The notes beneath the pieces are model-generated. The model worked only from the letters and a program-made list of their open reading frames with translations. It was not told the DNA's origin and did not search any database. The position numbers were made by a program, and so were the translations under genes. From contig NZ_RYFD01000004.1 in NCBI RefSeq assembly GCF_004138135.1, forward strand, positions 62,001-126,000: a DNA stretch of 64,000 bases, written 5' to 3'. This DNA comes from Candidatus Oscillochloris fontis (GTDB lineage: Bacteria; Chloroflexota; Chloroflexia; Chloroflexales; Chloroflexaceae). Below are positions 1 to 64,000 of the stretch, piece by piece (the first letter of the stretch is position 1; each line of letters starts with the position of its first letter).

Positions 1-174
1 GCCCATGCGGTTGGGGGCGGTGTGGTGGCGGTGGATTTGCTCGAAACAGAGGACGGCCAACTGCTGGTGAACGAGGTCAACTACACGATGGAGTTCCGCA
101 ACAGCATTGATACCACCGGGGTGGACATTCCGGCGCGGATCATTGACTACACGTTGCGTATCGCACGCGGGTAA
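1..174 (+). CDS. lysX: LysX, alpha-aminoadipate--LysW ligase (C-terminal end only)
   Basis: The 57 residues before the TAA at 172-174 are the end of an ATP-grasp ligase. The segment VAVDLLE, then NEVN, then TMEFRNS and TTGVDIP is typical of LysX, which attaches alpha-aminoadipate to the carrier protein LysW in lysine synthesis. The NEVN motif belongs to the metal/ATP site of ATP-grasp enzymes. The 5' part lies outside the window. lysY follows on the same strand after a hairpin spacer, which supports a lysine rather than a RimK role. Arginine use of a related ArgX cannot be excluded from this fragment. Confidence 0.85.
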
Positions 175-194
175 GATCACGCAGGGTGGGGGTT

Positions 195-272
195 CGGGGG
201 CGGCGCAGCCGCCCCCGAAGATCTTTTTGGGTTGCTGGTTGACGGCAAAGCCGTCAACCAGCAACCCAAAAA
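195..272. repeat. Double-hairpin repeat (copy A) in the lysX-lysY spacer
   Basis: Hairpin 1 pairs 195-204 with 208-217 (10 bp, loop GCA). After the spacer AAGATCT, hairpin 2 pairs 224-246 with 250-272 (23 bp, perfect, loop AAA). This is the same layout as the copies near 3.4, 7.3 and 21.7 kb, but the arm sequence of hairpin 2 differs (GGGTTGCTGGTTGACGGC here). The repeat ends two bases before the lysY ribosome-binding site (GAGGAA, 275-280), so it could affect coupling of the two genes. Confidence 0.85.
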
Positions 273-284
273 ACGAGGAATACC

Positions 285-1319
285 ATGACACGGGTAAGTA
301 TTGTCGGTGCCTCCGGCTATGTAGGTGGCGAGTTGCTGCGCCTGCTGCTCTGGCACCCCGAAGTAACGGTCGTTCAGGCCACTAGCGGGCGCAATGCGGG
401 GCGCTATCTCTACCAAGTACACCCCAACCTGCGCGGGCGCACCAGCCTTCAGTTTGTGCATCCCGACAAACTGGAGCCGTGCGATCTGCTCTTCCTGGCC
501 CTGCCCCACGGCGAGGCGGCACGGGCGATGCAGCGCTACACCGGCCTTGCCGAGCGCATCATTGACTGTAGCGCCGACTTCCGCCTGAGCGATCCTGCCG
601 CCTACAAGCGCTGGTACGGTGAGGATCACCCCGCCCCCGAATGGCTGGGCCGCTTTGTGTATGGTTTGCCCGAAGTGAGCCGCGAGGCGCTGCGTGGGGC
701 CAAATATGCCAGCGGGGTGGGCTGTAACGCCACCGCCAGTAATCTGGCCCTGCTGCCCCTGGTGCGCGCCGGGCTGATTGACACCAGCAAACCGGTGTTG
801 ATCGAGGTCAAAGTGGGTTCCTCCGAAGGTGGTGCCAGCAGCACCGACAGCAGCCACCACCCGGAGCGCGCCGGTGCGGTACGCTCGTTCGCCCCGGTGG
901 GCCACCGCCACACCGCCGAGATCGAGCAGGTGACGGGCCTGAGTACTCCGCACCTCTCGATCACCTCGGTGGAACTGGTGCGCGGCGCGTTGGCCACCGC
1001 CCACGCCTTTGCCGTCCGCCCCATCGCCGACAAAGACCTCTGGCAAGCCTATCGCGGCTTCGCCAAAGAGCAACCCTTTGTGCGTCTGGTGAAGGAGCGC
1101 CAGGGTATCTACCGCTACCCCGAACCAAAGATCTTGGCCGGGAGCAACTTCGCCGACCTCGGCTTCGCGCTTGACCCAGAGAGCGGGCGGATTGTCAGCA
1201 TCTGCGCGATTGACAACCTGATGAAGGGTGCGGCAGGCAGCGCGGTGCAGTGTATGAACCTGATGCTCGGCTTTGAAGAGACGCTGGGGCTAGAATTCCC
1301 CGGCCTACACCCGGTGTAG
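285..1319 (+). CDS. lysY: LysW-aminoadipate 6-phosphate reductase / N-acetyl-glutamyl-phosphate reductase (LysY/ArgC)
   Basis: A 344-residue NADPH-dependent reductase. It has the nucleotide-binding loop GASGYVGGE (8-16), the active-site Cys147 in GVGCNATAS, and the family segments SSEGGASS and HRHTAEIEQ. The reaction is reduction of the LysW-bound aminoadipyl phosphate (LysY) or of N-acetylglutamyl phosphate (ArgC). LysY is preferred because lysX lies directly upstream and because of the LysY-like CNATAS context. The ATG at 285 has GAGGAA five bases before it. A dual lysine/arginine role, known for some bacterial LysW systems, is possible. Confidence 0.85.
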   Translation: MTRVSIVGASGYVGGELLRLLLWHPEVTVVQATSGRNAGRYLYQVHPNLRGRTSLQFVHPDKLEPCDLLFLALPHGEAARAMQRYTGLAERIIDCSADFRLSDPAAYKRWYGEDHPAPEWLGRFVYGLPEVSREALRGAKYASGVGCNATASNLALLPLVRAGLIDTSKPVLIEVKVGSSEGGASSTDSSHHPERAGAVRSFAPVGHRHTAEIEQVTGLSTPHLSITSVELVRGALATAHAFAVRPIADKDLWQAYRGFAKEQPFVRLVKERQGIYRYPEPKILAGSNFADLGFALDPESGRIVSICAIDNLMKGAAGSAVQCMNLMLGFEETLGLEFPGLHPV

Positions 1320-1333
1320 GCATAACCGCCGTA

Positions 1334-1379
1334 GGGACGCAAGATATTGCGTCTTGCGTCTTGCGTCTTGCGTCTCTAC
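1334..1379. repeat. TAGAGACGCAA-type palindrome with internal CGTCTTG repeats
   Basis: The palindrome GACGCAAgataTTGCGTC is followed by three further units of TTGCGTC and ends in GCGTCTCTAC. It sits between two convergent genes. On the minus strand its right end reads GTAGAGACGCAA and supplies the TAG stop (1376-1378) of the membrane protein gene. It may also end transcription. Confidence 0.8.
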
Positions 1380-2617
1380 GACCCCAAAAAAACCACCACC
1401 TCAAAGAAACGTGGATTCAAGAACCACCACGTCCCCCACGCATTAGACACAACCCCCAACAGAATCAACACCCGCATCGGCCAACCCACCCGCGTCTTGG
1501 CAGCCAGCGCCAGTAAGACAAGCGCGCTCGGCAGCAGATCCAAGCTAAAACGGTACCCGAACTGCCACCAACCCGTGTTGTAGTAACTCATCAGGGGGAT
1601 GAGCAGCAATCCGACGGCCACCCACGCCCCAACTACGAGTGTGCGGGGTTGCCGTGCCCATGCCAGCATAATCAGGGCTGGCGTGGTGAAGAGAATACTC
1701 ATACCTTCTAGGCTGGGAACGATCATCCGTCGTTCAGCATCCCAGACTGGCCCCGCCAATAGCATCACCCAAAGATTGTGGGGAATATAGAAGCTATGAA
1801 ACTGACCATAGGTCTGGAGGTCAGCAGTAAGTGATGGGTTCACATTCTGGGTTAGATAGCCAAAATCGAGCGGGTTATCAAAACGGGCATAGTTATAACT
1901 CAGCAAGAACAACACCGCCAAGCCCATAGGGGCGATGGTCGCAATACCCCAACCCAACCACTTACGCCAATCGCTCCAAGCCCCCCATCCCCGATGCTGC
2001 AACTCAATCGCCATGAGCAGGGGCAGCATCAACGCCACATGGGGGCGGCCAAGCATCGCCAACGCCAATGCCAGCCCGGCAAGATACGCCTTGCGCGTAC
2101 TGATTGCCAACCAGATCGCAGCAAGCAGAAAAGTTGTGGTACAAATCTGAGCTAAAAACCAGACACTGCCCAGGGTTGATACATACCAATGGACAGAACC
2201 TAGCCCAAACAATAACGTCAACCAGAGATTGTCAGCTAAAGAGAGTTGTGTCCAGCATTGTTGCGCCAATGCCTCCAGTAACAAAAAGGCAATCACCACA
2301 TTGATCGCCCCCATAACCGCCCCAAAAATGACCGTATTCACCCCAGCAACCCCAAAAACAGCAACAAAGGGTAACAGGAGTAACGCAGGTAGGGGTGGAA
2401 AGGGAACATACCAGTGGCCATGATAGAATGTTAAATCAACCGTAGCGGGTGGATTGATCAGAAACAATCGCCCATGCAAGAAGGATTCGGCCAAGCGATC
2501 AAAATGGGCATCGGGGGGCGAGGTAACCCGATATAAGAGCAGTGCCGAACTCATATAGATTCCAAACGTGAGAATCCCGATGAGCACAGCCAGTCGAAAA
2601 TGTCGAGAGATGAACAT
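1376..2617 (-). CDS. Polytopic membrane protein, probable GT-C-type glycosyltransferase
   Basis: 413 residues with about ten hydrophobic segments. The first loop, after one transmembrane helix, holds acidic residues (PPDAHFDRLAES) followed by YVPFPPLPALLLLP. That layout resembles lipid-phosphate-sugar-dependent GT-C enzymes of the ArnT/PMT type, which act on the outer face of the membrane, but no family motif is decisive. The ATG at 2617 has GAGGATG seven bases upstream. The TAG stop lies in a palindromic repeat. It is convergent with lysY and downstream of rsmG on the same strand, with only 30 bases between them, so it may be co-transcribed with rsmG. Confidence 0.6.
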   Translation of the reverse strand: MFISRHFRLAVLIGILTFGIYMSSALLLYRVTSPPDAHFDRLAESFLHGRLFLINPPATVDLTFYHGHWYVPFPPLPALLLLPFVAVFGVAGVNTVIFGAVMGAINVVIAFLLLEALAQQCWTQLSLADNLWLTLLFGLGSVHWYVSTLGSVWFLAQICTTTFLLAAIWLAISTRKAYLAGLALALAMLGRPHVALMLPLLMAIELQHRGWGAWSDWRKWLGWGIATIAPMGLAVLFLLSYNYARFDNPLDFGYLTQNVNPSLTADLQTYGQFHSFYIPHNLWVMLLAGPVWDAERRMIVPSLEGMSILFTTPALIMLAWARQPRTLVVGAWVAVGLLLIPLMSYYNTGWWQFGYRFSLDLLPSALVLLALAAKTRVGWPMRVLILLGVVSNAWGTWWFLNPRFFEVVVFLGS

Positions 2618-2647
2618 TGGAACATCCTCGCAACAAGATGTTTGGCA

Positions 2648-3355
2648 CTACAACGGCTTACGGGTCGGCACCCCCGGTGCGCGGGGATAGCGCGGGTCAG
2701 TTGGGTTTACCTTCTCCACAATCACCACCACATGCGCATCTTGGCCGGGCAGTGCCACCGGCTCCACCCCTACCAACTTGCCTCCCAACAGACGTAAGGC
2801 GTGTTCAGCGGCTGTCACCTCGGTGTAGACCGTTGGCCCCTTGGCGGCTAGCAACCGCCCACGGATGTGCAGCAGTGGCAGGGCATACTCCAACAAGACC
2901 CGCAACTCGGCTACGGCGCGCGCCGTGACGAGATCATGGGTCGCACGCTCAGCCGTGTTACGTCCAACATCCTCGGCTCGCGCATCCAGCACCCGCACCG
3001 CATGCAGATCGAGGTCATGCGCCACATGACGTAAAAACTCGGCCTTCTTGCCCACCGACTCAATCAGCGTCAAGCGCAGTTCGGGGCGTAAGATCTTCAG
3101 CACGAGGCCCGGAAACCCGGCCCCACTGCCGATATCCACCAGACTATTCGGGCCACTGCCCCAGAATCGGGCCAGGCTGAGCGAATCGAGAAAGTGGCGG
3201 CGGTAGATCTCAGCCAGATCCGTGATCGTCGTCAGATTGATGCGCTCATTCCATTCGCGCAAGAGCTGCGCATAGCGCGCCAACTGATCAAGTTGGGTAG
3301 GGGTCAGACTCATGCCCCAATCGGTACAGGTCTGAACCAAAAGATCATCAGACAT
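2648..3355 (-). CDS. rsmG: 16S rRNA (guanine(527)-N7)-methyltransferase RsmG (GidB)
   Basis: 235 residues, the usual RsmG length. The SAM-binding motif is LVDIGSGAGFPGLVLKI (about 67-83), preceded by the family signature INLTTI and HFLDSL. The enzyme methylates G527 of 16S rRNA. The start is the ATG at 3355. Its ribosome-binding site (CCGGAGGAT on the minus strand) is built from the edge of the triple-hairpin repeat upstream, the same CCTCCGG found in the intact copy at 7.2 kb. The repeat insertion therefore shaped this gene's leader. Confidence 0.93.
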   Translation of the reverse strand: MSDDLLVQTCTDWGMSLTPTQLDQLARYAQLLREWNERINLTTITDLAEIYRRHFLDSLSLARFWGSGPNSLVDIGSGAGFPGLVLKILRPELRLTLIESVGKKAEFLRHVAHDLDLHAVRVLDARAEDVGRNTAERATHDLVTARAVAELRVLLEYALPLLHIRGRLLAAKGPTVYTEVTAAEHALRLLGGKLVGVEPVALPGQDAHVVVIVEKVNPTDPRYPRAPGVPTRKPL

Positions 3356-3376
3356 AGGTTATCCTCCGGTGGGGGG

Positions 3377-3494
3377 CGGGGGCGGCTGCGTCGCCCCCGA
3401 AGATCTTTGTTGTTGTTTTTTGGCGGCTGTGCCGCCAAAAAACAACAACAAATAGGGTTTGGGGTACATCCCCAAGAACTTTGCACATGCCCTG
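3377..3494. repeat. Triple-hairpin repeat (copy B), left end lost
   Basis: Hairpin 1 pairs 3377-3384 with 3392-3399. Hairpin 2 pairs 3406-3427 with 3431-3452 (22 bp perfect, loop TGT). Hairpin 3 pairs TTGGGG 3459-3464 with CCCCAA 3470-3475. The right end CTTTGCACATGCCCTG (3479-3494) matches the right terminal repeat of the complete element at 7.2 kb with one change. The left terminal repeat is missing; the rsmG leader begins there. It lies between nadD and rsmG, which are both on the minus strand. Confidence 0.85.
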
Positions 3495-3515
3495 ATTCCG
3501 GGAAGCCTTGGAAGC

Positions 3516-4121
3516 TCAGAGGTAAAGACCATGGTGCGCAATATAGGCCAAGACCGCATCAGGAATCTGGTAGCGGGTAGGGCGGCCACTCGCTAGGCGC
3601 AGGCGCAGATCGGTACTCGACACCGTCAGACGTGGGCCATCAATCAGCGTGGTACGCAGGCGCACCCCCGGCAAGCGCGATTCCAGATCGGCCAGATCGC
3701 ACGGATGATCGGGGCGTGCGACAACCGCAAGTTGCGCAAGGCGCAAGATCTCGTGTACCCGATGCCAGCGCGGCAAATCGCGGGCCGCATCAGCGCCCAT
3801 GATCAAGGTGAGATGACTGAATGGCGGCAAGTGATTGCGCAGACCCACCAACGTATCACGGGTATAGGAGGGTGGTGGGCGGCGCAGTTCGAGATCCGAG
3901 ACCGCAAAGGCGGGGTTAGCGGCACATGCGAGGCGCACCATCTCAAGGCGCTGGGTAGGTGAAGCACCGGGGGCCACCCCCTTGAGTGGCTGGCGGGCGG
4001 CGGGCACAAAGATCACCTGATCAAGCCGCAGCGCATAGCGTACCTCCTCAGCAATCGCTAAGTGGCCGATATGTACTGGGTCAAAGGTGCCACCATAGAC
4101 CCCAATCCGCTGCCCGGTCAA
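3516..4121 (-). CDS. nadD: Nicotinate-nucleotide adenylyltransferase NadD
   Basis: 201 residues, the normal NadD length. The N-terminal motif GGTFDPVHIGH (10-20) holds the nucleotidyltransferase HxGH site, and SSTDLR near the C-terminus is the second signature. It makes nicotinic acid adenine dinucleotide in NAD synthesis. The first codon is TTG at 4121; TTGA overlaps the TGA of the upstream small gene, so translation is probably coupled. No better ATG lies before the GGTFDP motif. Confidence 0.93.
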   Translation of the reverse strand: MTGQRIGVYGGTFDPVHIGHLAIAEEVRYALRLDQVIFVPAARQPLKGVAPGASPTQRLEMVRLACAANPAFAVSDLELRRPPPSYTRDTLVGLRNHLPPFSHLTLIMGADAARDLPRWHRVHEILRLAQLAVVARPDHPCDLADLESRLPGVRLRTTLIDGPRLTVSSTDLRLRLASGRPTRYQIPDAVLAYIAHHGLYL

Positions 4122-4366
4122 TGACTATGCTCCTCAATCTCGCGGGCATCTTGGAAGAGGTGCCAGATCATCCACGAGAGATCATGCTGATCCTCGGCAC
4201 AGAGATCATCCACATAGTCACGAATCAACGCCGCAACATCTTGGCGGGGCAGCAGGTAGACCCGATCCCCTAACGATTCGTGCAACTGAAGCGCGAGGGC
4301 ATCGGCCAGATCGAGCATATCGCGCTCAGGTAAGCGACGATCAGTGCTGTAGCGATAACCACGCAT
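4118..4366 (-). CDS. Small acidic hypothetical protein upstream of nadD
   Basis: 82 residues, mostly helical and acidic by composition, with no signal peptide or membrane segment. I do not recognise the family. The stop TGA overlaps the nadD start TTG by three bases, so the two genes form a coupled pair. The context suggests a housekeeping partner but gives no activity. Confidence 0.65.
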   Translation of the reverse strand: MRGYRYSTDRRLPERDMLDLADALALQLHESLGDRVYLLPRQDVAALIRDYVDDLCAEDQHDLSWMIWHLFQDAREIEEHSH

Positions 4367-4384
4367 AGACTCCCCACCAACCAG

Positions 4385-5278
4385 TTAGCGCCCGCGTAGA
4401 CGTGGACGCACATCATCATACGCCGACTCGTCATCATAGGATTCTTGATACTGGAGTTGGGTCGTGGTCTGCCCGCGCCGTGGAATGAGGGCGTTTTCGG
4501 TGAGGCTCTCGTGAATATAATCAAGATAGCCGCGAATATCATCATTATCATCAAGGCTACTAAATGGAACCGTAGCTCCGCTGACTGTTTTGACGCTCTC
4601 GCCAATATCTCTAAGGGTTCCATCTATACCCTTCACTAATCCCCGCATAACCGCAGCTAATTCCTCTTTTTCTTGCACGGTCAAATTTGCAAAACCTATC
4701 AGTGCCTTCTCTTGTGCTCGCAGGAGTGTTGCACGTAAAATAGCAATATCGGCTTGGGTTTGAAGTTCATACCTACGCACTAAATGGGCTTGGCGCACTT
4801 GCTCAACCAATTCCTCACTTGTCACAGGGGTCCAGAGCAGTGCTGGAATAATAATAAAACCTATAATCCCAATAATCACTTGTTGCAGAACAAGGCCGCT
4901 ATTTGCGACAACTGGTTGTATTGCCCACCAACTATATTGTATTTCAAAGGAATAATAGATAAGGTAGAGTGATGCGGCAATAATAACACCGTAACCCCAT
5001 GTTTTTGCGTTGATTTTTTGTAATAACATGCCACCTGGCGACCAAGGAATCAAGAAACTCGTCAGACTCGGTGGTGCTAAAACCAGAATCGCAGTAAAAG
5101 CGATTGCCACTACTGGATTAGTAGTAAGTTGGCTCTGCACTCCCCACCAATAGACCGCCGATCCTATCATAGCTACAAAGGCCAGCACCGCCAACAACGA
5201 CTTAGCGGTAAACTGCCATCCCCCACTGGTGCTGCGGCGACGTTGCCCACGAACCATATCAAGGTATCTGCTGCTCAC
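4385..5278 (-). CDS. Membrane protein with coiled-coil-like cytoplasmic tail
   Basis: About 297 residues from the GTG at 5278, chosen because GGAAGGA lies seven bases upstream; the longer frame to 5374 adds an unlikely leader. Four hydrophobic segments fill the first half (for example SLLAVLAFVAMIGSAVYWWG and QQVIIGIIGFIIIPALLW). They are followed by a charged helical stretch (about 160-240, rich in E, Q, R, L) and a disordered acidic/basic tail. No enzyme motif is visible. It lies 18 bases upstream of the small nadD-coupled gene on the same strand, so it may head that operon. Confidence 0.65.
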   Translation of the reverse strand: MSSRYLDMVRGQRRRSTSGGWQFTAKSLLAVLAFVAMIGSAVYWWGVQSQLTTNPVVAIAFTAILVLAPPSLTSFLIPWSPGGMLLQKINAKTWGYGVIIAASLYLIYYSFEIQYSWWAIQPVVANSGLVLQQVIIGIIGFIIIPALLWTPVTSEELVEQVRQAHLVRRYELQTQADIAILRATLLRAQEKALIGFANLTVQEKEELAAVMRGLVKGIDGTLRDIGESVKTVSGATVPFSSLDDNDDIRGYLDYIHESLTENALIPRRGQTTTQLQYQESYDDESAYDDVRPRLRGR

Positions 5279-5395
5279 GTTCGTGTCCTTCCCTCTAACT
5301 GTCAGTGGGCCGTGTGCCATGCGAGGCGTCGGCTTAGGTATAATGGCGTACAAAAATGTGCATACGTAAGGCACATACGTACCGAATGGGCCTAC

Positions 5396-6064
5396 TTAGC
5401 GCCCAACAAGATCTGGAGTTATCACGACATAGGTTTCGATCCACTCACTTCCTCCGGCGGCGTTAATACGCGCAATAAGTGCTGGAGAGAGGGCAGTAAG
5501 GCCATAACTTTTATTGACGTTGTATGGCACCTCCAATGCGTCAAGATTTTTATCGCGCAAGGTAAATGCTGCTTGCGCCGAGAAATCACCCATGAATGTA
5601 CCCAAAAGGACATGCTGTTGATTGATCGGGTCGTACCACCACAACTCACTTCTTGCAGTTGTATAGATACGCATTGGTTCGAACACGATGCGATTGATCT
5701 GTTGCTCACGCCAGCGCTCTTCGTTGCTTTGTGGCGCACGGGTTGACAGAATGAATGGTGGCGGTATCGTTGCAGTTGGCGATGGAAGAACGATCTCCGC
5801 AGTTGGCGCAGGGGTTGCAGTTGCTACTCCCTCCACTCCATCCACAGTTGGGTTGATCTGCGTAGGTATGATCTCAGGCATTGCTGATGGCACAGATTCG
5901 CTAGGTACAACAATCGCCATGGATGGGAGTGCCGAGGGTGGGAGGATAGTGTCAGGTTGGTTACTCTGGAGTGCCTCCATGCAACCACTCAACAAGAACG
6001 TAAACAGCGCTACGACCACGAGGTTCCATGGGTCATTGCACCGATTACGGGAAGATCGAACCAT
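5396..6064 (-). CDS. Putative lipoprotein
   Basis: From the ATG at 6064 the product has a basic N-terminus, a hydrophobic stretch and the lipobox LLSGC (Cys about residue 28), followed by a Pro/Thr/Ser-rich linker and a small C-terminal domain with SELWWYDP and TYVVITPDLVGR. The frame stays open to 6151, but the shorter form gives a proper signal peptide, and no good ribosome-binding site is seen for either. The function is unknown. The next gene downstream encodes a membrane protein, so both may act at the cell envelope. Confidence 0.6.
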   Translation of the reverse strand: MVRSSRNRCNDPWNLVVVALFTFLLSGCMEALQSNQPDTILPPSALPSMAIVVPSESVPSAMPEIIPTQINPTVDGVEGVATATPAPTAEIVLPSPTATIPPPFILSTRAPQSNEERWREQQINRIVFEPMRIYTTARSELWWYDPINQQHVLLGTFMGDFSAQAAFTLRDKNLDALEVPYNVNKSYGLTALSPALIARINAAGGSEWIETYVVITPDLVGR

Positions 6065-6101
6065 TCGTACAATGCGCACAGCCGCCTGATATTCTCGCTG
6101 A

Positions 6102-6117
6102 ACCCTCAATTGAGGGT
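6102..6117. promoter_or_regulatory. 16-bp perfect palindrome upstream of the lipoprotein gene
   Basis: ACCCTCAATTGAGGGT is a perfect palindrome 38 bases before the preferred ATG at 6064. It could be an operator for a dimeric repressor. If translation starts at 6151 instead, it would be coding sequence, which makes this tentative. Confidence 0.35.
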
Positions 6118-6289
6118 ATGAACCGAATGCACTAGTATCGAACCCATGCAAATTTTACCATAGGTTGCGAACCAACTACCTATGATCGTACATGACAGCC
6201 ATCTGACAGAATATGTGTTCTTGTTCTCAAGCAAGCAGTTGTGCTCAAAATGGTAGCATAGAGTAGCATAGGCGTCAACACCAAAAAGC

Positions 6290-6312
6290 CAGGGTGGCTG
6301 AACACCACCCTG
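6290..6312 (-). terminator. Intrinsic terminator of the membrane protein gene
   Basis: CAGGGTGG (6290-6297) pairs with CCACCCTG (6305-6312) around a 7-base loop. Read on the minus strand, the stem is followed by GCTTTTTGG, a T-tract. It lies just past the stop of the gene at 6335-7015. Confidence 0.65.
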
Positions 6313-6334
6313 ACCGAGATAGCTATGACGCGCT

Positions 6335-7015
6335 TTAGCGATGGAAGAGGATGGGGCGCACACGCAGCATCAGGCCCACATCAACCAGCGTATGAACCAG
6401 CACCACCGTCCAGATGTCGTTGTAGAGCCAGAGGCAGAGACCCCACCCAAAGACGAGCAGCACCTCGGCCAGTGGGCGGAACTTGCGGATGGCAACCGAG
6501 CGCGGTGAATCGTCAAAGTGGGGCGGCAGGAGTTGTAACCAGAACAAACCGTGGATCAGGCCACCATAGATCATGAAGAAGACCAACCCCAGGCCAAACC
6601 CGGCGACGCTGGCAAACCCAGGTGCAAACAGCCCAACCACACTCGATCCGATCAACGCTCCGAGCCAGTAGACAAAGGCGAAGGCGAAGGTCTCGAAGAT
6701 CCCATTCCCAATCGAGAAGATCACCGTCGGCAATGGTAGCACTGGGCGATCATCGTGGCGCGCCACCAGCACATAGAGGGTCTGGCTCAGGGCGAAGGTG
6801 ACGACCAGAAAGGCCACCAACCAGGGCTGCGCGAGGGTGGCCCCAACATTCCAAGCCCCAATCCAGTGGTTCAACGCCACCAGACCCAAGAGTAACGAGA
6901 TGCCCCAGTAGATCAGAATGGCACGCTCTGGGTTGGCCATACCCATCCGTACATAGTTGATCGCCGACTTGCTGGCGTTCGCGGTCTTGGCTGCGGTCTG
7001 GAATTTCACATCCAT
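6335..7015 (-). CDS. Polytopic membrane protein of unknown function
   Basis: 226 residues from the ATG at 7015, which has GGAG eight bases upstream; upstream in-frame codons run into the MITE and are not likely to be translated. It has about six hydrophobic segments, with a short charged N-terminus and an HTLVDVGLMLRVRP tail. The last helices recall CPBP-type membrane proteases, but the EExxR motif is absent, so no such role is claimed. It is followed by an intrinsic terminator. Confidence 0.6.
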   Translation of the reverse strand: MDVKFQTAAKTANASKSAINYVRMGMANPERAILIYWGISLLLGLVALNHWIGAWNVGATLAQPWLVAFLVVTFALSQTLYVLVARHDDRPVLPLPTVIFSIGNGIFETFAFAFVYWLGALIGSSVVGLFAPGFASVAGFGLGLVFFMIYGGLIHGLFWLQLLPPHFDDSPRSVAIRKFRPLAEVLLVFGWGLCLWLYNDIWTVVLVHTLVDVGLMLRVRPILFHR

Positions 7016-7219
7016 GGGCTGCTCCAGGGGATAGGCACATCTGTATATCTTTTGAGTGCCTATAGTAGATGCTCTGTTTGGGGTCGTTGTTCGGTCTTTG
7101 TTCAGGTTTTGCGTGGAAATGTGTCGTAATTGTGGCGAACAGGTAGTGTCTTGGGCAATATCGTTGCTTATATGCAACGCGAGTATACTACGAGATGCTC
7201 CAAATGACAAGAGGCATGC

Positions 7220-7391
7220 ACAGGTTTGCCAGGGCATGGGCAAAGTCACCTCCGGTGGGGGTGCGGGGGCGACTGCGCCGCCCCCGCAGAATTTTTTTGT
7301 GGTGTTTTGGCGGTGAAGCCGCCAAAACACCACAAAAAATGGGGCTTGGGGTGCAGCCCCAAGAACTTTGCCCATGCCCTGACAGGTTTGC
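7220..7391. mobile_element. Complete 152-bp MITE with 16-bp terminal inverted repeats and 10-bp target duplication
   Basis: The element is 7230-7381. Its ends, CAGGGCATGGGCAAAG (7230-7245) and CTTTGCCCATGCCCTG (7366-7381), are perfect inverted repeats. They are flanked by the direct repeat ACAGGTTTGC (7220-7229 and 7382-7391), a target duplication. Inside are hairpin 1 (7263-7271/7279-7287), hairpin 2 (7293-7313/7319-7339, 21 bp perfect) and hairpin 3 (7345-7351/7357-7363). There is no coding capacity, so a transposase must act in trans. CAGGG ends and a duplication of 8-10 bp fit my recollection of the ISAs1 family. Confidence 0.88.
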
Positions 7392-7558
7392 CGATGGGCC
7401 TTGACCGGGAAGAATTCCCTAGCATGCTTGGGAAGCTGCCCCTAACACGCACGTGGTTAGAATGTTAGGCTAGAAGGGCAAGACAGGGTGGATCGCCCAC
7501 AATGGTGTGGGCACTCCATCCCTGTTGTGGTCATAGAGTAGAGCATAGGTGAACAATA

Positions 7559-8437
7559 ATGCAGATCTGGAATACCTTCAAAACAACCATTCTTCTGGCT
7601 GGCTTGACGGCTCTGTTTATGCTGATCGGTGGGGCGATTGGCGGTCAGGTGGGGATGATCATCGCGCTGGTGATGGCCGTGGCGATGAATATGGGCGCGT
7701 GGTGGTTCTCGGATACCTTGGCGCTGCGCATGAGTGGTGCCCATGAGGTGAGTCCGGCGGAGGCTCCCGAACTCCACCAGATGGTGGAGGAGTTGTCGCT
7801 TCGGGCCGAAATTCCGAAGCCACGGGTCTATCTGATCGAGAGTGAGACGCCCAACGCCTTCGCCACGGGGCGCAGCCCGGCCAAGGGTGCAGTTGCGGTG
7901 ACGACCGGGATTGCTCGTTTGCTCACCCGCGACGAGTTGGCGGGTGTGGTGGCCCACGAGTTGGCGCATATTAAGCACCGCGATACGCTCATTTCGAGTA
8001 TTGCGGCGACGATTGCCGGCGCGATCTCGATGCTGGCCGATATGGCGATGTGGAGCCTGATGTTCGCCGGCCTGGGTGGCTCGGACGACGGTGAGGATGA
8101 GGGTATCGCCCGAATGGTCGGTGGTGTCCTGATGATGATCCTGGCTCCGATTGCGGCGATGATCATCCAGATGGCGATCTCGCGCTCGCGTGAGTACCTC
8201 GCTGATGCGGGTGGGGCGCGTATCCTGGGGAACCCGTTGCCGCTGGCGAGTGCGCTGGAGAAGTTGGAGTGGGCGGCGGGCCGCGTGCCGATGCAGGCCA
8301 GCCCCGCCACTTCGCACCTCTATATCATTAACCCGCTGGTGGGTGGTTTGGCTGGGCTCTTCCGTACCCACCCCGCCACCGCCGAGCGCATCGCACGCCT
8401 GCGGGCGATGAGTAGCCAGGGTGTGGCGATGGTGTAG
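7559..8437 (+). CDS. htpX: HtpX-like zinc metalloprotease (M48)
   Basis: 292 residues. Two N-terminal hydrophobic segments are followed by the zinc site HELAH (His133, Glu134, His137) in HELAHIKHRD, two more membrane segments, and SREYLADAGG, whose Glu is the third zinc ligand. The C-terminal THPATAERIARL is typical of M48B. HtpX is a membrane-bound quality-control protease. The ATG at 7559 is preceded by AGGTGA. It faces a convergent WD40 gene with a shared terminator between them. Confidence 0.93.
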   Translation: MQIWNTFKTTILLAGLTALFMLIGGAIGGQVGMIIALVMAVAMNMGAWWFSDTLALRMSGAHEVSPAEAPELHQMVEELSLRAEIPKPRVYLIESETPNAFATGRSPAKGAVAVTTGIARLLTRDELAGVVAHELAHIKHRDTLISSIAATIAGAISMLADMAMWSLMFAGLGGSDDGEDEGIARMVGGVLMMILAPIAAMIIQMAISRSREYLADAGGARILGNPLPLASALEKLEWAAGRVPMQASPATSHLYIINPLVGGLAGLFRTHPATAERIARLRAMSSQGVAMV

Positions 8438-8456
8438 CCTGATGCTCCTACCTCGT

Positions 8457-8484
8457 GGCGCTGCCAGCATTGGCTGGCAGCGCC
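8457..8484. terminator. Convergent terminator between htpX and the WD40 gene
   Basis: GGCGCTGCCAGC (8457-8468) pairs perfectly with GCTGGCAGCGCC (8473-8484) around ATTG, followed by TTTGGTT on the plus strand. It lies between two convergent stops. Confidence 0.75.
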
Positions 8485-8489
8485 TTTGG

Positions 8490-10952
8490 TTATTCGATAC
8501 CCACACCCCAACGATGGATCACTCCGTCGTTGGCGGCGGAGATTAGGTGCTCCCCGTTGGGAGTGAAGGCCAGCCATACCACTTCTATCGGATAGGTGTG
8601 GGCTTGAAATTCACGTATTGGGCTATAGTCATCGGTGCGCCAACAACGAATTACGCCAGCACTCCCACTCAAAAGGAGGCTGCTATCCGGCGCGAAGGCA
8701 AGTTGACCCGTATCGGAGAGGTTGATCCGGCGCTGTTCAAGCAGGATCGCCATATTGCTTGTATCGGTCAGATCCCAGAGGGCTACGTGCCACTCATAGT
8801 CCCTATCCATTCCTGAACCAGCGAGGAGTTGGCCGTTGGGGGCAAAGGTAAGTGTGGTTCCCACTCCCCCATGCAGGGTCCGTATCTCATCACCACTACG
8901 GGGATCAAGCAGGCGAACTTCGTTGGTAGATCCCACCGCCAGCATGGTGCTATCAGGAGAGAAGGTAACGCTTGCCCAAGTGCCTTGCAGACTGAAGATC
9001 TCGCTTTCTGAAGCGATCTCCCAGAGGTGTACCGTCCCTTGGCTCTGCGCCGCCAATAACGTTCCATCTGGTGAGAGGGCTAGGGATACGGAGTAATCTT
9101 CGATAAGCGGGAAGGAGCGTACTATTGTAAGGCTTTGCGCATCCCAAAGGGTGATCTGGCCATCCCATAGCATACCCGCAAGCCAGCGCCCATCGGCAGA
9201 GGCAGTTAATGCGCGGACAACCGTAGGGAGTGTTTGGGTGACTTCGCCACGCAGCAGATCATAGCGTATGAGCGCTCCCTGACGTGGATCAAAGATATCG
9301 CCTGTGGCGACCGTCAGACTATCGCCATCGGGATTGATGCTTATGCCAGCGATGGCCAGATATGGGATCGATTGATCGGCTTCGATAGGCATAAAGCCAG
9401 GGCTGATACTCGCAACCAGTTGGAGTTGATTCGCATTCTCGGCACTAATCGGCTGAAACGCTTGGGGAGCAGCGCGAGTAACACCCCAGAATTGTAGGCC
9501 ATTGGAAATCTGCATGATCAGCATACGGCTATCGGGCGAGAAGCTGATCTGACGAATATCATTGGCATGAAAATCGAGGAGCGAGCTATCCTGACCAGTG
9601 TGGGGGTCGAGCATACTGATGAGGGTGGAGTTGAGGCACACCACCAACAGTTGTGCATTGGGGGCCATGGCTATGCAGCTAGGTTCACGGAACCCAAAGA
9701 GGGAAAGCAGAGACATCTCGCCGGTGTGCAGATCCCAACGAATCAACCGGCTATCACCAGAATCGCTACTCTGAGCCGCCACCACAAAACTACCATCAGG
9801 CACCATCACCATCTGCTCTATCGTCCCCACCTCACCAAGTTGGCCCTCAATTGCGCTCAGTTGGCGTAGTTCGCTACCAGTAGCAACATCCCACAACCGG
9901 ATCGTGCCATCAGCGGAGGCTGAGGCAATCTGTGTCCCATCGGGGGTAAAGGCGATGCTCGTTACTGCTGCGGTATGTCCGCTCAGTTCCTGGTATGCAT
10001 TACCAGTAGCCACCTCCCACAACCGAATAGTCTGATCTTGCCCCGCACTGGCCAGAATCTGGCCAGTGGAATCGATCTCTAGCGCCAAAATGGGAGCGGT
10101 ATGGCCGCGCAACGCCCGTACCGAGCGCCCACTTGCAACCTCCCAGATCTCGATACGATCCTGAACTGATAGAGCCATAAATGACCAATCGGGGGTGAAT
10201 AACGCATGCTCATTGGGGGCATCAAAGCGATTAATCTCTTCAAACGTATTCAGATCAACTATTCGCACCTGGAGCGAGTCATTGATTGCGATCTGTTGAC
10301 CATCAGGCGACCAAGCAATAATTTCACCGGGGCCGCCCAGGATGTCCAAGAGATCGAGGCGTGGGGCATTATGGACATCTATCGGGGGGAGGGTAGCGGG
10401 AAGACGCCCAGCCGGATTGGTATTGGAGCTATCCGCAGATGGGTTGGAGGTAGCAGTTGGGCGGGCGAGATCGGGTGCGGGCGTGGAGAGTAAGGCAGCA
10501 GTCGGGCTAGATTGGGGGCTACTCGCGCTCATCCAGCGGATCATGAGTGGGATCACAACCACGCCGGTGAGCGCCAAGAGCAATCCCCACGCCCAGAACG
10601 GAGTGCGCCGAACCGGGGGAGGGATGGGGTAGGGATGGGTGGTTGAGGGTGGCTCGTGGGGGTAGGGATGGGTATCTGTGGGTGGCTCAGTTTGGGCATC
10701 TTCAAGTACCACATACGGGATGCCTGCGTGTTCACCATAGGAGAGTACCCGCGCCAACTGCGGATCTTGGATCTCCGCAGCAAAACGGGCGTGTGCCTGC
10801 GGATCAGCAACCTGGTCGGGATGGATGAGACGGAGCAGTACATGACGTTCGAGATCTGTATCATAGGCACGATACACCACGCCATGAGCATCTTCAGCGA
10901 CCAAGGTTCGGAGTTGAAAGGGGCCAAACATCTGTCCAAGTTGGTATTCCAC
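8490..10952 (-). CDS. WD40 beta-propeller protein with a decayed kinase N-lobe
   Basis: 820 residues starting with GTG at 10952, three bases after the stop of the upstream kinase gene. Residues 1-90 align by eye with the N-lobe of the neighbouring kinases (GPFQLRTLVAEDAHGVVYRAYD), but the glycine loop is AEDAHG, the VAIK lysine is replaced (LLRLI), and the domain ends after YVVLED with no HRD or DFG. A Pro-rich linker, one transmembrane helix (about 120-140) and a long WD40 region follow, with classic blades such as SGHTAAVTSIAFTPDG and TIRLWDVATG. It is probably a scaffold or sensor that works with the two active kinases of the operon. Confidence 0.85.
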   Translation of the reverse strand: MEYQLGQMFGPFQLRTLVAEDAHGVVYRAYDTDLERHVLLRLIHPDQVADPQAHARFAAEIQDPQLARVLSYGEHAGIPYVVLEDAQTEPPTDTHPYPHEPPSTTHPYPIPPPVRRTPFWAWGLLLALTGVVVIPLMIRWMSASSPQSSPTAALLSTPAPDLARPTATSNPSADSSNTNPAGRLPATLPPIDVHNAPRLDLLDILGGPGEIIAWSPDGQQIAINDSLQVRIVDLNTFEEINRFDAPNEHALFTPDWSFMALSVQDRIEIWEVASGRSVRALRGHTAPILALEIDSTGQILASAGQDQTIRLWEVATGNAYQELSGHTAAVTSIAFTPDGTQIASASADGTIRLWDVATGSELRQLSAIEGQLGEVGTIEQMVMVPDGSFVVAAQSSDSGDSRLIRWDLHTGEMSLLSLFGFREPSCIAMAPNAQLLVVCLNSTLISMLDPHTGQDSSLLDFHANDIRQISFSPDSRMLIMQISNGLQFWGVTRAAPQAFQPISAENANQLQLVASISPGFMPIEADQSIPYLAIAGISINPDGDSLTVATGDIFDPRQGALIRYDLLRGEVTQTLPTVVRALTASADGRWLAGMLWDGQITLWDAQSLTIVRSFPLIEDYSVSLALSPDGTLLAAQSQGTVHLWEIASESEIFSLQGTWASVTFSPDSTMLAVGSTNEVRLLDPRSGDEIRTLHGGVGTTLTFAPNGQLLAGSGMDRDYEWHVALWDLTDTSNMAILLEQRRINLSDTGQLAFAPDSSLLLSGSAGVIRCWRTDDYSPIREFQAHTYPIEVVWLAFTPNGEHLISAANDGVIHRWGVGIE

Positions 10953-10955
10953 AGG

Positions 10956-13016
10956 CTACCTCGCTGGATCAATCGCCCAGATTTCGACTGCACCATTACC
11001 CGCCGCAACAAAGAGTGTTCCATCGGGAGAGAAACTTGGTTGACCATCACGAACGGCGGCACTATTCAATAAGCGTAGCGACTTCCAGGCTGCGGTATCC
11101 CAGAACTGCGCCTCCGAGAACATCAACCGTCTATCGGGTGAGACCGGGCCACAACAGCCTTCTCGGGTACGCTTGAGTTGGCCCGTACTGCGATCATAGA
11201 TCTTCTGGCCGACCGCAAGGCTCTGATCATCGGGCCAAAAGCGGATCGGGGTATCGCGGTAGGAGATACTCGAACTGATCACCCGTAGCCGCGTACCCGT
11301 TGCCACATCCCAAATACGGATGCTGCCATCATCCGATGCTGAAGTAAGTAGTTTGCCATCAGATGAGAAGGCAATACCTCTGATGGTATTGCTATGTTCT
11401 GCAAAATGATAAACGATGTTACCAGTGCCTACATCCCAAACATAAAGCGAGTGATCACCAGAAGTTGCCGCGATCAGCGTATCATCCGGTGAGAAGGTAA
11501 GCATAAAATCGAGCGCAACATCTATCGGATCAAGAGCTAGGTATTCCTGGCAGTTCACAACATCCCAAATAACCACCTGACCAGAGCGCACGGCTGCAAG
11601 CAGACGTGAATCATGAGAAAAACTCCAGTTGTGGGTGACAAAAGCAAAATTGATCGAATTGTTTGGGATCGAACAGACCGGCTGAAGATCAGGTGCTGTA
11701 TAGATTTGGATACCATCAACATACTCTAGAACATCATCAATCATGATCTGGCCACCCGTCACCAGCCCCATATAGCGCCCATCATAGCTCCACTGTAGAT
11801 CCATAAGCCAGATTTGGGGATTATGATCGGGATCGGTAGAGATGCTATTGACGATATTGAGGCGATCAATATTCTCTGAACTAATCACCTCACGCGCATC
11901 GGGAATGCTAAAGAGCGCCTGTAGTGTTGGTTGGAGCGCCGCAATCACCGTAGTGGAGGTCTGTGGTAGTGGTGTTAGGGTGGGCAGTGGTGTCGGGGAT
12001 GTGGGGCGGGAGGTTGGGGTAGGTTGCATCGGCACGACCGGGCTTGGGGTAGGGATGGGAATCTCCGCTGTCATGTTCGTTCGAGCGAGAGCCAACCAGA
12101 CACCGACTACCAAGAGGAGCACCAGCGCAAGCCCCACGAGGGCTATAGGCCACGCAAACCTGCGCTGAGGTGGTGGTTTGGCTGTTGCAATCTGTTCCAA
12201 CGCATGCGCAAAGAGCGCTAACGAAGCATAGCGATCCGCCGGATCTTTGGCTAATGCAGTAGAGATCACCTGCTCAACCTGGGCCGAAAGACTAGGATTG
12301 TATCTGCGAGGACTAGGCAACGGCTCGGTAGATTGTTTCAAAAAAATTGCGGCGGGTGTCTCGGCTGGATAGGGCGTTTGAGCGGTCACCAACTCATAGA
12401 AGATCACGCCAAGGGCATAGAGATCACTAGCGGGACCAGCCTGACCATGCCATTGTTCGGGGGCCATATATGCGGGGGTACCTACACCCATACCAACACC
12501 GGTCAATCCGGGGCTAGGATCGCGCTCAGCGATAGCCGCAATCCCAAAATCGGAGAGTTGCGGTTCGGCATCGGCATTAAAGAGGATATTGGATGGTTTC
12601 ACATCACGGTGGATGATGTGGTGTTGATGGGCATAGTGGAGGGCATGGGCAATCGGAACCAGGAGACGGGCAGCCTCAGCGGGATCATAGATCCGGGTCA
12701 TGCGTTGGCGCAACGTTCCACCGGGGAGATACTCCATGATGAGGTAGGAGATCTGCTGGTATTGCCCATAACTAAAGATCCGCACAATATGCGGGTGGCT
12801 CAAGCGGGCCAATGCACGTGCTTCGCGCTCAAAACGAGCCAGAAATTCATGCCCATTGGCCAGATCGGCACGGATCACCTTGAGCGCAACCATCCGATCC
12901 AAGCGCGGATCGTAGGCACCATACACGGTTGCCATGCCCCCTTCGCCCAACTGCTCAACAATCTGATAGTGTTCGATTGTTTGGCCGATCAGACTTTGTA
13001 TAGAAAATATACTCAA
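10956..13016 (-). CDS. Membrane Ser/Thr protein kinase with WD40 sensor domain
   Basis: 686 residues. The kinase domain (about 10-270) has GEGGMATVYGA, ALKVI, HRDVKPSN, SDFGIA and APEQ, so it should be active. One transmembrane helix (about 289-310) is followed by a Pro/Thr-rich linker and a WD40 propeller with blades such as SIRIWDVATGTRL. The propeller is predicted outside the membrane, a common bacterial kinase layout. The start is TTG at 13016; TTGA overlaps the stop of the FHA kinase, and no internal Met precedes the glycine loop. It is the middle gene of a three-gene operon. Confidence 0.9.
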   Translation of the reverse strand: MSIFSIQSLIGQTIEHYQIVEQLGEGGMATVYGAYDPRLDRMVALKVIRADLANGHEFLARFEREARALARLSHPHIVRIFSYGQYQQISYLIMEYLPGGTLRQRMTRIYDPAEAARLLVPIAHALHYAHQHHIIHRDVKPSNILFNADAEPQLSDFGIAAIAERDPSPGLTGVGMGVGTPAYMAPEQWHGQAGPASDLYALGVIFYELVTAQTPYPAETPAAIFLKQSTEPLPSPRRYNPSLSAQVEQVISTALAKDPADRYASLALFAHALEQIATAKPPPQRRFAWPIALVGLALVLLLVVGVWLALARTNMTAEIPIPTPSPVVPMQPTPTSRPTSPTPLPTLTPLPQTSTTVIAALQPTLQALFSIPDAREVISSENIDRLNIVNSISTDPDHNPQIWLMDLQWSYDGRYMGLVTGGQIMIDDVLEYVDGIQIYTAPDLQPVCSIPNNSINFAFVTHNWSFSHDSRLLAAVRSGQVVIWDVVNCQEYLALDPIDVALDFMLTFSPDDTLIAATSGDHSLYVWDVGTGNIVYHFAEHSNTIRGIAFSSDGKLLTSASDDGSIRIWDVATGTRLRVISSSISYRDTPIRFWPDDQSLAVGQKIYDRSTGQLKRTREGCCGPVSPDRRLMFSEAQFWDTAAWKSLRLLNSAAVRDGQPSFSPDGTLFVAAGNGAVEIWAIDPAR

Positions 13017-14191
13017 ATTCCTTCAAAGCGGAGTAGCGTATATCCAATCCGAATTTCATCACCCGGAGCGAGATTGACCGGCTGATGAGCAGTTAGACGT
13101 TGCTGATTGAGCAGGGTACCGTTGGCACTCCCCAAGTCGGTGATCTGGTACTGGGCCGCTTTGTATTGAATGCGTGCATGGGTACGGCTGGCAAAACTAT
13201 CCTGGAGCACAATATCGTTGGGAGCCTTGTAACTACCAATCGAGGTTGAGGCATGCAGCGGAAAGACCTGACCTACCTGTGGCCCCGCCAAGACCCGGAG
13301 CAGAGCGGGTTGGTTCGCTTCTAGTTGTTGGGTGACGAATGGCTGGCGTGGCGTGGGAGCCTCGGTAAGGGCACTCTGGTCGTAGATGGCTGTTACCGCA
13401 GCCACAAGATCCGCTGCACGCTGAAAGCGCCGTGTTGGTTGTTTGTCCAAGGCCATCTGCAAGACCGCATCGAGTTGTGCTGGGAGGTAGGGGGCAATAT
13501 CAGCAAGATGCGGTACCGGGGTATAGAGATGACTCTGGACGATCTCACTAGGGGTGCCACGAAAGAGGCGCTGCCCGGTCAACAACTCAAATAGGATGAG
13601 TGCGAGGCTATAGACATCACTGGCTGGGGTGACATCTTCACCACGCAACTGTTCGGGTGAGGCATAGGCGGTGGTACCAAGCACCGTGCCAGAACGTGTA
13701 TGTCGGATTTCGCTTCTGATACGGGCCAGATCAAAGTCGGTGATCACCAAGCGTCCATCAGCGTGGAACATGATGTTGGCTGGTTTGAGATCGCGATGGA
13801 TGACACCCTGCTGATGGGCAACGTCCATCGTCTGGCAGATGGTGGTGAAGGTATGAATGGCCTCTGTCGGCAACAACTTGCCACGCGCCAGACGGGCACG
13901 TAGATCGCCACCGGAGAGGTACTCCATGACGAGAATGTTGGTCTGGGTAGCCTCATCACGAGCCATGGTATAGACCAACTGGATATTTGGATGGCGCAAC
14001 CGAGCGGCCGTGCGTGCGCCAATGAGAAACCGATGCAACACCGCACTATCCGCAGCCAATTCAGGGCGCATCACCTTGAGTGCCACATCAATCAGCAAGC
14101 GCTGGTCGTGGGCCAGAAAGACCTGGCCAAACCCGCCCTCACCGAGTAACTGACGAATGTGGTAGTGGAGAAGGTGATCGCCTGGTTGCAT
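13013..14191 (-). CDS. Ser/Thr protein kinase with C-terminal FHA domain, DFD variant
   Basis: 392 residues from the ATG at 14191 (GGGGAGG six bases upstream). The kinase domain (about 1-265) has GEGGFGQVF, ALKVM, HRDLKPANI and ASPEQ, but the metal-binding DFG reads DFD (ITDFDLAR). The Asp that binds magnesium is kept; the Gly is lost. The C-terminal FHA domain (about 310-392) has SIGSYKAPNDI and SRTHARI, then DLGSANGT, so it should bind phosphothreonine. No transmembrane segment is seen. It heads the operon and probably recruits phosphorylated partners such as the two WD40 proteins. Confidence 0.9.
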   Translation of the reverse strand: MQPGDHLLHYHIRQLLGEGGFGQVFLAHDQRLLIDVALKVMRPELAADSAVLHRFLIGARTAARLRHPNIQLVYTMARDEATQTNILVMEYLSGGDLRARLARGKLLPTEAIHTFTTICQTMDVAHQQGVIHRDLKPANIMFHADGRLVITDFDLARIRSEIRHTRSGTVLGTTAYASPEQLRGEDVTPASDVYSLALILFELLTGQRLFRGTPSEIVQSHLYTPVPHLADIAPYLPAQLDAVLQMALDKQPTRRFQRAADLVAAVTAIYDQSALTEAPTPRQPFVTQQLEANQPALLRVLAGPQVGQVFPLHASTSIGSYKAPNDIVLQDSFASRTHARIQYKAAQYQITDLGSANGTLLNQQRLTAHQPVNLAPGDEIRIGYTLLRFEGI

Positions 14192-14244
14192 GATCCTCCC
14201 CGTTGTTGCTCTCGCATTACTATGCTCTCGCATACTATACAATA

Positions 14245-14372
14245 CCCCCGCAGATCTTTGTTCGTGCGAAGAAGTTCTGGAATGCGCCGCCGGCTGAGCC
14301 TGTCGAAGCCAGTGCGCCGCATTCTTGCCATCCCAAGGCTTCTTCGCCCCAAGGGCGTTGCACATGCCTTGG
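14245..14372. repeat. Degenerate triple-hairpin repeat (copy H)
   Basis: CCCCCGCAGATCTTT at 14245-14259 and CCCCAAGGGCGTTGCACATG at 14347-14366 match the left core and right end of the MITE family. The stem GCGAAGAAG (14266-14274) pairs with CTTCTTCGC (14339-14347). The loop holds a different palindrome around GGCTGAGCCTGTCGAAGCC. It fills most of the 227-base divergent spacer between the FHA kinase and the lipoprotein peptidase; I see no clear promoter there. Confidence 0.6.
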
Positions 14373-14418
14373 CCATCATCCCCATGCATACACAACCAAC
14401 CTGAAGTACAATGGGTGC

Positions 14419-16422
14419 ATGAAGAACCATGCACCCCTTCTGCTCTTATTCACCCTGCTGCTGGCGGCGTGTAGCCCCAATGTGGCTCAGGTGCCGCCAA
14501 CAGCTACTCCCGTTCCGCCGACGGCGACTCGTATTCCGACGGCGACTCCGCTGCCGCTGGAGCCGACTCAGCCGCCCGATCCGCAACTGCTCGCCGCTGA
14601 TGCCGCTGAGTTGGCGACGTTGAGCGCCGCACCCCGCTTTGGCCGCGATCAGGTGGAGTTGGCGCGTAGTCTCGGCAGTTGCCGCACTTCCCCCGATGCG
14701 TGCCCGACGGTTGTGCGTACCACGCCGCTCGATGTGGCTGTGGGTGATGTGCGCGATTTCTGGGTGGTTGATTTCAATACCGATGCCCAGTTCCAGATTA
14801 AGGCCGAACTGCGCTATGCTGGCCCGGTGGTACTCATGTATGTTCAAGAGGGGCTTGAGTATGATCAGGGCGACCTCGAATATGCTGCTAAGATGTTTGA
14901 AGAGGAGATCTATCCGCGTACCCGTGAGGTCTTTGGCTCCGAGATCCAACCGGGGGTTGATGGCGATCTACGTTTGACGATCCTCAATGCGGATGATCCG
15001 AGTGGCACGGTGCTGGGTTACTACTCCTCGCAGGATTCGCTGCCCGCCCAGATCAATCGCTTCAGCAATGAGCGCGAGATGTTCTTTATGAATGCGGCGG
15101 CGATGGATTTTACGGATCAACGCTATTTGGAGGTGTTGGCCCACGAGTTCCAACACATGATCCATCAGAACCAGCATGCCAATGCGGCCACATGGTTCAA
15201 TGAGGGTTGTTCACAGCTCTCCGAAGACCTGAATGGCTTCTCGAATAGTGGCTTTGCGATGTTCTATCTGTTTAATACCGATACCCAACTTACCGGGTGG
15301 GGGAGTTCTCCAGAGACAGCCGGGCAGCACTATGGTGCGTCGCACCTCTTTACGCGCTATATGTATGCCCAGTATGCCCAGGCCGAACAGATCCGTCCGC
15401 TGATGCAGGCTGATGCGGGTGATAATCTTGATGCGTTTGTGGCTCTGGCGGCTCAGACCCGCCCCGATATCAGCGACTTTGGCACGCTGGTTGCCGATTG
15501 GGCCGTGGCAAACCTGATTGATGCCCCCGACGTGGCCGATGGCCGCTATACCTACGCCACTGGCCACGAGTTGCCCGATCTGTTGCCCATGAAGGCCGAT
15601 ACGACCCGCGTGCGCGATCTACACGAAGATACGGTCAGCCAGTTTGGGGCCGATTATCTGTCGCTGCCGCGTGGCACGACTCAGGTCGAGTTTATGGGTT
15701 CCACCAGTGTGCAGCTTGCGGCTGCGATGCCCAGCGGCTATGCGTGGTGGAGTAATCGTAGTGATGATAGTATCGCTACGCTGACGCGGGCGGTGGATCT
15801 GCGCAACCTCTCTAGCGCCACGCTGACCTTCGACACCTGGTATGAGATCGAAAATGACTACGACTATGCCTTCGTGACGGTCTCGACCGATGGTGGGCAG
15901 ACGTGGGAGACGTTGCCGGGGAGCCTCACCACCAGCGACGATCCGCAGGGGGCTAATTATGGCCACGGCATCACCGGGGTGAGTGGGGTGCCAGGGGCGA
16001 AGATCGAGGATGGTGTGCGCGGCGAGTGGGTCAGTGAGCAGATCGATCTGAGTGGCTACGCGGGGCAGGAGATCCTGTTGCGCTTCTGGCAGATTAACGA
16101 TCAAGGGCTGAATGCGCCGGGGATGCTGATTGATAACATCGCGATTCCTGAACTGGGCTTCGCTGATGCTGTGGATGCCGGTGCAGGTGATTGGCAGGCC
16201 GAGGGGTTTGTACGGGTTGATGGCGATTTGTTGCAGCATTGGCAGTTGCGCCTCGTCATTACCGACGCGGATCGTAACGTGCGGGTGGAGCCACTGCGTG
16301 TGGATGCGACGGGGCGTGCGCTGGCCACCATCAACCCCGATGAGCGGGCGGTGTTGATGGTGATGGGGGCGACCTTCCACACGACTGAGAAGGCGACTTA
16401 TCAGGTGCGAGTTGATTCATGA
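14419..16422 (+). CDS. Secreted lipoprotein metallopeptidase (HExxH, immune-inhibitor-A-like C-terminus)
   Basis: 667 residues from the ATG at 14419. A lipoprotein signal peptide ends at LLLAAC, followed by a Pro/Thr-rich linker. The zinc site HEFQHMIH (His242-His246) is followed about 20 residues later by FNEG, which may give the third ligand. The C-terminal half, with STDGGQTWE, YAGQEILLRFW and MLIDNIAIPE, is the beta-sandwich fold of immune inhibitor A-type (M6) peptidases. It should act at the cell surface. The ATGA overlap with the next peptidase gene shows co-translation. Confidence 0.82.
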   Translation: MKNHAPLLLLFTLLLAACSPNVAQVPPTATPVPPTATRIPTATPLPLEPTQPPDPQLLAADAAELATLSAAPRFGRDQVELARSLGSCRTSPDACPTVVRTTPLDVAVGDVRDFWVVDFNTDAQFQIKAELRYAGPVVLMYVQEGLEYDQGDLEYAAKMFEEEIYPRTREVFGSEIQPGVDGDLRLTILNADDPSGTVLGYYSSQDSLPAQINRFSNEREMFFMNAAAMDFTDQRYLEVLAHEFQHMIHQNQHANAATWFNEGCSQLSEDLNGFSNSGFAMFYLFNTDTQLTGWGSSPETAGQHYGASHLFTRYMYAQYAQAEQIRPLMQADAGDNLDAFVALAAQTRPDISDFGTLVADWAVANLIDAPDVADGRYTYATGHELPDLLPMKADTTRVRDLHEDTVSQFGADYLSLPRGTTQVEFMGSTSVQLAAAMPSGYAWWSNRSDDSIATLTRAVDLRNLSSATLTFDTWYEIENDYDYAFVTVSTDGGQTWETLPGSLTTSDDPQGANYGHGITGVSGVPGAKIEDGVRGEWVSEQIDLSGYAGQEILLRFWQINDQGLNAPGMLIDNIAIPELGFADAVDAGAGDWQAEGFVRVDGDLLQHWQLRLVITDADRNVRVEPLRVDATGRALATINPDERAVLMVMGATFHTTEKATYQVRVDS

Positions 16423-17285
16423 AGCTGACGTTGCCCCACATCTCGCTGGCCGCGATTGGCCCAACCTTACTTGGGGTGCTGGTGGTGGCGCTGGCGCTGC
16501 TTGTGCATCCCGCACCGCGCCCTAGCTTAGCCCCGGCTTCGGCGGTGGTGGCGATGGTGGATGCGCCGGAGCGCCCGATCATGCCCGGCGAGGCCACGGC
16601 AACGCATGAGACGCTCAATGGTACCTATATCCCGGTGCAGTCGCTCGATGTTGTACTGGCCGACGGCTTGATCCCGCTTGCGGAACAGCAAGCCTTCGCG
16701 CAAGAGATTGAGCAGGCGCTGAGCTATGTGAGCAGCCGGTTTGGTAGCGGGCCACGTGGGCGCATCAACGCCTATGTGGGCGTAGAAGCGAGTTGCGGGA
16801 TTCATGGCATTGCCTACACGGGCGAGCGGATGGTGCAGGTCTATACCTGCGCCACCCTGCCACGGGTGCGGGCGGTCAATATTCTGGCTCACGAGCTTGT
16901 TCACCAACTCGCCCATGATCACTACGGGAGCCGCCACCTTCAGGCCGATCTTATCCTCTTAGAGGGTCTGGCCACTTGGGGCGCGGGGAGCTATTGGTTG
17001 AATGGTGAAGAGCGTTTCAGTGCCTTTGTGCGGCCTTGGATCGCTGCTGGGAGCGGCTTGCCCCTGGCCACCAGCTATGTGGGGCGTCCGATTGGGGACA
17101 TGAACACGCTCTACTACCAGTGGGCCAGTTTTGTCGAGTTTCTGATGCAGGTCTATGGGCGCGAACGCTTTGACGCGCTCTATGTGACGGGCAACTCCGA
17201 GCCAGGCTCCGCCGATTACCAGGGCGTCTATGGCAAGCCGTTGGAGGTCTTGGAGCAGGAGTGGCGGGCGTGGGTGGTGCAGTAG
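16419..17285 (+). CDS. Membrane-anchored or secreted gluzincin peptidase (MA-like)
   Basis: 288 residues. An N-terminal hydrophobic helix (about 10-30) is followed by a small peptidase domain with HELVHQLAHD (His158, Glu159, His162) and the downstream EGLATWGAG, whose Glu is the likely third ligand, as in gluzincins. It overlaps the upstream lipoprotein peptidase by ATGA, so the two form an operon. The substrate is unknown. Its TAG stop (17283-17285) is the first triplet of a palindrome-like TAGGGGC sequence. Confidence 0.78.
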   Translation: MKLTLPHISLAAIGPTLLGVLVVALALLVHPAPRPSLAPASAVVAMVDAPERPIMPGEATATHETLNGTYIPVQSLDVVLADGLIPLAEQQAFAQEIEQALSYVSSRFGSGPRGRINAYVGVEASCGIHGIAYTGERMVQVYTCATLPRVRAVNILAHELVHQLAHDHYGSRHLQADLILLEGLATWGAGSYWLNGEERFSAFVRPWIAAGSGLPLATSYVGRPIGDMNTLYYQWASFVEFLMQVYGRERFDALYVTGNSEPGSADYQGVYGKPLEVLEQEWRAWVVQ

Positions 17286-17673
17286 GGGCACGTCGCGATG
17301 CGCCCCGTGTGGAGGCCATATTACAGAAATAGCCCGTAAAGCCCAGCAGCTTTAGCGCTGGGATATAAGGGCTTCACCCGCTTTAGCGGCTTTAGCCCAT
17401 GTGTTGCATAAAGTACTGATTTATGGTACACTTGTTCGTGTTCAGGCGTCGTACCTCGTGTACGTTTCCAACTGAGTTTTGGGCGTTCCGACGAGCAATC
17501 CATCGTCGGGTAAAAAGCTCATGGTCACGTGGCGCACTGGTTCGGCGGAAGGGGCCAACCTGAGAGCCAGCACAGGCAAGTGCAGCAACAGGCCACACAC
17601 CACCAACGTTCTCCTCGGAGAACGAGACTGGGGCGGCAGTCTCTGAAGCCCAAGCCCTCGGGTTTGGGAGCCG
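17286..17673. other. Structured intergenic region, possible IS200/IS605 (omega-RNA end) remnant
   Basis: No convincing gene. The left part has nested stems: CCCAGC/GCTGGG (17342-17347/17357-17362) and CCGCtttaGCGG (17378-17389). The right part has three hairpins in a row: CGTTCTCC/GGAGAACG (17607-17624), GAGACTG/CAGTCTC (17624-17643) and CCCAAGCCC/GGGTTTGGG (17649-17668), then AGCCGTCAC. The last block, GAAGCCCAAGCCC...GTCAC, looks like the structured right end that follows tnpB genes. The interior (17420-17600) shows no readable TnpB or TnpA. A deletion derivative of such an element is the best guess. Confidence 0.38.
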
Positions 17674-17937
17674 TCACATCCCGGTAATGCCGCTGCCGCC
17701 CTTGCCGGCGCGGCGCAGACGCTCGATGCTGCCCCAGCCCAACCGGGCCGGAATGCGGGCGGGTGTTAGCCCCTGAGCCACCAGTTTCGAGCCATCGCGC
17801 CAGCGGACGGGCGGGGTGGTGGCTTCTTCAGGCTGTGGGCTTGCGGCGGACAACAAGGCCGCAATGACGGCAACAGCGGCGGCGGCCTCATCTTCACTCG
17901 CGTCATTAGTGATCTGAATTTGATATGCTAAAGTCAT
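17674..17937 (-). CDS. Small protein, possibly acyl-CoA carboxylase epsilon-like
   Basis: 87 residues with an Ala-rich helix (EDEAAAAVAVIAALLSA), a Pro-rich hinge and a basic tail with WRDGSKLV and RLGWGSIERLRRAG. The pattern of an Ala/Val helix and a Trp-containing basic tail recalls the epsilon subunit of acyl-CoA carboxylases, but the likeness is weak and no carboxylase gene is nearby. The ATG at 17937 follows AGGATTTCCT. It is the last gene of the proA-gatD group, 16 bases after gatD. Confidence 0.5.
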   Translation of the reverse strand: MTLAYQIQITNDASEDEAAAAVAVIAALLSAASPQPEEATTPPVRWRDGSKLVAQGLTPARIPARLGWGSIERLRRAGKGGSGITGM

Positions 17938-17953
17938 AGGAAATCCTCATTCT

Positions 17954-18703
17954 TCATGAGACTAAGCGGTGGATCATTGTCTGTTGTGCATGGTGTTCGA
18001 GGGCCGCATCGAGCGGAGCCAGATGCGCAGTGGGGCCGTAGCGACGGTACAGGGCCAGCCCGATCAGATGGTCGGTGAGTTGCGGGTTTTTGGGCAAGAG
18101 CGAGCCATGTAGGTAGCAGCCGAAGGTGTTGCGGTAGATTGCTCCGCCCCGACCATCTTCACCGTTATCGCCGTGGCCCGCCAGCACGCGGCCCATGCTC
18201 TGCACCCCCGGCCCATGGTAGGTTCGCCCGCTGTGGTTCTCGAAGCCGACGAGGCGCACCGGCCCTACCGTGGGCAGATCGGCCTCGACCACGATATTGC
18301 CGATGAGGCGTTGGTTGCCGCCCACCGTATGCACATCCAGCACCCCCAGACCGGGGAGGCGTTCGCCGGTGTGGGTGAGGAAGTAGTGACCGAGGAGTTG
18401 GTAGCCGCCACAGATGGCGAGGAGCACTAGGCCATCCTCAAGCGCGGCGCGCAAGCCCGGCCCTTGGCGTTCGAGCAGATCGTGGGCGATCAGGGCTTGC
18501 CCACTATCCTGGCCCCCGCCGAAGAAGGCCAGATCGAAACTGGCCCAATCGGGCTGATCGCCGGGTTCAATCGGGATCACGCTGAGATCAATCCCGCGCC
18601 AGTGGCAACGCTGGCGCAGCGCGATCACATTGCCGCGATCCCCGTAGACATTCATCTGCGCCGCATAGAGATGCGCCAGTTTGAGGTGGTAGCTTGGTGT
18701 CAT
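17954..18703 (-). CDS. gatD: GatD, glutaminase subunit of lipid II isoglutaminyl synthase
   Basis: 249 residues of the class I (CobQ-like) glutamine amidotransferase family. The nucleophile Cys lies in AICGGYQLLGH, GGGQDS and LVGFENHSGRT are GatD/CobQ signatures, and the catalytic His is in CYLHGSLLPKNP. GatD releases ammonia for MurT, which amidates the glutamate of lipid II. murT is not in the window, so the pairing is inferred from sequence alone. It begins three bases after the proA stop. Confidence 0.85.
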   Translation of the reverse strand: MTPSYHLKLAHLYAAQMNVYGDRGNVIALRQRCHWRGIDLSVIPIEPGDQPDWASFDLAFFGGGQDSGQALIAHDLLERQGPGLRAALEDGLVLLAICGGYQLLGHYFLTHTGERLPGLGVLDVHTVGGNQRLIGNIVVEADLPTVGPVRLVGFENHSGRTYHGPGVQSMGRVLAGHGDNGEDGRGGAIYRNTFGCYLHGSLLPKNPQLTDHLIGLALYRRYGPTAHLAPLDAALEHHAQQTMIHRLVS

Positions 18704-18706
18704 GAG

Positions 18707-19972
18707 TTAGGCACGCACACTATAATCACCCAACGCCACCCACTTATAGGTGGTCAACTCCTTGAGACCCATTGGCCCACGGGCGTGCAACTTCTGGGTA
18801 CTGACGGCTACCTCGGCCCCCAAGCCAAACTGCCCGCCATCATTAAAGCGCGTCGAGGCATTCACAAAGACCGCTGCGCTATCTACCTCGCGCACGAAGC
18901 GGTCGGCAGCGGCGGCATCGGCGGTAAGAATCGCATCGCTGTGGGTGCCATAGGCGGCGATATGATCGAGCGCCATATCGAGGTTGTCCACCACGCGGAT
19001 GGCGAGGATGAGCGCCATAAACTCGGTACCGAAGTCATCGGGGGTGGCGGGCCGCAGATTCCACGCCTCGGCACCGGGGGCAGCGCTGAGGATCGCGAGT
19101 GCCTCGGCATCGCAGCGCAACTCGACACCCGCCGGGCAGAGCGCCGCAGCGACACGGGGCAGGAGGTCGGCGGCGATCTCACGCTGCACCAGCAGGGTAT
19201 CGAGCGCATTACAGACACTCGGACGCTGTACCTTGGCGTTGAAGATCAGCGGCACCGCCCGCTCCAGATCGGCGCTGGCCTCGGCAAAGATATGACACAC
19301 CCCGATCCCCCCCGTAATGACCGGGATGGTCGAGTTTTCGAGGCAGAAGCGGTGCAGACCGCCGCCACCACGCGGGATGATCATATCCACATACTGATCG
19401 AGGCGCAGCAGGCCGCGCACCAACTCGCGGTCAGGATCGGTCAGACTCTGCACTGCCGCAGCGGGGAGGCCACACTGGGCCAGGGCGCTGCTCATCGCGG
19501 TGGTGATGGCGGCGACGCTGTGGCGAATATCGCTCCCCCCGCGCAGGATCGCCGCGCTACCGGCCTTCAGACAGAGCGCGGCAATATCCACCGTCACATT
19601 GGGGCGCGCCTCATAGATCACCCCGATCACCCCGATGGGGGTACGGCGTTTATGCAGGCGCAGCCCATTGGGCAACTCGGTGCTATCAAAGATCTCACCC
19701 ACCGGGTCGGGCAGATCGGCCACACTGCGCGTATCGGCGGCAATCGCGGCCAAACGAGCGGGCGTGAGCAGCATGCGATCCAGGAGTGCGGCACTCGTAC
19801 CAGTGGCGTGCGCCGCCTCAAGATCGGCGGCATTCGCGGCGAGGATGGTTGCCTGATGCGCCATGAGCGTATCGGCCAGCGCGAGCAGAGCGGCATCCTT
19901 CTCGGCACGACTCAGGCGCGCCAAGTGGCGGGCGGCGGCTTTGGCCTCACGGCCAATCTGCACAAGATCCAT
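18707..19972 (-). CDS. proA: Gamma-glutamyl phosphate reductase ProA
   Basis: 421 residues from the ATG at 19972, preferred over the GTG at 19978 because GAGG lies five bases before it. The active-site Cys is in [27 protein letters not shown] and NPWRGGS-like [11 protein letters not shown] are ProA signatures. It reduces gamma-glutamyl phosphate to the semialdehyde in proline synthesis. proB is not in the window. gatD follows directly, and a small membrane protein gene lies upstream on the same strand. Confidence 0.95.
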
Positions 19973-20001
19973 GAACACCTCAATAGATACAACGACGCAT
20001 C

Positions 20002-20331
20002 CTAACGCTGCTTAGTGCGAGAACGCTCCTCCGCGATCATCTCGCGGGCACGGCGCAGCTTATCGCCCATCTCACCATGCGAGTAGGCGCGCACCATCAA
20101 CATCAGACTCACCGCCAGCAAGGCGATCCCGATCATGGTGATGATCTGGAGCAGATTGGGATCAAGATAGATGATCGTCAAGCCGTTGGTGAGTGCAAAG
20201 AGGACGAAGGCAGCAGCGGACACGCCGAAGGCCAGTTGGCGTGAAGAACGTGGCTGCGCCTTGTGCGCCTGGAGCGCAAAGATAACCGCGATCAGCGCAG
20301 CGGCGATCATCCGAATAAGTAGTGTCGTCAC
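20002..20331 (-). CDS. Small membrane protein upstream of proA
   Basis: About 109 residues with three hydrophobic segments ([51 protein letters not shown]) and a charged helical tail ending RSRTKQR. The GTG at 20331 has GAGGGA seven bases upstream; an in-frame GTG at 20346 is the alternative. I do not recognise the family. Confidence 0.6.
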
Positions 20332-20379
20332 AAGCGATTCCCTCACCGCGAGCCGAACAACGGCCCCAATTGTACCACG

Positions 20380-20562
20380 TTAGTGATCGCGTTTGCCGAC
20401 ATCGCGGCCCTGATCAAGCGAGTAGTTATTGGTGTCAGTCGTCGGTGGTTCGACCGCCTTTTGGACGATCACCCCCAACTGCACCAAGATCCAGAAGGTG
20501 CCCCATCCGACGAGCGAGAGCAGCAGCAGGCCGCCGAGTAGGAAGAGGAAGAACGTTGCCAT
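20380..20562 (-). CDS. 60-residue single-span membrane protein
   Basis: One long hydrophobic helix (FFLFLLGGLLLLSLVGWGTF) followed by a polar tail (DTNNYSLDQGRDVGK). The ATG at 20562 has AAGGAG eight bases upstream, which supports real translation. The function is unknown. It may be co-transcribed with the membrane protein gene downstream, 48 bases away. Confidence 0.6.
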   Translation of the reverse strand: MATFFLFLLGGLLLLSLVGWGTFWILVQLGVIVQKAVEPPTTDTNNYSLDQGRDVGKRDH

Positions 20563-20752
20563 CGCGAGATCTCCTTTGATGATATGGAGGATTACCCTGG
20601 CATCCCGGTTTTGACGTAAAGACGCTAAGGCGCAAAGCCTTTAATATAGCCCACAATCACATTCATTGCGTTTTGGCACCTTTGCGTCAATCAGCAGTGC
20701 TATTCAGAGTAGGTAGCCCCTTTACTTCTGGCGTAAACAATTCCAACTGATA
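20563..20752. other. Intergenic spacer with GACGC/GCGTC repeats
   Basis: About 190 bases between a small membrane gene and a methyltransferase gene, both on the minus strand. GACGTAAAGACGC at 20613-20625 and TTTGCGTC near 20683 form an imperfect inverted pair. No gene and no strong terminator are seen. Confidence 0.4.
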
Positions 20753-21625
20753 CTAACTATGACGCTGGCGTTGGGCGCGTGGTTGCCAACTCACCAGCGC
20801 CGTATGCGTCAGTTGCTCACGCAGAGTCAGCATACCATCGGCATCACGCACAAATAGCGCCTCAATCGCCGCCATAATGCGGGCATCGCGTTCGGGCTGC
20901 GGGGTCAGGCGCAGGCGGATACGAATATCGGACAGCCCCTCTTCGGGAGAGGCGAAGCGGAAGAAATTGGTGATTGGTAAGAGTTCGAGCGCTGCGGGCA
21001 AACCCAGTTGATGCAGGCAGGCGAGCGCTTCCAACGCCCCCGGCAGCGCCAAGCGGGGCTGGCCGTGAATGTATTCCCAGACCGGAGCCAAGCTCGCCCC
21101 TGGCGAGCGCAAGCCCAAGTAGAGGTAACAGCCCCGCTGGGCAGCCTGATCCATCGCCAACAGAAATGGGGCCACATCAGCCACACTATAGAGGACGTGC
21201 GACGAGATCACGACATCAGCCTTGATCGGCGTCTCCATGGGCCACTCATCGCCCCGGATCGTCACATTCGACAAGCCCAGTTCGGCCACCATGTGTTCCA
21301 TTTCGGCTCGCATAGAGGGCGAAGGCTCAATCGCGATCACCTCGCGCACTAGGGGGGAGAGAACGGGCAGGTAACGCCCGGTACCGGCACCAATATCCAT
21401 TACCGTATCGGTTGGCAAGAGGCGCGGGATCAGCGCCTGCATAAAGCCATCTGGCTCGGATTGATGGTGACGCCATGTTGCAAAGCGTTTGGCTTGGCTG
21501 GCCCAGTAGTCTGCTTGTTCGGCAAAGATGGGGTCAACCTTTGATTCGCCCTGGGCTCGTTCATCGAGGTACATCTGACGCCAGATCGCCAACCAATCGA
21601 GGCCGCCTGCATGAATGGGGATCAT
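20753..21625 (-). CDS. SAM-dependent methyltransferase, class I
   Basis: 290 residues from the ATG at 21625; the longer frame runs into a triple-hairpin repeat. Motif I is MDIGAGTGRYLPVL (about 75-88), followed by VIAIEPSPSMRAEM, and VVISSHVLYSV fits motif II. The substrate is unknown. The N-terminal WRQMYLDERAQG and the C-terminal Arg-rich part give no further clue. Its leader lies in the repeat at 21.65-21.76 kb. Confidence 0.8.
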   Translation of the reverse strand: MIPIHAGGLDWLAIWRQMYLDERAQGESKVDPIFAEQADYWASQAKRFATWRHHQSEPDGFMQALIPRLLPTDTVMDIGAGTGRYLPVLSPLVREVIAIEPSPSMRAEMEHMVAELGLSNVTIRGDEWPMETPIKADVVISSHVLYSVADVAPFLLAMDQAAQRGCYLYLGLRSPGASLAPVWEYIHGQPRLALPGALEALACLHQLGLPAALELLPITNFFRFASPEEGLSDIRIRLRLTPQPERDARIMAAIEALFVRDADGMLTLREQLTHTALVSWQPRAQRQRHS

Positions 21626-21648
21626 AGAGATCTTTCTAGTATTGAGTA

Positions 21649-21763
21649 GGGGTGACGCATTGCCCCCGAAGATCTTTTTTGTTGTGTTTTGGCGGCAAAG
21701 CCGCCAAAACACAACAAAAATTGGGGTTTGGGGCACAGCCCCAAGGACTTTGCACATGCACTG
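21649..21763. repeat. Triple-hairpin repeat (copy D), left end lost
   Basis: Hairpin 2 pairs 21676-21696 with 21700-21720 (21 bp perfect, loop AAA). Hairpin 3 pairs TTGGGG 21728-21733 with CCCCAA 21739-21744. The right end CTTTGCACATGCACTG (21748-21763) matches the MITE end with two changes. Hairpin 1 is decayed, and the left terminal repeat is absent. It lies in the divergent spacer between the methyltransferase and RodZ-like genes. Confidence 0.82.
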
Positions 21764-21802
21764 ACTACTATTGGCGGGCGATGCTTCGCCCCTATACGCA
21801 TG

Positions 21803-21811
21803 TGGTATAAT
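21803..21811 (+). promoter_or_regulatory. Extended -10 promoter of the RodZ-like gene
   Basis: TGGTATAAT (21803-21811) is an extended -10 element with the full TATAAT. No good -35 is seen. It lies 124 bases before the ATG at 21935. Directly upstream is a half copy of the GGCGATGCTTCGCCCCTA repeat (about 21772-21793). Confidence 0.5.
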
Positions 21812-21934
21812 ACGTTAAACAATTTACGCCAACAAGTAGGGAAGTATTGGGCCACGATGGTGTTGCCCACCGTTTCTTGTCTCATCAATCGGGACGTTGC
21901 TTGGTAGCGTCCAACATACATAAGGTTCTGTATT

Positions 21935-22783
21935 ATGAGTGACTTAGGTGCGCGGCTGCGTCAGGCGCGGGAGAGCCAGGGGCTCTCATTGGCCCAGGCA
22001 TCTGTTGACACCCGCATACTTCAGCAGTCGCTGATCGCGTTGGAAGAGGGTGCCTACCAGCGGCTTCCTGGGGACGTTGTTATTCGCGGGTTTATCCGCA
22101 ACTATGCCCAATACCTCGGCCTCTCCGGTGATGAGTTGATCGAACTCTACCGGCGCGAGCGCGGAGTGACCGATAAGATCCAGATTCGCCCCGTGACCAC
22201 CCCGCCGCATCGCCGCACATACGTCCTACCCAGTTTCTTTGGGGTCTTCTTCGTTACCATCGCCTTGGTGGGCTTGGCATATGTTTCGCTGAGCGCCGTT
22301 GGGCGGATTGGTACGGGTGGGATTGCGAGTGTGACCACCAACGAAGCAACCGCCTTTGTGCCGCCTCCCTCGCCGTTACCCTCACCCTCGCCGACGGTTC
22401 AGCGGGCTGTTCCTGCTACTAACAAGACTACCACACCCGCGTCAACCATGCTTGCGGTGGTAGCGAGTGCCACCCCGCGCCCGGCAGGTGGGGTGATTCC
22501 GGTGGTCGTCACGCCGACTGTCTCCGCGCCGATCTTGGTCGAGGTGAGTATCGCCAACCAGCGTGCGGATACCAGTTCGTGGGTGCGGGTGCAGGCCGAT
22601 GGCAAGACGATCTATGAAGGCATCATGAGCGCGGGCCAGCGCCAGACCTTCGAGGCTCAACGCCGAATTGTGGTGCGGGCGGGTAACCCACCCGCCGTGC
22701 TGGTGACGGTGAATGGGATGGAGCAGGGCGTGTTGGGGCAGGTACCGGGTCAGCCGGTAAACTGGGAGTGGCCGCCGAATTAG
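21935..22783 (+). CDS. RodZ-like cytoskeletal membrane protein (HTH_25, TM, DUF4115)
   Basis: 282 residues. An N-terminal helix-turn-helix (LGARLRQARESQGLSLAQAS, then TRILQQSLIALEEG and VVIRGFIRNYAQYLGL) is followed by one transmembrane helix (about 100-120), a Pro/Thr/Ser linker, and a DUF4115 beta domain (RADTSSWVRVQADGK to PVNWEW). RodZ links MreB to the wall synthesis machinery and helps set cell shape. No mre genes are nearby. ATG with AAGG about nine bases upstream. Confidence 0.85.
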   Translation: MSDLGARLRQARESQGLSLAQASVDTRILQQSLIALEEGAYQRLPGDVVIRGFIRNYAQYLGLSGDELIELYRRERGVTDKIQIRPVTTPPHRRTYVLPSFFGVFFVTIALVGLAYVSLSAVGRIGTGGIASVTTNEATAFVPPPSPLPSPSPTVQRAVPATNKTTTPASTMLAVVASATPRPAGGVIPVVVTPTVSAPILVEVSIANQRADTSSWVRVQADGKTIYEGIMSAGQRQTFEAQRRIVVRAGNPPAVLVTVNGMEQGVLGQVPGQPVNWEWPPN

Positions 22784-22824
22784 GATACCCTAGCTTCCTG
22801 GAAGCTTTAGCATTATAGGTTGGT

Positions 22825-23322
22825 ATGGCGAGCGAACAGAGTTTTGATATTGTCTCCGACTTTGACCAGCAAGAGTTGGTCAATGCGGTTGATCAGGCCC
22901 AGCGTGAGATTCAGACCCGCTACGATCTCAAGGACACCAAGACGAGTCTGACCTTGAGTAAGACCGAGTTGGTGATCGAGACCGATAACGAGATGTCGCT
23001 GAGTAGTGTGCGCGACATTCTCGAAACCAAAGTGCTGCGGCGCAAGCTCTCGCTGAAGATCTTCAGCTATGGGACGGCCCAGGATGTGAGTGGCAGCCGG
23101 GTGCGACAGGTGGCGACGTTGCAGAAGGGGATCAACAGCGATCTGGCCAAGAAGATCGTCAAGCAGATCCGCGATCAGTTCCCCAAGATTCAGCCGCGCA
23201 TCCAGGGCGATACGTTGCGGGTGGCAAGTAAGAGCCGCGATGATCTTCAGGCGGTAATTGCCTTTCTACGCGAACGTGAGGGCGAGATTGAGATCCCGCT
23301 CCAGTTTACTAATTTCCGATGA
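22825..23322 (+). CDS. yajQ: YajQ family nucleotide-binding protein
   Basis: 165 residues, the standard length of the UPF0234/YajQ family. The N-terminal FDIVSDFDQQELVNAVDQA and the following REIQTRYDLKDTKT are family signatures. Members bind nucleotides, and one is reported as a cyclic di-GMP effector; the role here is not known. ATGA overlap with rimO (23319-23322). Confidence 0.93.
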   Translation: MASEQSFDIVSDFDQQELVNAVDQAQREIQTRYDLKDTKTSLTLSKTELVIETDNEMSLSSVRDILETKVLRRKLSLKIFSYGTAQDVSGSRVRQVATLQKGINSDLAKKIVKQIRDQFPKIQPRIQGDTLRVASKSRDDLQAVIAFLREREGEIEIPLQFTNFR

Positions 23323-24641
23323 AGTATCATATCGTCACGCTGGGCTGCCCCAAGAATAGTGTTGATAGCGAGGGCATGGATGGTCTCCTCGCTGATGCTG
23401 GACACACGCGGGCCGCTGATGCCAGCGATGCCGATGTGATCATCGTCAATACGTGCAGCTTCATCGCCGCAGCCCGCGACGAGACGGTGCAGGTGTTGGG
23501 CGAACTGGGTCGCCAGAAGCGTGCGGGCCAGCGGCTGATTGCGGCGGGGTGTATGGCGCAGAGCCATGGCGACCTCTTAGCGCAGGTGGCGGGGGTGGAT
23601 GCGCAGTTAAGCACCCAAGCCTGGACACGCATCAACGAGGTTGTCGCACCGCCCACGTCGCAGATGATCCCGCTGCTCGATAGCCCCGCGTCCTCCTATG
23701 CGGATTGGCGCAGCACCCCGATTCGGCGCAGCCAGCCGACCCCTTCGGCCTACCTCAAGATCTCGGATGGCTGTAACCTGCGTTGCGCCTTCTGTACCAT
23801 TCCCAGCATCAAGGGCGATATGGCCTCCAAGCCGATCCGCGCCGTGTTGGGCGAGGTGGAAGAACTGGTGCGCCAGGAGGTGCAGGAGATCGTGCTGGTG
23901 GCGCAGCACCTCACCGATTATGGTCGCGATCTGGGGCTGGAGGATGGCTTGGCCACGCTGCTAGAGGAGATCTGTCAGGTGGTGCCGGTGCAGACATGGG
24001 TGCGGCTCATGTATGCCTACCCCCACGGCATCAGCGAGCGGCTGATCCGGGTCATGGCCGAGCTCCCGCAGGTGTTGGCCTACCTGGACATGCCCTTGCA
24101 GCATGCGCATCCTGATACGCTGCGCCGCATGCGCCGCCCACCCGACACGGATCATACGCGGGCGGTGATCCACGAACTGCGGGCGGCAATGCCGGATATG
24201 GCGTTGCGTTCGACCTTTATTGTGGGTTATCCGGGCGAGACCAACAGCGAGTTCAAGGCGCTGCTGGCCTTTCTGGAAGAGATGCAACTCGACCGCGTGG
24301 GAGCCTTCCGCTATTCCCGCGAACCCGGCACGCCCGCAGCCAGTTTACCCAATCAGGTGCGCCCCAACGTGATCGAGCGCCGCTGGCACGAACTGATGCA
24401 GATGCAGCAGGGCATCTCGCGGGCACGCAACCAACGTTGGGTGGGGCGGACAATGCAGGTACTCATCGAGGCCCACGGCCACACCGATGATGGCCGCAGC
24501 GTCGCACTCGGTCGTTCATTCCGTGACGCACCCGAAATTGATGGCCAGGTCTTTGTGTGGGGGGAACCGCCAATCGGAAGCCGGGTGGAGGTCGCCATCA
24601 CCCAGGCAACCGATTATGATGTGTGGGGGACGGGTAGGTAG
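23319..24641 (+). CDS. rimO: Ribosomal protein uS12 methylthiotransferase RimO
   Basis: 440 residues. The N-terminal cluster domain has LGCPKNSVDSE and NTCSFI, the radical-SAM motif is CNLRCAFC (Cys152, 156, 159), and a TRAM domain closes the protein. The substrate is Asp89 of S12. The family match GCPKNSVDSE separates it from MiaB. Translation is coupled to yajQ. The TAG stop (24639-24641) is the first triplet of the GACGCAA minisatellite. Confidence 0.95.
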   Translation: MKYHIVTLGCPKNSVDSEGMDGLLADAGHTRAADASDADVIIVNTCSFIAAARDETVQVLGELGRQKRAGQRLIAAGCMAQSHGDLLAQVAGVDAQLSTQAWTRINEVVAPPTSQMIPLLDSPASSYADWRSTPIRRSQPTPSAYLKISDGCNLRCAFCTIPSIKGDMASKPIRAVLGEVEELVRQEVQEIVLVAQHLTDYGRDLGLEDGLATLLEEICQVVPVQTWVRLMYAYPHGISERLIRVMAELPQVLAYLDMPLQHAHPDTLRRMRRPPDTDHTRAVIHELRAAMPDMALRSTFIVGYPGETNSEFKALLAFLEEMQLDRVGAFRYSREPGTPAASLPNQVRPNVIERRWHELMQMQQGISRARNQRWVGRTMQVLIEAHGHTDDGRSVALGRSFRDAPEIDGQVFVWGEPPIGSRVEVAITQATDYDVWGTGR

Positions 24642-24785
24642 AGACGCAACATCTTGCGTCTCCACAGACGCAACATCTTGCGTCTCCACAGACGCAACAT
24701 CTTGCGTCTCCACAGACGCAACATCTTGCGTCTCTACAGACGCAACATCTTGCGTCTCCACAGACGCAACATCTTGCGTCTCTAC
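24642..24785. repeat. Minisatellite: six 24-bp units, each a palindrome
   Basis: Six units of AGACGCAACATCTTGCGTCT plus YCAC/TAC, with only C/T changes at one position (units 4 and 6). Each unit is a palindrome with 8-bp arms (AGACGCAA/TTGCGTCT) and loop CATC. It separates the convergent rimO and BlaI-type genes and may terminate both. Confidence 0.95.
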
Positions 24786-24809
24786 CCCAACCGACCATAA
24801 GGAGAACGA

Positions 24810-25226
24810 TTAACTCGTGCGGCTCTGGATGACATGTTGGAGCCGCTGGAGTTCTGCCGGATTGTTACGTGCTAGGTAGTCAATCATATACTCAATCGCC
24901 GTATCGCTGTAATCATTGAGTAGGCCGTCGAGTACCTGACGTACCACCATGGTGACAAAATCCTCTTCCGAGATGGCTGGCGCATAGACATAGGCCAAGC
25001 CCTCGCGGTGGCGGTTGAGCACCCCCTTCTCGGCAAGGCGGCTCATGGTGGTCATAACGGTGGTGTAGGCGATCTCGCGCTGTGCCGAGAGTCGGCGATG
25101 CACCTTCTTGACGGTACTGCGATCATCTTGCCAAAGAATCTGCATAATCTCCGTTTCAAGGGGGCCAAGTACCTTGACGAGGCCATCCTTGGCGGGGCTA
25201 AAGCGGAAACGCATGTTGAGTGGCAT
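24810..25226 (-). CDS. BlaI/MecI-type winged-helix repressor
   Basis: 138 residues from the ATG at 25226, with AAAGGAGTG eight bases upstream. The segment LGPLETEIMQILWQDDRSTVKK, split by the family's winged helix (AYTTVMTTMSRLAEKGVL), matches BlaI/MecI/CopY. BlaI repressors are usually inactivated by cleavage by a BlaR/MecR-type membrane protease; no such gene is adjacent. It is divergent from the polyprenyl synthase gene across a 266-base spacer, so it may control that gene, itself, or distant targets. Confidence 0.85.
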   Translation of the reverse strand: MPLNMRFRFSPAKDGLVKVLGPLETEIMQILWQDDRSTVKKVHRRLSAQREIAYTTVMTTMSRLAEKGVLNRHREGLAYVYAPAISEEDFVTMVVRQVLDGLLNDYSDTAIEYMIDYLARNNPAELQRLQHVIQSRTS

Positions 25227-25492
25227 CACTGCACTCCTTTCAAAGGTGGGGGCTGCGACTGGCAGGCTTTTTGTGTGGGGCCACAGTGAGCATTCGCTGC
25301 GTGTTGCCATTGCTCCTACGCCCTTACATATGGACTAGTGTACGAGTCGCGCCGCAGTTGGACAATGGTTTTTGATTACGGACGGGTTACAGTAGGCTGC
25401 GTACTTTTTTGAGTCGTAGCGCATTGGGATGCGGAACTTACTATCGGTACTCGTACTATATACAACGGTAGTGTGTAAGCCATTTAGATGAG

Positions 25493-26542
25493 ATGAAGAT
25501 GACACAACCTGAGAAACAACCTGATATGCGTCTGCGTATCCAAGCCGCTATGCGTGCGGCATTCCCCCAAGCCGAGGAACGGGTTGCGCGTTTCTATGCG
25601 ATGCAGGAGTACCATCTGGGCTGGCGCAACGAGCAGTTGGTGGCCTGCGAATCTGACCCAGGGAAGCTGATTCGCCCGCAGTTGGTGTTGCTGGCATGTC
25701 AGGCGTCCGGGGGCGATCCGAGGTTGGCGCTGCCGCTGGCGGCGGGTATTCAGCTTTTGCATGACTTTACCCTTATCCATGACGATATCGAAGATGACAG
25801 CGACATGCGCCGTGGGCGGCCAACCCTGTGGCACTTGTGGGGGTTAGCCCAAGGAATCAACGCTGGTGACGGGATGTTTGTGATTGCGCACCTAGCAATT
25901 CATCAACTTGCTGATCTGGGCGTGCCGGCGGAGCGGATTTTGCCGATCCTGCGCCGCTTCGACGAGGTAATCCTGCATGTGTGCGAGGGTCAGTTCCTCG
26001 ACATCAGTTTCGAGGGCGACCTGAGTATTAGCACCGAGGACTACCTGGCGATGATCGGGCGCAAGACGGCGATTCTGATTGATGGTTCGGCGGCGCTGGG
26101 GGCGATGGTGGCGGGGGCGGATGCGGTCACGGTGGCGGCGTTGAGTACCTTTGGGCGCAGTTTGGGGTTGGCCTTCCAGATCGAGGATGACATTCTGGGC
26201 ATCTGGGGCGAGCCGGAATTGACTGGCAAGCCACGGGCGGCGGATCTCTACCGGCGCAAGGTGAGTCTGCCGATTGTGCATGCGCTGGGCCATGCCGCAG
26301 ATGCGGCGACACTGGCCGAGATCTACCGCCAACCCGATCCGAATGATGCGGCGGTGGAGAAGGTACTGGCGATTCTGGATCAGGCTGGTTCGCGGGCCTA
26401 TTGTGCGCAACTTGCTGCCGAGCACCACCACGCGGCGCTGGCGGCACTGGAGAGCCTGGGGCGCAGTGAGGTCGCGACGGTGCAGGTAGCCCGCGATCAG
26501 ATCCGGGCGATTGCCGAGAGTCTGTTGGGGCGGCAGGCGTAG
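25493..26542 (+). CDS. Polyprenyl (geranylgeranyl-type) diphosphate synthase
   Basis: 349 residues of the trans-isoprenyl synthase family. The first aspartate-rich motif is DDIEDDSDMRRG (about 97-108) and the second is QIEDDILG (about 230). It condenses IPP with allylic diphosphates. The neighbourhood of bchYZ suggests geranylgeranyl diphosphate for carotenoids and the bacteriochlorophyll tail, but chain length cannot be read here. The ATG at 25499 is an alternative start. The TAG stop abuts the palindrome at 26.54 kb. Confidence 0.88.
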   Translation: MKMTQPEKQPDMRLRIQAAMRAAFPQAEERVARFYAMQEYHLGWRNEQLVACESDPGKLIRPQLVLLACQASGGDPRLALPLAAGIQLLHDFTLIHDDIEDDSDMRRGRPTLWHLWGLAQGINAGDGMFVIAHLAIHQLADLGVPAERILPILRRFDEVILHVCEGQFLDISFEGDLSISTEDYLAMIGRKTAILIDGSAALGAMVAGADAVTVAALSTFGRSLGLAFQIEDDILGIWGEPELTGKPRAADLYRRKVSLPIVHALGHAADAATLAEIYRQPDPNDAAVEKVLAILDQAGSRAYCAQLAAEHHHAALAALESLGRSEVATVQVARDQIRAIAESLLGRQA

Positions 26543-26616
26543 TAGGGGCGAAGCATCGCCCGCCCATGGAGTCCGTGTTTCCCATGTCCCATGCTGGGCG
26601 ATGCTTCGCCCCTACT
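26541..26616. repeat. AGTAGGGGCGAAGC palindromic repeat (copy 1)
   Basis: AGTAGGGGCGAAGCATCGCC(C) at 26541-26561 pairs perfectly with 26596-26616 (21 bp). The 34-base loop is locus specific. It starts inside the stop codon of the polyprenyl synthase gene and ends five bases before the glycosyltransferase ATG. Confidence 0.92.
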
Positions 26617-26621
26617 TTCCT

Positions 26622-27797
26622 ATGCGAATTGCACTCCTCACGGGTGAGTACCCGCCCCAACCGGGTGGGATTGGTGACTACACCCAACAATTGAGCATCG
26701 CCCTGGCAGCACAGGGGCTAGATGTGGCGGCGCTCACCCTGCGTGAGGGCCGCTTGGTTGCGTGTAGGCCAGATGGTGGTGTTGAGGTACTCTCCGCCCC
26801 AGGGCTGAGTTGGTCGGTGCGGGATTGGCCGAAACTGCGGGTGGCGCTGCGGGTGTGGCGACCGGATTGGCTGCACATTCAATACCAGACCGGCGCGTAT
26901 GGGATGCGGGCGGGGATCAATCTGCTGCCGCGTTACCTGCGCATGCGCGGCGACTGCCCACGGATCGCCGTCACCTTTCACGATCTCCTCGTTCCCTACC
27001 TCTTCCCCAAAGCGGGTCGCCTGCGCAGTTGGCTCAACCAACGCCTCGCCCGTGACGCGGATCGGGTGATCGCCACCAACGCGGCGGATGCGGCCACGTT
27101 GCGCGGGTGGGGGGGGACGCATCTGGCCACGATCCCGATTGGCTCGAATATTGCGGTGGCACCGCCTGCCAACTATGATCGGCGGGCGTGGCGGGCGCAG
27201 ATGGGGATCGCGGACGATATGTTCGTGGTGGCCTATTTTGGGCTACTCTCGCCCAGCAAGGGCGTGGATCTGCTGGTGGAGGCACTGGCCGAGATACCGC
27301 CGGGTCGTGCGTGGCGTCTGGTCATCATTGGCGGGGCGGCCACGGCCCCCCAGGATGTGGCCTTTGCCGCCGAGGTGGAGCGCCGGATCACCCAGTTGGG
27401 GCTGGGGGCGCAGATCATTCGCACCGGGCATGTGGAAGCGTCCGAGGTCTCTGGGCACCTGCTCGCCGCCGACTGCGCGGCGCTACCCTTCCGCGATGGA
27501 GCCTCGTTGCGCCGTGGGAGCCTCTTGGCGGCGCTCGCCCACGGCTGCCCGGTGATTACGACCAGCCCCAGCGACCCTAGTGCAGCAGCGATCCTCGCGG
27601 CGGGGCCGGGGGCGCTGTGCATCCCCGTGGATGATCGGGCCGCGCTGGGGGCCGCGTTGCGTCAGGTTGCGGGCGATGCTAACCTGCGGCGAGCGTTGGG
27701 CCAAGCCGGGCAAGCTGCGGTGGCCGCGTTGGGGTGGCCGCAGATTGCGCGGGCGCATGGGGCGCTCTATCAGGGCCATGCAAATACTTTGATTTAA
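26622..27797 (+). CDS. Glycosyltransferase family 4
   Basis: 391 residues from the ATG at 26622; the longer frame to 26511 is repeat sequence. The N-terminal MRIALLTGEYPPQPGGIGDY is typical of GT4 enzymes and holds the donor-side Gly-rich loop. The C-terminal half has FVVAYFGLLSPSKGVDLLVEA and a late Glu-rich acceptor loop that is weakly conserved. The substrate is unknown. Its place between the polyprenyl synthase and bchYZ allows a role in glycolipids or carotenoid glycosides, but that is only context. Confidence 0.82.
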   Translation: MRIALLTGEYPPQPGGIGDYTQQLSIALAAQGLDVAALTLREGRLVACRPDGGVEVLSAPGLSWSVRDWPKLRVALRVWRPDWLHIQYQTGAYGMRAGINLLPRYLRMRGDCPRIAVTFHDLLVPYLFPKAGRLRSWLNQRLARDADRVIATNAADAATLRGWGGTHLATIPIGSNIAVAPPANYDRRAWRAQMGIADDMFVVAYFGLLSPSKGVDLLVEALAEIPPGRAWRLVIIGGAATAPQDVAFAAEVERRITQLGLGAQIIRTGHVEASEVSGHLLAADCAALPFRDGASLRRGSLLAALAHGCPVITTSPSDPSAAAILAAGPGALCIPVDDRAALGAALRQVAGDANLRRALGQAGQAAVAALGWPQIARAHGALYQGHANTLI

Positions 27798-27835
27798 GAA
27801 ATTTTTGTCTGCATAACCGGCTAGATCCATCCAAA

Positions 27836-27856
27836 GTGTCGTATAATGCCCGACAC
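27836..27856 (+). promoter_or_regulatory. Promoter -10 with overlapping inverted repeat, upstream of bchYZ
   Basis: TATAAT (27842-27847) lies between GTGTCG (27836-27841) and CGACAC (27851-27856), a perfect 6-bp inverted repeat. A regulator bound here would cover the -10. It lies 34 bases before the bchY ATG. It resembles, but does not equal, the TGT-N12-ACA site of PpsR/CrtJ (here the spacing is N13). No good -35 is visible, which fits an activated promoter. Confidence 0.5.
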
Positions 27857-27889
27857 AAATGACTTTGTCCTATCGCAGAGGAGCGACGT

Positions 27890-29182
27890 ATGGCTGAGCA
27901 TACCCCCCCAGCCCCTGATGACGAACTGAGTGCCCCAGAGCCGTTTCGCGGCGGATCATGTAAGTTGCACCCGCAGACGATGTGCCCCGCGTTTGGGGCG
28001 CTGCGGGTGCTTTCGCGGATAGAGGGTGCGCAGCCGGCGATGGTGACCGATGCCGGTTGTCTGTATGGGTTGACCTTTGTGAGCCACTTTTATGCGGCGC
28101 GCAAGAGTATTCTTGCCCCGCAACTCGGAACGGCGGAACTCTCGTCTGGGCAGGTGCAGGAGGCGGCCCAGGCGGTGATCGCCGAGGCGGCGAAGGAACA
28201 AAATGTCAGTGTCATCCCGGTCATTTCGCTCTGTGTGGCCGAAACTGCTGGGTTGGCCGAGGAGTTGTTGCCCACCGAGGTTGATGGGAAGCCGGTGGTG
28301 CTGGTGCGGGTTCCGGCCTATGCGATTCATTCGCACCCCGAAGCAAAAGATATTGCGCTGGCGGCGGTCATGCGCCGTTTTGTTGATGCGCAGGTTGAGG
28401 CGGAACCACACACCCTCGCCCTGCTGGGCGAGGTCTTCCCGGCTGATCCACTGATCATTGATGGCCTGCTGCGCAAGATGGGCGGGCGGGTGGTGACGAC
28501 GCTGCCCGGTCGCCATGTGGATGAGTTGAAGTTGGCCGGACGCGCCACGGCGGTTGCGGCGTTGCATCCTTACTACCGTGAGACGGTGGGGGTGCTGCGT
28601 GAGCGCGGTATTGGGGTGGTGACGGGTGCGCCGATTGGGGTGGAGGGCAGTGCGGCCTGGATTCGGGCAGTTGGGGCGGCGCTGGATCTGGACGAGGAGG
28701 TGGTGGAGCAGGTGGCAAGTGCGGAGGAGGCCGCAGCACGGGGCTTCTTGGCCATGCAGCCGCTCAAGGGCACCACGATCATGCTCTCTGGCTATGAGGG
28801 TAACGAGATGCTCTATGCGCGCCTGCTGATCGAGGGCGGTGCGCATGTCCCCTATGTCAGCACCAGCATTGGCCAGAGTATGCTCACCGCCGCCGATGAG
28901 GCATGGCTGAAGGCCCACGGCTGTGAGACGGTGGTCTACCGCAAGGCGATTGAGGATGATATGGCGGCGATGGAGTACTGGAGGTTTGATCTGGTGATCG
29001 GGACGACGACGCTGGCGGCGCATGCCAAGGAATTGGGCATCCCGGCGGTCTACTACACCAATATTCTGAGTGTGCGCCCGCTCTTCCTCGCCGGTGGCAT
29101 GATCGCCTCGCTCAGTTTTGTGCGCGAGCTGTTGGGCCGCAAGCCGCTGTATGAGCGTATGGTTGATTTCTTCCAGAGGTAG
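27890..29182 (+). CDS. bchY: Chlorophyllide a oxidoreductase subunit BchY
   Basis: 430 residues. The segment MCPAFGALRVLSR followed by GCLYGLTFVSHFYAARKS is the BchY signature; the nitrogenase-like BchN does not have it. The Cys residues in CKLHPQTMC and DAGC are candidate ligands for the [4Fe-4S] cluster shared with BchZ. With BchX and BchZ it reduces ring B of chlorophyllide a to bacteriochlorophyllide. bchX is not in the window. ATG with GAGGAG six bases upstream; bchZ starts three bases after its stop. Confidence 0.93.
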   Translation: MAEHTPPAPDDELSAPEPFRGGSCKLHPQTMCPAFGALRVLSRIEGAQPAMVTDAGCLYGLTFVSHFYAARKSILAPQLGTAELSSGQVQEAAQAVIAEAAKEQNVSVIPVISLCVAETAGLAEELLPTEVDGKPVVLVRVPAYAIHSHPEAKDIALAAVMRRFVDAQVEAEPHTLALLGEVFPADPLIIDGLLRKMGGRVVTTLPGRHVDELKLAGRATAVAALHPYYRETVGVLRERGIGVVTGAPIGVEGSAAWIRAVGAALDLDEEVVEQVASAEEAAARGFLAMQPLKGTTIMLSGYEGNEMLYARLLIEGGAHVPYVSTSIGQSMLTAADEAWLKAHGCETVVYRKAIEDDMAAMEYWRFDLVIGTTTLAAHAKELGIPAVYYTNILSVRPLFLAGGMIASLSFVRELLGRKPLYERMVDFFQR

Positions 29183-29184
29183 CT

Positions 29185-30693
29185 ATGTCCATTACCCTGA
29201 TCCGTGACATTTCCGATTCCTCGTCCTATTGGGGGGCGAGTTGGGTCTTTGGCTGCTTCCCCGACATTCATATTGTGTGTGATGCGCCGATTGGGTGCTA
29301 TAACCTGCTGGGGATGGCGATCACCGATTATACCGATGCGCTGCCACATATGGCGAACCTGACGCCGACCTCGATCCGTGAGGAGGATGTGATCAATGGG
29401 ACGACCAAGGCGTTGCAGCGCACGATTGATGATCTACGTGGCTTGGGGACGTTGGAGGGCAAGCGGCTGTTGGTGATCAGTACCGCTGAGAGTGAGATGA
29501 TCAGTGCTGACCACAAGCAGTTTTTGGCTCAACTCGATCCTGAGGCGCGCTTCTTCTGGAGCCAGTCGTTAGATCATGATGAGTGGCAGGGGCGCGAGCG
29601 GGCGTTGCTCTTTGCCTGGGAGGAGTATGGCAAGCCCTTGGTTCCTGCGAATGCCGCGCCCAAGGCGGCCAATCTGGTCAACATCATCGGGCCATCGCTG
29701 GGCTGCTTCAACGCCCCCGCCGATCTGCACGAGGTGAAGCGGCTGATTACCGGGGTGGGCGGCGAGCTGAACCTGGTCTACCCGTATGAGGCCAGCCTCG
29801 CGGCGACGCCTAAACTGGCCGCTGCGGCGGTGAATGTGGTGCTCTACCGCGAGTTTGGTACGGGCTTGGCCGAGGCGTTGGGGCGGCCCTACCTCTTCGC
29901 GCCCTTCGGGGTCTTCGGCACCACCGAGTTTCTGCGCGAGCTTGGCGCACTGCTCGGCACCCCCAGTGATCAGGTCGAGGCATTCATTGCCGCCGAGAAG
30001 CGTACCACCCTCCAGGCGGTCTGGGATCTGTGGCGCGGCCCCCAGAGTGACTGGTTTGCGACGGTGGATTGCGCGGTTGTGGCCGGGCGCAGTTATGTGG
30101 AAGGGCTGACGCAGTTCCTCGGCAACGAGTTGGGGATGAAGATCGCGTGGTCGTCGGGGCGTCCGCGCCGCGAGGAGGAGCCGGACAATAGCGAGATTCG
30201 TCGCCGTCTGCACACGAAGCCTCCGGCCTTCATCTTCGGCAGCATCAACGAGAAGATCTATCTGGCCGAAACGAATGCGCGGATGACCCAATTCATCCCG
30301 GCGACCTTCCCCGGTCCGGTGGTGCGGCGCACGATGGGGACGCCGTTTATGGGCTATGCGGGGGCGGCCAACATTATGCAGGAGTTGGTGAACCGCTTCT
30401 ACGATATTGTGTTCAACTTTTTGCCGGTGGAGCAGGTGAAGGTGGAGACGGCGGGGCATGGGCCACCGGCAGGGCCACCGGCAGCAGCGGCAAGCGCGGC
30501 ATCGGCGGAGACGATGGCGTGGAGTAAGGAGGCGACCGAGCGGCTGGATGCGGCGCTTGAGCAGGTGCCGTTTTTGGCGCGTATCAGCGCGAGCCGCACG
30601 TTGCGTTTGGCGGCGGAAGAGGCGGCACGGGTACGCGGGTTGCGTGAGGTGAATGTGGCGATGGTCGAAGCAGCCATTGCGCGGGGAGTCTAG
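29185..30693 (+). CDS. bchZ: Chlorophyllide a oxidoreductase subunit BchZ
   Basis: 502 residues. The N-terminus has SSYWGASWVFGCFPDIHIVC, then APIGCYNLLG and DYTDALPH, the BchZ pattern. The C-terminus (about 440-500) is a PCP_red domain (WSKEATERLDAALEQVPFLA, then SASRTLRLAAEEAA), as in BchB and BchZ. It forms the catalytic heterodimer with BchY. Tight spacing after bchY shows an operon. A Pro/Ala-rich linker (about 425-440) precedes the C-terminal domain. A 32-bp palindrome follows the stop. Confidence 0.93.
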   Translation: MSITLIRDISDSSSYWGASWVFGCFPDIHIVCDAPIGCYNLLGMAITDYTDALPHMANLTPTSIREEDVINGTTKALQRTIDDLRGLGTLEGKRLLVISTAESEMISADHKQFLAQLDPEARFFWSQSLDHDEWQGRERALLFAWEEYGKPLVPANAAPKAANLVNIIGPSLGCFNAPADLHEVKRLITGVGGELNLVYPYEASLAATPKLAAAAVNVVLYREFGTGLAEALGRPYLFAPFGVFGTTEFLRELGALLGTPSDQVEAFIAAEKRTTLQAVWDLWRGPQSDWFATVDCAVVAGRSYVEGLTQFLGNELGMKIAWSSGRPRREEEPDNSEIRRRLHTKPPAFIFGSINEKIYLAETNARMTQFIPATFPGPVVRRTMGTPFMGYAGAANIMQELVNRFYDIVFNFLPVEQVKVETAGHGPPAGPPAAAASAASAETMAWSKEATERLDAALEQVPFLARISASRTLRLAAEEAARVRGLREVNVAMVEAAIARGV

Positions 30694-30708
30694 GGGCCGC
30701 GCTTCATC

Positions 30709-30780
30709 TACCGCAGAGGACGCAGAGGGGCGCAGAGGTTTAGACAATAACCTCTGCGCCCCTCTGCGTCCTCTGCGGTA
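30709..30780. terminator. 32-bp perfect palindrome between bchZ and the pseudouridine synthase gene
   Basis: 30709-30740 pairs with 30749-30780 without mismatch around an 8-base loop (TAGACAAT). The arm is itself made of three GGACGCAGAGG-like units. It lies between convergent genes and is likely to end transcription in both directions. CCGCAGAGGACGCAGAGG is a sequence often seen in intergenic palindromes of unrelated bacteria. Confidence 0.88.
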
Positions 30781-30794
30781 AACCTTAGGGTCGC

Positions 30795-30817
30795 GACGCA
30801 ATATGTTGCGTGCTACT
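30795..30817. repeat. Degenerate GACGCAA palindrome at the pseudouridine synthase stop
   Basis: GACGCAAtatgTTGCGTGCTAC is a worn copy of the TAGAGACGCAA repeat. Its right end, read on the minus strand, gives the TAG stop (30813-30815) of the pseudouridine synthase. Confidence 0.7.
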
Positions 30818-32660
30818 CACCATCTTCGGTTTTGCCACGCGGGCGAATCGGGAAGTTGGGGCGACCACGCGGGCGGCTGCGGAAGCTGGCCGCAGGTGAC
30901 CGGCCTGCTCCAGTCGCTTTCTTCTCGGTTGGGGCTTCCTGGCGCGGTGTCGGAGGTGCTACCTCTTCGGCGCGTGGGCGTTCGTAGCGCGGTGCGCGGC
31001 TCTCGCTGGGTGCTGCGGGACGCTCTTCACGCGCCTCGCGACGGGGCGCACCGTAGCTGCCGCGGCCCTCGTCACGACGGGGTGCGCCGTAGCCACCCCG
31101 TCCCTCATCGCGGCGGGGCGGGCCATCCTCGCGACGGGGCGCACCGTAGCTGCCGCGGCCCTCGTCGCGGCGGGGTGCGCCGTAGCCACCCCGTCCCTCA
31201 TCGCGGCGGGGCGGACCATCCTCGCGGCGGGGTGCACCGTAACCACCTCGGCCTTCGTCACGACGGGGTGGGCCATCCTCGCGGCGGGGCGCGCCGTAGC
31301 TGCCGCGACCCTCGTCACGGCGGGGCGCGCCGTAACCACCGCGACCTTCGTCACGACGCGGGGGGCCATCTTCGCGGCGGGGCGCACCGTAACCACCGCG
31401 ACCCTCGTCACGACGCGGGGGGCCATCTTCGCGGCGGGGCGCACCGTAGCTGCCGCGACCCTCGTCACGGCGGGGTGCGCCGTAACCACCTCGGCCCTCG
31501 TCACGACGCGGTGGGCCATCTTCGCGGCGGGGTGCGCCGTAACCACCTCGGCCCTCGTCACGACGCGGCGGGCCATCTTCGCGGCGGGGTGCGCCGTAAC
31601 CACCGCGACCCTCATCACGACGGGGTGCGCCGTAACCACCTCGGCCCTCGTCACGACGCGGCGGGCCATCTTCGCGGCGGGGTGCGCCGTAACCACCTCG
31701 GCCCTCGTCACGACGCGGCGGGCCATCCTCGCGGCGGGGTGGGCCGTAGCTGCCTCGGCCTTCCTCACGGCGCGGCGGGCCATCCTCGCGGCGGAACTCA
31801 CCACGCCCACGCGGCGGGCCATCCTCGCGGCGGAACTCGCCACGCCCACGCGGCGGGCCATCTTCGCGGCGGGATTCGCTGCGACTGCCTGCCGATTGAC
31901 GCTTACCGTTCACCTCCATACGCTCACCCGACTCACGGCGCACCGCAACGTGGGTGCGTAACGCCGCTACTTCTTCCTCAGTGAGCGGACGCCACGAACG
32001 CAATGGAAGATCGCCAAGCAGCAGATCACCTTCACGGACACGGATCAGGCGCAACACCTCATACCCTAGCAGGTGCGCCACTTCGCGGATCTGGCGCTTG
32101 CGCCCTTCGCGCAACACCACCCGGAACCACGGCCCTTCGGCAGTCGTTTCAAGCAGATCGACCCACGCCGGCGCGGTGGGTTCACCATTCAGCAATACCC
32201 CTTCACGCCACTGGCGCAACGCATCCACATCGAGTGGGCGGTCGAGCAACGCCCGATACTCCTTCTCGATCTCGAAGCGCGGGTGGGTTAGTTGGTGGGT
32301 CAACTCGCCATCATCGGTGAGGAGCAGCAAGCCCTCGCTATCCACATCCAAGCGGCCAACTGGGTAGACCCGCGCAGGCACATCAACCAGATCAATGACG
32401 GTAGGGCGGCCCTGGGGATCATCAACAGTCGAGACAAATCCAACCGGCTTGTTGAGTACAAGGTAGGTTCGTGTCGTCGGCTTCCGTACCGGCTGACCAT
32501 CAACTTCAATAACATCCGCATCAAGATCCACGCGGGTTCCAGGTTCCTGGACAACCCGACCATTCACACACACACGACCAGCGGCGATCAACGCCTCGCA
32601 GTCACGACGAGAAGCGACACCCGCGTTGGCGAGCACCTTCTGAAGACGTTCAGCACTCAC
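30813..32660 (-). CDS. Pseudouridine synthase (RsuA/RluB family) with long Arg/Gly-rich repeat tail
   Basis: 615 residues from the GTG at 32660, which has AAGGAAGG eight bases upstream. An S4 domain (LQKVLANAGVASRRDCEAL) and the catalytic domain with VGRLDVDSEGLLLLTDDGE (catalytic Asp in GRLD) fill the first 235 residues; REGRKRQIREV completes the family signs. The remaining half is built from the modules RREDGPP and RRDEGRGGYGAP in a 50-residue higher-order repeat, followed by a basic tail. The tail is probably disordered and RNA-binding. The family modifies 23S or 16S rRNA; the exact target is not clear. Confidence 0.88.
   Translation of the reverse strand: MSAERLQKVLANAGVASRRDCEALIAAGRVCVNGRVVQEPGTRVDLDADVIEVDGQPVRKPTTRTYLVLNKPVGFVSTVDDPQGRPTVIDLVDVPARVYPVGRLDVDSEGLLLLTDDGELTHQLTHPRFEIEKEYRALLDRPLDVDALRQWREGVLLNGEPTAPAWVDLLETTAEGPWFRVVLREGRKRQIREVAHLLGYEVLRLIRVREGDLLLGDLPLRSWRPLTEEEVAALRTHVAVRRESGERMEVNGKRQSAGSRSESRREDGPPRGRGEFRREDGPPRGRGEFRREDGPPRREEGRGSYGPPRREDGPPRRDEGRGGYGAPRREDGPPRRDEGRGGYGAPRRDEGRGGYGAPRREDGPPRRDEGRGGYGAPRREDGPPRRDEGRGGYGAPRRDEGRGSYGAPRREDGPPRRDEGRGGYGAPRREDGPPRRDEGRGGYGAPRRDEGRGSYGAPRREDGPPRRDEGRGGYGAPRREDGPPRRDEGRGGYGAPRRDEGRGSYGAPRREDGPPRRDEGRGGYGAPRRDEGRGSYGAPRREAREERPAAPSESRAPRYERPRAEEVAPPTPRQEAPTEKKATGAGRSPAASFRSRPRGRPNFPIRPRGKTEDGE
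30890..31890 (-). repeat. Coding tandem repeat of the RGG-like tail
   Basis: About 1 kb of near-identical 21- and 36-bp modules encoding RREDGPP and RRDEGR(G/S)YGAP. The order 7-12-7-12-12 residues recurs as a 150-bp unit at least three times. The high DNA identity between units points to recent expansion by recombination; the array length is likely to vary between strains and may be misassembled. Confidence 0.9.
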
Positions 32661-32708
32661 AATAACACCTTCCTTGAGCCCATATTGGTTGATAGGGCGG
32701 GAGTTCAA

Positions 32709-32940
32709 CGACCTGAACTACTTGGTATTCGCGCCAGCTCTCGCTAGTGCGTTGTAGTCAGGTTCATGAGGAGATTTCGTGCGGATAAGATTGAGGTCGG
32801 CACGGCACCGTAGAATGACTCACACGGGCAAAGGTAGTATACCACAAAGCACACACATGTCGTGTACAATACCAACTGTCTCCCCCGCAGCAATACGAGG
32901 CGACGTGTGCCCGGTGGCACCAGTGCGCCCTGATGGTGCA
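32709..32940. other. Divergent promoter region
   Basis: 232 bases between the pseudouridine synthase and the cyclase/ATPase gene. An AT-rich stretch with AGTATACCAC near 32835 could hold a -10 for the plus-strand gene. The frame of the plus-strand gene is open through part of it, with an ATG at 32857. No repeat is seen. Confidence 0.35.
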
Positions 32941-35900
32941 ATGAACCACGATCTGGTCAGCCCATTTTTACGCCCCTTTCTTTCACATTGGCTTATGGAG
33001 CGGATCGGCACACCCGCCCTCCAGCCAGGGATGGTCTATCGTTGTCATGCAACTATTCTCTATGCTGATCTAAGCGGTTTTACGCGCTTAACCGCCACGT
33101 TTGCTACCCAACCAGATGGTGCCGAGCAACTGCATGATTCATTGACACACTTTTTTGATGCGCTGATTGATACGATTATTGCCCATGGTGGGGATGTTGC
33201 GACCATTGCGGGGGATGCGTTGACGGCGTGGTGGCCGGATCGCTACGACATTGAGGTGGCGCAGCGGTGTGGCGCGGCGCTGATCGCGGTGCTGAAAGAT
33301 CTGCCCGCAATCGAGACACCCCACGGTCCGTTCCGGCTAGATGTGCGAATTGGTGTGAGTGCTGGGGCGACCTATGTGGTTCTGGCGGGCTTGCCTATTC
33401 ATGGCCTCTATGTGGTGATCTATGGGCCAGCGATACGTGCGGCAACTCGTGCTGAACAGTCGGCGCGACCAGGAACCATTCACAGTATTGATGCACCATG
33501 CCTGGACGATGCAGATCAACTACCAACCACGAGCACTGTTGAGCCAACCACCACGATTAGTTGGGAGCACTTCCTCCCGCCGACATTTGCCGAACGGCTC
33601 CGTTCGCATGATCTAATTCCTGAATATCGGCGGTGTGTGCCCGCCTTCGCCAACTTTGCGCTGCCAGTGCAGCCCGAAGATCTGCACCGCCTCGTCTCCC
33701 ATGTCCAGGCCGTCGTACTCCGTTGGGGTGGTTGGCTGAATGAGGTCGAGGTCGGTGATAAGGGGGCGGTATTTGTCATGCTCTTTGGTGCTCCGGTGGC
33801 ACGTGGTGATGACCCCAGCCGTGCGGTTGGTTGCTGTATGGAACTGCGAGATCGCGGGTTGATTGATCGGGCAGCGGTGACGGTGGGGATTCTGTTTGTG
33901 GGCACCGTGGGCAGCCAACAACGGCGGGTCTATACGGCCCAGGGCGATGACATGAACCTCGCTGCCCACCTGATGCAACGCGCACGTTCTGGTGAGGTAC
34001 TCGTTTCGGGGCGCATCCGCGCCGAGATCATGGGGCGCTACCAGACTAGCGAAGTCACGCAGATTATCACCAAGGGCCACCGCGAGGGGGTCCCGGTGGC
34101 GCGGGTGATTTCGGGGGGCGCACGGATTGGGCGGGGGGTGGCGTTGCAGCGCTATCTGCCCAATGCGGTGAGCCTGGTTGGGCGAACCGAGGAGCGCCGT
34201 GCGATGCAGTCCGCCGCTCAGCGGGCCGTGAATGGGCGCTTGAGTATCATTCTGCTCGAAGGCGAGTCGGGGATTGGGAAGAGTTACATTTTACAGGATT
34301 TGGCCGCGAGTTGGATCGAACGCGGCTACCGTGGCTATAGTAGCGAGTGTGTGAGTGGCGGGATTGGTCTGCCGCTATTGGCATGGCGGCCTATTCTGGC
34401 CGATATTTGTGGTATTGATGAGGGAGCCAACCTGAAGATCCAGCGCGATCAGTTTGAGGATGCGCTGATGACGATTCCGCCTATTGATCCCGCGACTCAG
34501 CAATCGTTGGCATGGATTCTGGGCGTGAATGAGGAGGTTCCCACTGAAGGGATGAGCCTCCTGAGTGATCCCGAAGAGCAAGCGAGCTTGATCGGGGTGG
34601 TGATTGAGCTTATCCGCGCTCAACTCCAACTCGGCCCCCTGCTGATTGTGCTGGAGGATATTCATTGGGCCGATGTGCTCTCACTCCAGGTAGCGGCGCA
34701 ATTACTCCATGCACCAGTCGGTGAAGAGTTCTTCCCCCTTTGCTTGACTCTCTCGCACCGCCCATTGGATTCGGCTGCTCCGCCTGCACTCAACGCGCTA
34801 CGTAATGATCGCCGGACGACCCGCGTGCGCTTGGGGCGGCTGAGTAGTGCCCAGAGTGTTGAGTTGATCCGCGCCCTGCTCGGTGTCGCCGAGGTGCAAC
34901 CTGAATTGCGCCAACATATCGAACGCCAGACCGAAGGCCAGCCGCTCTTTATCAAAGAGTATCTGCGGGTGCTGCAACAACAGAACTTGGCTTTTATCGA
35001 AGATGGTGTCGCCAAACTGGTGCCCAACGCCCTGACGATGCAGGTCTCAAGCTCGGCGCAGGGGGTTATTCAGGCCCGTGTTGATCGGCTCGATGAACCA
35101 ACTCGCCTCACCCTCAAGGCAGCGGCGGTGATTGGGCGCAGTTTCCCCTTTCGTCTGCTGAAGAAGATCCACCCGGCCCATCCGAGCGACCAAGTACTAT
35201 TAGCCCAACTCACGACTCTGATCCATCTGAAGATCATCGATCTCGAACTCGAAGATCCCGAACGGGTCTACCGTTTTATGTATGGCATTACCCACGAAGT
35301 TGCCTACACCAGCCTGCTCTTTGGCCAGCGCCGTCAGCTCCACGCCGCCGTCGCACGTTGGTACGAACAGACCTATGCAGCCGATATTGTGGCCGGACGT
35401 GCTGCGATGGCGGTCTATGATGTGCTTATCTCGCACTTGCACCGTGCTGAGGAGTGGCAGCGCCTCACCCGCTATGCGCGGATTGCCGCCGAACAGGCGG
35501 CGCAGCTCTTCTCCAATACCGCTGCGCTGCGCTATATCGAGCAGGCACTGATCATGACGACCGAACCGACTGAACGGGCAGATCTGCTCTTATTACGTGT
35601 GATGATCAATGATCGAGTAGAAAATCACAGCAGTCAATTTGAAGATCTTGAAGCCATACGCCAGATTAGTGAGCAACTGAACGACCGCTTGCGGTTACTC
35701 TATGTTCACTATTATCATTTGGGGCATTTGTTAGCTGTCGGTATGTATGGCCATGTACTCAAACAGTGTCAGCAGTTTGAAGCGACGATCTCTCAAGTTG
35801 CCAACGAACAGTCCGTAGCCGACCGCTTGCGGCAGATTCGGCTCTTACGCGCTGGGACACGTGATCTCTGCGGAGCGGCCTATACTGCTGCCGGTGATCT

Positions 35901-36483
35901 GCGTCGGGCACGCGAATATCATCGCCAAGCCCTCGTCATGGCGCTTGATGTGCGGATGATTGGTGAGATAAACCGCTACACTCCCTACCGTTGGCTAGAT
36001 AGCCGGGTCCTCGCGGGGCACTGCTTTTACCACCTTGGTCAGATTGCGTTGTACGAGGGCGACTTGGAGGTCGCAACCGAGAACTTTCGCCAAGCGCTGG
36101 CTCAGGCACGTACCTGCAACAACTGGAGTGGCGAGGTGCGGGCGCGTGCCGGGCTCTCGCAGGTCTATCTCTTTCAGCAGAATTTGACCATGGCGCTGGG
36201 CGAAGCCAACCGGGCGCTCTCCACTAGTAAGGCGGTGGGTGATCGCACCGGCCAAGCGATCATCCTGCGCCAGTTCGCGGCGATCAGTGCCTACCAGGAC
36301 GAGTATGACGAGGCCCAGCGGCGTTCCCTGCACGCCCTGACGATCAGTTCGAACATGCGGATGCGCATGTTCGAAGTGCAGATCTGGCACGATATTGCCC
36401 GTTTTGCCACCGCGCAGGGCTTGGATGATGAGGCCGCCGCCGCTCGCCACGAGGCTGAGCGGTTGCGGGTGCGTTATTTGTAG
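32941..36483 (+). CDS. Soluble-adenylyl-cyclase-like protein: two class III cyclase domains, ATPase, TPR
   Basis: 1180 residues from the ATG at 32941 (an upstream ATG at 32857 is possible). Cyclase domain 1 (about 33-190) keeps both metal Asp candidates (LYADLSGFTRLT and IAGDALTAWW). Domain 2 (about 225-385) has lost the first (FANFALP) but keeps GDKGAVFVMLFG and NLAAHLMQRA. An AAA/STAND-type ATPase follows, with Walker A GESGIGKS (about 441) and Walker B LLIVLEDIHWAD (about 566), then TPR-like helices to the end. This is the order of mammalian soluble adenylyl cyclase. The product is presumably cAMP. The TAG stop is in a palindrome. Confidence 0.88.
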   Translation: MNHDLVSPFLRPFLSHWLMERIGTPALQPGMVYRCHATILYADLSGFTRLTATFATQPDGAEQLHDSLTHFFDALIDTIIAHGGDVATIAGDALTAWWPDRYDIEVAQRCGAALIAVLKDLPAIETPHGPFRLDVRIGVSAGATYVVLAGLPIHGLYVVIYGPAIRAATRAEQSARPGTIHSIDAPCLDDADQLPTTSTVEPTTTISWEHFLPPTFAERLRSHDLIPEYRRCVPAFANFALPVQPEDLHRLVSHVQAVVLRWGGWLNEVEVGDKGAVFVMLFGAPVARGDDPSRAVGCCMELRDRGLIDRAAVTVGILFVGTVGSQQRRVYTAQGDDMNLAAHLMQRARSGEVLVSGRIRAEIMGRYQTSEVTQIITKGHREGVPVARVISGGARIGRGVALQRYLPNAVSLVGRTEERRAMQSAAQRAVNGRLSIILLEGESGIGKSYILQDLAASWIERGYRGYSSECVSGGIGLPLLAWRPILADICGIDEGANLKIQRDQFEDALMTIPPIDPATQQSLAWILGVNEEVPTEGMSLLSDPEEQASLIGVVIELIRAQLQLGPLLIVLEDIHWADVLSLQVAAQLLHAPVGEEFFPLCLTLSHRPLDSAAPPALNALRNDRRTTRVRLGRLSSAQSVELIRALLGVAEVQPELRQHIERQTEGQPLFIKEYLRVLQQQNLAFIEDGVAKLVPNALTMQVSSSAQGVIQARVDRLDEPTRLTLKAAAVIGRSFPFRLLKKIHPAHPSDQVLLAQLTTLIHLKIIDLELEDPERVYRFMYGITHEVAYTSLLFGQRRQLHAAVARWYEQTYAADIVAGRAAMAVYDVLISHLHRAEEWQRLTRYARIAAEQAAQLFSNTAALRYIEQALIMTTEPTERADLLLLRVMINDRVENHSSQFEDLEAIRQISEQLNDRLRLLYVHYYHLGHLLAVGMYGHVLKQCQQFEATISQVANEQSVADRLRQIRLLRAGTRDLCGAAYTAAGDLRRAREYHRQALVMALDVRMIGEINRYTPYRWLDSRVLAGHCFYHLGQIALYEGDLEVATENFRQALAQARTCNNWSGEVRARAGLSQVYLFQQNLTMALGEANRALSTSKAVGDRTGQAIILRQFAAISAYQDEYDEAQRRSLHALTISSNMRMRMFEVQIWHDIARFATAQGLDDEAAAARHEAERLRVRYL

Positions 36484-36506
36484 AGACGCAAGATGTTGCG
36501 TCTCTA
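36481..36506. repeat. Palindrome giving stop codons to two convergent genes
   Basis: TAGAGACGCAAgatgTTGCGTCTCTA is an 11-bp-arm perfect palindrome. Its left TAG (36481-36483) stops the cyclase/ATPase gene; its right end, read on the minus strand, gives the TAG (36504-36506) of the MFS gene. It is the whole spacer between the two genes. Confidence 0.95.
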
Positions 36507-37751
36507 CACACGCCCCCGACGCACAAACACCATATACACCCAACCTACCGCCAACCCGTAGCAGATCGCCGTCGCGATGAAGATCGGGGTGAACCCGAAC
36601 TGACGCTGTACCTCAGCACTGATCGTTGGGCCGATGATGTAGGCTGCCGAGTAGGAACCAGCGAGCAACCCGCTCACTACGGGGCGCGCTTCATCGGCGC
36701 TCTGTTCCATGGCATAGGCTTCGTAGAGTGGGTTGGCCATGTTCATGAGCGCCCCGCGTAGCAGCGCCATGAACGCTGCGATCCATAGGCTGGGTGCCCA
36801 TGCCAGCAGGAGGAGACACACTACCGCCAGCCCCTGGGTTAGTACGACGCTGCGCGGTTTGCCCAGGCGTGCCGAGATCTGGGGCGCGAGTAGCGCGGCC
36901 AGCCCGGTGCTGATGCCGATAGCGGCAAAGACCAGGCCGAGTGTGGTGTCGGGGGTGGCATAGCGCTGGCGCACGTAAAGGCTCAGGTAGGGGATGAGGA
37001 GCGATGCCCCGCACGAGATGAGGAGCGGGGCGATCAGCAGCCGCCCAATCGCCCACGGGCGGCGCATGCAGATGCGCCACAGGTGCCCCATGCTACTCGC
37101 TTGGGGTGTGCCGCTGGGTTGCGGCGGGCTGGCCGCAACGCGCACGCGCAGCAGTGGCAGACTCGCCACCAGAACCAGGAGCGCCGAGATGGCGAAGGTG
37201 AACTGGTAACTGGCCGCACTCTGTGGGGTAACCCGCCATAGTGCCACGCCAAGCCCCGGTAGCCAGCCGCCCACCAGGTTGCCGACGCCACTCATCGCGA
37301 TGCTCAGGCCAAAGCGCATGCTAAAGAGCGTGTCGCGCGCACCATCCCCACTCAGGCGCATCATCAGCGGGGCCGCGCTGAGTTGGAAGAGCACCGAGGC
37401 CGGGCCACTCAGTCCCGCGCCCACCAACAGCGGCAACGGGTCGGTGTTGCAGGCGAGGGTTAAGAGGGAAGCGACCAGCAGCCCGCAGGCGATCAGCATG
37501 CTGCGTTGCAGCCCCACCCGCAGCAACAAGCCCCAGAGCGGCAAACTACTTAGGCTCGCGGTCAGTACCGGCAGGCTATTGAAGACCCCCAGCAGACTGA
37601 TCTCGCCCAGAAGGGGCAGGGCCAGCGTGCGCTGATCGTAGCCCAGATCGAGTAACATCAGGTTGAGAAACAGACTGCTGAGGGCCAGAGCAAAGGTGAT
37701 CAGGGCCACATGGAGCAGATAGAGCCGTGCAACAGGGCTGAGTTGGTGCAT
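36504..37751 (-). CDS. Major facilitator superfamily transporter
   Basis: 415 residues from the ATG at 37751, four bases after the beta-glucosidase stop, so the two genes are co-transcribed. About twelve hydrophobic segments are present, with a central loop of about 20 polar residues (ASPPQPSGTPQASS) between the halves. The substrate is unknown. The neighbour suggests sugar or glycoside traffic, but no sugar-porter motif is clear. An upstream ATG at 37775 would overlap the glucosidase gene. Confidence 0.85.
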   Translation of the reverse strand: MHQLSPVARLYLLHVALITFALALSSLFLNLMLLDLGYDQRTLALPLLGEISLLGVFNSLPVLTASLSSLPLWGLLLRVGLQRSMLIACGLLVASLLTLACNTDPLPLLVGAGLSGPASVLFQLSAAPLMMRLSGDGARDTLFSMRFGLSIAMSGVGNLVGGWLPGLGVALWRVTPQSAASYQFTFAISALLVLVASLPLLRVRVAASPPQPSGTPQASSMGHLWRICMRRPWAIGRLLIAPLLISCGASLLIPYLSLYVRQRYATPDTTLGLVFAAIGISTGLAALLAPQISARLGKPRSVVLTQGLAVVCLLLLAWAPSLWIAAFMALLRGALMNMANPLYEAYAMEQSADEARPVVSGLLAGSYSAAYIIGPTISAEVQRQFGFTPIFIATAICYGLAVGWVYMVFVRRGRV

Positions 37752-37755
37752 CGGT

Positions 37756-39129
<1,374 letters not shown>

Positions 39130-39179
39130 CTATTATACCCTTCCGACTATGCCGCGTGCTATAATGCCGGGTAGTGAAT

Positions 39180-39257
39180 GGGGCGCGTTGCAACGCGCCC
39201 CCAAACCCCATGGTATGGTGTTGCATAGCGGCGTAGCCGCTATGCAACACCATACCA
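39180..39257. repeat. Double palindrome (copy E) upstream of the unknown protein gene
   Basis: The first palindrome pairs GGGGCGCGTTG (39180-39190) with CAACGCGCCCC (39191-39201). After CAAACCCCA, the second pairs 39211-39232 with 39236-39257 (22 bp perfect, loop GTA). The layout matches the copy at 57.15-57.22 kb but with different arms. It lies 18 bases before the GTG at 39276. TATAAT at 39160-39165 just upstream could be the gene's -10. Confidence 0.88.
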
Positions 39258-39275
39258 AAATCTTTTGGAACGGCT

Positions 39276-40352
39276 GTGCAAGCATTCAACACCACAACCC
39301 TCTCTTCCGCACCCCACTACGGGCGGCCAACCCTGATCTTTTTCTGCGACCTTGATGGGCCGGAGTTATTGGCGCTCTTGGAGCAGCCCGGCCTGTTGGA
39401 TGAACTGACCATCCAGAACTATGGGGTGGCGGTCGCCATCCGCGACCTCAGCTTTGCGTTGGTGGCGGCGGTGCGGCGGCTCAATCAGCATCGTATCCCG
39501 CTCGTCGCTTGGTTGCAACTACCACAGCACGAGGGCAGTTGGTTCCACCTGCAAAACTACCCCCAGGCGGTCGAACGTTACCGCAGTGTGCATCGCTGGG
39601 CCAAGGAGCATGACCTGAGTTTCCAGGTGATCGGGATAGACATCGAGCCACCCTCAAGTGAACTCGACCGCATCCAGCGTTGGGGGCTGCGCGACCTGAC
39701 CCGGCGGCTCTGGTTGGCTCACGAGAATGTGCTCTTTACCGCAGCGCGCGCCGCCTACACCGATCTGGTCGGCGAGATCCATAGTGACGGCTACGAGGTG
39801 CATGCCTACCAACTCCCGGCCCTGATTGATGATCGCCGCGCAGGTACGACGGTGATCCAGCGTGCCTTTGACATTGTGGGTATCCCCGCTGATGTCGAGG
39901 TGGTGATGTGCTATAGCAGCGTGCCGATTGACACCCTCGGCAATGATATGGGCGGAGCCTTGATCCGTAACTATGGCCCCTCCGCCGACAGCATTGGGGT
40001 GGGCGCGGTCAATAGTATTGCCGTCTCCAGTGCCCCCGACGATCTACCGCCCCTGCCGGGGGCGGCCCTCGAACGTGATCTGCTGTTGGCAGCCCACTAT
40101 ACCGACTTGATCTATATCTGTTCGCTGGAGGGCTGTGTCGAACGTGGCCTGTTGCCTCACATCAGCCGCATGAATTGGGAGACTGAGGTGCGGGTTGATC
40201 CGTTGCGCCAATGGAGCATCGCCACCCTTCGTATGCTCCTGCTGCTGGGCCTGCTCATCTCGCGCTTCAGTGGTGGCCTCTTCGCCTGGATGGGCTGGGG
40301 GCTGTTTCTGCTGCTGCTCGTGCGCCAAAGCCGCCATGCGGTACGGCGATGA
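39276..40352 (+). CDS. Unknown protein, possible TIM-barrel domain with C-terminal membrane helices
   Basis: 358 residues from GTG at 39276. The soluble part (about 15-300) has beta-alpha style segments, with FFCDLDG and VIGIDIEPP holding acidic residues at the ends of predicted strands, which recalls glycosidase-type barrels; no family is claimed. Two hydrophobic helices follow near the end (LRMLLLLGLLISRFSGG, WMGWGLFLLLLV), so it is membrane-bound by its C-terminus. No signal peptide is seen. Confidence 0.65.
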   Translation: MQAFNTTTLSSAPHYGRPTLIFFCDLDGPELLALLEQPGLLDELTIQNYGVAVAIRDLSFALVAAVRRLNQHRIPLVAWLQLPQHEGSWFHLQNYPQAVERYRSVHRWAKEHDLSFQVIGIDIEPPSSELDRIQRWGLRDLTRRLWLAHENVLFTAARAAYTDLVGEIHSDGYEVHAYQLPALIDDRRAGTTVIQRAFDIVGIPADVEVVMCYSSVPIDTLGNDMGGALIRNYGPSADSIGVGAVNSIAVSSAPDDLPPLPGAALERDLLLAAHYTDLIYICSLEGCVERGLLPHISRMNWETEVRVDPLRQWSIATLRMLLLLGLLISRFSGGLFAWMGWGLFLLLLVRQSRHAVRR

Positions 40353-40355
40353 CTT

Positions 40356-40428
40356 GTAGGGGCGAAGCATCGCCGGCCATGTGGCAGGGGTACCCGAACG
40401 AGGTTGGCGGGCGATGCTTCGCCCCTAC
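40356..40428. repeat. GTAGGGGCGAAGC palindromic repeat (copy 2)
   Basis: GTAGGGGCGAAGCATCGCC (40356-40374) pairs perfectly with 40410-40428. The loop contains CCGAACGAGGTT, which recurs in the copy at 44.05 kb and, inverted, at 45.34 kb. Confidence 0.92.
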
Positions 40429-40474
40429 GAGATGATCGGGGAACCCGGCAATGATAGAGTTTCTTACCCCCTAG

Positions 40475-40502
40475 TTGACAGCCGCCCACGAGAGTTTATA
40501 AT
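40475..40502 (+). promoter_or_regulatory. Consensus sigma-70 promoter of the LsrF-like gene
   Basis: TTGACA (40475-40480), 16 bases, TATAAT (40497-40502). Both hexamers are perfect. It lies 65 bases before the ATG at 40567. It is the strongest promoter I see in the window. Confidence 0.82.
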
Positions 40503-40566
40503 TGCCCCATTTCTTCCCTCGTTGTCATCCTTGTGACATATACGCAACACTGAGGAGCTTGTGACT

Positions 40567-41364
40567 ATGGATTGGGGCAAACAGAACCGCTGGTCTCAGA
40601 TCACCAAGAACGGGCGCTGCTTCTTCCTCGCGATGGACCACGGCTACTTCCTTGGGCCAACTCGCCGCCTTGAGAAGCCGAGCGAGATGGTCACGCCGTT
40701 GTTGCCCTATGTTGATGCGCTCTTCGTGACCCGTGGCGTGCTGCGCGCCAGTATTGATCCCAACATGAAGGTTCCGGTCATCCTGCGCGTTTCGGGTGGC
40801 AGCAGCGTCATTGGGGGCGATCTCTCTAATGAGACGGTGACGACCTCGATTGATGAGGTCATTCGCCTGAATGCCTCTGCTGTGGGACTCTCGGTCTTTG
40901 TTGGCTCGGACTATGAGTTCCAGACGCTCAGCAACCTCTCCAACCTGATCAATGCCTGTGAACCCTACGGCATTCCGACCATGGCTGTCACCGCTGTGGG
41001 CAAAGAGCTTGAGAAGCGCGATGCGCGCTACCTGGCACTCGCCTGTCGTATCGCCGCTGAGTTGGGTGCCACGGCGGTCAAGACCTACTGGTGCGAGGAT
41101 TTCCACAAGGTCGCCGAGACCTGCCCGGTGCCAGTGGTGATTGCTGGTGGCCCCAAGTGCGATACGATCCTCGAAGTCTATGATTTCGTCTACGACGGCC
41201 TAGAGCGCGGCGCTATCGGTGTCAACCTGGGCCGTAATGTCTGGCAGGACGAGCATCCCGTCGCGGCGGCGCGGGGTCTCCAGGCACTCATCCACGAGAA
41301 TCTCACCCCCGCCCAGGCTAATGATCTCTACCAGACGATCAAGAACGAGGGCGGCGCGGCGTAA
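40567..41364 (+). CDS. DeoC/LacD-type class I aldolase, LsrF-like
   Basis: 265 residues from the ATG at 40567, chosen because GAGGAG lies nine bases upstream; the GTG at 40561 is too close to it. MDHGYFLGPT near the N-terminus, the strand VKTYWCEDF with the likely Schiff-base Lys, and VVIAGGPKC are typical of the LsrF/FbaB aldolase group. LsrF works on phosphorylated autoinducer-2; no other lsr gene is here, so that role is not assumed. A consensus promoter drives it, and a class II aldolase fusion follows on the same strand. Confidence 0.82.
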   Translation: MDWGKQNRWSQITKNGRCFFLAMDHGYFLGPTRRLEKPSEMVTPLLPYVDALFVTRGVLRASIDPNMKVPVILRVSGGSSVIGGDLSNETVTTSIDEVIRLNASAVGLSVFVGSDYEFQTLSNLSNLINACEPYGIPTMAVTAVGKELEKRDARYLALACRIAAELGATAVKTYWCEDFHKVAETCPVPVVIAGGPKCDTILEVYDFVYDGLERGAIGVNLGRNVWQDEHPVAAARGLQALIHENLTPAQANDLYQTIKNEGGAA

Positions 41365-41380
41365 CACCCATAGCGGGGGT

Positions 41381-41566
41381 GTGGGGGCCGCAGGCCCCCA
41401 CGAATAAAAAGGTTTTTGATGGTGCGGTTGGCCGCAAAGCGGCCAACCGCACCATCAAAAACCTCGGTTTGGGGCGTAGCCCCAAGCAGAAACTGCGTGA
41501 ACTTGAGGGGTAGAGGGGCGCGTCACGACGCGCCCCTATGTATATGGCGGCAAAGCCGCCATATAC
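41381..41566. repeat. Five successive hairpins between two aldolase genes (copies F and I)
   Basis: Copy F: 41381-41389/41393-41401 (9 bp), 41410-41435/41439-41464 (26 bp perfect, loop AAA) and TTGGGGC/GCCCCAA (41469-41475/41479-41485). Copy I: GGGGCGCGT/ACGCGCCCC (41515-41523/41528-41536) and GTATATGGCGGC/GCCGCCATATAC (41540-41551/41555-41566). The last hairpin ends 17 bases before the next ATG. They fill the 219-base spacer and probably lower read-through or protect mRNA ends. Confidence 0.9.
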
Positions 41567-41583
41567 CAACAAGATATTTACCT

Positions 41584-43554
41584 ATGCAAAACCGATGGGA
41601 TCATGCGACGGCGGCCTCGTTCGCCGATGACCTCGCCCAGTGTGTCTACGCTTCGCGGCTGCTCGGCTCCGACCCGGCCCTCGTCTTGCATGGCGGTGGC
41701 AATACGTCGGTCAAGATCGAGCAAGCCGACATCTTCGGTCAACCCCAGACGTTGCTCTATGTGAAGGGCAGTGGTTCTGATCTGGCCACGGTGGAGGCCA
41801 AGGATTTTGCCCCGGTACGGTTGGAGTATCTGCGGCGCTTGACGACGCTGGAGACGCTCTCCGATCAGCAGTGGCTGAATGAGCTACGCGGCAGTGTCGT
41901 GGATGCCTCGGCTCCGCCAGTCTCAGTGGAGGCGATGCTGCATGCGCTCCTCCCGGCCAAGTATGTCTTCCACACCCACGCCGACGCGGTGCTGGCAATC
42001 ACCAATACCCCTGGTGGTAGCGAGCGCATCCGCGAGATCTACGGCGATGACGTGATCGTGGTGCCCTACGTGCGCCCCGGTTTCCCCGTCGCTAAGCGCT
42101 GTGCCAGTATCTTCGCCGCCGAGCTTACCGCGCAGACGCGGGGCGTGGTGTTGCTGCGCCACGGCCTCTTCAGCTTTGGGGAGACAGCCCAGGAAGCCTA
42201 CGATCAGATGATCGCGCTGGTGCAGCAGGCCGAAGCCTACCTGGCGGCTTGCCCAGTTGCCGATACCCCGGTGCAGATGCCCGACCCCGAAGCCCCCCTG
42301 CGCTACGATCTGGCCGCACTTCGCCACGCCATCTCGCAGGCTGCCGGTGCTCCGATGATCCTGGCCACCCACAACGACGCGGCATGCCTGCGGTTTGCCC
42401 AGCGCCCCGATCTGGCCACCATCTCCCAGCAGGGGCCGGCCACCCCCGACCATGTCATCCGCACGAAGCGCGTGCCGATGCTGGGCCGCGATGTGGCTGC
42501 CTATCGCGCTGAGTATGAGCAGTACTTCGCCGAGAATAAGGATCGCGCCAACTTCGAGCTTACCATGCTCGATCCCACCCCACGGGTCGTTCTCGATCCC
42601 AGCCTGGGGATGGTTGCCGCCGGGCGCACCGCCCAGGAGGCGCGCATCGCTGCCGAGATCTACCGCCACACCATGGAGATCATCGCGCAGGCGACAGCGC
42701 TGGAGTCCTACCAGTCCGAGAGCACCGCCGAGGTCTTCGACTTCGAGTACTGGGAACTGGAACAGGCCAAACTGAAGCGCCTAGGCCGCCCGCCGCTCTT
42801 TGCGGGCGAGATCGCGCTCGTCACCGGCGCGGCGTCGGGGATCGGCAAGGCGTGTGTCGAGTCGCTCATGGCGCGTGGGGCAGCCGTGGTGGGGCTCGAC
42901 ATCAATCCGGCCATCGAGACCCTCTTTGATCGCCCCGACTACCTGGGCATCCGCTGTGATGTGACCAGCGAGGAGCAGATGATCGCCGCGCTGGAGCAGA
43001 TCGCCCGCACCTTCGGCGGCCTCGACATGCTCATCCTTAACGCGGGCATCTTCCCGCCCTCGCGCCGCGTTGATGCGATGCCGCTGGCCGAGTGGCAGCG
43101 CACCATGCGCATCAACCTCGACTCGAACCTCATCCTGATGCGCGAGGCCCACGCACTGCTCAAACTCGCCCCGCGCCGGGGCCGCGTGGTCATCATCGGC
43201 TCCAAGAACGTACCCGCACCGGGGCCGGGCGCAGCCGCCTACTCAGCCTCCAAGGCCGCCCTCAACCAGTTGGCGCGTGTCGCAGCCCTCGAATGGGGCC
43301 AGGATGGCATCCGCATCAACAGCCTGCACCCCAATGCCGTCTTCGACACCGGCATCTGGACCGAGGAGGTCTTACAGGCACGCGCTAAGAACTACGGTCT
43401 GACCGTGGAGCAGTACAAGACCAACAACGTCATGCGAATCGAAGTGACCAGCCGTGACGTGGCCGAGTTGGCCGCCGAGATGTGCGGGCCGCTCTTTGCG
43501 AAGACCACCGCTGCCCAGGTGCCGGTGGATGGTGGGAACGAGCGGGTAATTTAG
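41584..43554 (+). CDS. Bifunctional class II aldolase / short-chain dehydrogenase (RhaD-SDR fusion type)
   Basis: 656 residues from the ATG at 41584; the longer frame is repeat sequence. The aldolase half (about 1-400) has HGGGNTSVK, KGSGSDL, the zinc ligands FHTHAD and LLRHGLFSFG. The dehydrogenase half (about 415-656) has TGAASGIGKA, LNAGIF and AYSASKAALN. Such fusions are annotated as rhamnulose-1-phosphate aldolase/lactaldehyde dehydrogenase (RhaEW type). No other rhamnose genes are here. No clear ribosome-binding site is seen, so the structured leader may matter. Confidence 0.88.
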   Translation: MQNRWDHATAASFADDLAQCVYASRLLGSDPALVLHGGGNTSVKIEQADIFGQPQTLLYVKGSGSDLATVEAKDFAPVRLEYLRRLTTLETLSDQQWLNELRGSVVDASAPPVSVEAMLHALLPAKYVFHTHADAVLAITNTPGGSERIREIYGDDVIVVPYVRPGFPVAKRCASIFAAELTAQTRGVVLLRHGLFSFGETAQEAYDQMIALVQQAEAYLAACPVADTPVQMPDPEAPLRYDLAALRHAISQAAGAPMILATHNDAACLRFAQRPDLATISQQGPATPDHVIRTKRVPMLGRDVAAYRAEYEQYFAENKDRANFELTMLDPTPRVVLDPSLGMVAAGRTAQEARIAAEIYRHTMEIIAQATALESYQSESTAEVFDFEYWELEQAKLKRLGRPPLFAGEIALVTGAASGIGKACVESLMARGAAVVGLDINPAIETLFDRPDYLGIRCDVTSEEQMIAALEQIARTFGGLDMLILNAGIFPPSRRVDAMPLAEWQRTMRINLDSNLILMREAHALLKLAPRRGRVVIIGSKNVPAPGPGAAAYSASKAALNQLARVAALEWGQDGIRINSLHPNAVFDTGIWTEEVLQARAKNYGLTVEQYKTNNVMRIEVTSRDVAELAAEMCGPLFAKTTAAQVPVDGGNERVI

Positions 43555-43567
43555 GGATTGGGGTTAC

Positions 43568-43627
43568 CGGGGCGGTGCGAGGGGTAGAGACGCAATATAC
43601 CGCGTCTCTACCCCTCGCACCGCCCCG
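43568..43627. terminator. 26-bp perfect palindrome after the aldolase/SDR gene
   Basis: 43568-43593 pairs with 43602-43627 without mismatch, loop AATATACC. The inner part is the GTAGAGACGC repeat; the outer 13-14 bp (CGGGGCGGTGCGAGGG) are specific to this site yet also perfectly paired. A likely terminator. Confidence 0.85.
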
Positions 43628-43717
43628 CTGTTGTGTTAGGGTTGATTAACAATTTTGGGATCTTGCATATGTTTTAAGGCAACTCCCTTCTATGGGACAT
43701 AAAACAGAACCGAGGTT

Positions 43718-43753
43718 GCATAGTATCCGCTTGGAGCAACTATGCCCAAGCGG
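43718..43753. promoter_or_regulatory. Interlocked inverted repeats over the XRE gene start
   Basis: GCATAGT (43718-43724) pairs with ACTATGC (43739-43745), and CCGCTTG (43727-43733) pairs with CAAGCGG (43747-43753). Both span the GGAG ribosome-binding site and the ATG at 43742. They may be operators for the encoded repressor, or alternative mRNA hairpins that hide the ribosome-binding site. Confidence 0.5.
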
Positions 43754-44047
43754 ATGCAAGATCTTCCAGAGGAATACCTCACCCACCAACGCACTCTGGC
43801 CCGTGCCATTGGTGAGCGCATACGCCTGCGCCGGACAGCCCTCGATCTGACTCAGGAGCATCTACGGGCACGCATGGAACTGGCTCATGTCTACATGAGC
43901 CGCACCCAATATAGCCGGATTGAGAATGGCGATGCCTTGCCAAGTGCCGATGAACTGATTGTGTTACGCACAATTTTGGGAGTCAGCTTTGATTGGTTGC
44001 TCTTAGGGGGCGAGGATGGGGAGAAGAAGAGTCGGGTTGACCGTTAG
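43742..44047 (+). CDS. XRE-family helix-turn-helix regulator
   Basis: 101 residues. The helix-turn-helix (about 20-85) reads IGERIRLRRTALDLTQEHLR, then TQYSRIENGDALPSADELI and LGVSFDWLLLG, a standard Cro/CI-type domain with no extra sensor domain. It may repress its own gene through the inverted repeats at its start. It is convergent with the Mrr-like nuclease gene. The TAG stop abuts the repeat at 44.05 kb. Confidence 0.88.
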   Translation: MPKRMQDLPEEYLTHQRTLARAIGERIRLRRTALDLTQEHLRARMELAHVYMSRTQYSRIENGDALPSADELIVLRTILGVSFDWLLLGGEDGEKKSRVDR

Positions 44048-44113
44048 TAGGGGCGAAGCATCGCCCGCCATGGGGCACCCGAATGAGGTTGGCGGGCGAT
44101 GCTTCGCCCCTGC
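44047..44113. repeat. GTAGGGGCGAAGC palindromic repeat (copy 3)
   Basis: 44047-44069 pairs with 44091-44113 (22 of 23 bp; the outer TAC is TGC on the right). The loop has CCGAATGAGGTT. It lies between the convergent XRE and Mrr genes and overlaps the last base of the XRE stop codon. Confidence 0.92.
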
Positions 44114-44114
44114 T

Positions 44115-45308
44115 TCAGCCCGGCTTGGTGCGCTGTCGGTAATCACGCAACTGCGCCTCGGCACTCGCATGGAGATCGCGCAACTCATAGGCGCGTAGTT
44201 CCTGCCAGAGTTGGGGGGTAAAGCGCACCATCCCCGTCGTTGCATCATATTCGAGGAAGTGCTGAAGGATGAAGCGATCAAGCGGATGCTTGATGATCAA
44301 CCGCCGCACCGCCGCTAGGTCGGCCTGATCAGGGTTGTGGAGCAGTCCCTCGGTTTCAATCTGCACCCCAGCGCGCAGTTGTTCTTGGTAGAAGGCGCGG
44401 AAATCGCGGGCGATAGCATCAATATGGGCCTCGCCGCAGCGATCCACCAGCCGCAGCAGAACGAGCAGGAACACCGGCTTGTAGGAACGGGTTAGTTGGC
44501 GGGTACGGGCAAAACTGAGGAATGCCTGACGCCACTCGGCTCCGCTGGTCGGTAGTGCATCCAGCCCCAGTTCATGGCGGATGGTGTTGATGCGATCACG
44601 GCGGAAGAAGTAACGCTCGTGCTTACCAACCAGCGGCGCACTATCGGGCGTCAAGCGACCACTGCGCACCCAATCCTGCACGGTATAGGGGTCAACCCGC
44701 AACTCAAAACCCAGGGTACGCATGGAGATGAGATCATCCTGTGGAGGGACTACAACCGCCTCGTGGCTTACGGTATAGTCTTCGGGAGAATCTTTGAGGT
44801 GTGTAGCAGAGAGCCGTGCTTGGGCCTCAAACTGCAAGAAGAAATCCGCATCTACGTGCGGAATCTCCGCATTCACCTGAACCCCCAGATGATACTGCTG
44901 CATCAAAGCAATCAGTTGGTCTCCATTGATCGTATCCACCCCGATCAGGGGCGATTCTTTCGCCTTCTGGAGCGCTTGGGGCGCATAGTTGCTGGTAGTA
45001 ATAAAGATGCCGTGGCGGAATCTACCGCCTAAAGCCCCGATAAAGCGGTCAATATCGGGCCGCCCGATATTGTTGCGGTGGCGTTTGACCTGCACCCCGG
45101 TGCGCACATGCACCAGCCCCGAAGGTGTGATCAGATCCCCCTCGGCATCAATCCCGCCATCACCACGCTGACGGGTCACCGTCACCCGTTGCAGACCCAC
45201 ATACGGCAAGAGATCACCCGCCAGTAACTCGAAGGCATACGGTGAGAGCATGAAGATCTGCTCGCGCAATTGGTGGTGTAGATCGGGATTGTGGGGTGGG
45301 TGAGGCAT
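44115..45308 (-). CDS. Mrr-like restriction endonuclease
   Basis: 397 residues. The N-terminal Mrr_cat domain has LSPYAFELLAGDLLPYVG, then GDGGID (Asp54) and VQVKRH (Gln73, Lys75), the D-(Q/E)xK site of this PD-(D/E)xK clade. The C-terminal 250 residues hold a helical domain with SYKPVFLLVLLRLVDRCG, seen as an accessory part in some helicase/nuclease proteins; its job is not known. Mrr enzymes usually cut modified DNA. The TATAAT at 45322-45317 (minus) is eight bases before the ATG, with no ribosome-binding site. Confidence 0.85.
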   Translation of the reverse strand: MPHPPHNPDLHHQLREQIFMLSPYAFELLAGDLLPYVGLQRVTVTRQRGDGGIDAEGDLITPSGLVHVRTGVQVKRHRNNIGRPDIDRFIGALGGRFRHGIFITTSNYAPQALQKAKESPLIGVDTINGDQLIALMQQYHLGVQVNAEIPHVDADFFLQFEAQARLSATHLKDSPEDYTVSHEAVVVPPQDDLISMRTLGFELRVDPYTVQDWVRSGRLTPDSAPLVGKHERYFFRRDRINTIRHELGLDALPTSGAEWRQAFLSFARTRQLTRSYKPVFLLVLLRLVDRCGEAHIDAIARDFRAFYQEQLRAGVQIETEGLLHNPDQADLAAVRRLIIKHPLDRFILQHFLEYDATTGMVRFTPQLWQELRAYELRDLHASAEAQLRDYRQRTKPG

Positions 45309-45316
45309 GGTTGACT

Positions 45317-45322
45317 ATTATA
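45317..45322 (-). promoter_or_regulatory. -10 element of a probably leaderless Mrr mRNA
   Basis: TATAAT on the minus strand, followed by AGTCAACC and the ATG at 45308. Transcription would begin at or next to the A of the ATG. The lack of a Shine-Dalgarno sequence fits a leaderless mRNA. Confidence 0.5.
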
Positions 45323-45340
45323 GCATCGTGTCGTCATCCC

Positions 45341-45413
45341 GTAGGGGCGAAGCATCGCCCACCAACCTCGTTCGGATTCCTCTACCACATGGTGGGCGAT
45401 GCTTCGCCCCTAC
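45341..45413. repeat. GTAGGGGCGAAGC palindromic repeat (copy 4, inverted loop)
   Basis: 45341-45363 pairs with 45391-45413, 23 bp perfect. The loop carries AACCTCGTTCGG, the reverse complement of the loop motif in copies 2 and 3, so this copy is in the opposite orientation. Confidence 0.92.
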
Positions 45414-45440
45414 GACTCTGGGACAATCCCAGATCGGGTG

Positions 45441-45469
45441 TTGCGATAGGTATGCCAAAACACTATAAT
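45441..45469 (+). promoter_or_regulatory. Promoter of the kinase-phosphatase-PLD operon
   Basis: TTGCGA (45441-45446), 17 bases, TATAAT (45464-45469). It lies 87 bases before the ATG at 45556, and no other strong promoter is seen up to 52.5 kb. Confidence 0.72.
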
Positions 45470-45555
45470 AGAACCGCACAAGGTAGTGTTCATCACCCAA
45501 CCACCTAAATCGTTCTTTTTCGTCCCCCACCACTACGTTACGAGGAAGCCGCAGC

Positions 45556-47637
45556 ATGGGCCTGATTAAACGAGTCGGCACAAAGGGTCTTGGCACGCCA
45601 TCGGCAGATGATAGCACGCGCCAGATTCCCGCCGCAGAGAGTAGCGCACGCATCACCCCTCCCACTGAGGAGGAGAGCACGCGCCGTATCCAGGGCCAGC
45701 CGACGGATGAGGGCACCAAACAGATACCGGTTGCCCCGCCCCGCCCCGCTCCGCCTACCCCAGCGATGTCAGCGGCGGCCTCAATCGCTGATATTCATAT
45801 CCTCCCAACCGGGACGCTGCTGCAAGGGCGCTACCGCATCGAAGAACCCATCGGCGTGGGTGGGATGAGCGTGGTCTATCGGGGTCGCGATATGCGCTTT
45901 AAGGATGTGGTGCGCTATTGTGCCATCAAAGAGATGGCGCAGACAGCACCCGATTCGCATACCCGTGCCCTCAATCTGAAGAACTTTGAGCGTGAGGCAG
46001 GTCTGTTGGCGACCCTGCAACATCCTGCTATCCCCAAAGTCTACGATTTCTTTGAAGAGGATCACCGTCTCTACCTGGTACTCGAACTGGTGCCGGGGAA
46101 GGATCTCGAGGCGGTTCTGGAAGAAGTAGGCACCCCGATTAGCGAGGCGCGGGTTGTTACATGGGCCATCCAGATCTGTGATGTGCTTAGTTATCTGCAT
46201 AAACACACCCCCCAACCGATTGTCTTCCGCGATATGAAGCCCTCTAACGTCATGGTGGTGGGCGATGATCGAATCGTGCTGATTGACTTCGGCATTGCAC
46301 GTAACCTGAATCGGAGCGACCGTAAGGGGACAATGATTGGCACTGAGGGCTATTCGCCCCCCGAACAGTATCGTGGGGTGGCTGAACCCCAGGGTGATGT
46401 ATATGCCCTGGGGGCGACGCTGCACCACCTCCTTACCAATACTGATCCCCGCCTTGAAACCCCCTTCACCTTCCATGAGCGCCCGATCCGCCAGCTTAAC
46501 TCCGATGTCTCGGTTGATATGGAGATCATCGTCGTTAAGGCGCTCGAATATGACATGAATGCGCGTTGGGAGAGTGCCGATGCCATGAAGCAGGCGCTCT
46601 TGGCAACGATTAGTGGGGTTTCTGCCCCAGGGGCCACCGCTCTGCCTGCGGCTCCCGCTGTTGCCAAAGGTACCCCCCAGACAGAACTGGTCTGGAAGTT
46701 TGCCTGTGAAGATGAAATTCGCTCCTCCCCGGCAGTCAACAGCGGGATGCTCTTTGTGGGGTGTTATGATACAAACCTCTACGCGCTCGATGCGGTACGG
46801 GGTGAATTCCGTTGGAAGTATGCTACCGATGGTGGGATCAATTCATCACCAGCGGTGTGGCAGGATTATGTGATTGTTGGCTCGGAAGATGGTGCCCTCT
46901 ATGCCTGTGATATGCGGCGTGGCTCGTTGCGCTGGACATTCCGCACGGGTAAGCCGATCCGCTCCTCGCCGCGCATTGAAGATCGGGTGGTCTATATCGG
47001 TTCCGATGATCAACATATCTATGCCGTGGATGCTATCCGTGGGGTGCCGATCTGGAAGTATCGCACCTGGAACCCCATTCGCTCCTCGGCGGCCATTACC
47101 AGCCAGGTTATCTTCATTGGTGGCGATGATGGCCATGTCTACTGCCTCGATATACGCAATGGTGCGCTGAAGTGGAAGCAACGCACCCAGCAACCTGTGC
47201 GCTCCTCGCCCACCTTCCACGAAGGCTTGGTCTATGTGGGGTCGCTCGATCAGAGCCTCTATGCGCTTGATGCTGAGGGCGGCTGGCCGGCATGGCGCTT
47301 CCGTACCGGCCACTATATCAACTCCTCGCCCTGCGTCTTTGGATCGCGGGTCTTTGTGGGTGGCGTGGATGGCTTTATGTATGCGTTCGATGCTAAGAAT
47401 GGCCGCTTGGCATGGAAGTTTGAAGTTGGTAGCCAGATTACCTCCTCGCCCAGAGTGGAGAATGGACGGGCCTATTTTGGGGCGGTTGATGGCAATGTCT
47501 ACTGCCTGGACGCTGGAACGGGAACCTTGATTTGGAAGTATCTCACCGGTGCAGCGGTGGTCTCAACACCAGCGATTGCGGATGGGATTGTCTATGTGGG
47601 TAGCATGGATCATAACATCTATGCCCTGAAAGGCTAG
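45556..47637 (+). CDS. Ser/Thr protein kinase with eight-bladed PQQ-type beta-propeller
   Basis: 693 residues. A disordered N-terminus (1-85, Thr/Pro/Arg rich) precedes the kinase domain (about 88-355) with GVGGMSVVYRG, CAIKEM, FRDMKPSN and LIDFGIAR; the HRD motif is FRD, which keeps the catalytic Asp. From Trp380 to the end are eight blades of WKY...SSP...VGS.D..LYALD form, exactly 40 residues apart (the last is 34). No membrane helix, so the propeller is cytoplasmic. It is the first gene of a seven-gene operon; GAGGAAG lies before the ATG. Confidence 0.92.
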   Translation: MGLIKRVGTKGLGTPSADDSTRQIPAAESSARITPPTEEESTRRIQGQPTDEGTKQIPVAPPRPAPPTPAMSAAASIADIHILPTGTLLQGRYRIEEPIGVGGMSVVYRGRDMRFKDVVRYCAIKEMAQTAPDSHTRALNLKNFEREAGLLATLQHPAIPKVYDFFEEDHRLYLVLELVPGKDLEAVLEEVGTPISEARVVTWAIQICDVLSYLHKHTPQPIVFRDMKPSNVMVVGDDRIVLIDFGIARNLNRSDRKGTMIGTEGYSPPEQYRGVAEPQGDVYALGATLHHLLTNTDPRLETPFTFHERPIRQLNSDVSVDMEIIVVKALEYDMNARWESADAMKQALLATISGVSAPGATALPAAPAVAKGTPQTELVWKFACEDEIRSSPAVNSGMLFVGCYDTNLYALDAVRGEFRWKYATDGGINSSPAVWQDYVIVGSEDGALYACDMRRGSLRWTFRTGKPIRSSPRIEDRVVYIGSDDQHIYAVDAIRGVPIWKYRTWNPIRSSAAITSQVIFIGGDDGHVYCLDIRNGALKWKQRTQQPVRSSPTFHEGLVYVGSLDQSLYALDAEGGWPAWRFRTGHYINSSPCVFGSRVFVGGVDGFMYAFDAKNGRLAWKFEVGSQITSSPRVENGRAYFGAVDGNVYCLDAGTGTLIWKYLTGAAVVSTPAIADGIVYVGSMDHNIYALKG

Positions 47638-47639
47638 GT

Positions 47640-48836
47640 ATGGCGCATATACATCAGTCGCTCGATCAGGAGGCGGATGCCACAACAGATGAGGGGGCAC
47701 CGACTACACCACTATCTGAGGCCGAGCAGAAGACGAGTGAGGGTGCTACCGAAGCCGCCCCGACCACGGTGCCTGATGCTGCTGTTTGGTGGAATAGCTC
47801 CGCCACTGATGATACCCCGCTGCCTGCATCAATTCAGGCGACTCCGGTTCCGGCTGCTGAGGAGGATACTCCCACGGCACCGATGAGTCTGTTGGAGATC
47901 GAGCATGCCCGTCAGCGCCTTGCCACTATTGCCGCTCAGGTCGCAGCCGCAGAGGATGAACCAGCGATGGTCTCTGAGTTGGCTACCGAACCGATTGATG
48001 CGACCCATCAACTCGATATAAACCAGGCTCCCGCCCTGATTGCCCGCCGCTCTCGCCAGGGTCTCGCTGCAATGGCGGTGCGTGATGTTGGGCGTGTGCG
48101 TGAGATGAACCAGGATAACGTCTTTGCGATGATCACCACCCTCCCCCGCGATGGGACGGATCTTACGGTGGGGCTCTTCATTGTTGCCGATGGAATGGGT
48201 GGGCATCAGGGGGGCGAACTGGCGAGTCGCCTCGCCGTGCGCACCGTCGTGCATCAGGTCTTGAGCCAACTGGTGCTACCCGCCCTCGATGACAACATGA
48301 ATGCCGCCCTCCAACCGCTCATGATCTCGGCGGTACAGGTGGCGAACCAGACGATCTGGGAGGCGGCGCAGAGTTTGGGTACCGATATGGGTACCACCTG
48401 TACCGCCGCGCTGCTGGTCGGGCACGCGCTCTACCTCGCCCATGTCGGCGATTCGCGGGCCTATCTCTTTGAACCGGGTGGCTTGCGTCAACTCACGAGC
48501 GATCATTCGACGGTTGGGCGGCTGATTCAACTCGGCCAGCTCGATCCCTCAGAAGCGCGTGAGCATCCGTTACGCAACCAACTCTATCGTACCATTGGCC
48601 AACAACCTCAAGTCATGGTTGATTTTATCTACCAGCCGATAGGCGTCAGTTCTCATCTGTTGCTCTGTAGCGATGGTTTGTGGGGCTTGATTGATACTCC
48701 GATGTTGGAACAGGCACTGAAGCGCAGCCCTTGGCCACAGGATACCTGTAATGAGTTAATAGCTCTGGCCAATCTGGCTGGTGGCGAGGATAATATCTCA
48801 GCCGTGGTTGTCTCACTCCCACTGGCGGAAAGGTGA
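47640..48836 (+). CDS. PP2C-type protein phosphatase with disordered N-terminal extension
   Basis: 398 residues. The first 140 are acidic, Thr/Pro-rich and probably disordered. The PP2C domain follows with RDVGRVREMNQDN, VADGMGGHQGGE, TTCTAALL, HVGDSRAYL, SDHST, LLCSDGLWG and GGEDNISAVVV, so all metal-binding Asp positions are kept. It should reverse the action of the kinase encoded upstream, whose stop lies two bases before this ATG. The pair is typical of PknB/Stp-like regulation. Confidence 0.93.
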   Translation: MAHIHQSLDQEADATTDEGAPTTPLSEAEQKTSEGATEAAPTTVPDAAVWWNSSATDDTPLPASIQATPVPAAEEDTPTAPMSLLEIEHARQRLATIAAQVAAAEDEPAMVSELATEPIDATHQLDINQAPALIARRSRQGLAAMAVRDVGRVREMNQDNVFAMITTLPRDGTDLTVGLFIVADGMGGHQGGELASRLAVRTVVHQVLSQLVLPALDDNMNAALQPLMISAVQVANQTIWEAAQSLGTDMGTTCTAALLVGHALYLAHVGDSRAYLFEPGGLRQLTSDHSTVGRLIQLGQLDPSEAREHPLRNQLYRTIGQQPQVMVDFIYQPIGVSSHLLLCSDGLWGLIDTPMLEQALKRSPWPQDTCNELIALANLAGGEDNISAVVVSLPLAER

Positions 48837-48840
48837 TCTC

Positions 48841-50112
48841 ATGGCACCAGGCATCCAACTCCGCTCAACGCTGAGCCGTAGCCTGCTTCCCGATGTTAGC
48901 GAGGAGCAGTTGGTCTATGTGCTGGTCGAAGTGAGTGCCCATGGGGTGCCTACCAGCATCTCGAAGCTGCCCCTCAACCTCTGTCTGGTAATTGATCGTA
49001 GCTCCTCAATGCGTGGTGAGCGCCTTCAGCAGGTGAAGGATGCTGCCTACCGCATTGTGGATATGCTCACCGATGATGACTATCTCTCCCTCGTCACGTT
49101 TAATGATCGTGCTGAGGTAGTCATTCCTTCCCAGCGCCCGCAGAGTCGCGCCGATCTCAAGCGTATGATTGCTGGTATCGAGGCTGCTGGTGGTACCGAG
49201 ATGGCCACCGGTATGGCGCTAGGAATTCAAGAGACGCAACGCGCCCTGACTGGGCGTGGGGTGAGCCGGATTCTCTTGCTCACCGATGGACGTACCTATG
49301 GTGATGAAGGGCGTTGTGTCGAGATTGCACGCCGCGCTCAGGCACGTGGGGTGGGGCTAACCGCATTGGGCATCGGTAGTGAGTGGAATGAAGATCTGCT
49401 TGAGACGATGTCGGCCCGCGAAAATAGCCGTACTCAGTACATCACCTCAGCGGCTGAAATTACCCAACTCTTCACCGATGAGGTCAAGCGGATGCACTCC
49501 GTCTTTGCGCAGGGGCTCCAACTGCGCGCCGAGGTGCGTCCTGGTGGCCTGCTACGCTCGCTGGATCGTGTGCGCCCCTTTATTGCCGCGATCCCGGTTG
49601 TTGAAGAGAAGGATCTGCTCTGGACGGCGAGTCTGGGTGATTGGCCAGGAACCGATCCGCAAGCCTTTCTGCTTGAGGTGGTGGTGCCGCCCCTCCCCGC
49701 AGGCGATCATCCTCTGGTACGCTTGACATTGCGCTATAGCCTGCCAGGTGCCAACCTGATGAACCAAGAGGGCAATCTGGTGTTGCGCATCGGTGTTCGC
49801 CCTAGTGCTACGGTTGGGTATGAGGTTGATGCGACGGTGCGCCACTGGTTGGAGCGTCTGGTGGCGTATCGCCTCCAAGCCGGGGCGTGGCAGGATGTCG
49901 AAGAGGGCCGTATCGAAGAGGCCACTCGCCGCCTCCAGATGGCCGGTACCCGCCTCTTTGAGGCCGGGCAGGTTGATCTCGCCCGTACCGTACAGGAAGA
50001 GGCTACCCGCCTCAGTCGCTCTGGGCAGACCAGTGCTGAGGGCCGCAAGCGAATCAAGTATGGAACCCGTGGCCTGATGAAGGGTGAGGGGATGCAGGAG
50101 CGCGAAGTCTAA
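48841..50112 (+). CDS. von Willebrand factor A domain protein
   Basis: 423 residues from the ATG at 48841 (AAAGGTGA six bases upstream), four bases after the phosphatase stop. The vWA domain (about 40-215) has an intact MIDAS (DRSSSM, then GGTEM and LLTDGRT), so it binds metal and probably a partner. A beta-rich region (about 220-330) and a helical, Arg/Glu-rich tail follow. No signal peptide. In this setting it is likely a phosphorylation-controlled adaptor. TerY-type proteins have a similar vWA domain, but overall identity cannot be judged here. Confidence 0.88.
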   Translation: MAPGIQLRSTLSRSLLPDVSEEQLVYVLVEVSAHGVPTSISKLPLNLCLVIDRSSSMRGERLQQVKDAAYRIVDMLTDDDYLSLVTFNDRAEVVIPSQRPQSRADLKRMIAGIEAAGGTEMATGMALGIQETQRALTGRGVSRILLLTDGRTYGDEGRCVEIARRAQARGVGLTALGIGSEWNEDLLETMSARENSRTQYITSAAEITQLFTDEVKRMHSVFAQGLQLRAEVRPGGLLRSLDRVRPFIAAIPVVEEKDLLWTASLGDWPGTDPQAFLLEVVVPPLPAGDHPLVRLTLRYSLPGANLMNQEGNLVLRIGVRPSATVGYEVDATVRHWLERLVAYRLQAGAWQDVEEGRIEEATRRLQMAGTRLFEAGQVDLARTVQEEATRLSRSGQTSAEGRKRIKYGTRGLMKGEGMQEREV

Positions 50113-50129
50113 GCTGTGAGGGGGAGGCG

Positions 50130-50645
50130 ATGATACGCTGCCGTAACTGTCATGCTAATCAGATGAATGGGGCGATCTTTTGTTCGGAATGCGGCGAATC
50201 GCTCTTGAATGTGCGTCCCAATCGCGAAACGACCAACTCACTGAATCAGCAGAGTAACGATGTACCGATGGTGGTCGAAGATGAACCCGAATCGGTTACC
50301 CCCGCTCCACCCTTAGCCCTCAATACGATTAGCCTGGTGGTGATCAATAGCGGGCGACGGATCAATCTTGAAGCGGGCGAAGAGTTGTTGGTGGGGCGCA
50401 AAGATAACCAGCGCGGGATCTTCCCCGATGTTGATCTGGGTCTTGATGGTGGCTATGATGCGGGTGTCTCACGGCGTCATGCGATCATTACCCCTGATCA
50501 CGGAATCTATTTGTTGGAGGATCTTTCGAGTGCCAATGGCACCTTTATTAATGGGCGACGGGTGGAACCCCAAACGCCGTCCCCGATTCAGCATGGTGAT
50601 GAGTTGCGCTTTGGAACGCTCATCCTGCGCTTTGAACTGAATTGA
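50130..50645 (+). CDS. Zinc-ribbon / FHA domain protein
   Basis: 171 residues. The N-terminal zinc ribbon has CRNC and CSEC (two CxxC pairs, residues 4-22). After a Pro/Glu linker, the FHA domain (about 75-171) has LLVGRKD, GVSRRHA, DLSSANGTFING and HGDELRFG, the complete phosphothreonine-binding set. It should read the Thr phosphorylation made by the operon's kinase, perhaps on the Thr-rich N-termini of the kinase and phosphatase. GGGGGAGG precedes the ATG. Confidence 0.92.
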   Translation: MIRCRNCHANQMNGAIFCSECGESLLNVRPNRETTNSLNQQSNDVPMVVEDEPESVTPAPPLALNTISLVVINSGRRINLEAGEELLVGRKDNQRGIFPDVDLGLDGGYDAGVSRRHAIITPDHGIYLLEDLSSANGTFINGRRVEPQTPSPIQHGDELRFGTLILRFELN

Positions 50646-50665
50646 TCTAGATTAAGGAGTTATGT

Positions 50666-50911
50666 GTGGCGAAGACCGTTATTCTCCACTTGAGTGGTGA
50701 AGACCCCGTGTTGGCTGAAATTGATCAGGAACCGCAGGCGAGCGATCAGTTTCTCAAAGTGACCAACATGCGTAAGCGTGACGGAAAGCCGGTGAGTTAC
50801 CTCGCGGCTGGTGTGCAGTCGGTGATCTATCCATGGCATCGCATCACCTTTTTGGAGCTTATGCCCAGTGATGAGGAGCGCAGTCAGGTGGTTGATTTCT
50901 TCCGTACTTAG
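50666..50911 (+). CDS. Small conserved-looking protein in the kinase operon
   Basis: 81 residues starting with GTG at 50666 (AAGGAG eight bases upstream). It looks like a compact beta-rich domain: KTVILHLSGEDPVLAEID, then LKVTNMRKRDGKPVSYL and WHRITFLELMPSD. No known motif. It is 20 bases after the FHA gene and 15 before the next, so it is part of the operon. Confidence 0.75.
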   Translation: MAKTVILHLSGEDPVLAEIDQEPQASDQFLKVTNMRKRDGKPVSYLAAGVQSVIYPWHRITFLELMPSDEERSQVVDFFRT

Positions 50912-50926
50912 GCAAGGAATGGCGCT

Positions 50927-51379
50927 ATGCCCGACACCGAGAATCTCACCCCGCGCCAGTTGTTGGCCGCCGAACGTATTCAGGAGGATGAGGGCTTTGC
51001 TGGAGGCTTGGAGGATGCTGCGGCGGTGCGGTTGATCCGCTGGGCGGGTGAGGTGGCGGTGCAAGCTGCTGTTCCTGAGGTGAGTGATGATCTGCTTGAT
51101 GCGACGCTCAGTGCATTGCGTCAGGCTGCCCGTCAAGCGGCGCGCCAAACCTACACTGGCCAGGATGTGCTTGTCTTGGCCCAGGCTGCATTTGCCAAAC
51201 TAGCCCCGGCACTCCCCACCGCCCCGCCCACAAGCGCACCCACGCTGAGCAAGCCGACGGAAATTGAGTCTCCGCCCCCTGCACCTCCTTCCTCCCCAAC
51301 GCAGGCTCCCCAGCGTCTGCGCGTCTCCTTACGGGTGCGTCAGATCTCACTGACAACCCACCGGGTCTATTTGAGATAG
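50927..51379 (+). CDS. Helical, Ala/Pro-rich protein of unknown function
   Basis: 150 residues. The first 95 are helical (TPRQLLAAERIQEDEGFAGG, ALRQAARQAARQ), followed by a Pro/Ser/Thr-rich tail (about 97-130) and a basic end (RLRVSLRVRQ). The tail could be a phosphoacceptor for the operon's kinase, but this is a guess. AAGGAATG precedes the ATG; the next gene starts 11 bases after its stop. Confidence 0.7.
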   Translation: MPDTENLTPRQLLAAERIQEDEGFAGGLEDAAAVRLIRWAGEVAVQAAVPEVSDDLLDATLSALRQAARQAARQTYTGQDVLVLAQAAFAKLAPALPTAPPTSAPTLSKPTEIESPPPAPPSSPTQAPQRLRVSLRVRQISLTTHRVYLR

Positions 51380-51390
51380 GCAAAGGTACT

Positions 51391-52533
51391 ATGTCCACTC
51401 GTCGCGCACAGTCACGTCCGCAGCAAAGTACCAGCAAAACTATTCTGAGTGCGCTGATCGTTGCCATCATTCTGGGTATTGGCTATTTCCTTCAGCAGGG
51501 GTTCTTTGGGTTGGAGTCATCTGCTCCACCGGCGGCTTCTGTTGATGGCAGCGAAGCCATCCAGGTCTTTTTTACCACCCCCAGCCTCGTCTACCCGGAT
51601 GTGCCCAAGAATCGTATTCCTCCGCCCCATGAACAGGCGATCATTGCTGATATTGATGCGGCTACTCGTAGCATTGATATGGTGACCTTTGAGTACAATC
51701 TGAGTAGTATTGCGCATGCACTGGCGCGAGCTACGCAGCGTGGGGTGGATGTTCGGCTGGCGCTGGATCAGGAAGAGTTGGAAGATCCGGTTATGGCGAA
51801 GTGGGCCGGTGTGGTCGAGGATGCGCAGATCTCGATCAGTTGGCAGGAGAGCGATGCCTTTCTGCATAGCAAGTTCATCATTATTGATGCGCAGGTGTTG
51901 TGGACAGGTTCATGGAATGCGACGATCAACGATACGTACCGTAACAACAATAACTTGTTGCGGATCACCATCCCCGAATTGATTGACAACTACCAGACCG
52001 AGTTTGAGCAGATGATGGCGGGGCGTTTCAGTACTAGTAAACAGAAATCCACTCCAAACCCAGAGATTCGCTTTGGCACTGGCCAGATCGAGAACTACTT
52101 CTCGCCCAAGGAGAAACCGCGCCAGCGCATTGTCGAGTATCTCAGCCAGGCCCGCGAGCAGATTGATTTTCTGGCCTTCTCCTACACCAGCGACGAGATC
52201 GCGCAGGCGATGATCGAACGCCACAATGCCGGTGTGGCCGTGCGTGGGGTCTTCGAGAAGCGTAATGCCCAGGGGTTGGGCAGTGAATACCAGACCTTGC
52301 TCGATGCCGGGGTTGATGTGCTGAACGACGGTAACTGCTACACCATGCACCACAAGGTGATCATTATTGATCGCCGAGTGGTGATCACTGGATCATACAA
52401 CTTTACCGCCCGTGCCGAGGATCTGAATGATGAGAACCTGCTGATCATTGATGACCCGGAGCTTGCCGAATGGTATATGCAGGAGTTTGAGCGCGTCTTT
52501 GGGCAGGCGCAACGCCCAACCCAGTGTGGGTGA
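51391..52533 (+). CDS. Membrane-anchored phospholipase D-like protein (two HKD motifs)
   Basis: 380 residues. One N-terminal membrane helix (about 18-38) is followed by two PLD half-domains: HSKFIIID (His159, Lys161, Asp166) and HHKVIIID (His320, Lys322, Asp327). Both HxKx4D motifs are complete, so it should be a phosphodiesterase. Such proteins cut nucleic acids or phospholipids, and this one would face outside the cytoplasm if the helix is a signal anchor. It is the last gene of the kinase operon and is followed by a 24-bp palindrome. Confidence 0.9.
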   Translation: MSTRRAQSRPQQSTSKTILSALIVAIILGIGYFLQQGFFGLESSAPPAASVDGSEAIQVFFTTPSLVYPDVPKNRIPPPHEQAIIADIDAATRSIDMVTFEYNLSSIAHALARATQRGVDVRLALDQEELEDPVMAKWAGVVEDAQISISWQESDAFLHSKFIIIDAQVLWTGSWNATINDTYRNNNNLLRITIPELIDNYQTEFEQMMAGRFSTSKQKSTPNPEIRFGTGQIENYFSPKEKPRQRIVEYLSQAREQIDFLAFSYTSDEIAQAMIERHNAGVAVRGVFEKRNAQGLGSEYQTLLDAGVDVLNDGNCYTMHHKVIIIDRRVVITGSYNFTARAEDLNDENLLIIDDPELAEWYMQEFERVFGQAQRPTQCG

Positions 52534-52547
52534 GACAGCATTGTGAC

Positions 52548-52597
52548 CCTCACCCCCAGCCGCTCTCCCGCACGCGGGAGAGCGGCTGGGGGTGAGG
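52548..52597. terminator. 24-bp perfect palindrome closing the kinase operon
   Basis: 52548-52571 pairs with 52574-52597 around a 2-base loop. Arms contain CTCACCCCCAGCCGCTCTCC, a sequence common in intergenic palindromes of many bacteria. It lies between convergent stops. Confidence 0.88.
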
Positions 52598-52610
52598 ATC
52601 GTCCCGTTCC

Positions 52611-53279
52611 CTAATACCCCACCGCTCGCGAAAGGGTCTCACTCGCTGTGAGGAAGATCCGGCTCTGCGGGGCCACATCGTGTGGCATCGTGCGCAGATC
52701 ATCAGCCAGTCGGTTGAGATCACTCATGGTGCGCAGCGTGTACCACGGGGGGAGTTGCTCAACCCGTAGCCCATGGGTCGCCGCCGCAATGCACAGATCA
52801 TCGGGGGCGGCACCGCTCAGTGGTAGGTTGCGCAACAAGGCCGGGTGCGCCATGCGTAACCCGATCAGATACCAGTCCCCCTGCTCACCCGATCCGATCA
52901 CCAGATCAACCCCGTTCTGGAGATGAGTCAAGGTGTCACGCAGTCGCCAAAGTGGCAGGTGTGGCATGTCGCCGCCAAAGAGAAGCACTGGCCCGCTTGC
53001 GAGTGCCAGTGCTACTTCTTGGGCGAGTGTGGCTTGGCTCATGTTGGGGACATTGGTGATCTCTATCTCTCCGGTGTAGCGGGTATATTCGGGGAGGAGT
53101 GACGTATCATGCACGATCAGGCTGATTGTAGCGTGGTTGATATGTGTTGCTAGTGCAATACTGTCATCCAAAAAGGCCGTGTAGAGTTCGACCGCCCGCG
53201 TCTGCATGTGCTTGGCGATCTCCGTCGAGGCCGGGCGTACCGTCGGGTCATGGGCGAGGGTGATGAGTAGGTGTGTCAT
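52611..53279 (-). CDS. DUF2064 (TIGR04282-type) glycosyltransferase-like protein
   Basis: 222 residues. VLLFGGDMPHLP and the following VIGSGEQGDWYLIGLR match the DUF2064 family, which has a nucleotide-sugar transferase-like fold. The DMPHLP acidic residue takes the usual metal position. The substrate is not known. It is convergent with the PLD gene and divergent from PFOR. Confidence 0.78.
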   Translation of the reverse strand: MTHLLITLAHDPTVRPASTEIAKHMQTRAVELYTAFLDDSIALATHINHATISLIVHDTSLLPEYTRYTGEIEITNVPNMSQATLAQEVALALASGPVLLFGGDMPHLPLWRLRDTLTHLQNGVDLVIGSGEQGDWYLIGLRMAHPALLRNLPLSGAAPDDLCIAAATHGLRVEQLPPWYTLRTMSDLNRLADDLRTMPHDVAPQSRIFLTASETLSRAVGY

Positions 53280-53594
53280 AGCCTCATGGGTCGGCGGTCG
53301 TACAAAGACGCCCGACGATTAGTTCGTATCTCGGAGAACTACAATATTTCTCAGCAACATGATGCGTATTATAGAGGGGAGGTGTCATAAGAACAAGCCC
53401 TTGTGAAAAAACTGTTATGATAGAGGTCTATGCGTCACAGGTGACATAAAGAGATCGCTACTCTCTGTTGCCTGAGCTTTACTTCGTGTAAACCGGCGCA
53501 AATGTATACTGGCCGTATCGGCTACGAGTATGCCTGTTCTTGCCCGCGTAGTCCTTCGACCAACACACTAACCGAGGAGATTGAGGAGATCCTG
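53280..53594 (+). promoter_or_regulatory. Leader region of the PFOR gene
   Basis: 315 bases without a separate gene. TATGAT (53416-53421) could be a -10 but lacks a good -35. GTCACAGGTGAC near 53434-53445 is a 5-bp inverted repeat just downstream and may be an operator. The PFOR frame is open back to 53502, but the family N-terminus starts at 53595. GAGGAG lies at 53583-53588. Confidence 0.4.
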
Positions 53595-56500
53595 ATGACA
53601 AGCGACCAGATCACGCTTGACGGTAACGAAGCCGTTGCCAAAGTGGCCTATATGCTCAGTGAGGTTGTTGCGATCTATCCGATTACCCCATCCACGCCTA
53701 TGGGTGAATCGTCTGATGCTTTTGCCGCTGAAGGCAAAACCAACCTCTGGGGTACAGTACCTACCGTGTACGAGATGCAGTCTGAAGGCGGCGCTGCCGG
53801 AGCACTCCACGGTGCAATGCAGACTGGTGCGCTCACTACGACGTTCACCGCTTCCCAGGGTCTGCTCCTGATGATCCCCAATATGTATAAGATTGCCGGT
53901 GAATTGACGCCGACGGTCTTCCATATTGCGGCGCGCGCCCTGGCAGCCCAAGGACTCTCAATCTTTGGCGATCAGTCCGATGTCATGTCGGTGCGCTCGA
54001 CCGGTTTCGCCCTGCTGGCGTCGGGTTCGGTGCAAGAGGCTCATGATATGGCCCTGGTTGCCCATGCGGCGACGCTGGAGAGCCGTGTGCCCTTCCTGCA
54101 CTTCTTCGATGGCTATCGCACGTCGCACGAAGTGAATAAGATTAGCGAGTTGAGCCACGAGACGATGCGGGCGATGATTGATGATGAGTTGGTGCGTGCC
54201 CACCGCGCTCGTGCCATGAACCCGGATCGCCCGGTGTTGCGCGGTACCTCGCAGAACCCGGATGTCTACTTCCAGGGCCGCGAGAGTGTCAACCCCTTCT
54301 ACAACGCCTGTCCGGGGATCGTCCAGAAGGTGATGGATCGTCTGGCTGGCCTGACCGGGCGCCAGTACCGCCTCTTTGATTATGACGGTGCGCCAGATGC
54401 CGAGCGTGTGATTGTGGTCATGGGGTCGGGTGGCGAGGCCGTCGCCGAGACGGTCACGTATCTGGCCGAGCGCGGCGAGAAGGTCGGCGTGATTCGTGTG
54501 CGCCTCTATCGCCCCTTTGCCAGCGCGGCTTTCGTGGCGGCGTTGCCGAGCACGGTGCGTGCCGTGGCGGTGCTCGACCGCACCAAGGAGCCGGGTAGCG
54601 CCGGTGAGCCGCTCTTCCTTGATGTGGTCTCGACCCTCGCCGAAAGCTCGCTCAACCCGACGGTCATCGGTGGCCGGTATGGCCTCTCCTCCAAGGAGTT
54701 CACCCCGGCCATGATCAAGGGTGTCTTTGATGAACTGACCAAGGAGCAGCCCAAGAGTCGCTTCACGATTGGTATCAAGGACGATGTGACCAACCTGAGC
54801 CTGGAGTATGATCCCACCTTTAGCATTGAGGCGAAGGAGACGGTGCGCTGTGTCTTCTGGGGTCTCGGTGCCGATGGTACGGTGGGTGCCAACAAGAGCA
54901 GTATTAAGATCATCGGCGAGGAGACGCCCAACTATGCCCAGGGCTACTTCGTCTATGACTCGAAGAAGTCGGGTTCGATTACGACCTCGCACCTGCGCTT
55001 TGGCCCGCATCCCATCCGTGCTCCCTACTTGATCGGGCATGCTCAGGCCGATTTTGTCGCCTGCCACCAGTTCTCGTTCCTTGAGCGCGTGGATCTGCTC
55101 TCCTTCTCACGCCCCGGTAGCATCTTCTTGCTCAACAGCCCCTATGGCCCGGATAAGGTCTGGGAGAATATTCCCGTTGAATTGCGCCAGGGTATCCGTG
55201 AGAAGAAGTTGCGTTTCTATGTGATTGACGCGACGGCTGTGGCCCGTGCCACCGGCATGGGCAACCGTATCAATACGGTGATGCAGACCTGCTTCTTCGC
55301 GATCAGTGGCGTCCTCCCGCGTGAAGAGGCGATTGCCGCGATTAAGGATAGCATCAAGAAGACCTATGGCCGCCGTGGCGATGAGGTGGTGGCGCGGAAC
55401 TTCCAGGCTGTTGATCAGACGTTGGCGAACCTCTATGAGGTTGCTATTCCAGAGTCGGATGCGGCGGATTATGCCTACCACATGCTGCCTCCGGTGACGC
55501 CCAATGCGCCCGCGTTTGTCAAGGATGTGCTGGGAACGATCATCTCCGGGCGCGGCGATGATCTGCCGGTGAGCAAAATGCCTTTCGATGGCACCTATCC
55601 CACCGCAACCACTCAGTGGGAGAAGCGCAATCTTGCGCTGGAGATCCCGGTTTGGGATGAGAAGCTCTGTATCCAGTGCGGCAAGTGCGCCTTCGTCTGT
55701 CCGCACGCTGTCATCCGCAGCAAGGTCTACCAGCCCGATGCGCTTGCAGGTGCCCCCGAAACCTTCAAGAGCGTTGATGCACGCTTCAAGGAACTGCCCG
55801 GCCAGCGCTATACGCTCCAGGTTAGCCCCGAAGACTGCACCGGCTGTACGTTGTGTGTCGAGGTCTGCCCGGTCAAGGATAAGACCCAGGCCGGACGCAA
55901 GGCGCTCAACATGGCGGAGCAGCCTCCGCTGCGCGCGAGTGAGTCGGCTAACTGGGACTTCTTCCTCACCCTGCCGGAGGTAGATCGTACCCAGATCAGC
56001 TTCAACTCGATCAAGAACTCGCAGTTGCTCCAGCCGCTCTTTGAGTTCTCCGGTGCCTGTGCCGGTTGTGGTGAGACCCCCTACGTCAAGCTGGTTAGCC
56101 AGCTCTATGGCGACCGGGCGGTGGTTGCGAATGCCACCGGCTGCTCCTCGATCTATGGTGGTAACCTGCCCACCACGCCGTGGGCGGTGAATGCCGATGG
56201 GCGCGGGCCGACTTGGTCCAACTCGCTCTTCGAGGATAACGCCGAGTTTGGTCTGGGCATGCGCCTCAGCATTGACAAGCAGACCGAGTTTGCGCTCGAA
56301 CTGCTGCCGCAGTTGGCCGAGATCGTCGGCAGTGATCTGGTTGATGCGCTCACCAACGCCGACCAGAGCAACGAGACGGGGATCGCGGCCCAGCGCGAGC
56401 GGGTCGCCCTGCTCAAGCAGCGTCTCAACGCGGTGAGCGATGGCCCCATGCTCAACCGGGTCAAGGATCTGCTGGCAATTGCCGATGTGCTCGTCAAGCG

Positions 56501-57143
56501 CAGCGTCTGGATCATGGGTGGTGACGGCTGGGCCTACGACATTGGGTACGGTGGTCTCGACCACGTCCTGGCGTCGCAGCGCAACGTCAACATCCTCGTG
56601 CTGGACACCGAGGTCTACTCGAACACGGGTGGCCAGGCCAGCAAGAGCACCCCACGCGCCGCCGTCGCCAAGTTTGCCGCTAAGGGCAAGGTGACGCCGA
56701 AGAAGGATCTGGGCTTGATCGCCATGTCCTACGGCAGCGTCTATGTGGCGCGCATTGCGATGGGTTACGACGACGTGCAGACCCTGCGCGCCATCCAAGA
56801 GGCCGAGGCGTTTGATGGGGTCTCGCTGATCATCGCCTACAGCCACTGTATTGCCCACGGCATTGATATGCGCAAGGGCTTGGATCAGCAGAAGCTGGCG
56901 GTGCAGAGTGGTATGTGGACGCTCTACCGCTACAACCCAGATCTGATTGAGCAGGGCAAGCACCCGCTGATCATCGACTCCAAGCCGCCCACGATCAACC
57001 CGTCGCAGTACATCGCTGGTGAGGGGCGCTTCCAGATGCTCATCAACAGCGACCCGCAGCGTGCTGCGGCGCTCATGGACAAGACGGCTGAGTTGAACAA
57101 GGCGCAGTTTGCCCACTTGGAGAATCTCTCCAAGATTGACTAG
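53595..57143 (+). CDS. nifJ: Pyruvate:ferredoxin (flavodoxin) oxidoreductase, single chain
   Basis: 1182 residues from the ATG at 53595. The N-terminal part has DGNEAVAKVAYMLSEVVAIY and PSTPMGE. Two ferredoxin-type clusters follow near residue 691 (CIQCGKCAFVCPHAV) and 754 (CTGCTLCVEVCPV). The C-terminal cluster and TPP domain has CAGCGETPY, GCSSIYGGN and GGDGWAYDIG. It links pyruvate, CoA and ferredoxin in either direction, useful in anaerobic phototrophic carbon metabolism. A DHOD-like gene follows. The TAG stop starts a palindrome. Confidence 0.96.
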   Translation: MTSDQITLDGNEAVAKVAYMLSEVVAIYPITPSTPMGESSDAFAAEGKTNLWGTVPTVYEMQSEGGAAGALHGAMQTGALTTTFTASQGLLLMIPNMYKIAGELTPTVFHIAARALAAQGLSIFGDQSDVMSVRSTGFALLASGSVQEAHDMALVAHAATLESRVPFLHFFDGYRTSHEVNKISELSHETMRAMIDDELVRAHRARAMNPDRPVLRGTSQNPDVYFQGRESVNPFYNACPGIVQKVMDRLAGLTGRQYRLFDYDGAPDAERVIVVMGSGGEAVAETVTYLAERGEKVGVIRVRLYRPFASAAFVAALPSTVRAVAVLDRTKEPGSAGEPLFLDVVSTLAESSLNPTVIGGRYGLSSKEFTPAMIKGVFDELTKEQPKSRFTIGIKDDVTNLSLEYDPTFSIEAKETVRCVFWGLGADGTVGANKSSIKIIGEETPNYAQGYFVYDSKKSGSITTSHLRFGPHPIRAPYLIGHAQADFVACHQFSFLERVDLLSFSRPGSIFLLNSPYGPDKVWENIPVELRQGIREKKLRFYVIDATAVARATGMGNRINTVMQTCFFAISGVLPREEAIAAIKDSIKKTYGRRGDEVVARNFQAVDQTLANLYEVAIPESDAADYAYHMLPPVTPNAPAFVKDVLGTIISGRGDDLPVSKMPFDGTYPTATTQWEKRNLALEIPVWDEKLCIQCGKCAFVCPHAVIRSKVYQPDALAGAPETFKSVDARFKELPGQRYTLQVSPEDCTGCTLCVEVCPVKDKTQAGRKALNMAEQPPLRASESANWDFFLTLPEVDRTQISFNSIKNSQLLQPLFEFSGACAGCGETPYVKLVSQLYGDRAVVANATGCSSIYGGNLPTTPWAVNADGRGPTWSNSLFEDNAEFGLGMRLSIDKQTEFALELLPQLAEIVGSDLVDALTNADQSNETGIAAQRERVALLKQRLNAVSDGPMLNRVKDLLAIADVLVKRSVWIMGGDGWAYDIGYGGLDHVLASQRNVNILVLDTEVYSNTGGQASKSTPRAAVAKFAAKGKVTPKKDLGLIAMSYGSVYVARIAMGYDDVQTLRAIQEAEAFDGVSLIIAYSHCIAHGIDMRKGLDQQKLAVQSGMWTLYRYNPDLIEQGKHPLIIDSKPPTINPSQYIAGEGRFQMLINSDPQRAAALMDKTAELNKAQFAHLENLSKID

Positions 57144-57145
57144 GA

Positions 57146-57218
57146 GCGCATCGCGATGCGCCCCAAATCCCATGTTGTGGTATGGATTGGCGGTTATGTC
57201 GCCAATCCATACCACAAC
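57146..57218. repeat. Double palindrome (copy G) after PFOR
   Basis: GCGCATCGCGATGCGC (57146-57161) is a perfect palindrome next to the PFOR TAG. After CCCAAATCCCAT, 57174-57192 pairs with 57200-57218 (19 bp perfect). The layout, and the CCCAAAYCCCATG link, match copy E at 39.2 kb, but the arms differ. Confidence 0.88.
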
Positions 57219-57234
57219 CGAGATCTCTACCGGA

Positions 57235-57414
57235 GTGGGCGTAGCCCCTACGGGATGATCTTGTAGGGGCGAAGCATCGCCCTCCAACCCAGTTTGTGTG
57301 CCCCTACCACATGGTGGGCGTAGCCCCTACGGGATGATCTTGTAGGGGCGAAGCATCGCCCTCCAACCCAGTTTGTGTGCCCCTGCCACATGGTGGGCGA
57401 TGCTTCGCCCCTAC
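57235..57414. repeat. 79-bp tandem duplication of the GTAGGGGCGAAGC repeat
   Basis: Two near-identical 79-bp units start at 57235 and 57314, with a partial third from 57393 to 57414. Each holds GTAGCCCCTAC, GTAGGGGCGAAGCATCGCCC and CCAACCCAGTTTGTGTGCCC. The only difference I see is CCCCTACCAC against CCCCTGCCAC. Confidence 0.9.
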
Positions 57415-57440
57415 TACAGACCGCAACCTGAAAGGAATCA

Positions 57441-58502
57441 ATGATGATCGACCTGAGCACTAGCTACTTGGGCCTGTCGCTGAAAACGCCGATAGTCGCG
57501 GCTGCGTCGCCCCTGTCCCACCACCCGGATGTAGTTCAGCGTTTAGAGGAAGCGGGCGTGTCGGCTGTAGTGATGTATTCGCTCTTCGAGGAGCAGATTA
57601 TCCGTACCAGCCTCGAATTGGATTATTTACTAACCCATGGCTCGGAGAGTTTTGCTGAGGCGCTCAACTATCTGCCCGACCACGGCAAGTATAGTGTTGG
57701 CCCTGAGCGCTACATTGAGCAGATCCACGAACTGAAGCGCAAAGCGACCATCCCGGTGATCGGGAGCCTGAACGGCATTTCGCCGGGGGGCTGGATTCAC
57801 TACGCACGCCTGATCGAAGAGGCGGGGGCCGATGCGCTCGAACTGAATATCTACAACATCCCGACTGATCCCAAGATCAGTGGTGCGGATCTGGAGCAGA
57901 GCTATGTCGATCTGGTGCGCAACATCCGCGCCGAGATCCAGATCCCGCTGGCCGTGAAACTCAGCCCCTATTTCAGCTCGCTCCCCAACCTTGCGTGGCG
58001 GCTCATGGAGGCTGGAGCGCAGTCGTTGGTGCTCTTCAATCGCTTCTACCAGCCCGATTTCGACTTGGAGAAGTTGGAAGTTGTGCCCAACCTCCAGTTG
58101 AGTAGCTCAAGCGAACTGCGGGTGCCGTTACGCTGGGTGGCGCTGCTCTACGGGCGGGTTCCGGTTGATCTGGCGATCACCAGTGGGGTTCATACGGCTG
58201 AGGATGTACTCAAGGCGATGATGGCCGGGGCCAAGGTGACGATGCTCGCCTCGGCACTGCTCAAGACCAACACCCCCGATGCCTATGTGCGCCAGTTGAT
58301 TACTGATCTGCAAGCCTGGATGACCGAGCGCGAGTATGAGTCGATCACCCAGATGCAGGGCAGCATGGCCCAGCGGGCCGTTGCGCAGCCGGGTGCCTAC
58401 GAGCGCGCTAACTATATGAAGGTGCTCAACTCCTACCCCGATACCGGCCCGGTGATCCCCGATATTACGCTTCAGGCGGGGATGCTCTATCCGGTGGATT
58501 AG
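57441..58502 (+). CDS. Dihydroorotate dehydrogenase-like flavoprotein (PFOR partner)
   Basis: 353 residues with a class 1 DHOD-like barrel: [15 protein letters not shown] near the N-terminus, [24 protein letters not shown] and [16 protein letters not shown], the phosphate-binding end. The usual DHOD catalytic Cys/Ser loop is not evident, so pyrimidine synthesis is not assumed. Genes of this type often stand next to nifJ in cyanobacteria and Chloroflexi, which suggests a link with PFOR electron transfer. ATG at 57441 or 57444; AAAGGAAT lies before them. Confidence 0.82.
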
Positions 58503-58518
58503 GGGTTTTGTTGGGGGC

Positions 58519-58703
58519 GGTAGGTAGAGACGCAAGATATTGCGTCTCTACCTACCGGCCCGTGCGTCTCTACCTACCGGCCCGTGCGTCTCTACCTACC
58601 GGCCCGTGCGTCTCTCCTACCGGCCCGTGCGTCTCTACCTACCGGCCCGTGCGTCTCTACCTACCGGCCCGTGCGTCTCTACCTACCGGCCCGTGCGTCT
58701 CTA
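58519..58703. repeat. Palindrome plus minisatellite of seven 22-bp units
   Basis: GGTAGGTAGAGACGCAA (58519-58535) pairs perfectly with 58540-58556. From 58549 to 58701 the unit TACCTACCGGCCCGTGCGTC(TC) is repeated seven times; the fourth unit lacks one base. Each unit keeps the GCGTCTCTAC half of the palindrome. It separates two convergent genes, and its end gives the TAG of the small gene at 58.7 kb. Confidence 0.93.
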
Positions 58704-58988
58704 CTCCCCCTCCGGCATATTGCCGGTCATCTCATACTCGACGAGCGCTACCAAGGCGCGCTCCAGATCATAGTAGTAAACCTCAGCCGCCCAGCAATCG
58801 CTCGAATCATCCCGGCAGCAATAGATCTCAATCTCCATCTCGGCAGCATCAACTGGGCGTGCTATCGCCATCCAGCGATCCGCGCAGCGCAACAATGTCC
58901 CACTCCGCAGCAACCGACGAAACCGCTCGGCTCCCGCCGCACTCAAGATCTCACCGGGTTCCACCTCGGCATGTGAAGTGCTCGCCAT
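58701..58988 (-). CDS. Small acidic protein of unknown function
   Basis: 95 residues, ATG at 58988 with AAGGAG nine bases upstream. It has a short helix (AGAERFRRLLRSG), then MEIEIYCCRDDSSDCW with three Cys, and an acidic C-terminus (VEYEMTGNMPEGE). No family recognised. The stop TAG (58701-58703) is in the last minisatellite unit, so the original end may have been different. Confidence 0.65.
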   Translation of the reverse strand: MASTSHAEVEPGEILSAAGAERFRRLLRSGTLLRCADRWMAIARPVDAAEMEIEIYCCRDDSSDCWAAEVYYYDLERALVALVEYEMTGNMPEGE

Positions 58989-59083
58989 GCCTTGCTCCTT
59001 CCCCGTTTGCTATCGGTTCTGGCTTCTGTGTGCGCTAATTATAGTGGAAGATGCCGGATGACATATCATGCAATAGGGGGCGT

Positions 59084-59111
59084 AGAGGTGCAACATTTTG
59101 CGCCTCTACGC
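59084..59111. repeat. GTAGAGGTGCAA palindrome near the citrate synthase stop
   Basis: GTAGAGGTGCAAcattTTGCGCCTCTAC has 12-base arms with one mismatch. It is a variant of the TAGAGACGCAA family and lies a few bases beyond the citrate synthase stop. Confidence 0.8.
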
Positions 59112-59117
59112 AGGCGA

Positions 59118-60260
59118 TCATCCCCGCGCCTCAATTGGCACGAAGGCACGCGGCGCGGGGCCAATATAGGCGGCTTCGGGGCGCACGAGGCGCGGTACGT
59201 CGAGTTGTTCGCGGATGTGGCCGATCCAGCCCGGCATGCGTGCAATCGCAAACGCTAAGGTGAAGGCGTCGGTGGGTAATCCCAACTGGAAGAGGAGCGG
59301 CGCACTGTAGAACTCGACGTTCGGGTAGAGTTTGCGTGCCTGGAAGTGGGGATGGTTGAGGATGTACCCGGCTACCGCTTCGGCGACATCGTGCGGGCGG
59401 CTGTCTACGCCGGGGCGCGCCGCTAGAATGTCGGAGTGCTGGCGCATGTGGCGGACCCGTGGGTCCTCGGTCTTGTAGATGCGGTGCCCCACGCCCATCA
59501 GTCGCGCTTTACGCTGGAGCAGATCGTCAATGTAGCCCGGTACATTGCACGGATCGCCAATCGCCAGAAAGGTGCGCATGGCATGCTCGTTGGCTCCGCC
59601 GTGCGCTGTGCCCTTGAGTGCCGCTAACGCCGCACTGATCGCGGTGTAGAGATCGTTCTGCGCACTCGTGACCATCCGCGCCACAAAGGTCGAGACGTTC
59701 AGGCCATGCTCGGCGAGCAATACCAAGTAGGTATTGAAGGCCGCCTCCTCTTCAGGGCTGGGTCGTTTGCCATTCAAGGTATGCAGAAAGGCCGCCGCAT
59801 GCCCCATATCTGCATCGAGCGCGACTGTGGGGTGCCCCGCCCGTAGTCGCAGGTAGGTTGCCACAAGGATGGGCAGTTTGGCGGTGAGTCGCAACCCATC
59901 GTTGAAGAGCGTCGTCGGCTTCATCACTGCGGGGCGGTGCAATCCGGCCAACAGGCTCACCGCCGCACGCATTACATCCATCGGGTGGCCGTTGCGCGGC
60001 AGCTTGCGCAGCAGATCAATCTCACTGGCACTCAGCATACGGGCCATCGCCAGCTCGGTGCGCAACTGCGCCAGTTGGCTCGTGGTTGGCAACTCGCCCC
60101 ACCAGAGCAGGTGCAGCACCTCTTCCCAACTGGCATGATCGGCCAGATCGTGCAGATCATAGCCACAGAAACTCAAACGTCCGGCATCTCCATCTATCTG
60201 GCCAAGCTGGCTCAGGGCGACGATGGTTCCATCGAGGCCCAGACTGGGGTAACGCTCCAT
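59118..60260 (-). CDS. Citrate synthase family protein
   Basis: 380 residues, the short (type I) citrate/2-methylcitrate synthase form. GTAHGGANEHA holds the His of the citrate site, GVGHRIYKTEDPR the second His and Arg, and PNVEFYSA the catalytic Asp position, here read as Glu-Phe after Asn-Val. Citrate and methylcitrate synthases cannot be told apart by eye. ATG at 60260 with GAAGGA. glcF lies upstream on the same strand, 28 bases away, which suggests one operon for glyoxylate/acetyl-CoA use. Confidence 0.88.
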   Translation of the reverse strand: MERYPSLGLDGTIVALSQLGQIDGDAGRLSFCGYDLHDLADHASWEEVLHLLWWGELPTTSQLAQLRTELAMARMLSASEIDLLRKLPRNGHPMDVMRAAVSLLAGLHRPAVMKPTTLFNDGLRLTAKLPILVATYLRLRAGHPTVALDADMGHAAAFLHTLNGKRPSPEEEAAFNTYLVLLAEHGLNVSTFVARMVTSAQNDLYTAISAALAALKGTAHGGANEHAMRTFLAIGDPCNVPGYIDDLLQRKARLMGVGHRIYKTEDPRVRHMRQHSDILAARPGVDSRPHDVAEAVAGYILNHPHFQARKLYPNVEFYSAPLLFQLGLPTDAFTLAFAIARMPGWIGHIREQLDVPRLVRPEAAYIGPAPRAFVPIEARG

Positions 60261-60288
60261 GTCATTCCTTCAAGTACGGGCGCAGCAT

Positions 60289-61632
60289 CTATTCCTGGAT
60301 GTATGCTGCATCGAGCAATTCTACAATATAGTGTACCTGCACGTGCTCCCCCCGGCGTTGCAGTTCGCCCACGATCTGCAAGGCACAACCCGGGTTGGCC
60401 GTGGCGATCACCCGCGCCCCCGTGCTGAGCGCGTTGCGCACTTTGCGCACCCCCAGCGCTGCCGCCATCTCCGGCTGGGTGATGTTGTAGACTCCCGCAC
60501 TCCCGCAGCAGAGTGCGCTCTCCGCCATCTCGATCAGTTCGAGTCCTGGGATGGCCTGCAACAAGTTGCGCGGCTGCCCACTGATGCGCTGGGCATGCGC
60601 GAGGTGGCATGGCTCCTGGTAGGTGACGCGCAGGTTGAGTGGCCTGAGGTCGCGGGTGTTGAGTTCGATCCCCGCCAAAAACTCGTGGACATCCTTCACC
60701 ATAGCGACAAATGCCTCGGCGCGCACATACCACTCTGGGTCGTCGTGGAGGAGATGGGCATACTCCTTCATCGTACTGCCACAACCCGCCGCATTAACGA
60801 TGATCGCGTCCACCCCCAGCCCACTGAAGGCGGCGATGTTGCGGCGCGCCAACGCCCGCCCCCCGTCCAGATCGCCGCCGTGGGTGTGGAGCGCCCCGCA
60901 GCAGCCCTGATCGGGCGGCAGGATCACCTCACAGCCATTCTTCTGCAACACGCGGATAGTCGCGGCATGCACATGGCTGAAGGCGCTACTCATGATACAC
61001 CCAGTCAGCAGGGCCACGCTGTAGCGCCGGGGGCCATCGGCGGGGTAGATTTGCCCCATGGGGACGGTTGCTTGCCCGCTGAGCGTCGGTAGCAGTCTCT
61101 CAGTCTCTGCGAGGCCGAGGAGATGGAGTGCGCCGCTACGGCGGGCGAGCCACTGTATCCCACTCTGCTGATAGAGTGCCATACTAGTCGCAAAGCCCCG
61201 GAAGAGGCGCATGTCGTTGAAGAGCGCCCCGAAGACGGCCCCGCGCAGGGCGCGTTGCCAGAGCGGGCGGGCCGGGAGTGCAGGCGGCGGCGCGTGGCGC
61301 GCCTGCTCGATCTGGGCGCGGCTGGCTTCGAGAATGAGACCATACTGCACCCCCGAAGGGCATGCTGCCTCACAGGCGCGGCAGTTCAGGCACAGGCTCA
61401 TCTGCTCCTGAAAGACGGCGCTCTCCAGACCAATCCGCCCCTCATCTACTGCCTTCATCAGGTAGATCCGCCCGCGTGGCGAGGCTGTCTCCAACCCTGT
61501 CTCGCGGTAGGTCGGGCATGCTGAGAGGCATAGCCCACAGTGGACACATGTATTGATGATCTCGGAACTGGGCCGATCTTGGTTGCTGAACGGGATCAGC
61601 GGGATGGCTGGCTGATCAACGGCAGTGCTCAC
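60289..61632 (-). CDS. glcF: Glycolate oxidase iron-sulfur subunit (GlcF-like)
   Basis: 447 residues starting with GTG at 61632 (AAGGAG seven bases upstream). Two ferredoxin motifs (CVHCGLCLSACP, CLNCRACEAACPSG) are followed by two CCG-type domains (GCCGALHTHGGD, EPCHLAHAQ, CCGSAGVY). This is the GlcF/LutA pattern: electron transfer from glycolate or a similar hydroxy acid to the quinone pool. The flavin subunits glcD/glcE are not in the window. Confidence 0.88.
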   Translation of the reverse strand: MSTAVDQPAIPLIPFSNQDRPSSEIINTCVHCGLCLSACPTYRETGLETASPRGRIYLMKAVDEGRIGLESAVFQEQMSLCLNCRACEAACPSGVQYGLILEASRAQIEQARHAPPPALPARPLWQRALRGAVFGALFNDMRLFRGFATSMALYQQSGIQWLARRSGALHLLGLAETERLLPTLSGQATVPMGQIYPADGPRRYSVALLTGCIMSSAFSHVHAATIRVLQKNGCEVILPPDQGCCGALHTHGGDLDGGRALARRNIAAFSGLGVDAIIVNAAGCGSTMKEYAHLLHDDPEWYVRAEAFVAMVKDVHEFLAGIELNTRDLRPLNLRVTYQEPCHLAHAQRISGQPRNLLQAIPGLELIEMAESALCCGSAGVYNITQPEMAAALGVRKVRNALSTGARVIATANPGCALQIVGELQRRGEHVQVHYIVELLDAAYIQE

Positions 61633-61657
61633 AGCGGCGCTCCTTCTTACTAACAGA

Positions 61658-62344
61658 CTACCCCACCAACAACTTCTTCACACCTACTCCCAACAAGATC
61701 AGCCCGACCACCCCGAAGATCAACCCGAAGAAGGGCAGGAAGCGTGCGGTGCTGCGCTGGTTCTCAATATATTCGGCCTGGCTGCCACCAAAGACCCGTT
61801 CTGCATGAATCGTGTTACCCTCGCGGCCATCCTGAATCGTCCCGATTACCAGCAATGGCCCACCCGCCACGAGGCCAGTGTAGCGCTTGGTACCCTCACC
61901 CTTGAGGCCGTTCCAGTAGAGCGTAGTACCCTCCTGCCACTTCTCATGATAACGGCTGATGCGGTAGTCAGCATTACTTATCGCCACTACCCCGCCATCG
62001 AGATCGAGCAACAACGGCGGCGTCACGCGCTCATCCTCGCGCCAATCATCATCCCCGTCACTATCCCGTCCGTGGTACTCTTCACGCACATAGGCCACAA
62101 AGGTGCGGAACGTGGCAGGATTGCGGCGACTCACCACTGCCTCGATCAACACCGGGCTTCCCGGCGCGGCCCGTTCCACCGCCTGGCGTGTCATTGGAGC
62201 CAGCGCTGCCACCCGTTCTGCCTCGTTCTGCGCATCGCGGGAGAGAAAGAAGCCCGTAAATATCCCCACCCCCACGAAGATGAGACCCATAATGCTCAAC
62301 ATCAATGTCTGGAACAGGCGACCAGAAAAGCGTAAGAGTTCCAT
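61658..62344 (-). CDS. Membrane protein with extracytoplasmic beta domain
   Basis: 228 residues with one N-terminal membrane helix (about 10-35), a polar domain (about 40-195) and a C-terminal helix (FLPFFGLIFGVVGLILLGVG). The middle (SPVLIEAVVSRRNPA, FVAYVREEY, PLLLDLDGGVVAI) resembles the GIDE-type domain of MUL1-like proteins, without the RING finger. That likeness is weak. ATG at 62344 with GGAAGGA. It is 25 bases upstream of glcF on the same strand. Confidence 0.62.
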   Translation of the reverse strand: MELLRFSGRLFQTLMLSIMGLIFVGVGIFTGFFLSRDAQNEAERVAALAPMTRQAVERAAPGSPVLIEAVVSRRNPATFRTFVAYVREEYHGRDSDGDDDWREDERVTPPLLLDLDGGVVAISNADYRISRYHEKWQEGTTLYWNGLKGEGTKRYTGLVAGGPLLVIGTIQDGREGNTIHAERVFGGSQAEYIENQRSTARFLPFFGLIFGVVGLILLGVGVKKLLVG

Positions 62345-62405
62345 CAGTAGGTTCCTTCCATTTGCCGAAGGCGCGGTGATCCTGTACGCTTAACAGTAGC
62401 ATATC

Positions 62406-62460
62406 AGTAGGGGCGAAGCATCGCCCGCTGCTATATGGAGGGCGATGCTTTGCCCCTACT
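62406..62460. repeat. AGTAGGGGCGAAGC palindromic repeat (copy 6)
   Basis: 62406-62426 pairs with 62440-62460 with one mismatch; the loop is only 13 bases. It lies in the divergent spacer, 18 bases before the GTG of the antirepressor-like gene. Confidence 0.9.
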
Positions 62461-62477
62461 ACCAGAAAGGGATCTGC

Positions 62478-63245
62478 GTGAACTGGTTCTATGCTGAAGA
62501 TATTCTGGCGTGGTTGGGCAATGATCCCAATCGCACCTATGTACCGATTGCCGAGTTGTGCGAGGCGCTGGGCATGGGCGCCGTGCGTGAAGAACGCCGT
62601 CTGCGTGGCCATGCGGTGCTCTCCGCCGGCGCACGCCGCTTGCCCGTGGAGACCGAGACGGGTGATGTGGTGATGCTCTGTCTGCGCGTGGAGTTGTTGC
62701 CACTTTGGCTCGTAACGCTTGATGCTGGGCAGGTGGTTGATCCCGCTGGGCGCGCGCGCCTCGAACTCTTCCAGCGTGAGGCAGCCTCTATTCTCTGGCA
62801 AACCGCCCGCCCGCAGGGCTTTGATAGTGGCGATCTCTTGCTGCCCACCCGCCACCAACAGGGGCCAGCCGAACAAGCCTATGTTGGCAGTATGGCCATG
62901 GCGACGCTGGCGCGCCAGCAGATGTTGATCGAGCGCCAGTTGGATGGTGTCGGATCTGATGCTGCTGCTGATGATCAGGGCAACGACCCCTGGGCGCGCC
63001 AATCTTCGAGCCTCGACGACCCCGCTGCGGCACGTCTGGCCCAGACGGTGCGCCGGGTAGCGCAGTCGCTTGCCGAACGCACACGCCGCAATGAGTACTT
63101 CGGTGTCTTTAGTGGTCTCTACCGCAACTTTAGCATCTCTTCATACCGCCGCATGCCCAGTGGTCGTCTCTACGAGGCGTTGGAGTGGCTTGAACGCTGG
63201 TATGGTGATATGATCGGCGAACCGGAACCGCCACCCGATATCTAA
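62478..63245 (+). CDS. P22-type antirepressor-like protein (P22AR_N + ORF6C domains)
   Basis: 255 residues from GTG at 62478, with AAAGGGAT six bases upstream. The N-terminal part has RRLPVETETGDVVMLCLRVE, then LPLWLVTLD and ELFQREAASILWQT, the P22AR_N pattern. The C-terminal YFGVFSGLYRNFSISSYRRM followed by LYEALEWLERWY is the ORF6C domain. Both are typical of phage Ant proteins, yet no other phage gene is present. A domesticated regulator is likely. The next gene starts four bases after its stop, so they are co-transcribed. Confidence 0.82.
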   Translation: MNWFYAEDILAWLGNDPNRTYVPIAELCEALGMGAVREERRLRGHAVLSAGARRLPVETETGDVVMLCLRVELLPLWLVTLDAGQVVDPAGRARLELFQREAASILWQTARPQGFDSGDLLLPTRHQQGPAEQAYVGSMAMATLARQQMLIERQLDGVGSDAAADDQGNDPWARQSSSLDDPAAARLAQTVRRVAQSLAERTRRNEYFGVFSGLYRNFSISSYRRMPSGRLYEALEWLERWYGDMIGEPEPPPDI

Positions 63246-63249
63246 TTGT

Positions 63250-64000
63250 ATGCAACTTCCACCCGCACTCCAGCTCGCCATTCAAACCAGCCTCCACGGC
63301 ACCCCCCAAGCCGACCTGCACGCAGCGGCGGCGGTGCTCTCCCAACGTTACCGCGCTGGTCACGGCGCGGCGGACGGGCCGCCCGGCGGGCGTTATGTGG
63401 CCGCGCCACTGGCGGCGCTGGCCTACGCTGCCTACCGTATGCCCGCCACCTACGCGGCGGTTGCGGCGGCGCTGGCCGCGCTGGCCGCCCGTCTGCCCGT
63501 GTGGCACCCGCGTAGCCTGCTCGATGTCGGCGCGGGGCTAGGCGCGGCACTCTGGGCCAGCGCCACCACCTGGGAGGATCTCGACCACGCCGACATGATC
63601 GAGTCTGCCCCCGCCATGCTGAACCTCGGTCGCCAATTGGCGGTGCGCAGCCCGCACCCGGCGGTCAGCGCGGCACACTGGCAACCCACCGATCTGCTGG
63701 GGGCGTGGCGCAGCCCGCCCCATGATCTCGTCACCGCGACCTATGTGCTGGGGGAACTGCCCGCTGCCGGGCGCACGCGCCTAATCACCCAACTCTGGGA
63801 ACAGAGCAGCCACGCGCTGCTGCTGGTCGAACCGGGCACTCCGCAGGGCTGGGCGATCATCCGGGCGGCGCGCGAGCAGTTGCGGGCGGCTGGAGCCTAT
63901 GTGGTGGCCCCGTGCCCGCACCAGGAGGCGTGCCCCCTCCCGGCGGATGACTGGTGCCACTTTGCGCAGCGCGTGGCGCGCACAAAGCTTCAGCGCAGTG
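63250..64000 (+). CDS. Rsm22-like ribosomal small subunit methyltransferase (3' end outside window)
   Basis: An open frame from the ATG at 63250 to the end of the window, 250 residues without a stop. The SAM motif LLDVGAGLGAALWA (about 96-109) is followed by VLGELPAAGR, LLLVEPGTPQGWAIIRAAR and CPHQEACPLPADDWCHFAQR. The last block, with its Cys residues, is the hallmark of the Rsm22/METTL17 family, which assists small-subunit assembly and binds a metal or Fe-S cluster. ATG lies four bases after the antirepressor-like stop. Confidence 0.88.
   Translation, partial: MQLPPALQLAIQTSLHGTPQADLHAAAAVLSQRYRAGHGAADGPPGGRYVAAPLAALAYAAYRMPATYAAVAAALAALAARLPVWHPRSLLDVGAGLGAALWASATTWEDLDHADMIESAPAMLNLGRQLAVRSPHPAVSAAHWQPTDLLGAWRSPPHDLVTATYVLGELPAAGRTRLITQLWEQSSHALLLVEPGTPQGWAIIRAAREQLRAAGAYVVAPCPHQEACPLPADDWCHFAQRVARTKLQRS

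What the first reader, a model, noticed from the sequence alone, without database searches (positions are those of the whole stretch)
45441..52597. Seven-gene operon: PQQ kinase, PP2C, vWA, zinc-ribbon/FHA, two unknowns, PLD
One promoter, short gaps and one terminator enclose a full write/erase/read phospho-Thr set (kinase, PP2C, FHA), a MIDAS-bearing vWA protein, and a membrane-anchored PLD with two intact HKD motifs. Kinase/PP2C/vWA sets are known as TerY-P triads in conflict or stress systems. The PLD end product and the two unknown proteins are not part of that description as I know it. An Mrr-like nuclease and an XRE gene lie next door. Inference: a phospho-switch that arms a PLD effector, for defence or envelope stress.
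Basis: partly seen in the sequence, partly recalled or inferred. Interest (0 to 1): 0.8.

Follow-up and report, generated by a model that had tools for sequence, protein, structure and literature searches.

The report
Chloroflexota phospho-threonine switch with Sm-like protein
A five-gene protein-phosphorylation switch, inherited across the bacterial phylum Chloroflexota and carrying an undescribed small protein with a predicted RNA-binding-type (Sm-like) fold, lies here beside an unrelated nuclease-like gene pair that moved in by rearrangement, so the proposed kinase-armed phospholipase D weapon is not supported.

Summary
The seven genes, their gaps and catalytic motifs are real, but they are two units joined only in this genome.

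Unit 1 (45556-50911) is kinase-PP2C-vWA-ZnRibbon/FHA-P5. Its gene order is kept across Chloroflexota (Chloroflexales, Herpetosiphon, Anaerolineae, Thermoflexus) and tracks taxonomy, so it looks housekeeping rather than mobile defence. The 81-aa P5 is single-copy in 96/158 Chloroflexia genomes, absent from Pfam, PHROGs, plasmids and phages, and modelled with an Sm/LSm-like fold.

Unit 2 (50927-52533), P6 plus a membrane-anchored PLD, is a separate pair at another locus in relatives; here it has left its usual site downstream of pyrRBC. The PLD-effector reading is not supported.

Best mechanism (inferred): a phospho-threonine scaffold switch. The vWA C-terminus carries a near-invariant GTRxL motif (Thr 88/88). 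Kinase N-tails carry T[RKQHN]x[ILMV] repeats (143 found, 15 expected) where FHA is present, and not where it is missing (1 found, 1.8 expected). These look like FHA docking sites written by the kinase and erased by PP2C.

vWA and ZnR-FHA resemble archaeal ArnB-ArnA; the kinase's beta-propeller end fails the TerY-P definition. The cellular output is unknown; RodA/RodZ neighbours in Herpetosiphon suggest growth or envelope control.

The parts
45344..45410 (.). inverted pair of a dispersed palindromic repeat (GGGGCGAAGCATCGCCCACC) just upstream of the promoter; 14 matches in the window
45441..45469 (+). candidate sigma-70-like promoter TTGCGA-17-TATAAT of the kinase gene
   Evidence: 10/12 matches; consensus match only
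45556..47637 (+). K: Ser/Thr kinase (aa 93-346) with C-terminal PQQ-type beta-propeller; N-tail with four T[RK]x[IL] motifs (Thr 9, 21, 42, 54); no predicted membrane segment
47640..48836 (+). PP2C phosphatase with long N-terminal tail (THQL at aa 122)
48841..50112 (+). vWA protein (MIDAS intact), ArnB-like architecture (matches PDB 4FX5 over residues 33-386)
50062..50076 (+). GTRGL motif in the vWA C-tail (aa 408-412); Thr invariant in 88 of 88 relatives: predicted FHA docking site
50130..50645 (+). ZnR-FHA: N-terminal CxxC-x10-CxxC ribbon plus FHA domain (ArnA-like)
50666..50911 (+). P5: 81-aa conserved protein (GTG start), predicted Sm/LSm-like fold, conserved C-terminal FFR
50927..51379 (+). 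P6: helical-looking N-terminal domain, Pro-rich linker, basic C-terminus; partner of PLD, not part of the kinase module
51391..52533 (+). PLD: N-terminal membrane anchor (aa 17-35) plus two HKD motifs (aa 159, 320); not part of the kinase module
52548..52597 (.). perfect 22-bp inverted repeat after PLD, no T-run

Best explanation
The real unit is a cytosolic phospho-threonine scaffold switch, kinase-PP2C-vWA-ZnR/FHA-P5. The kinase, perhaps sensing through its beta-propeller, autophosphorylates Thr in its N-terminal T[RK]x[ILM] repeats and phosphorylates the invariant Thr of the vWA C-terminal GTRxL tail. The FHA domain of the zinc-ribbon protein docks on these pThr-x-x-Leu/Ile sites, pulling kinase, vWA (MIDAS) protein and adaptor into one complex, and PP2C dissolves it. 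P5, a small Sm-like barrel, is the fifth subunit and keeps company with the kinase even where the other three are gone. Shown: gene order, taxonomic inheritance, intact active sites, motif enrichment and its match to FHA presence, predicted Sm-like fold. Inferred: phosphorylation of these Thr, FHA docking, complex formation, P5's ligand, and the output (probably growth or envelope homeostasis, not defence). The adjacent P6-PLD pair is a recent neighbour, not the effector.
For: Order kept across the phylum; P5 in 131/400 sampled Chloroflexota genomes; taxon-congruent kinase tree, 18 label changes against a shuffled mean of 50.5. vWA tail GTRxL: T 88/88, R 87/88, L 87/88. Kinase tails in FHA-bearing loci: 143 motifs against 15 expected, 58/72 tails with at least one; FHA-less loci: 1 against 1.8. 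PP2C tails 64 against 16; control, FHA linker, 23 against 19. Active-site, MIDAS and FHA residues conserved. vWA and FHA match archaeal ArnB and ArnA (PDB 8S05, 5A8I), where FHA binding to a phosphorylated vWA protein has been shown (PMC12852372). P5 models: LSm/Sm proteins head the Foldseek lists. RodA upstream and RodZ downstream in Herpetosiphon-type loci. P6-PLD apart in relatives, moved from the pyrRBC site here.
Against: No phosphosite, binding or expression data. Motif counts come from related sequences, so they are not independent, and the motif definition was settled after looking at the tails. Class-level loci with FHA L040-L043, L050 and L066 (families f5, f8) lack the strict T[RKQHN]x[ILMV] form in the kinase tail; most have looser TTSL or TSQL. 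The Sm-like fold is a prediction with Foldseek E about 0.03-0.05 and VIA Z about 7-8, a level that can be common arrangement; no sequence link to LSm. RodA/RodZ adjacency is essentially confined to two families, so the output is weakly supported.
Confidence: 0.6

Rival explanations
1. One reading: a seven-gene phospho-switch that arms the PLD effector for defence or envelope stress.
For: Co-directional genes with gaps of 11-20 bp here, so co-transcription in this strain is plausible; PLD HMM resemblance to DrmC below the NCBIfam cut-off; Mrr-domain gene next door.
Against: P6-PLD is at another locus in relatives and PLD persists in g34 genomes without vWA or P5; PLD has the only predicted membrane anchor; Mrr/XRE not seen beside P5 elsewhere; no mobile-element copies of P5 found.
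Confidence: 0.05
2. The five-gene module is a TerY-P-type conflict or stress triad.
For: Kinase + PP2C + MIDAS vWA set; PADLOC kinase models PD-T4-6 and MADS6 match the kinase domain.
Against: TerY-P kinases carry a C-terminal zinc ribbon or OB fold (PMC11090510); here it is a propeller and the ribbon sits on the FHA protein. vWA matches the ArnB-type three-domain 4FX5 over most of its length. Taxon-congruent inheritance, and no restriction genes among the recurrent neighbours that were identified in relatives.
Confidence: 0.1
3. Nucleic-acid-centred switch: P5 is an RNA- or DNA-binding Sm-like protein whose binding is controlled by the kinase module, a phospho-regulated Hfq-like factor.
For: Sm/LSm-like models for two divergent branches of the family; conserved basic R36, K41 and R59; no Hfq found in 82 Chloroflexales genomes while control genomes are positive; P5-like gene beside topA, in several loci with dprA, in family f33.
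Against: No Pfam LSM or Hfq match and no canonical Sm motif by eye; small SH3-like barrels often bind proteins; conserved C-terminal FFR suggests a protein interface.
Confidence: 0.25

Closest known systems
ArnA-ArnB-ArnC/D-PP2A system of Sulfolobales (PMC6509490, PMC12852372)
   Same: Zinc-finger plus FHA adaptor (ArnA) and a three-domain MIDAS vWA protein (ArnB) under Ser/Thr kinases and a phosphatase; FHA binds pThr in the vWA protein's C-terminal region; window vWA and FHA match PDB 8S05/5A8I.
   Different: Bacterial; phosphatase is PP2C, not PP2A; kinase carries a PQQ-type propeller, not an OB/TPR region; docking sites predicted in a terminal GTRxL tail and in the kinase's own tail; additional Sm-like P5; no archaellum.
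TerY-P triad (PMC11090510)
   Same: vWA + PP2C + Ser/Thr kinase.
   Different: Kinase lacks a C-terminal zinc ribbon/OB fold; separate ZnR-FHA and P5 genes; taxon-congruent distribution.
T6SS threonine phosphorylation pathway PpkA-PppA-Fha (PMC3224232)
   Same: Kinase, PP2C and FHA reader; PpkA carries a vWA domain.
   Different: In PpkA the vWA is described as an extracellular sensor domain on a transmembrane kinase; here all five proteins lack predicted membrane segments and no T6SS gene was seen among the neighbours identified.
AfsK (Streptomyces kinase that phosphorylates DivIVA, PMC13432765)
   Same: Kinase + PQQ-type propeller; NCBIfam AfsK matches at 253 bits.
   Different: Far below the AfsK cut-off of 1300 bits; AfsK is not known to me to lie in a PP2C-vWA-FHA cluster.
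Sm/LSm/Hfq proteins
   Same: Predicted fold of P5.
   Different: No sequence match; no evidence of ring formation or RNA binding.

Membership tests
TerY-P triad | Ser/Thr kinase fused at its C-terminus to a zinc ribbon (or OB fold) | tested here: not met
   C-terminal half is a PQQ beta-propeller; definition from PMC11090510
TerY-P triad | PP2C phosphatase gene in the set | tested here: met
TerY-P triad | TerY-like vWA domain | tested here: inconclusive
   vWA with intact MIDAS; best near-full-length solved match is ArnB-type 4FX5; no TerY profile was compared directly
ArnA-ArnB module | Adaptor with N-terminal zinc finger and C-terminal FHA | tested here: met
   Cys conserved in 95 of 95-97, key FHA residues in 99-102 of 102; matches 5A8I and 8S05_C
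ArnA-ArnB module | vWA protein with vWA + beta-sandwich + C-terminal helical bundle | tested here: inconclusive
   8S05_A matched over the vWA domain only, 4FX5 (same three-domain plan, PMC6509490) over residues 33-386; no model of the window protein was made
ArnA-ArnB module | Phosphorylation-dependent FHA binding to the vWA C-terminal region | not testable with these tools
   only motif conservation, GTRxL T 88/88
Sm/LSm/Hfq family | Sm fold | tested here: inconclusive
   predicted models only: best Foldseek E 0.03-0.04, VIA Z 7-8
Sm/LSm/Hfq family | match to Pfam LSM or Hfq profile | tested here: not met
   no such match in 43 members at E 1
DISARM (DrmC) | DrmC equivalog score | tested here: not met
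   75.5 bits against a cut-off of 133
AfsK | NCBIfam AfsK equivalog score | tested here: not met
   252.9 bits against a cut-off of 1300

The most novel reading that the evidence does not exclude
P5 founds a new Chloroflexota family of Sm-like nucleic-acid-binding proteins controlled by a phospho-threonine scaffold, a kinase-gated Hfq-like regulator in bacteria where no Hfq was found, with the shared GT[RK]xL tails as the switch code.
Probability: 0.22. Interest if true: 0.85.

Novelty: new variant of a known kind. Interest (0 to 1): 0.6.

Why it matters
A signalling module kept in order across much of a phylum, with an undescribed small subunit that outlives the other partners beside the kinase, points to an uncharacterised regulatory system. 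The near-invariant GTRxL tail gives a concrete, cheap phosphopeptide test of who talks to whom. The likeness to archaeal ArnAB suggests that vWA plus ZnR-FHA phospho-scaffolds are a shared prokaryotic device, and P5 offers a possible link between Ser/Thr phosphorylation and RNA or DNA. It also corrects a tempting misreading: the nuclease-like PLD next door is a chance neighbour.

Tried and rejected
PLD as end product: rejected by locus comparison. Mrr/XRE as module parts: not found beside P5 elsewhere. Mobile origin: no P5 in plasmids, phages or viral contigs. Sequence family for P5: none in Pfam, NCBIfam, PADLOC, PHROGs or PDB sequences. Rfam on the window: no match. P6: no family found; neighbours of P6-PLD (pyrBC, oligopeptide ABC transporter, BacA, glycosyltransferase, 7TM-HD) are not coherent enough to assign a function. 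Literature searches for this gene set in Chloroflexota found no description, but the library is open-access only. Contig ends and draft assemblies make some absences uncertain.

Full report
Observation. Seven co-directional genes fill 45556-52533 with gaps of 2-20 bp. Pfam identifies kinase + PQQ propeller, PP2C, vWA, FHA and PLD; the 81-aa P5 and 150-aa P6 match nothing. The promoter candidate is a consensus match only. The 'terminator' is a perfect inverted repeat without a T-run.

Two units, not one. P5 is found in 96 of 158 Chloroflexia genomes, one copy in all but a case split over two contigs. In nearly all loci compared around it in Chloroflexales, Herpetosiphon, Anaerolineae and Thermoflexus the order kinase-PP2C-vWA-FHA-P5 recurs; Ardenticatena has it without a recognised PP2C. 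Exceptions: Thermomicrobia-type families keep only kinase-P5 at the locus, and no vWA relative at E 1e-30 was found in any genome of those families. Family f23 has FHA-P5, and f33 has a P5-like gene beside topA, in several loci with dprA; the A1 and A3 profiles match at 99.6% probability. P6 was found at the P5 locus in none of 60 loci; P6 and PLD form a pair elsewhere in Chloroflexales. In several Chloroflexaceae the pair follows pyrR-pyrB-pyrC, with or without an oligopeptide transporter between; in the window genome that stretch does not hold it as far as it was read, and the genome has only the one PLD copy beside P5. So the pair relocated beside P5 in this lineage. Genus g34, with mostly about 3-Mb genomes, keeps PLD but returned neither P5 nor vWA.

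Inheritance. A kinase tree of 77 rows groups by family, 18 label changes against a shuffled mean of 50.5 (quick method, SH-aLRT support only). No P5 relative was found on plasmids, phages or viral contigs. This is the pattern of a core gene set, not a mobile defence cassette.

Mechanism. Kinase Lys, RD and DFG, PP2C metal, vWA MIDAS, zinc-ribbon Cys and FHA pThr-binding residues are invariant or nearly so in about 80-100 relatives. The kinase N-tails carry repeats such as DDSTRQIP and EEGTRQI: in 72 FHA-bearing loci 143 T[RKQHN]x[ILMV] motifs against 15 expected from shuffling (max 26); in 16 FHA-less loci 1 against 1.8. PP2C tails show 64 against 16. The vWA C-tail reads GRKRIKYGTRGL, with Thr 88/88, Arg 87/88, Leu 87/88; the FHA protein's own linker, a control, shows no enrichment. 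A Thr with Leu/Ile at +3 fits the FHA ligand rule (pThr-x-x-Ile/Leu, general knowledge). vWA paralogues elsewhere in the same genomes, several in other kinase or PP2C clusters, end with YATRRL or KTVRL. Inference: kinase writes, FHA reads, PP2C erases, at the kinase's own tail and the vWA tail.

P5. AlphaFold models of two branches (pLDDT 87 and 82) give Sm/LSm proteins at the top of Foldseek lists, and VIA Z of 7-8 to Sm/LSm-like chains, a level the tool warns may be common arrangement. Invariant residues H8, P23, D39, P56, E64, R80, and a C-terminal FFR that is invariant or nearly so and lies in a low-confidence tail, suggest a partner interface. No Hfq was found in 82 Chloroflexales genomes although five control genomes are positive. 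Nucleic-acid binding is a guess.

Known relatives. vWA and FHA match the archaeal ArnB-ArnA complex, PDB 8S05, and ArnA 5A8I, and the vWA matches 4FX5 over most of its length; the shared three-domain plan of 4FX5 and the ArnB homologue is described in PMC6509490. In ArnAB, kinase ArnC phosphorylates the vWA protein's C-terminal bundle and the FHA domain binds it tightly (PMC12852372). TerY-P membership fails on the kinase C-terminus. PpkA-PppA-Fha shares parts.

Output. In Herpetosiphon-type families (f2, f3) RodA lies directly upstream; in f2 RodZ and YajQ lie downstream. With AfsK's role in polar growth this leans to growth or envelope control, weakly.

Noticed in passing
window 45344-45410 and 12 further places: Dispersed palindromic repeat GGGGCGAAGCATCGCCCACC, 14 matches in 64 kb (0.02 expected), mostly in inverted pairs; MITE/REP-like.
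   Followed up: no
L188, L190-L197, L199 (family f33): P5-like protein beside topA, in several loci with dprA, with an added conserved C-tail ELEIDEDFLRRIRE.
   Followed up: partly
L232, L234 (G064, G006): A second cluster PP2C-PP2C-kinase-vWA-FHA, paralogous to the window module, without P5; vWA tail YATRRL.
   Followed up: partly
L072/L108 and G034:C57: In one Oscillochloris relative P5 lies on a different contig from the vWA gene, so the module is split or the assembly is.
   Followed up: no
window 50927-52533; L208-L227: P6-PLD: conserved two-gene pair of Chloroflexales, anchored two-HKD protein plus small helical-looking partner, function unknown.
   Followed up: partly
genus g34 (G071-G081): Chloroflexales genomes, most about 3 Mb, in which neither P5 nor the vWA gene is found although PLD remains.
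   Followed up: no
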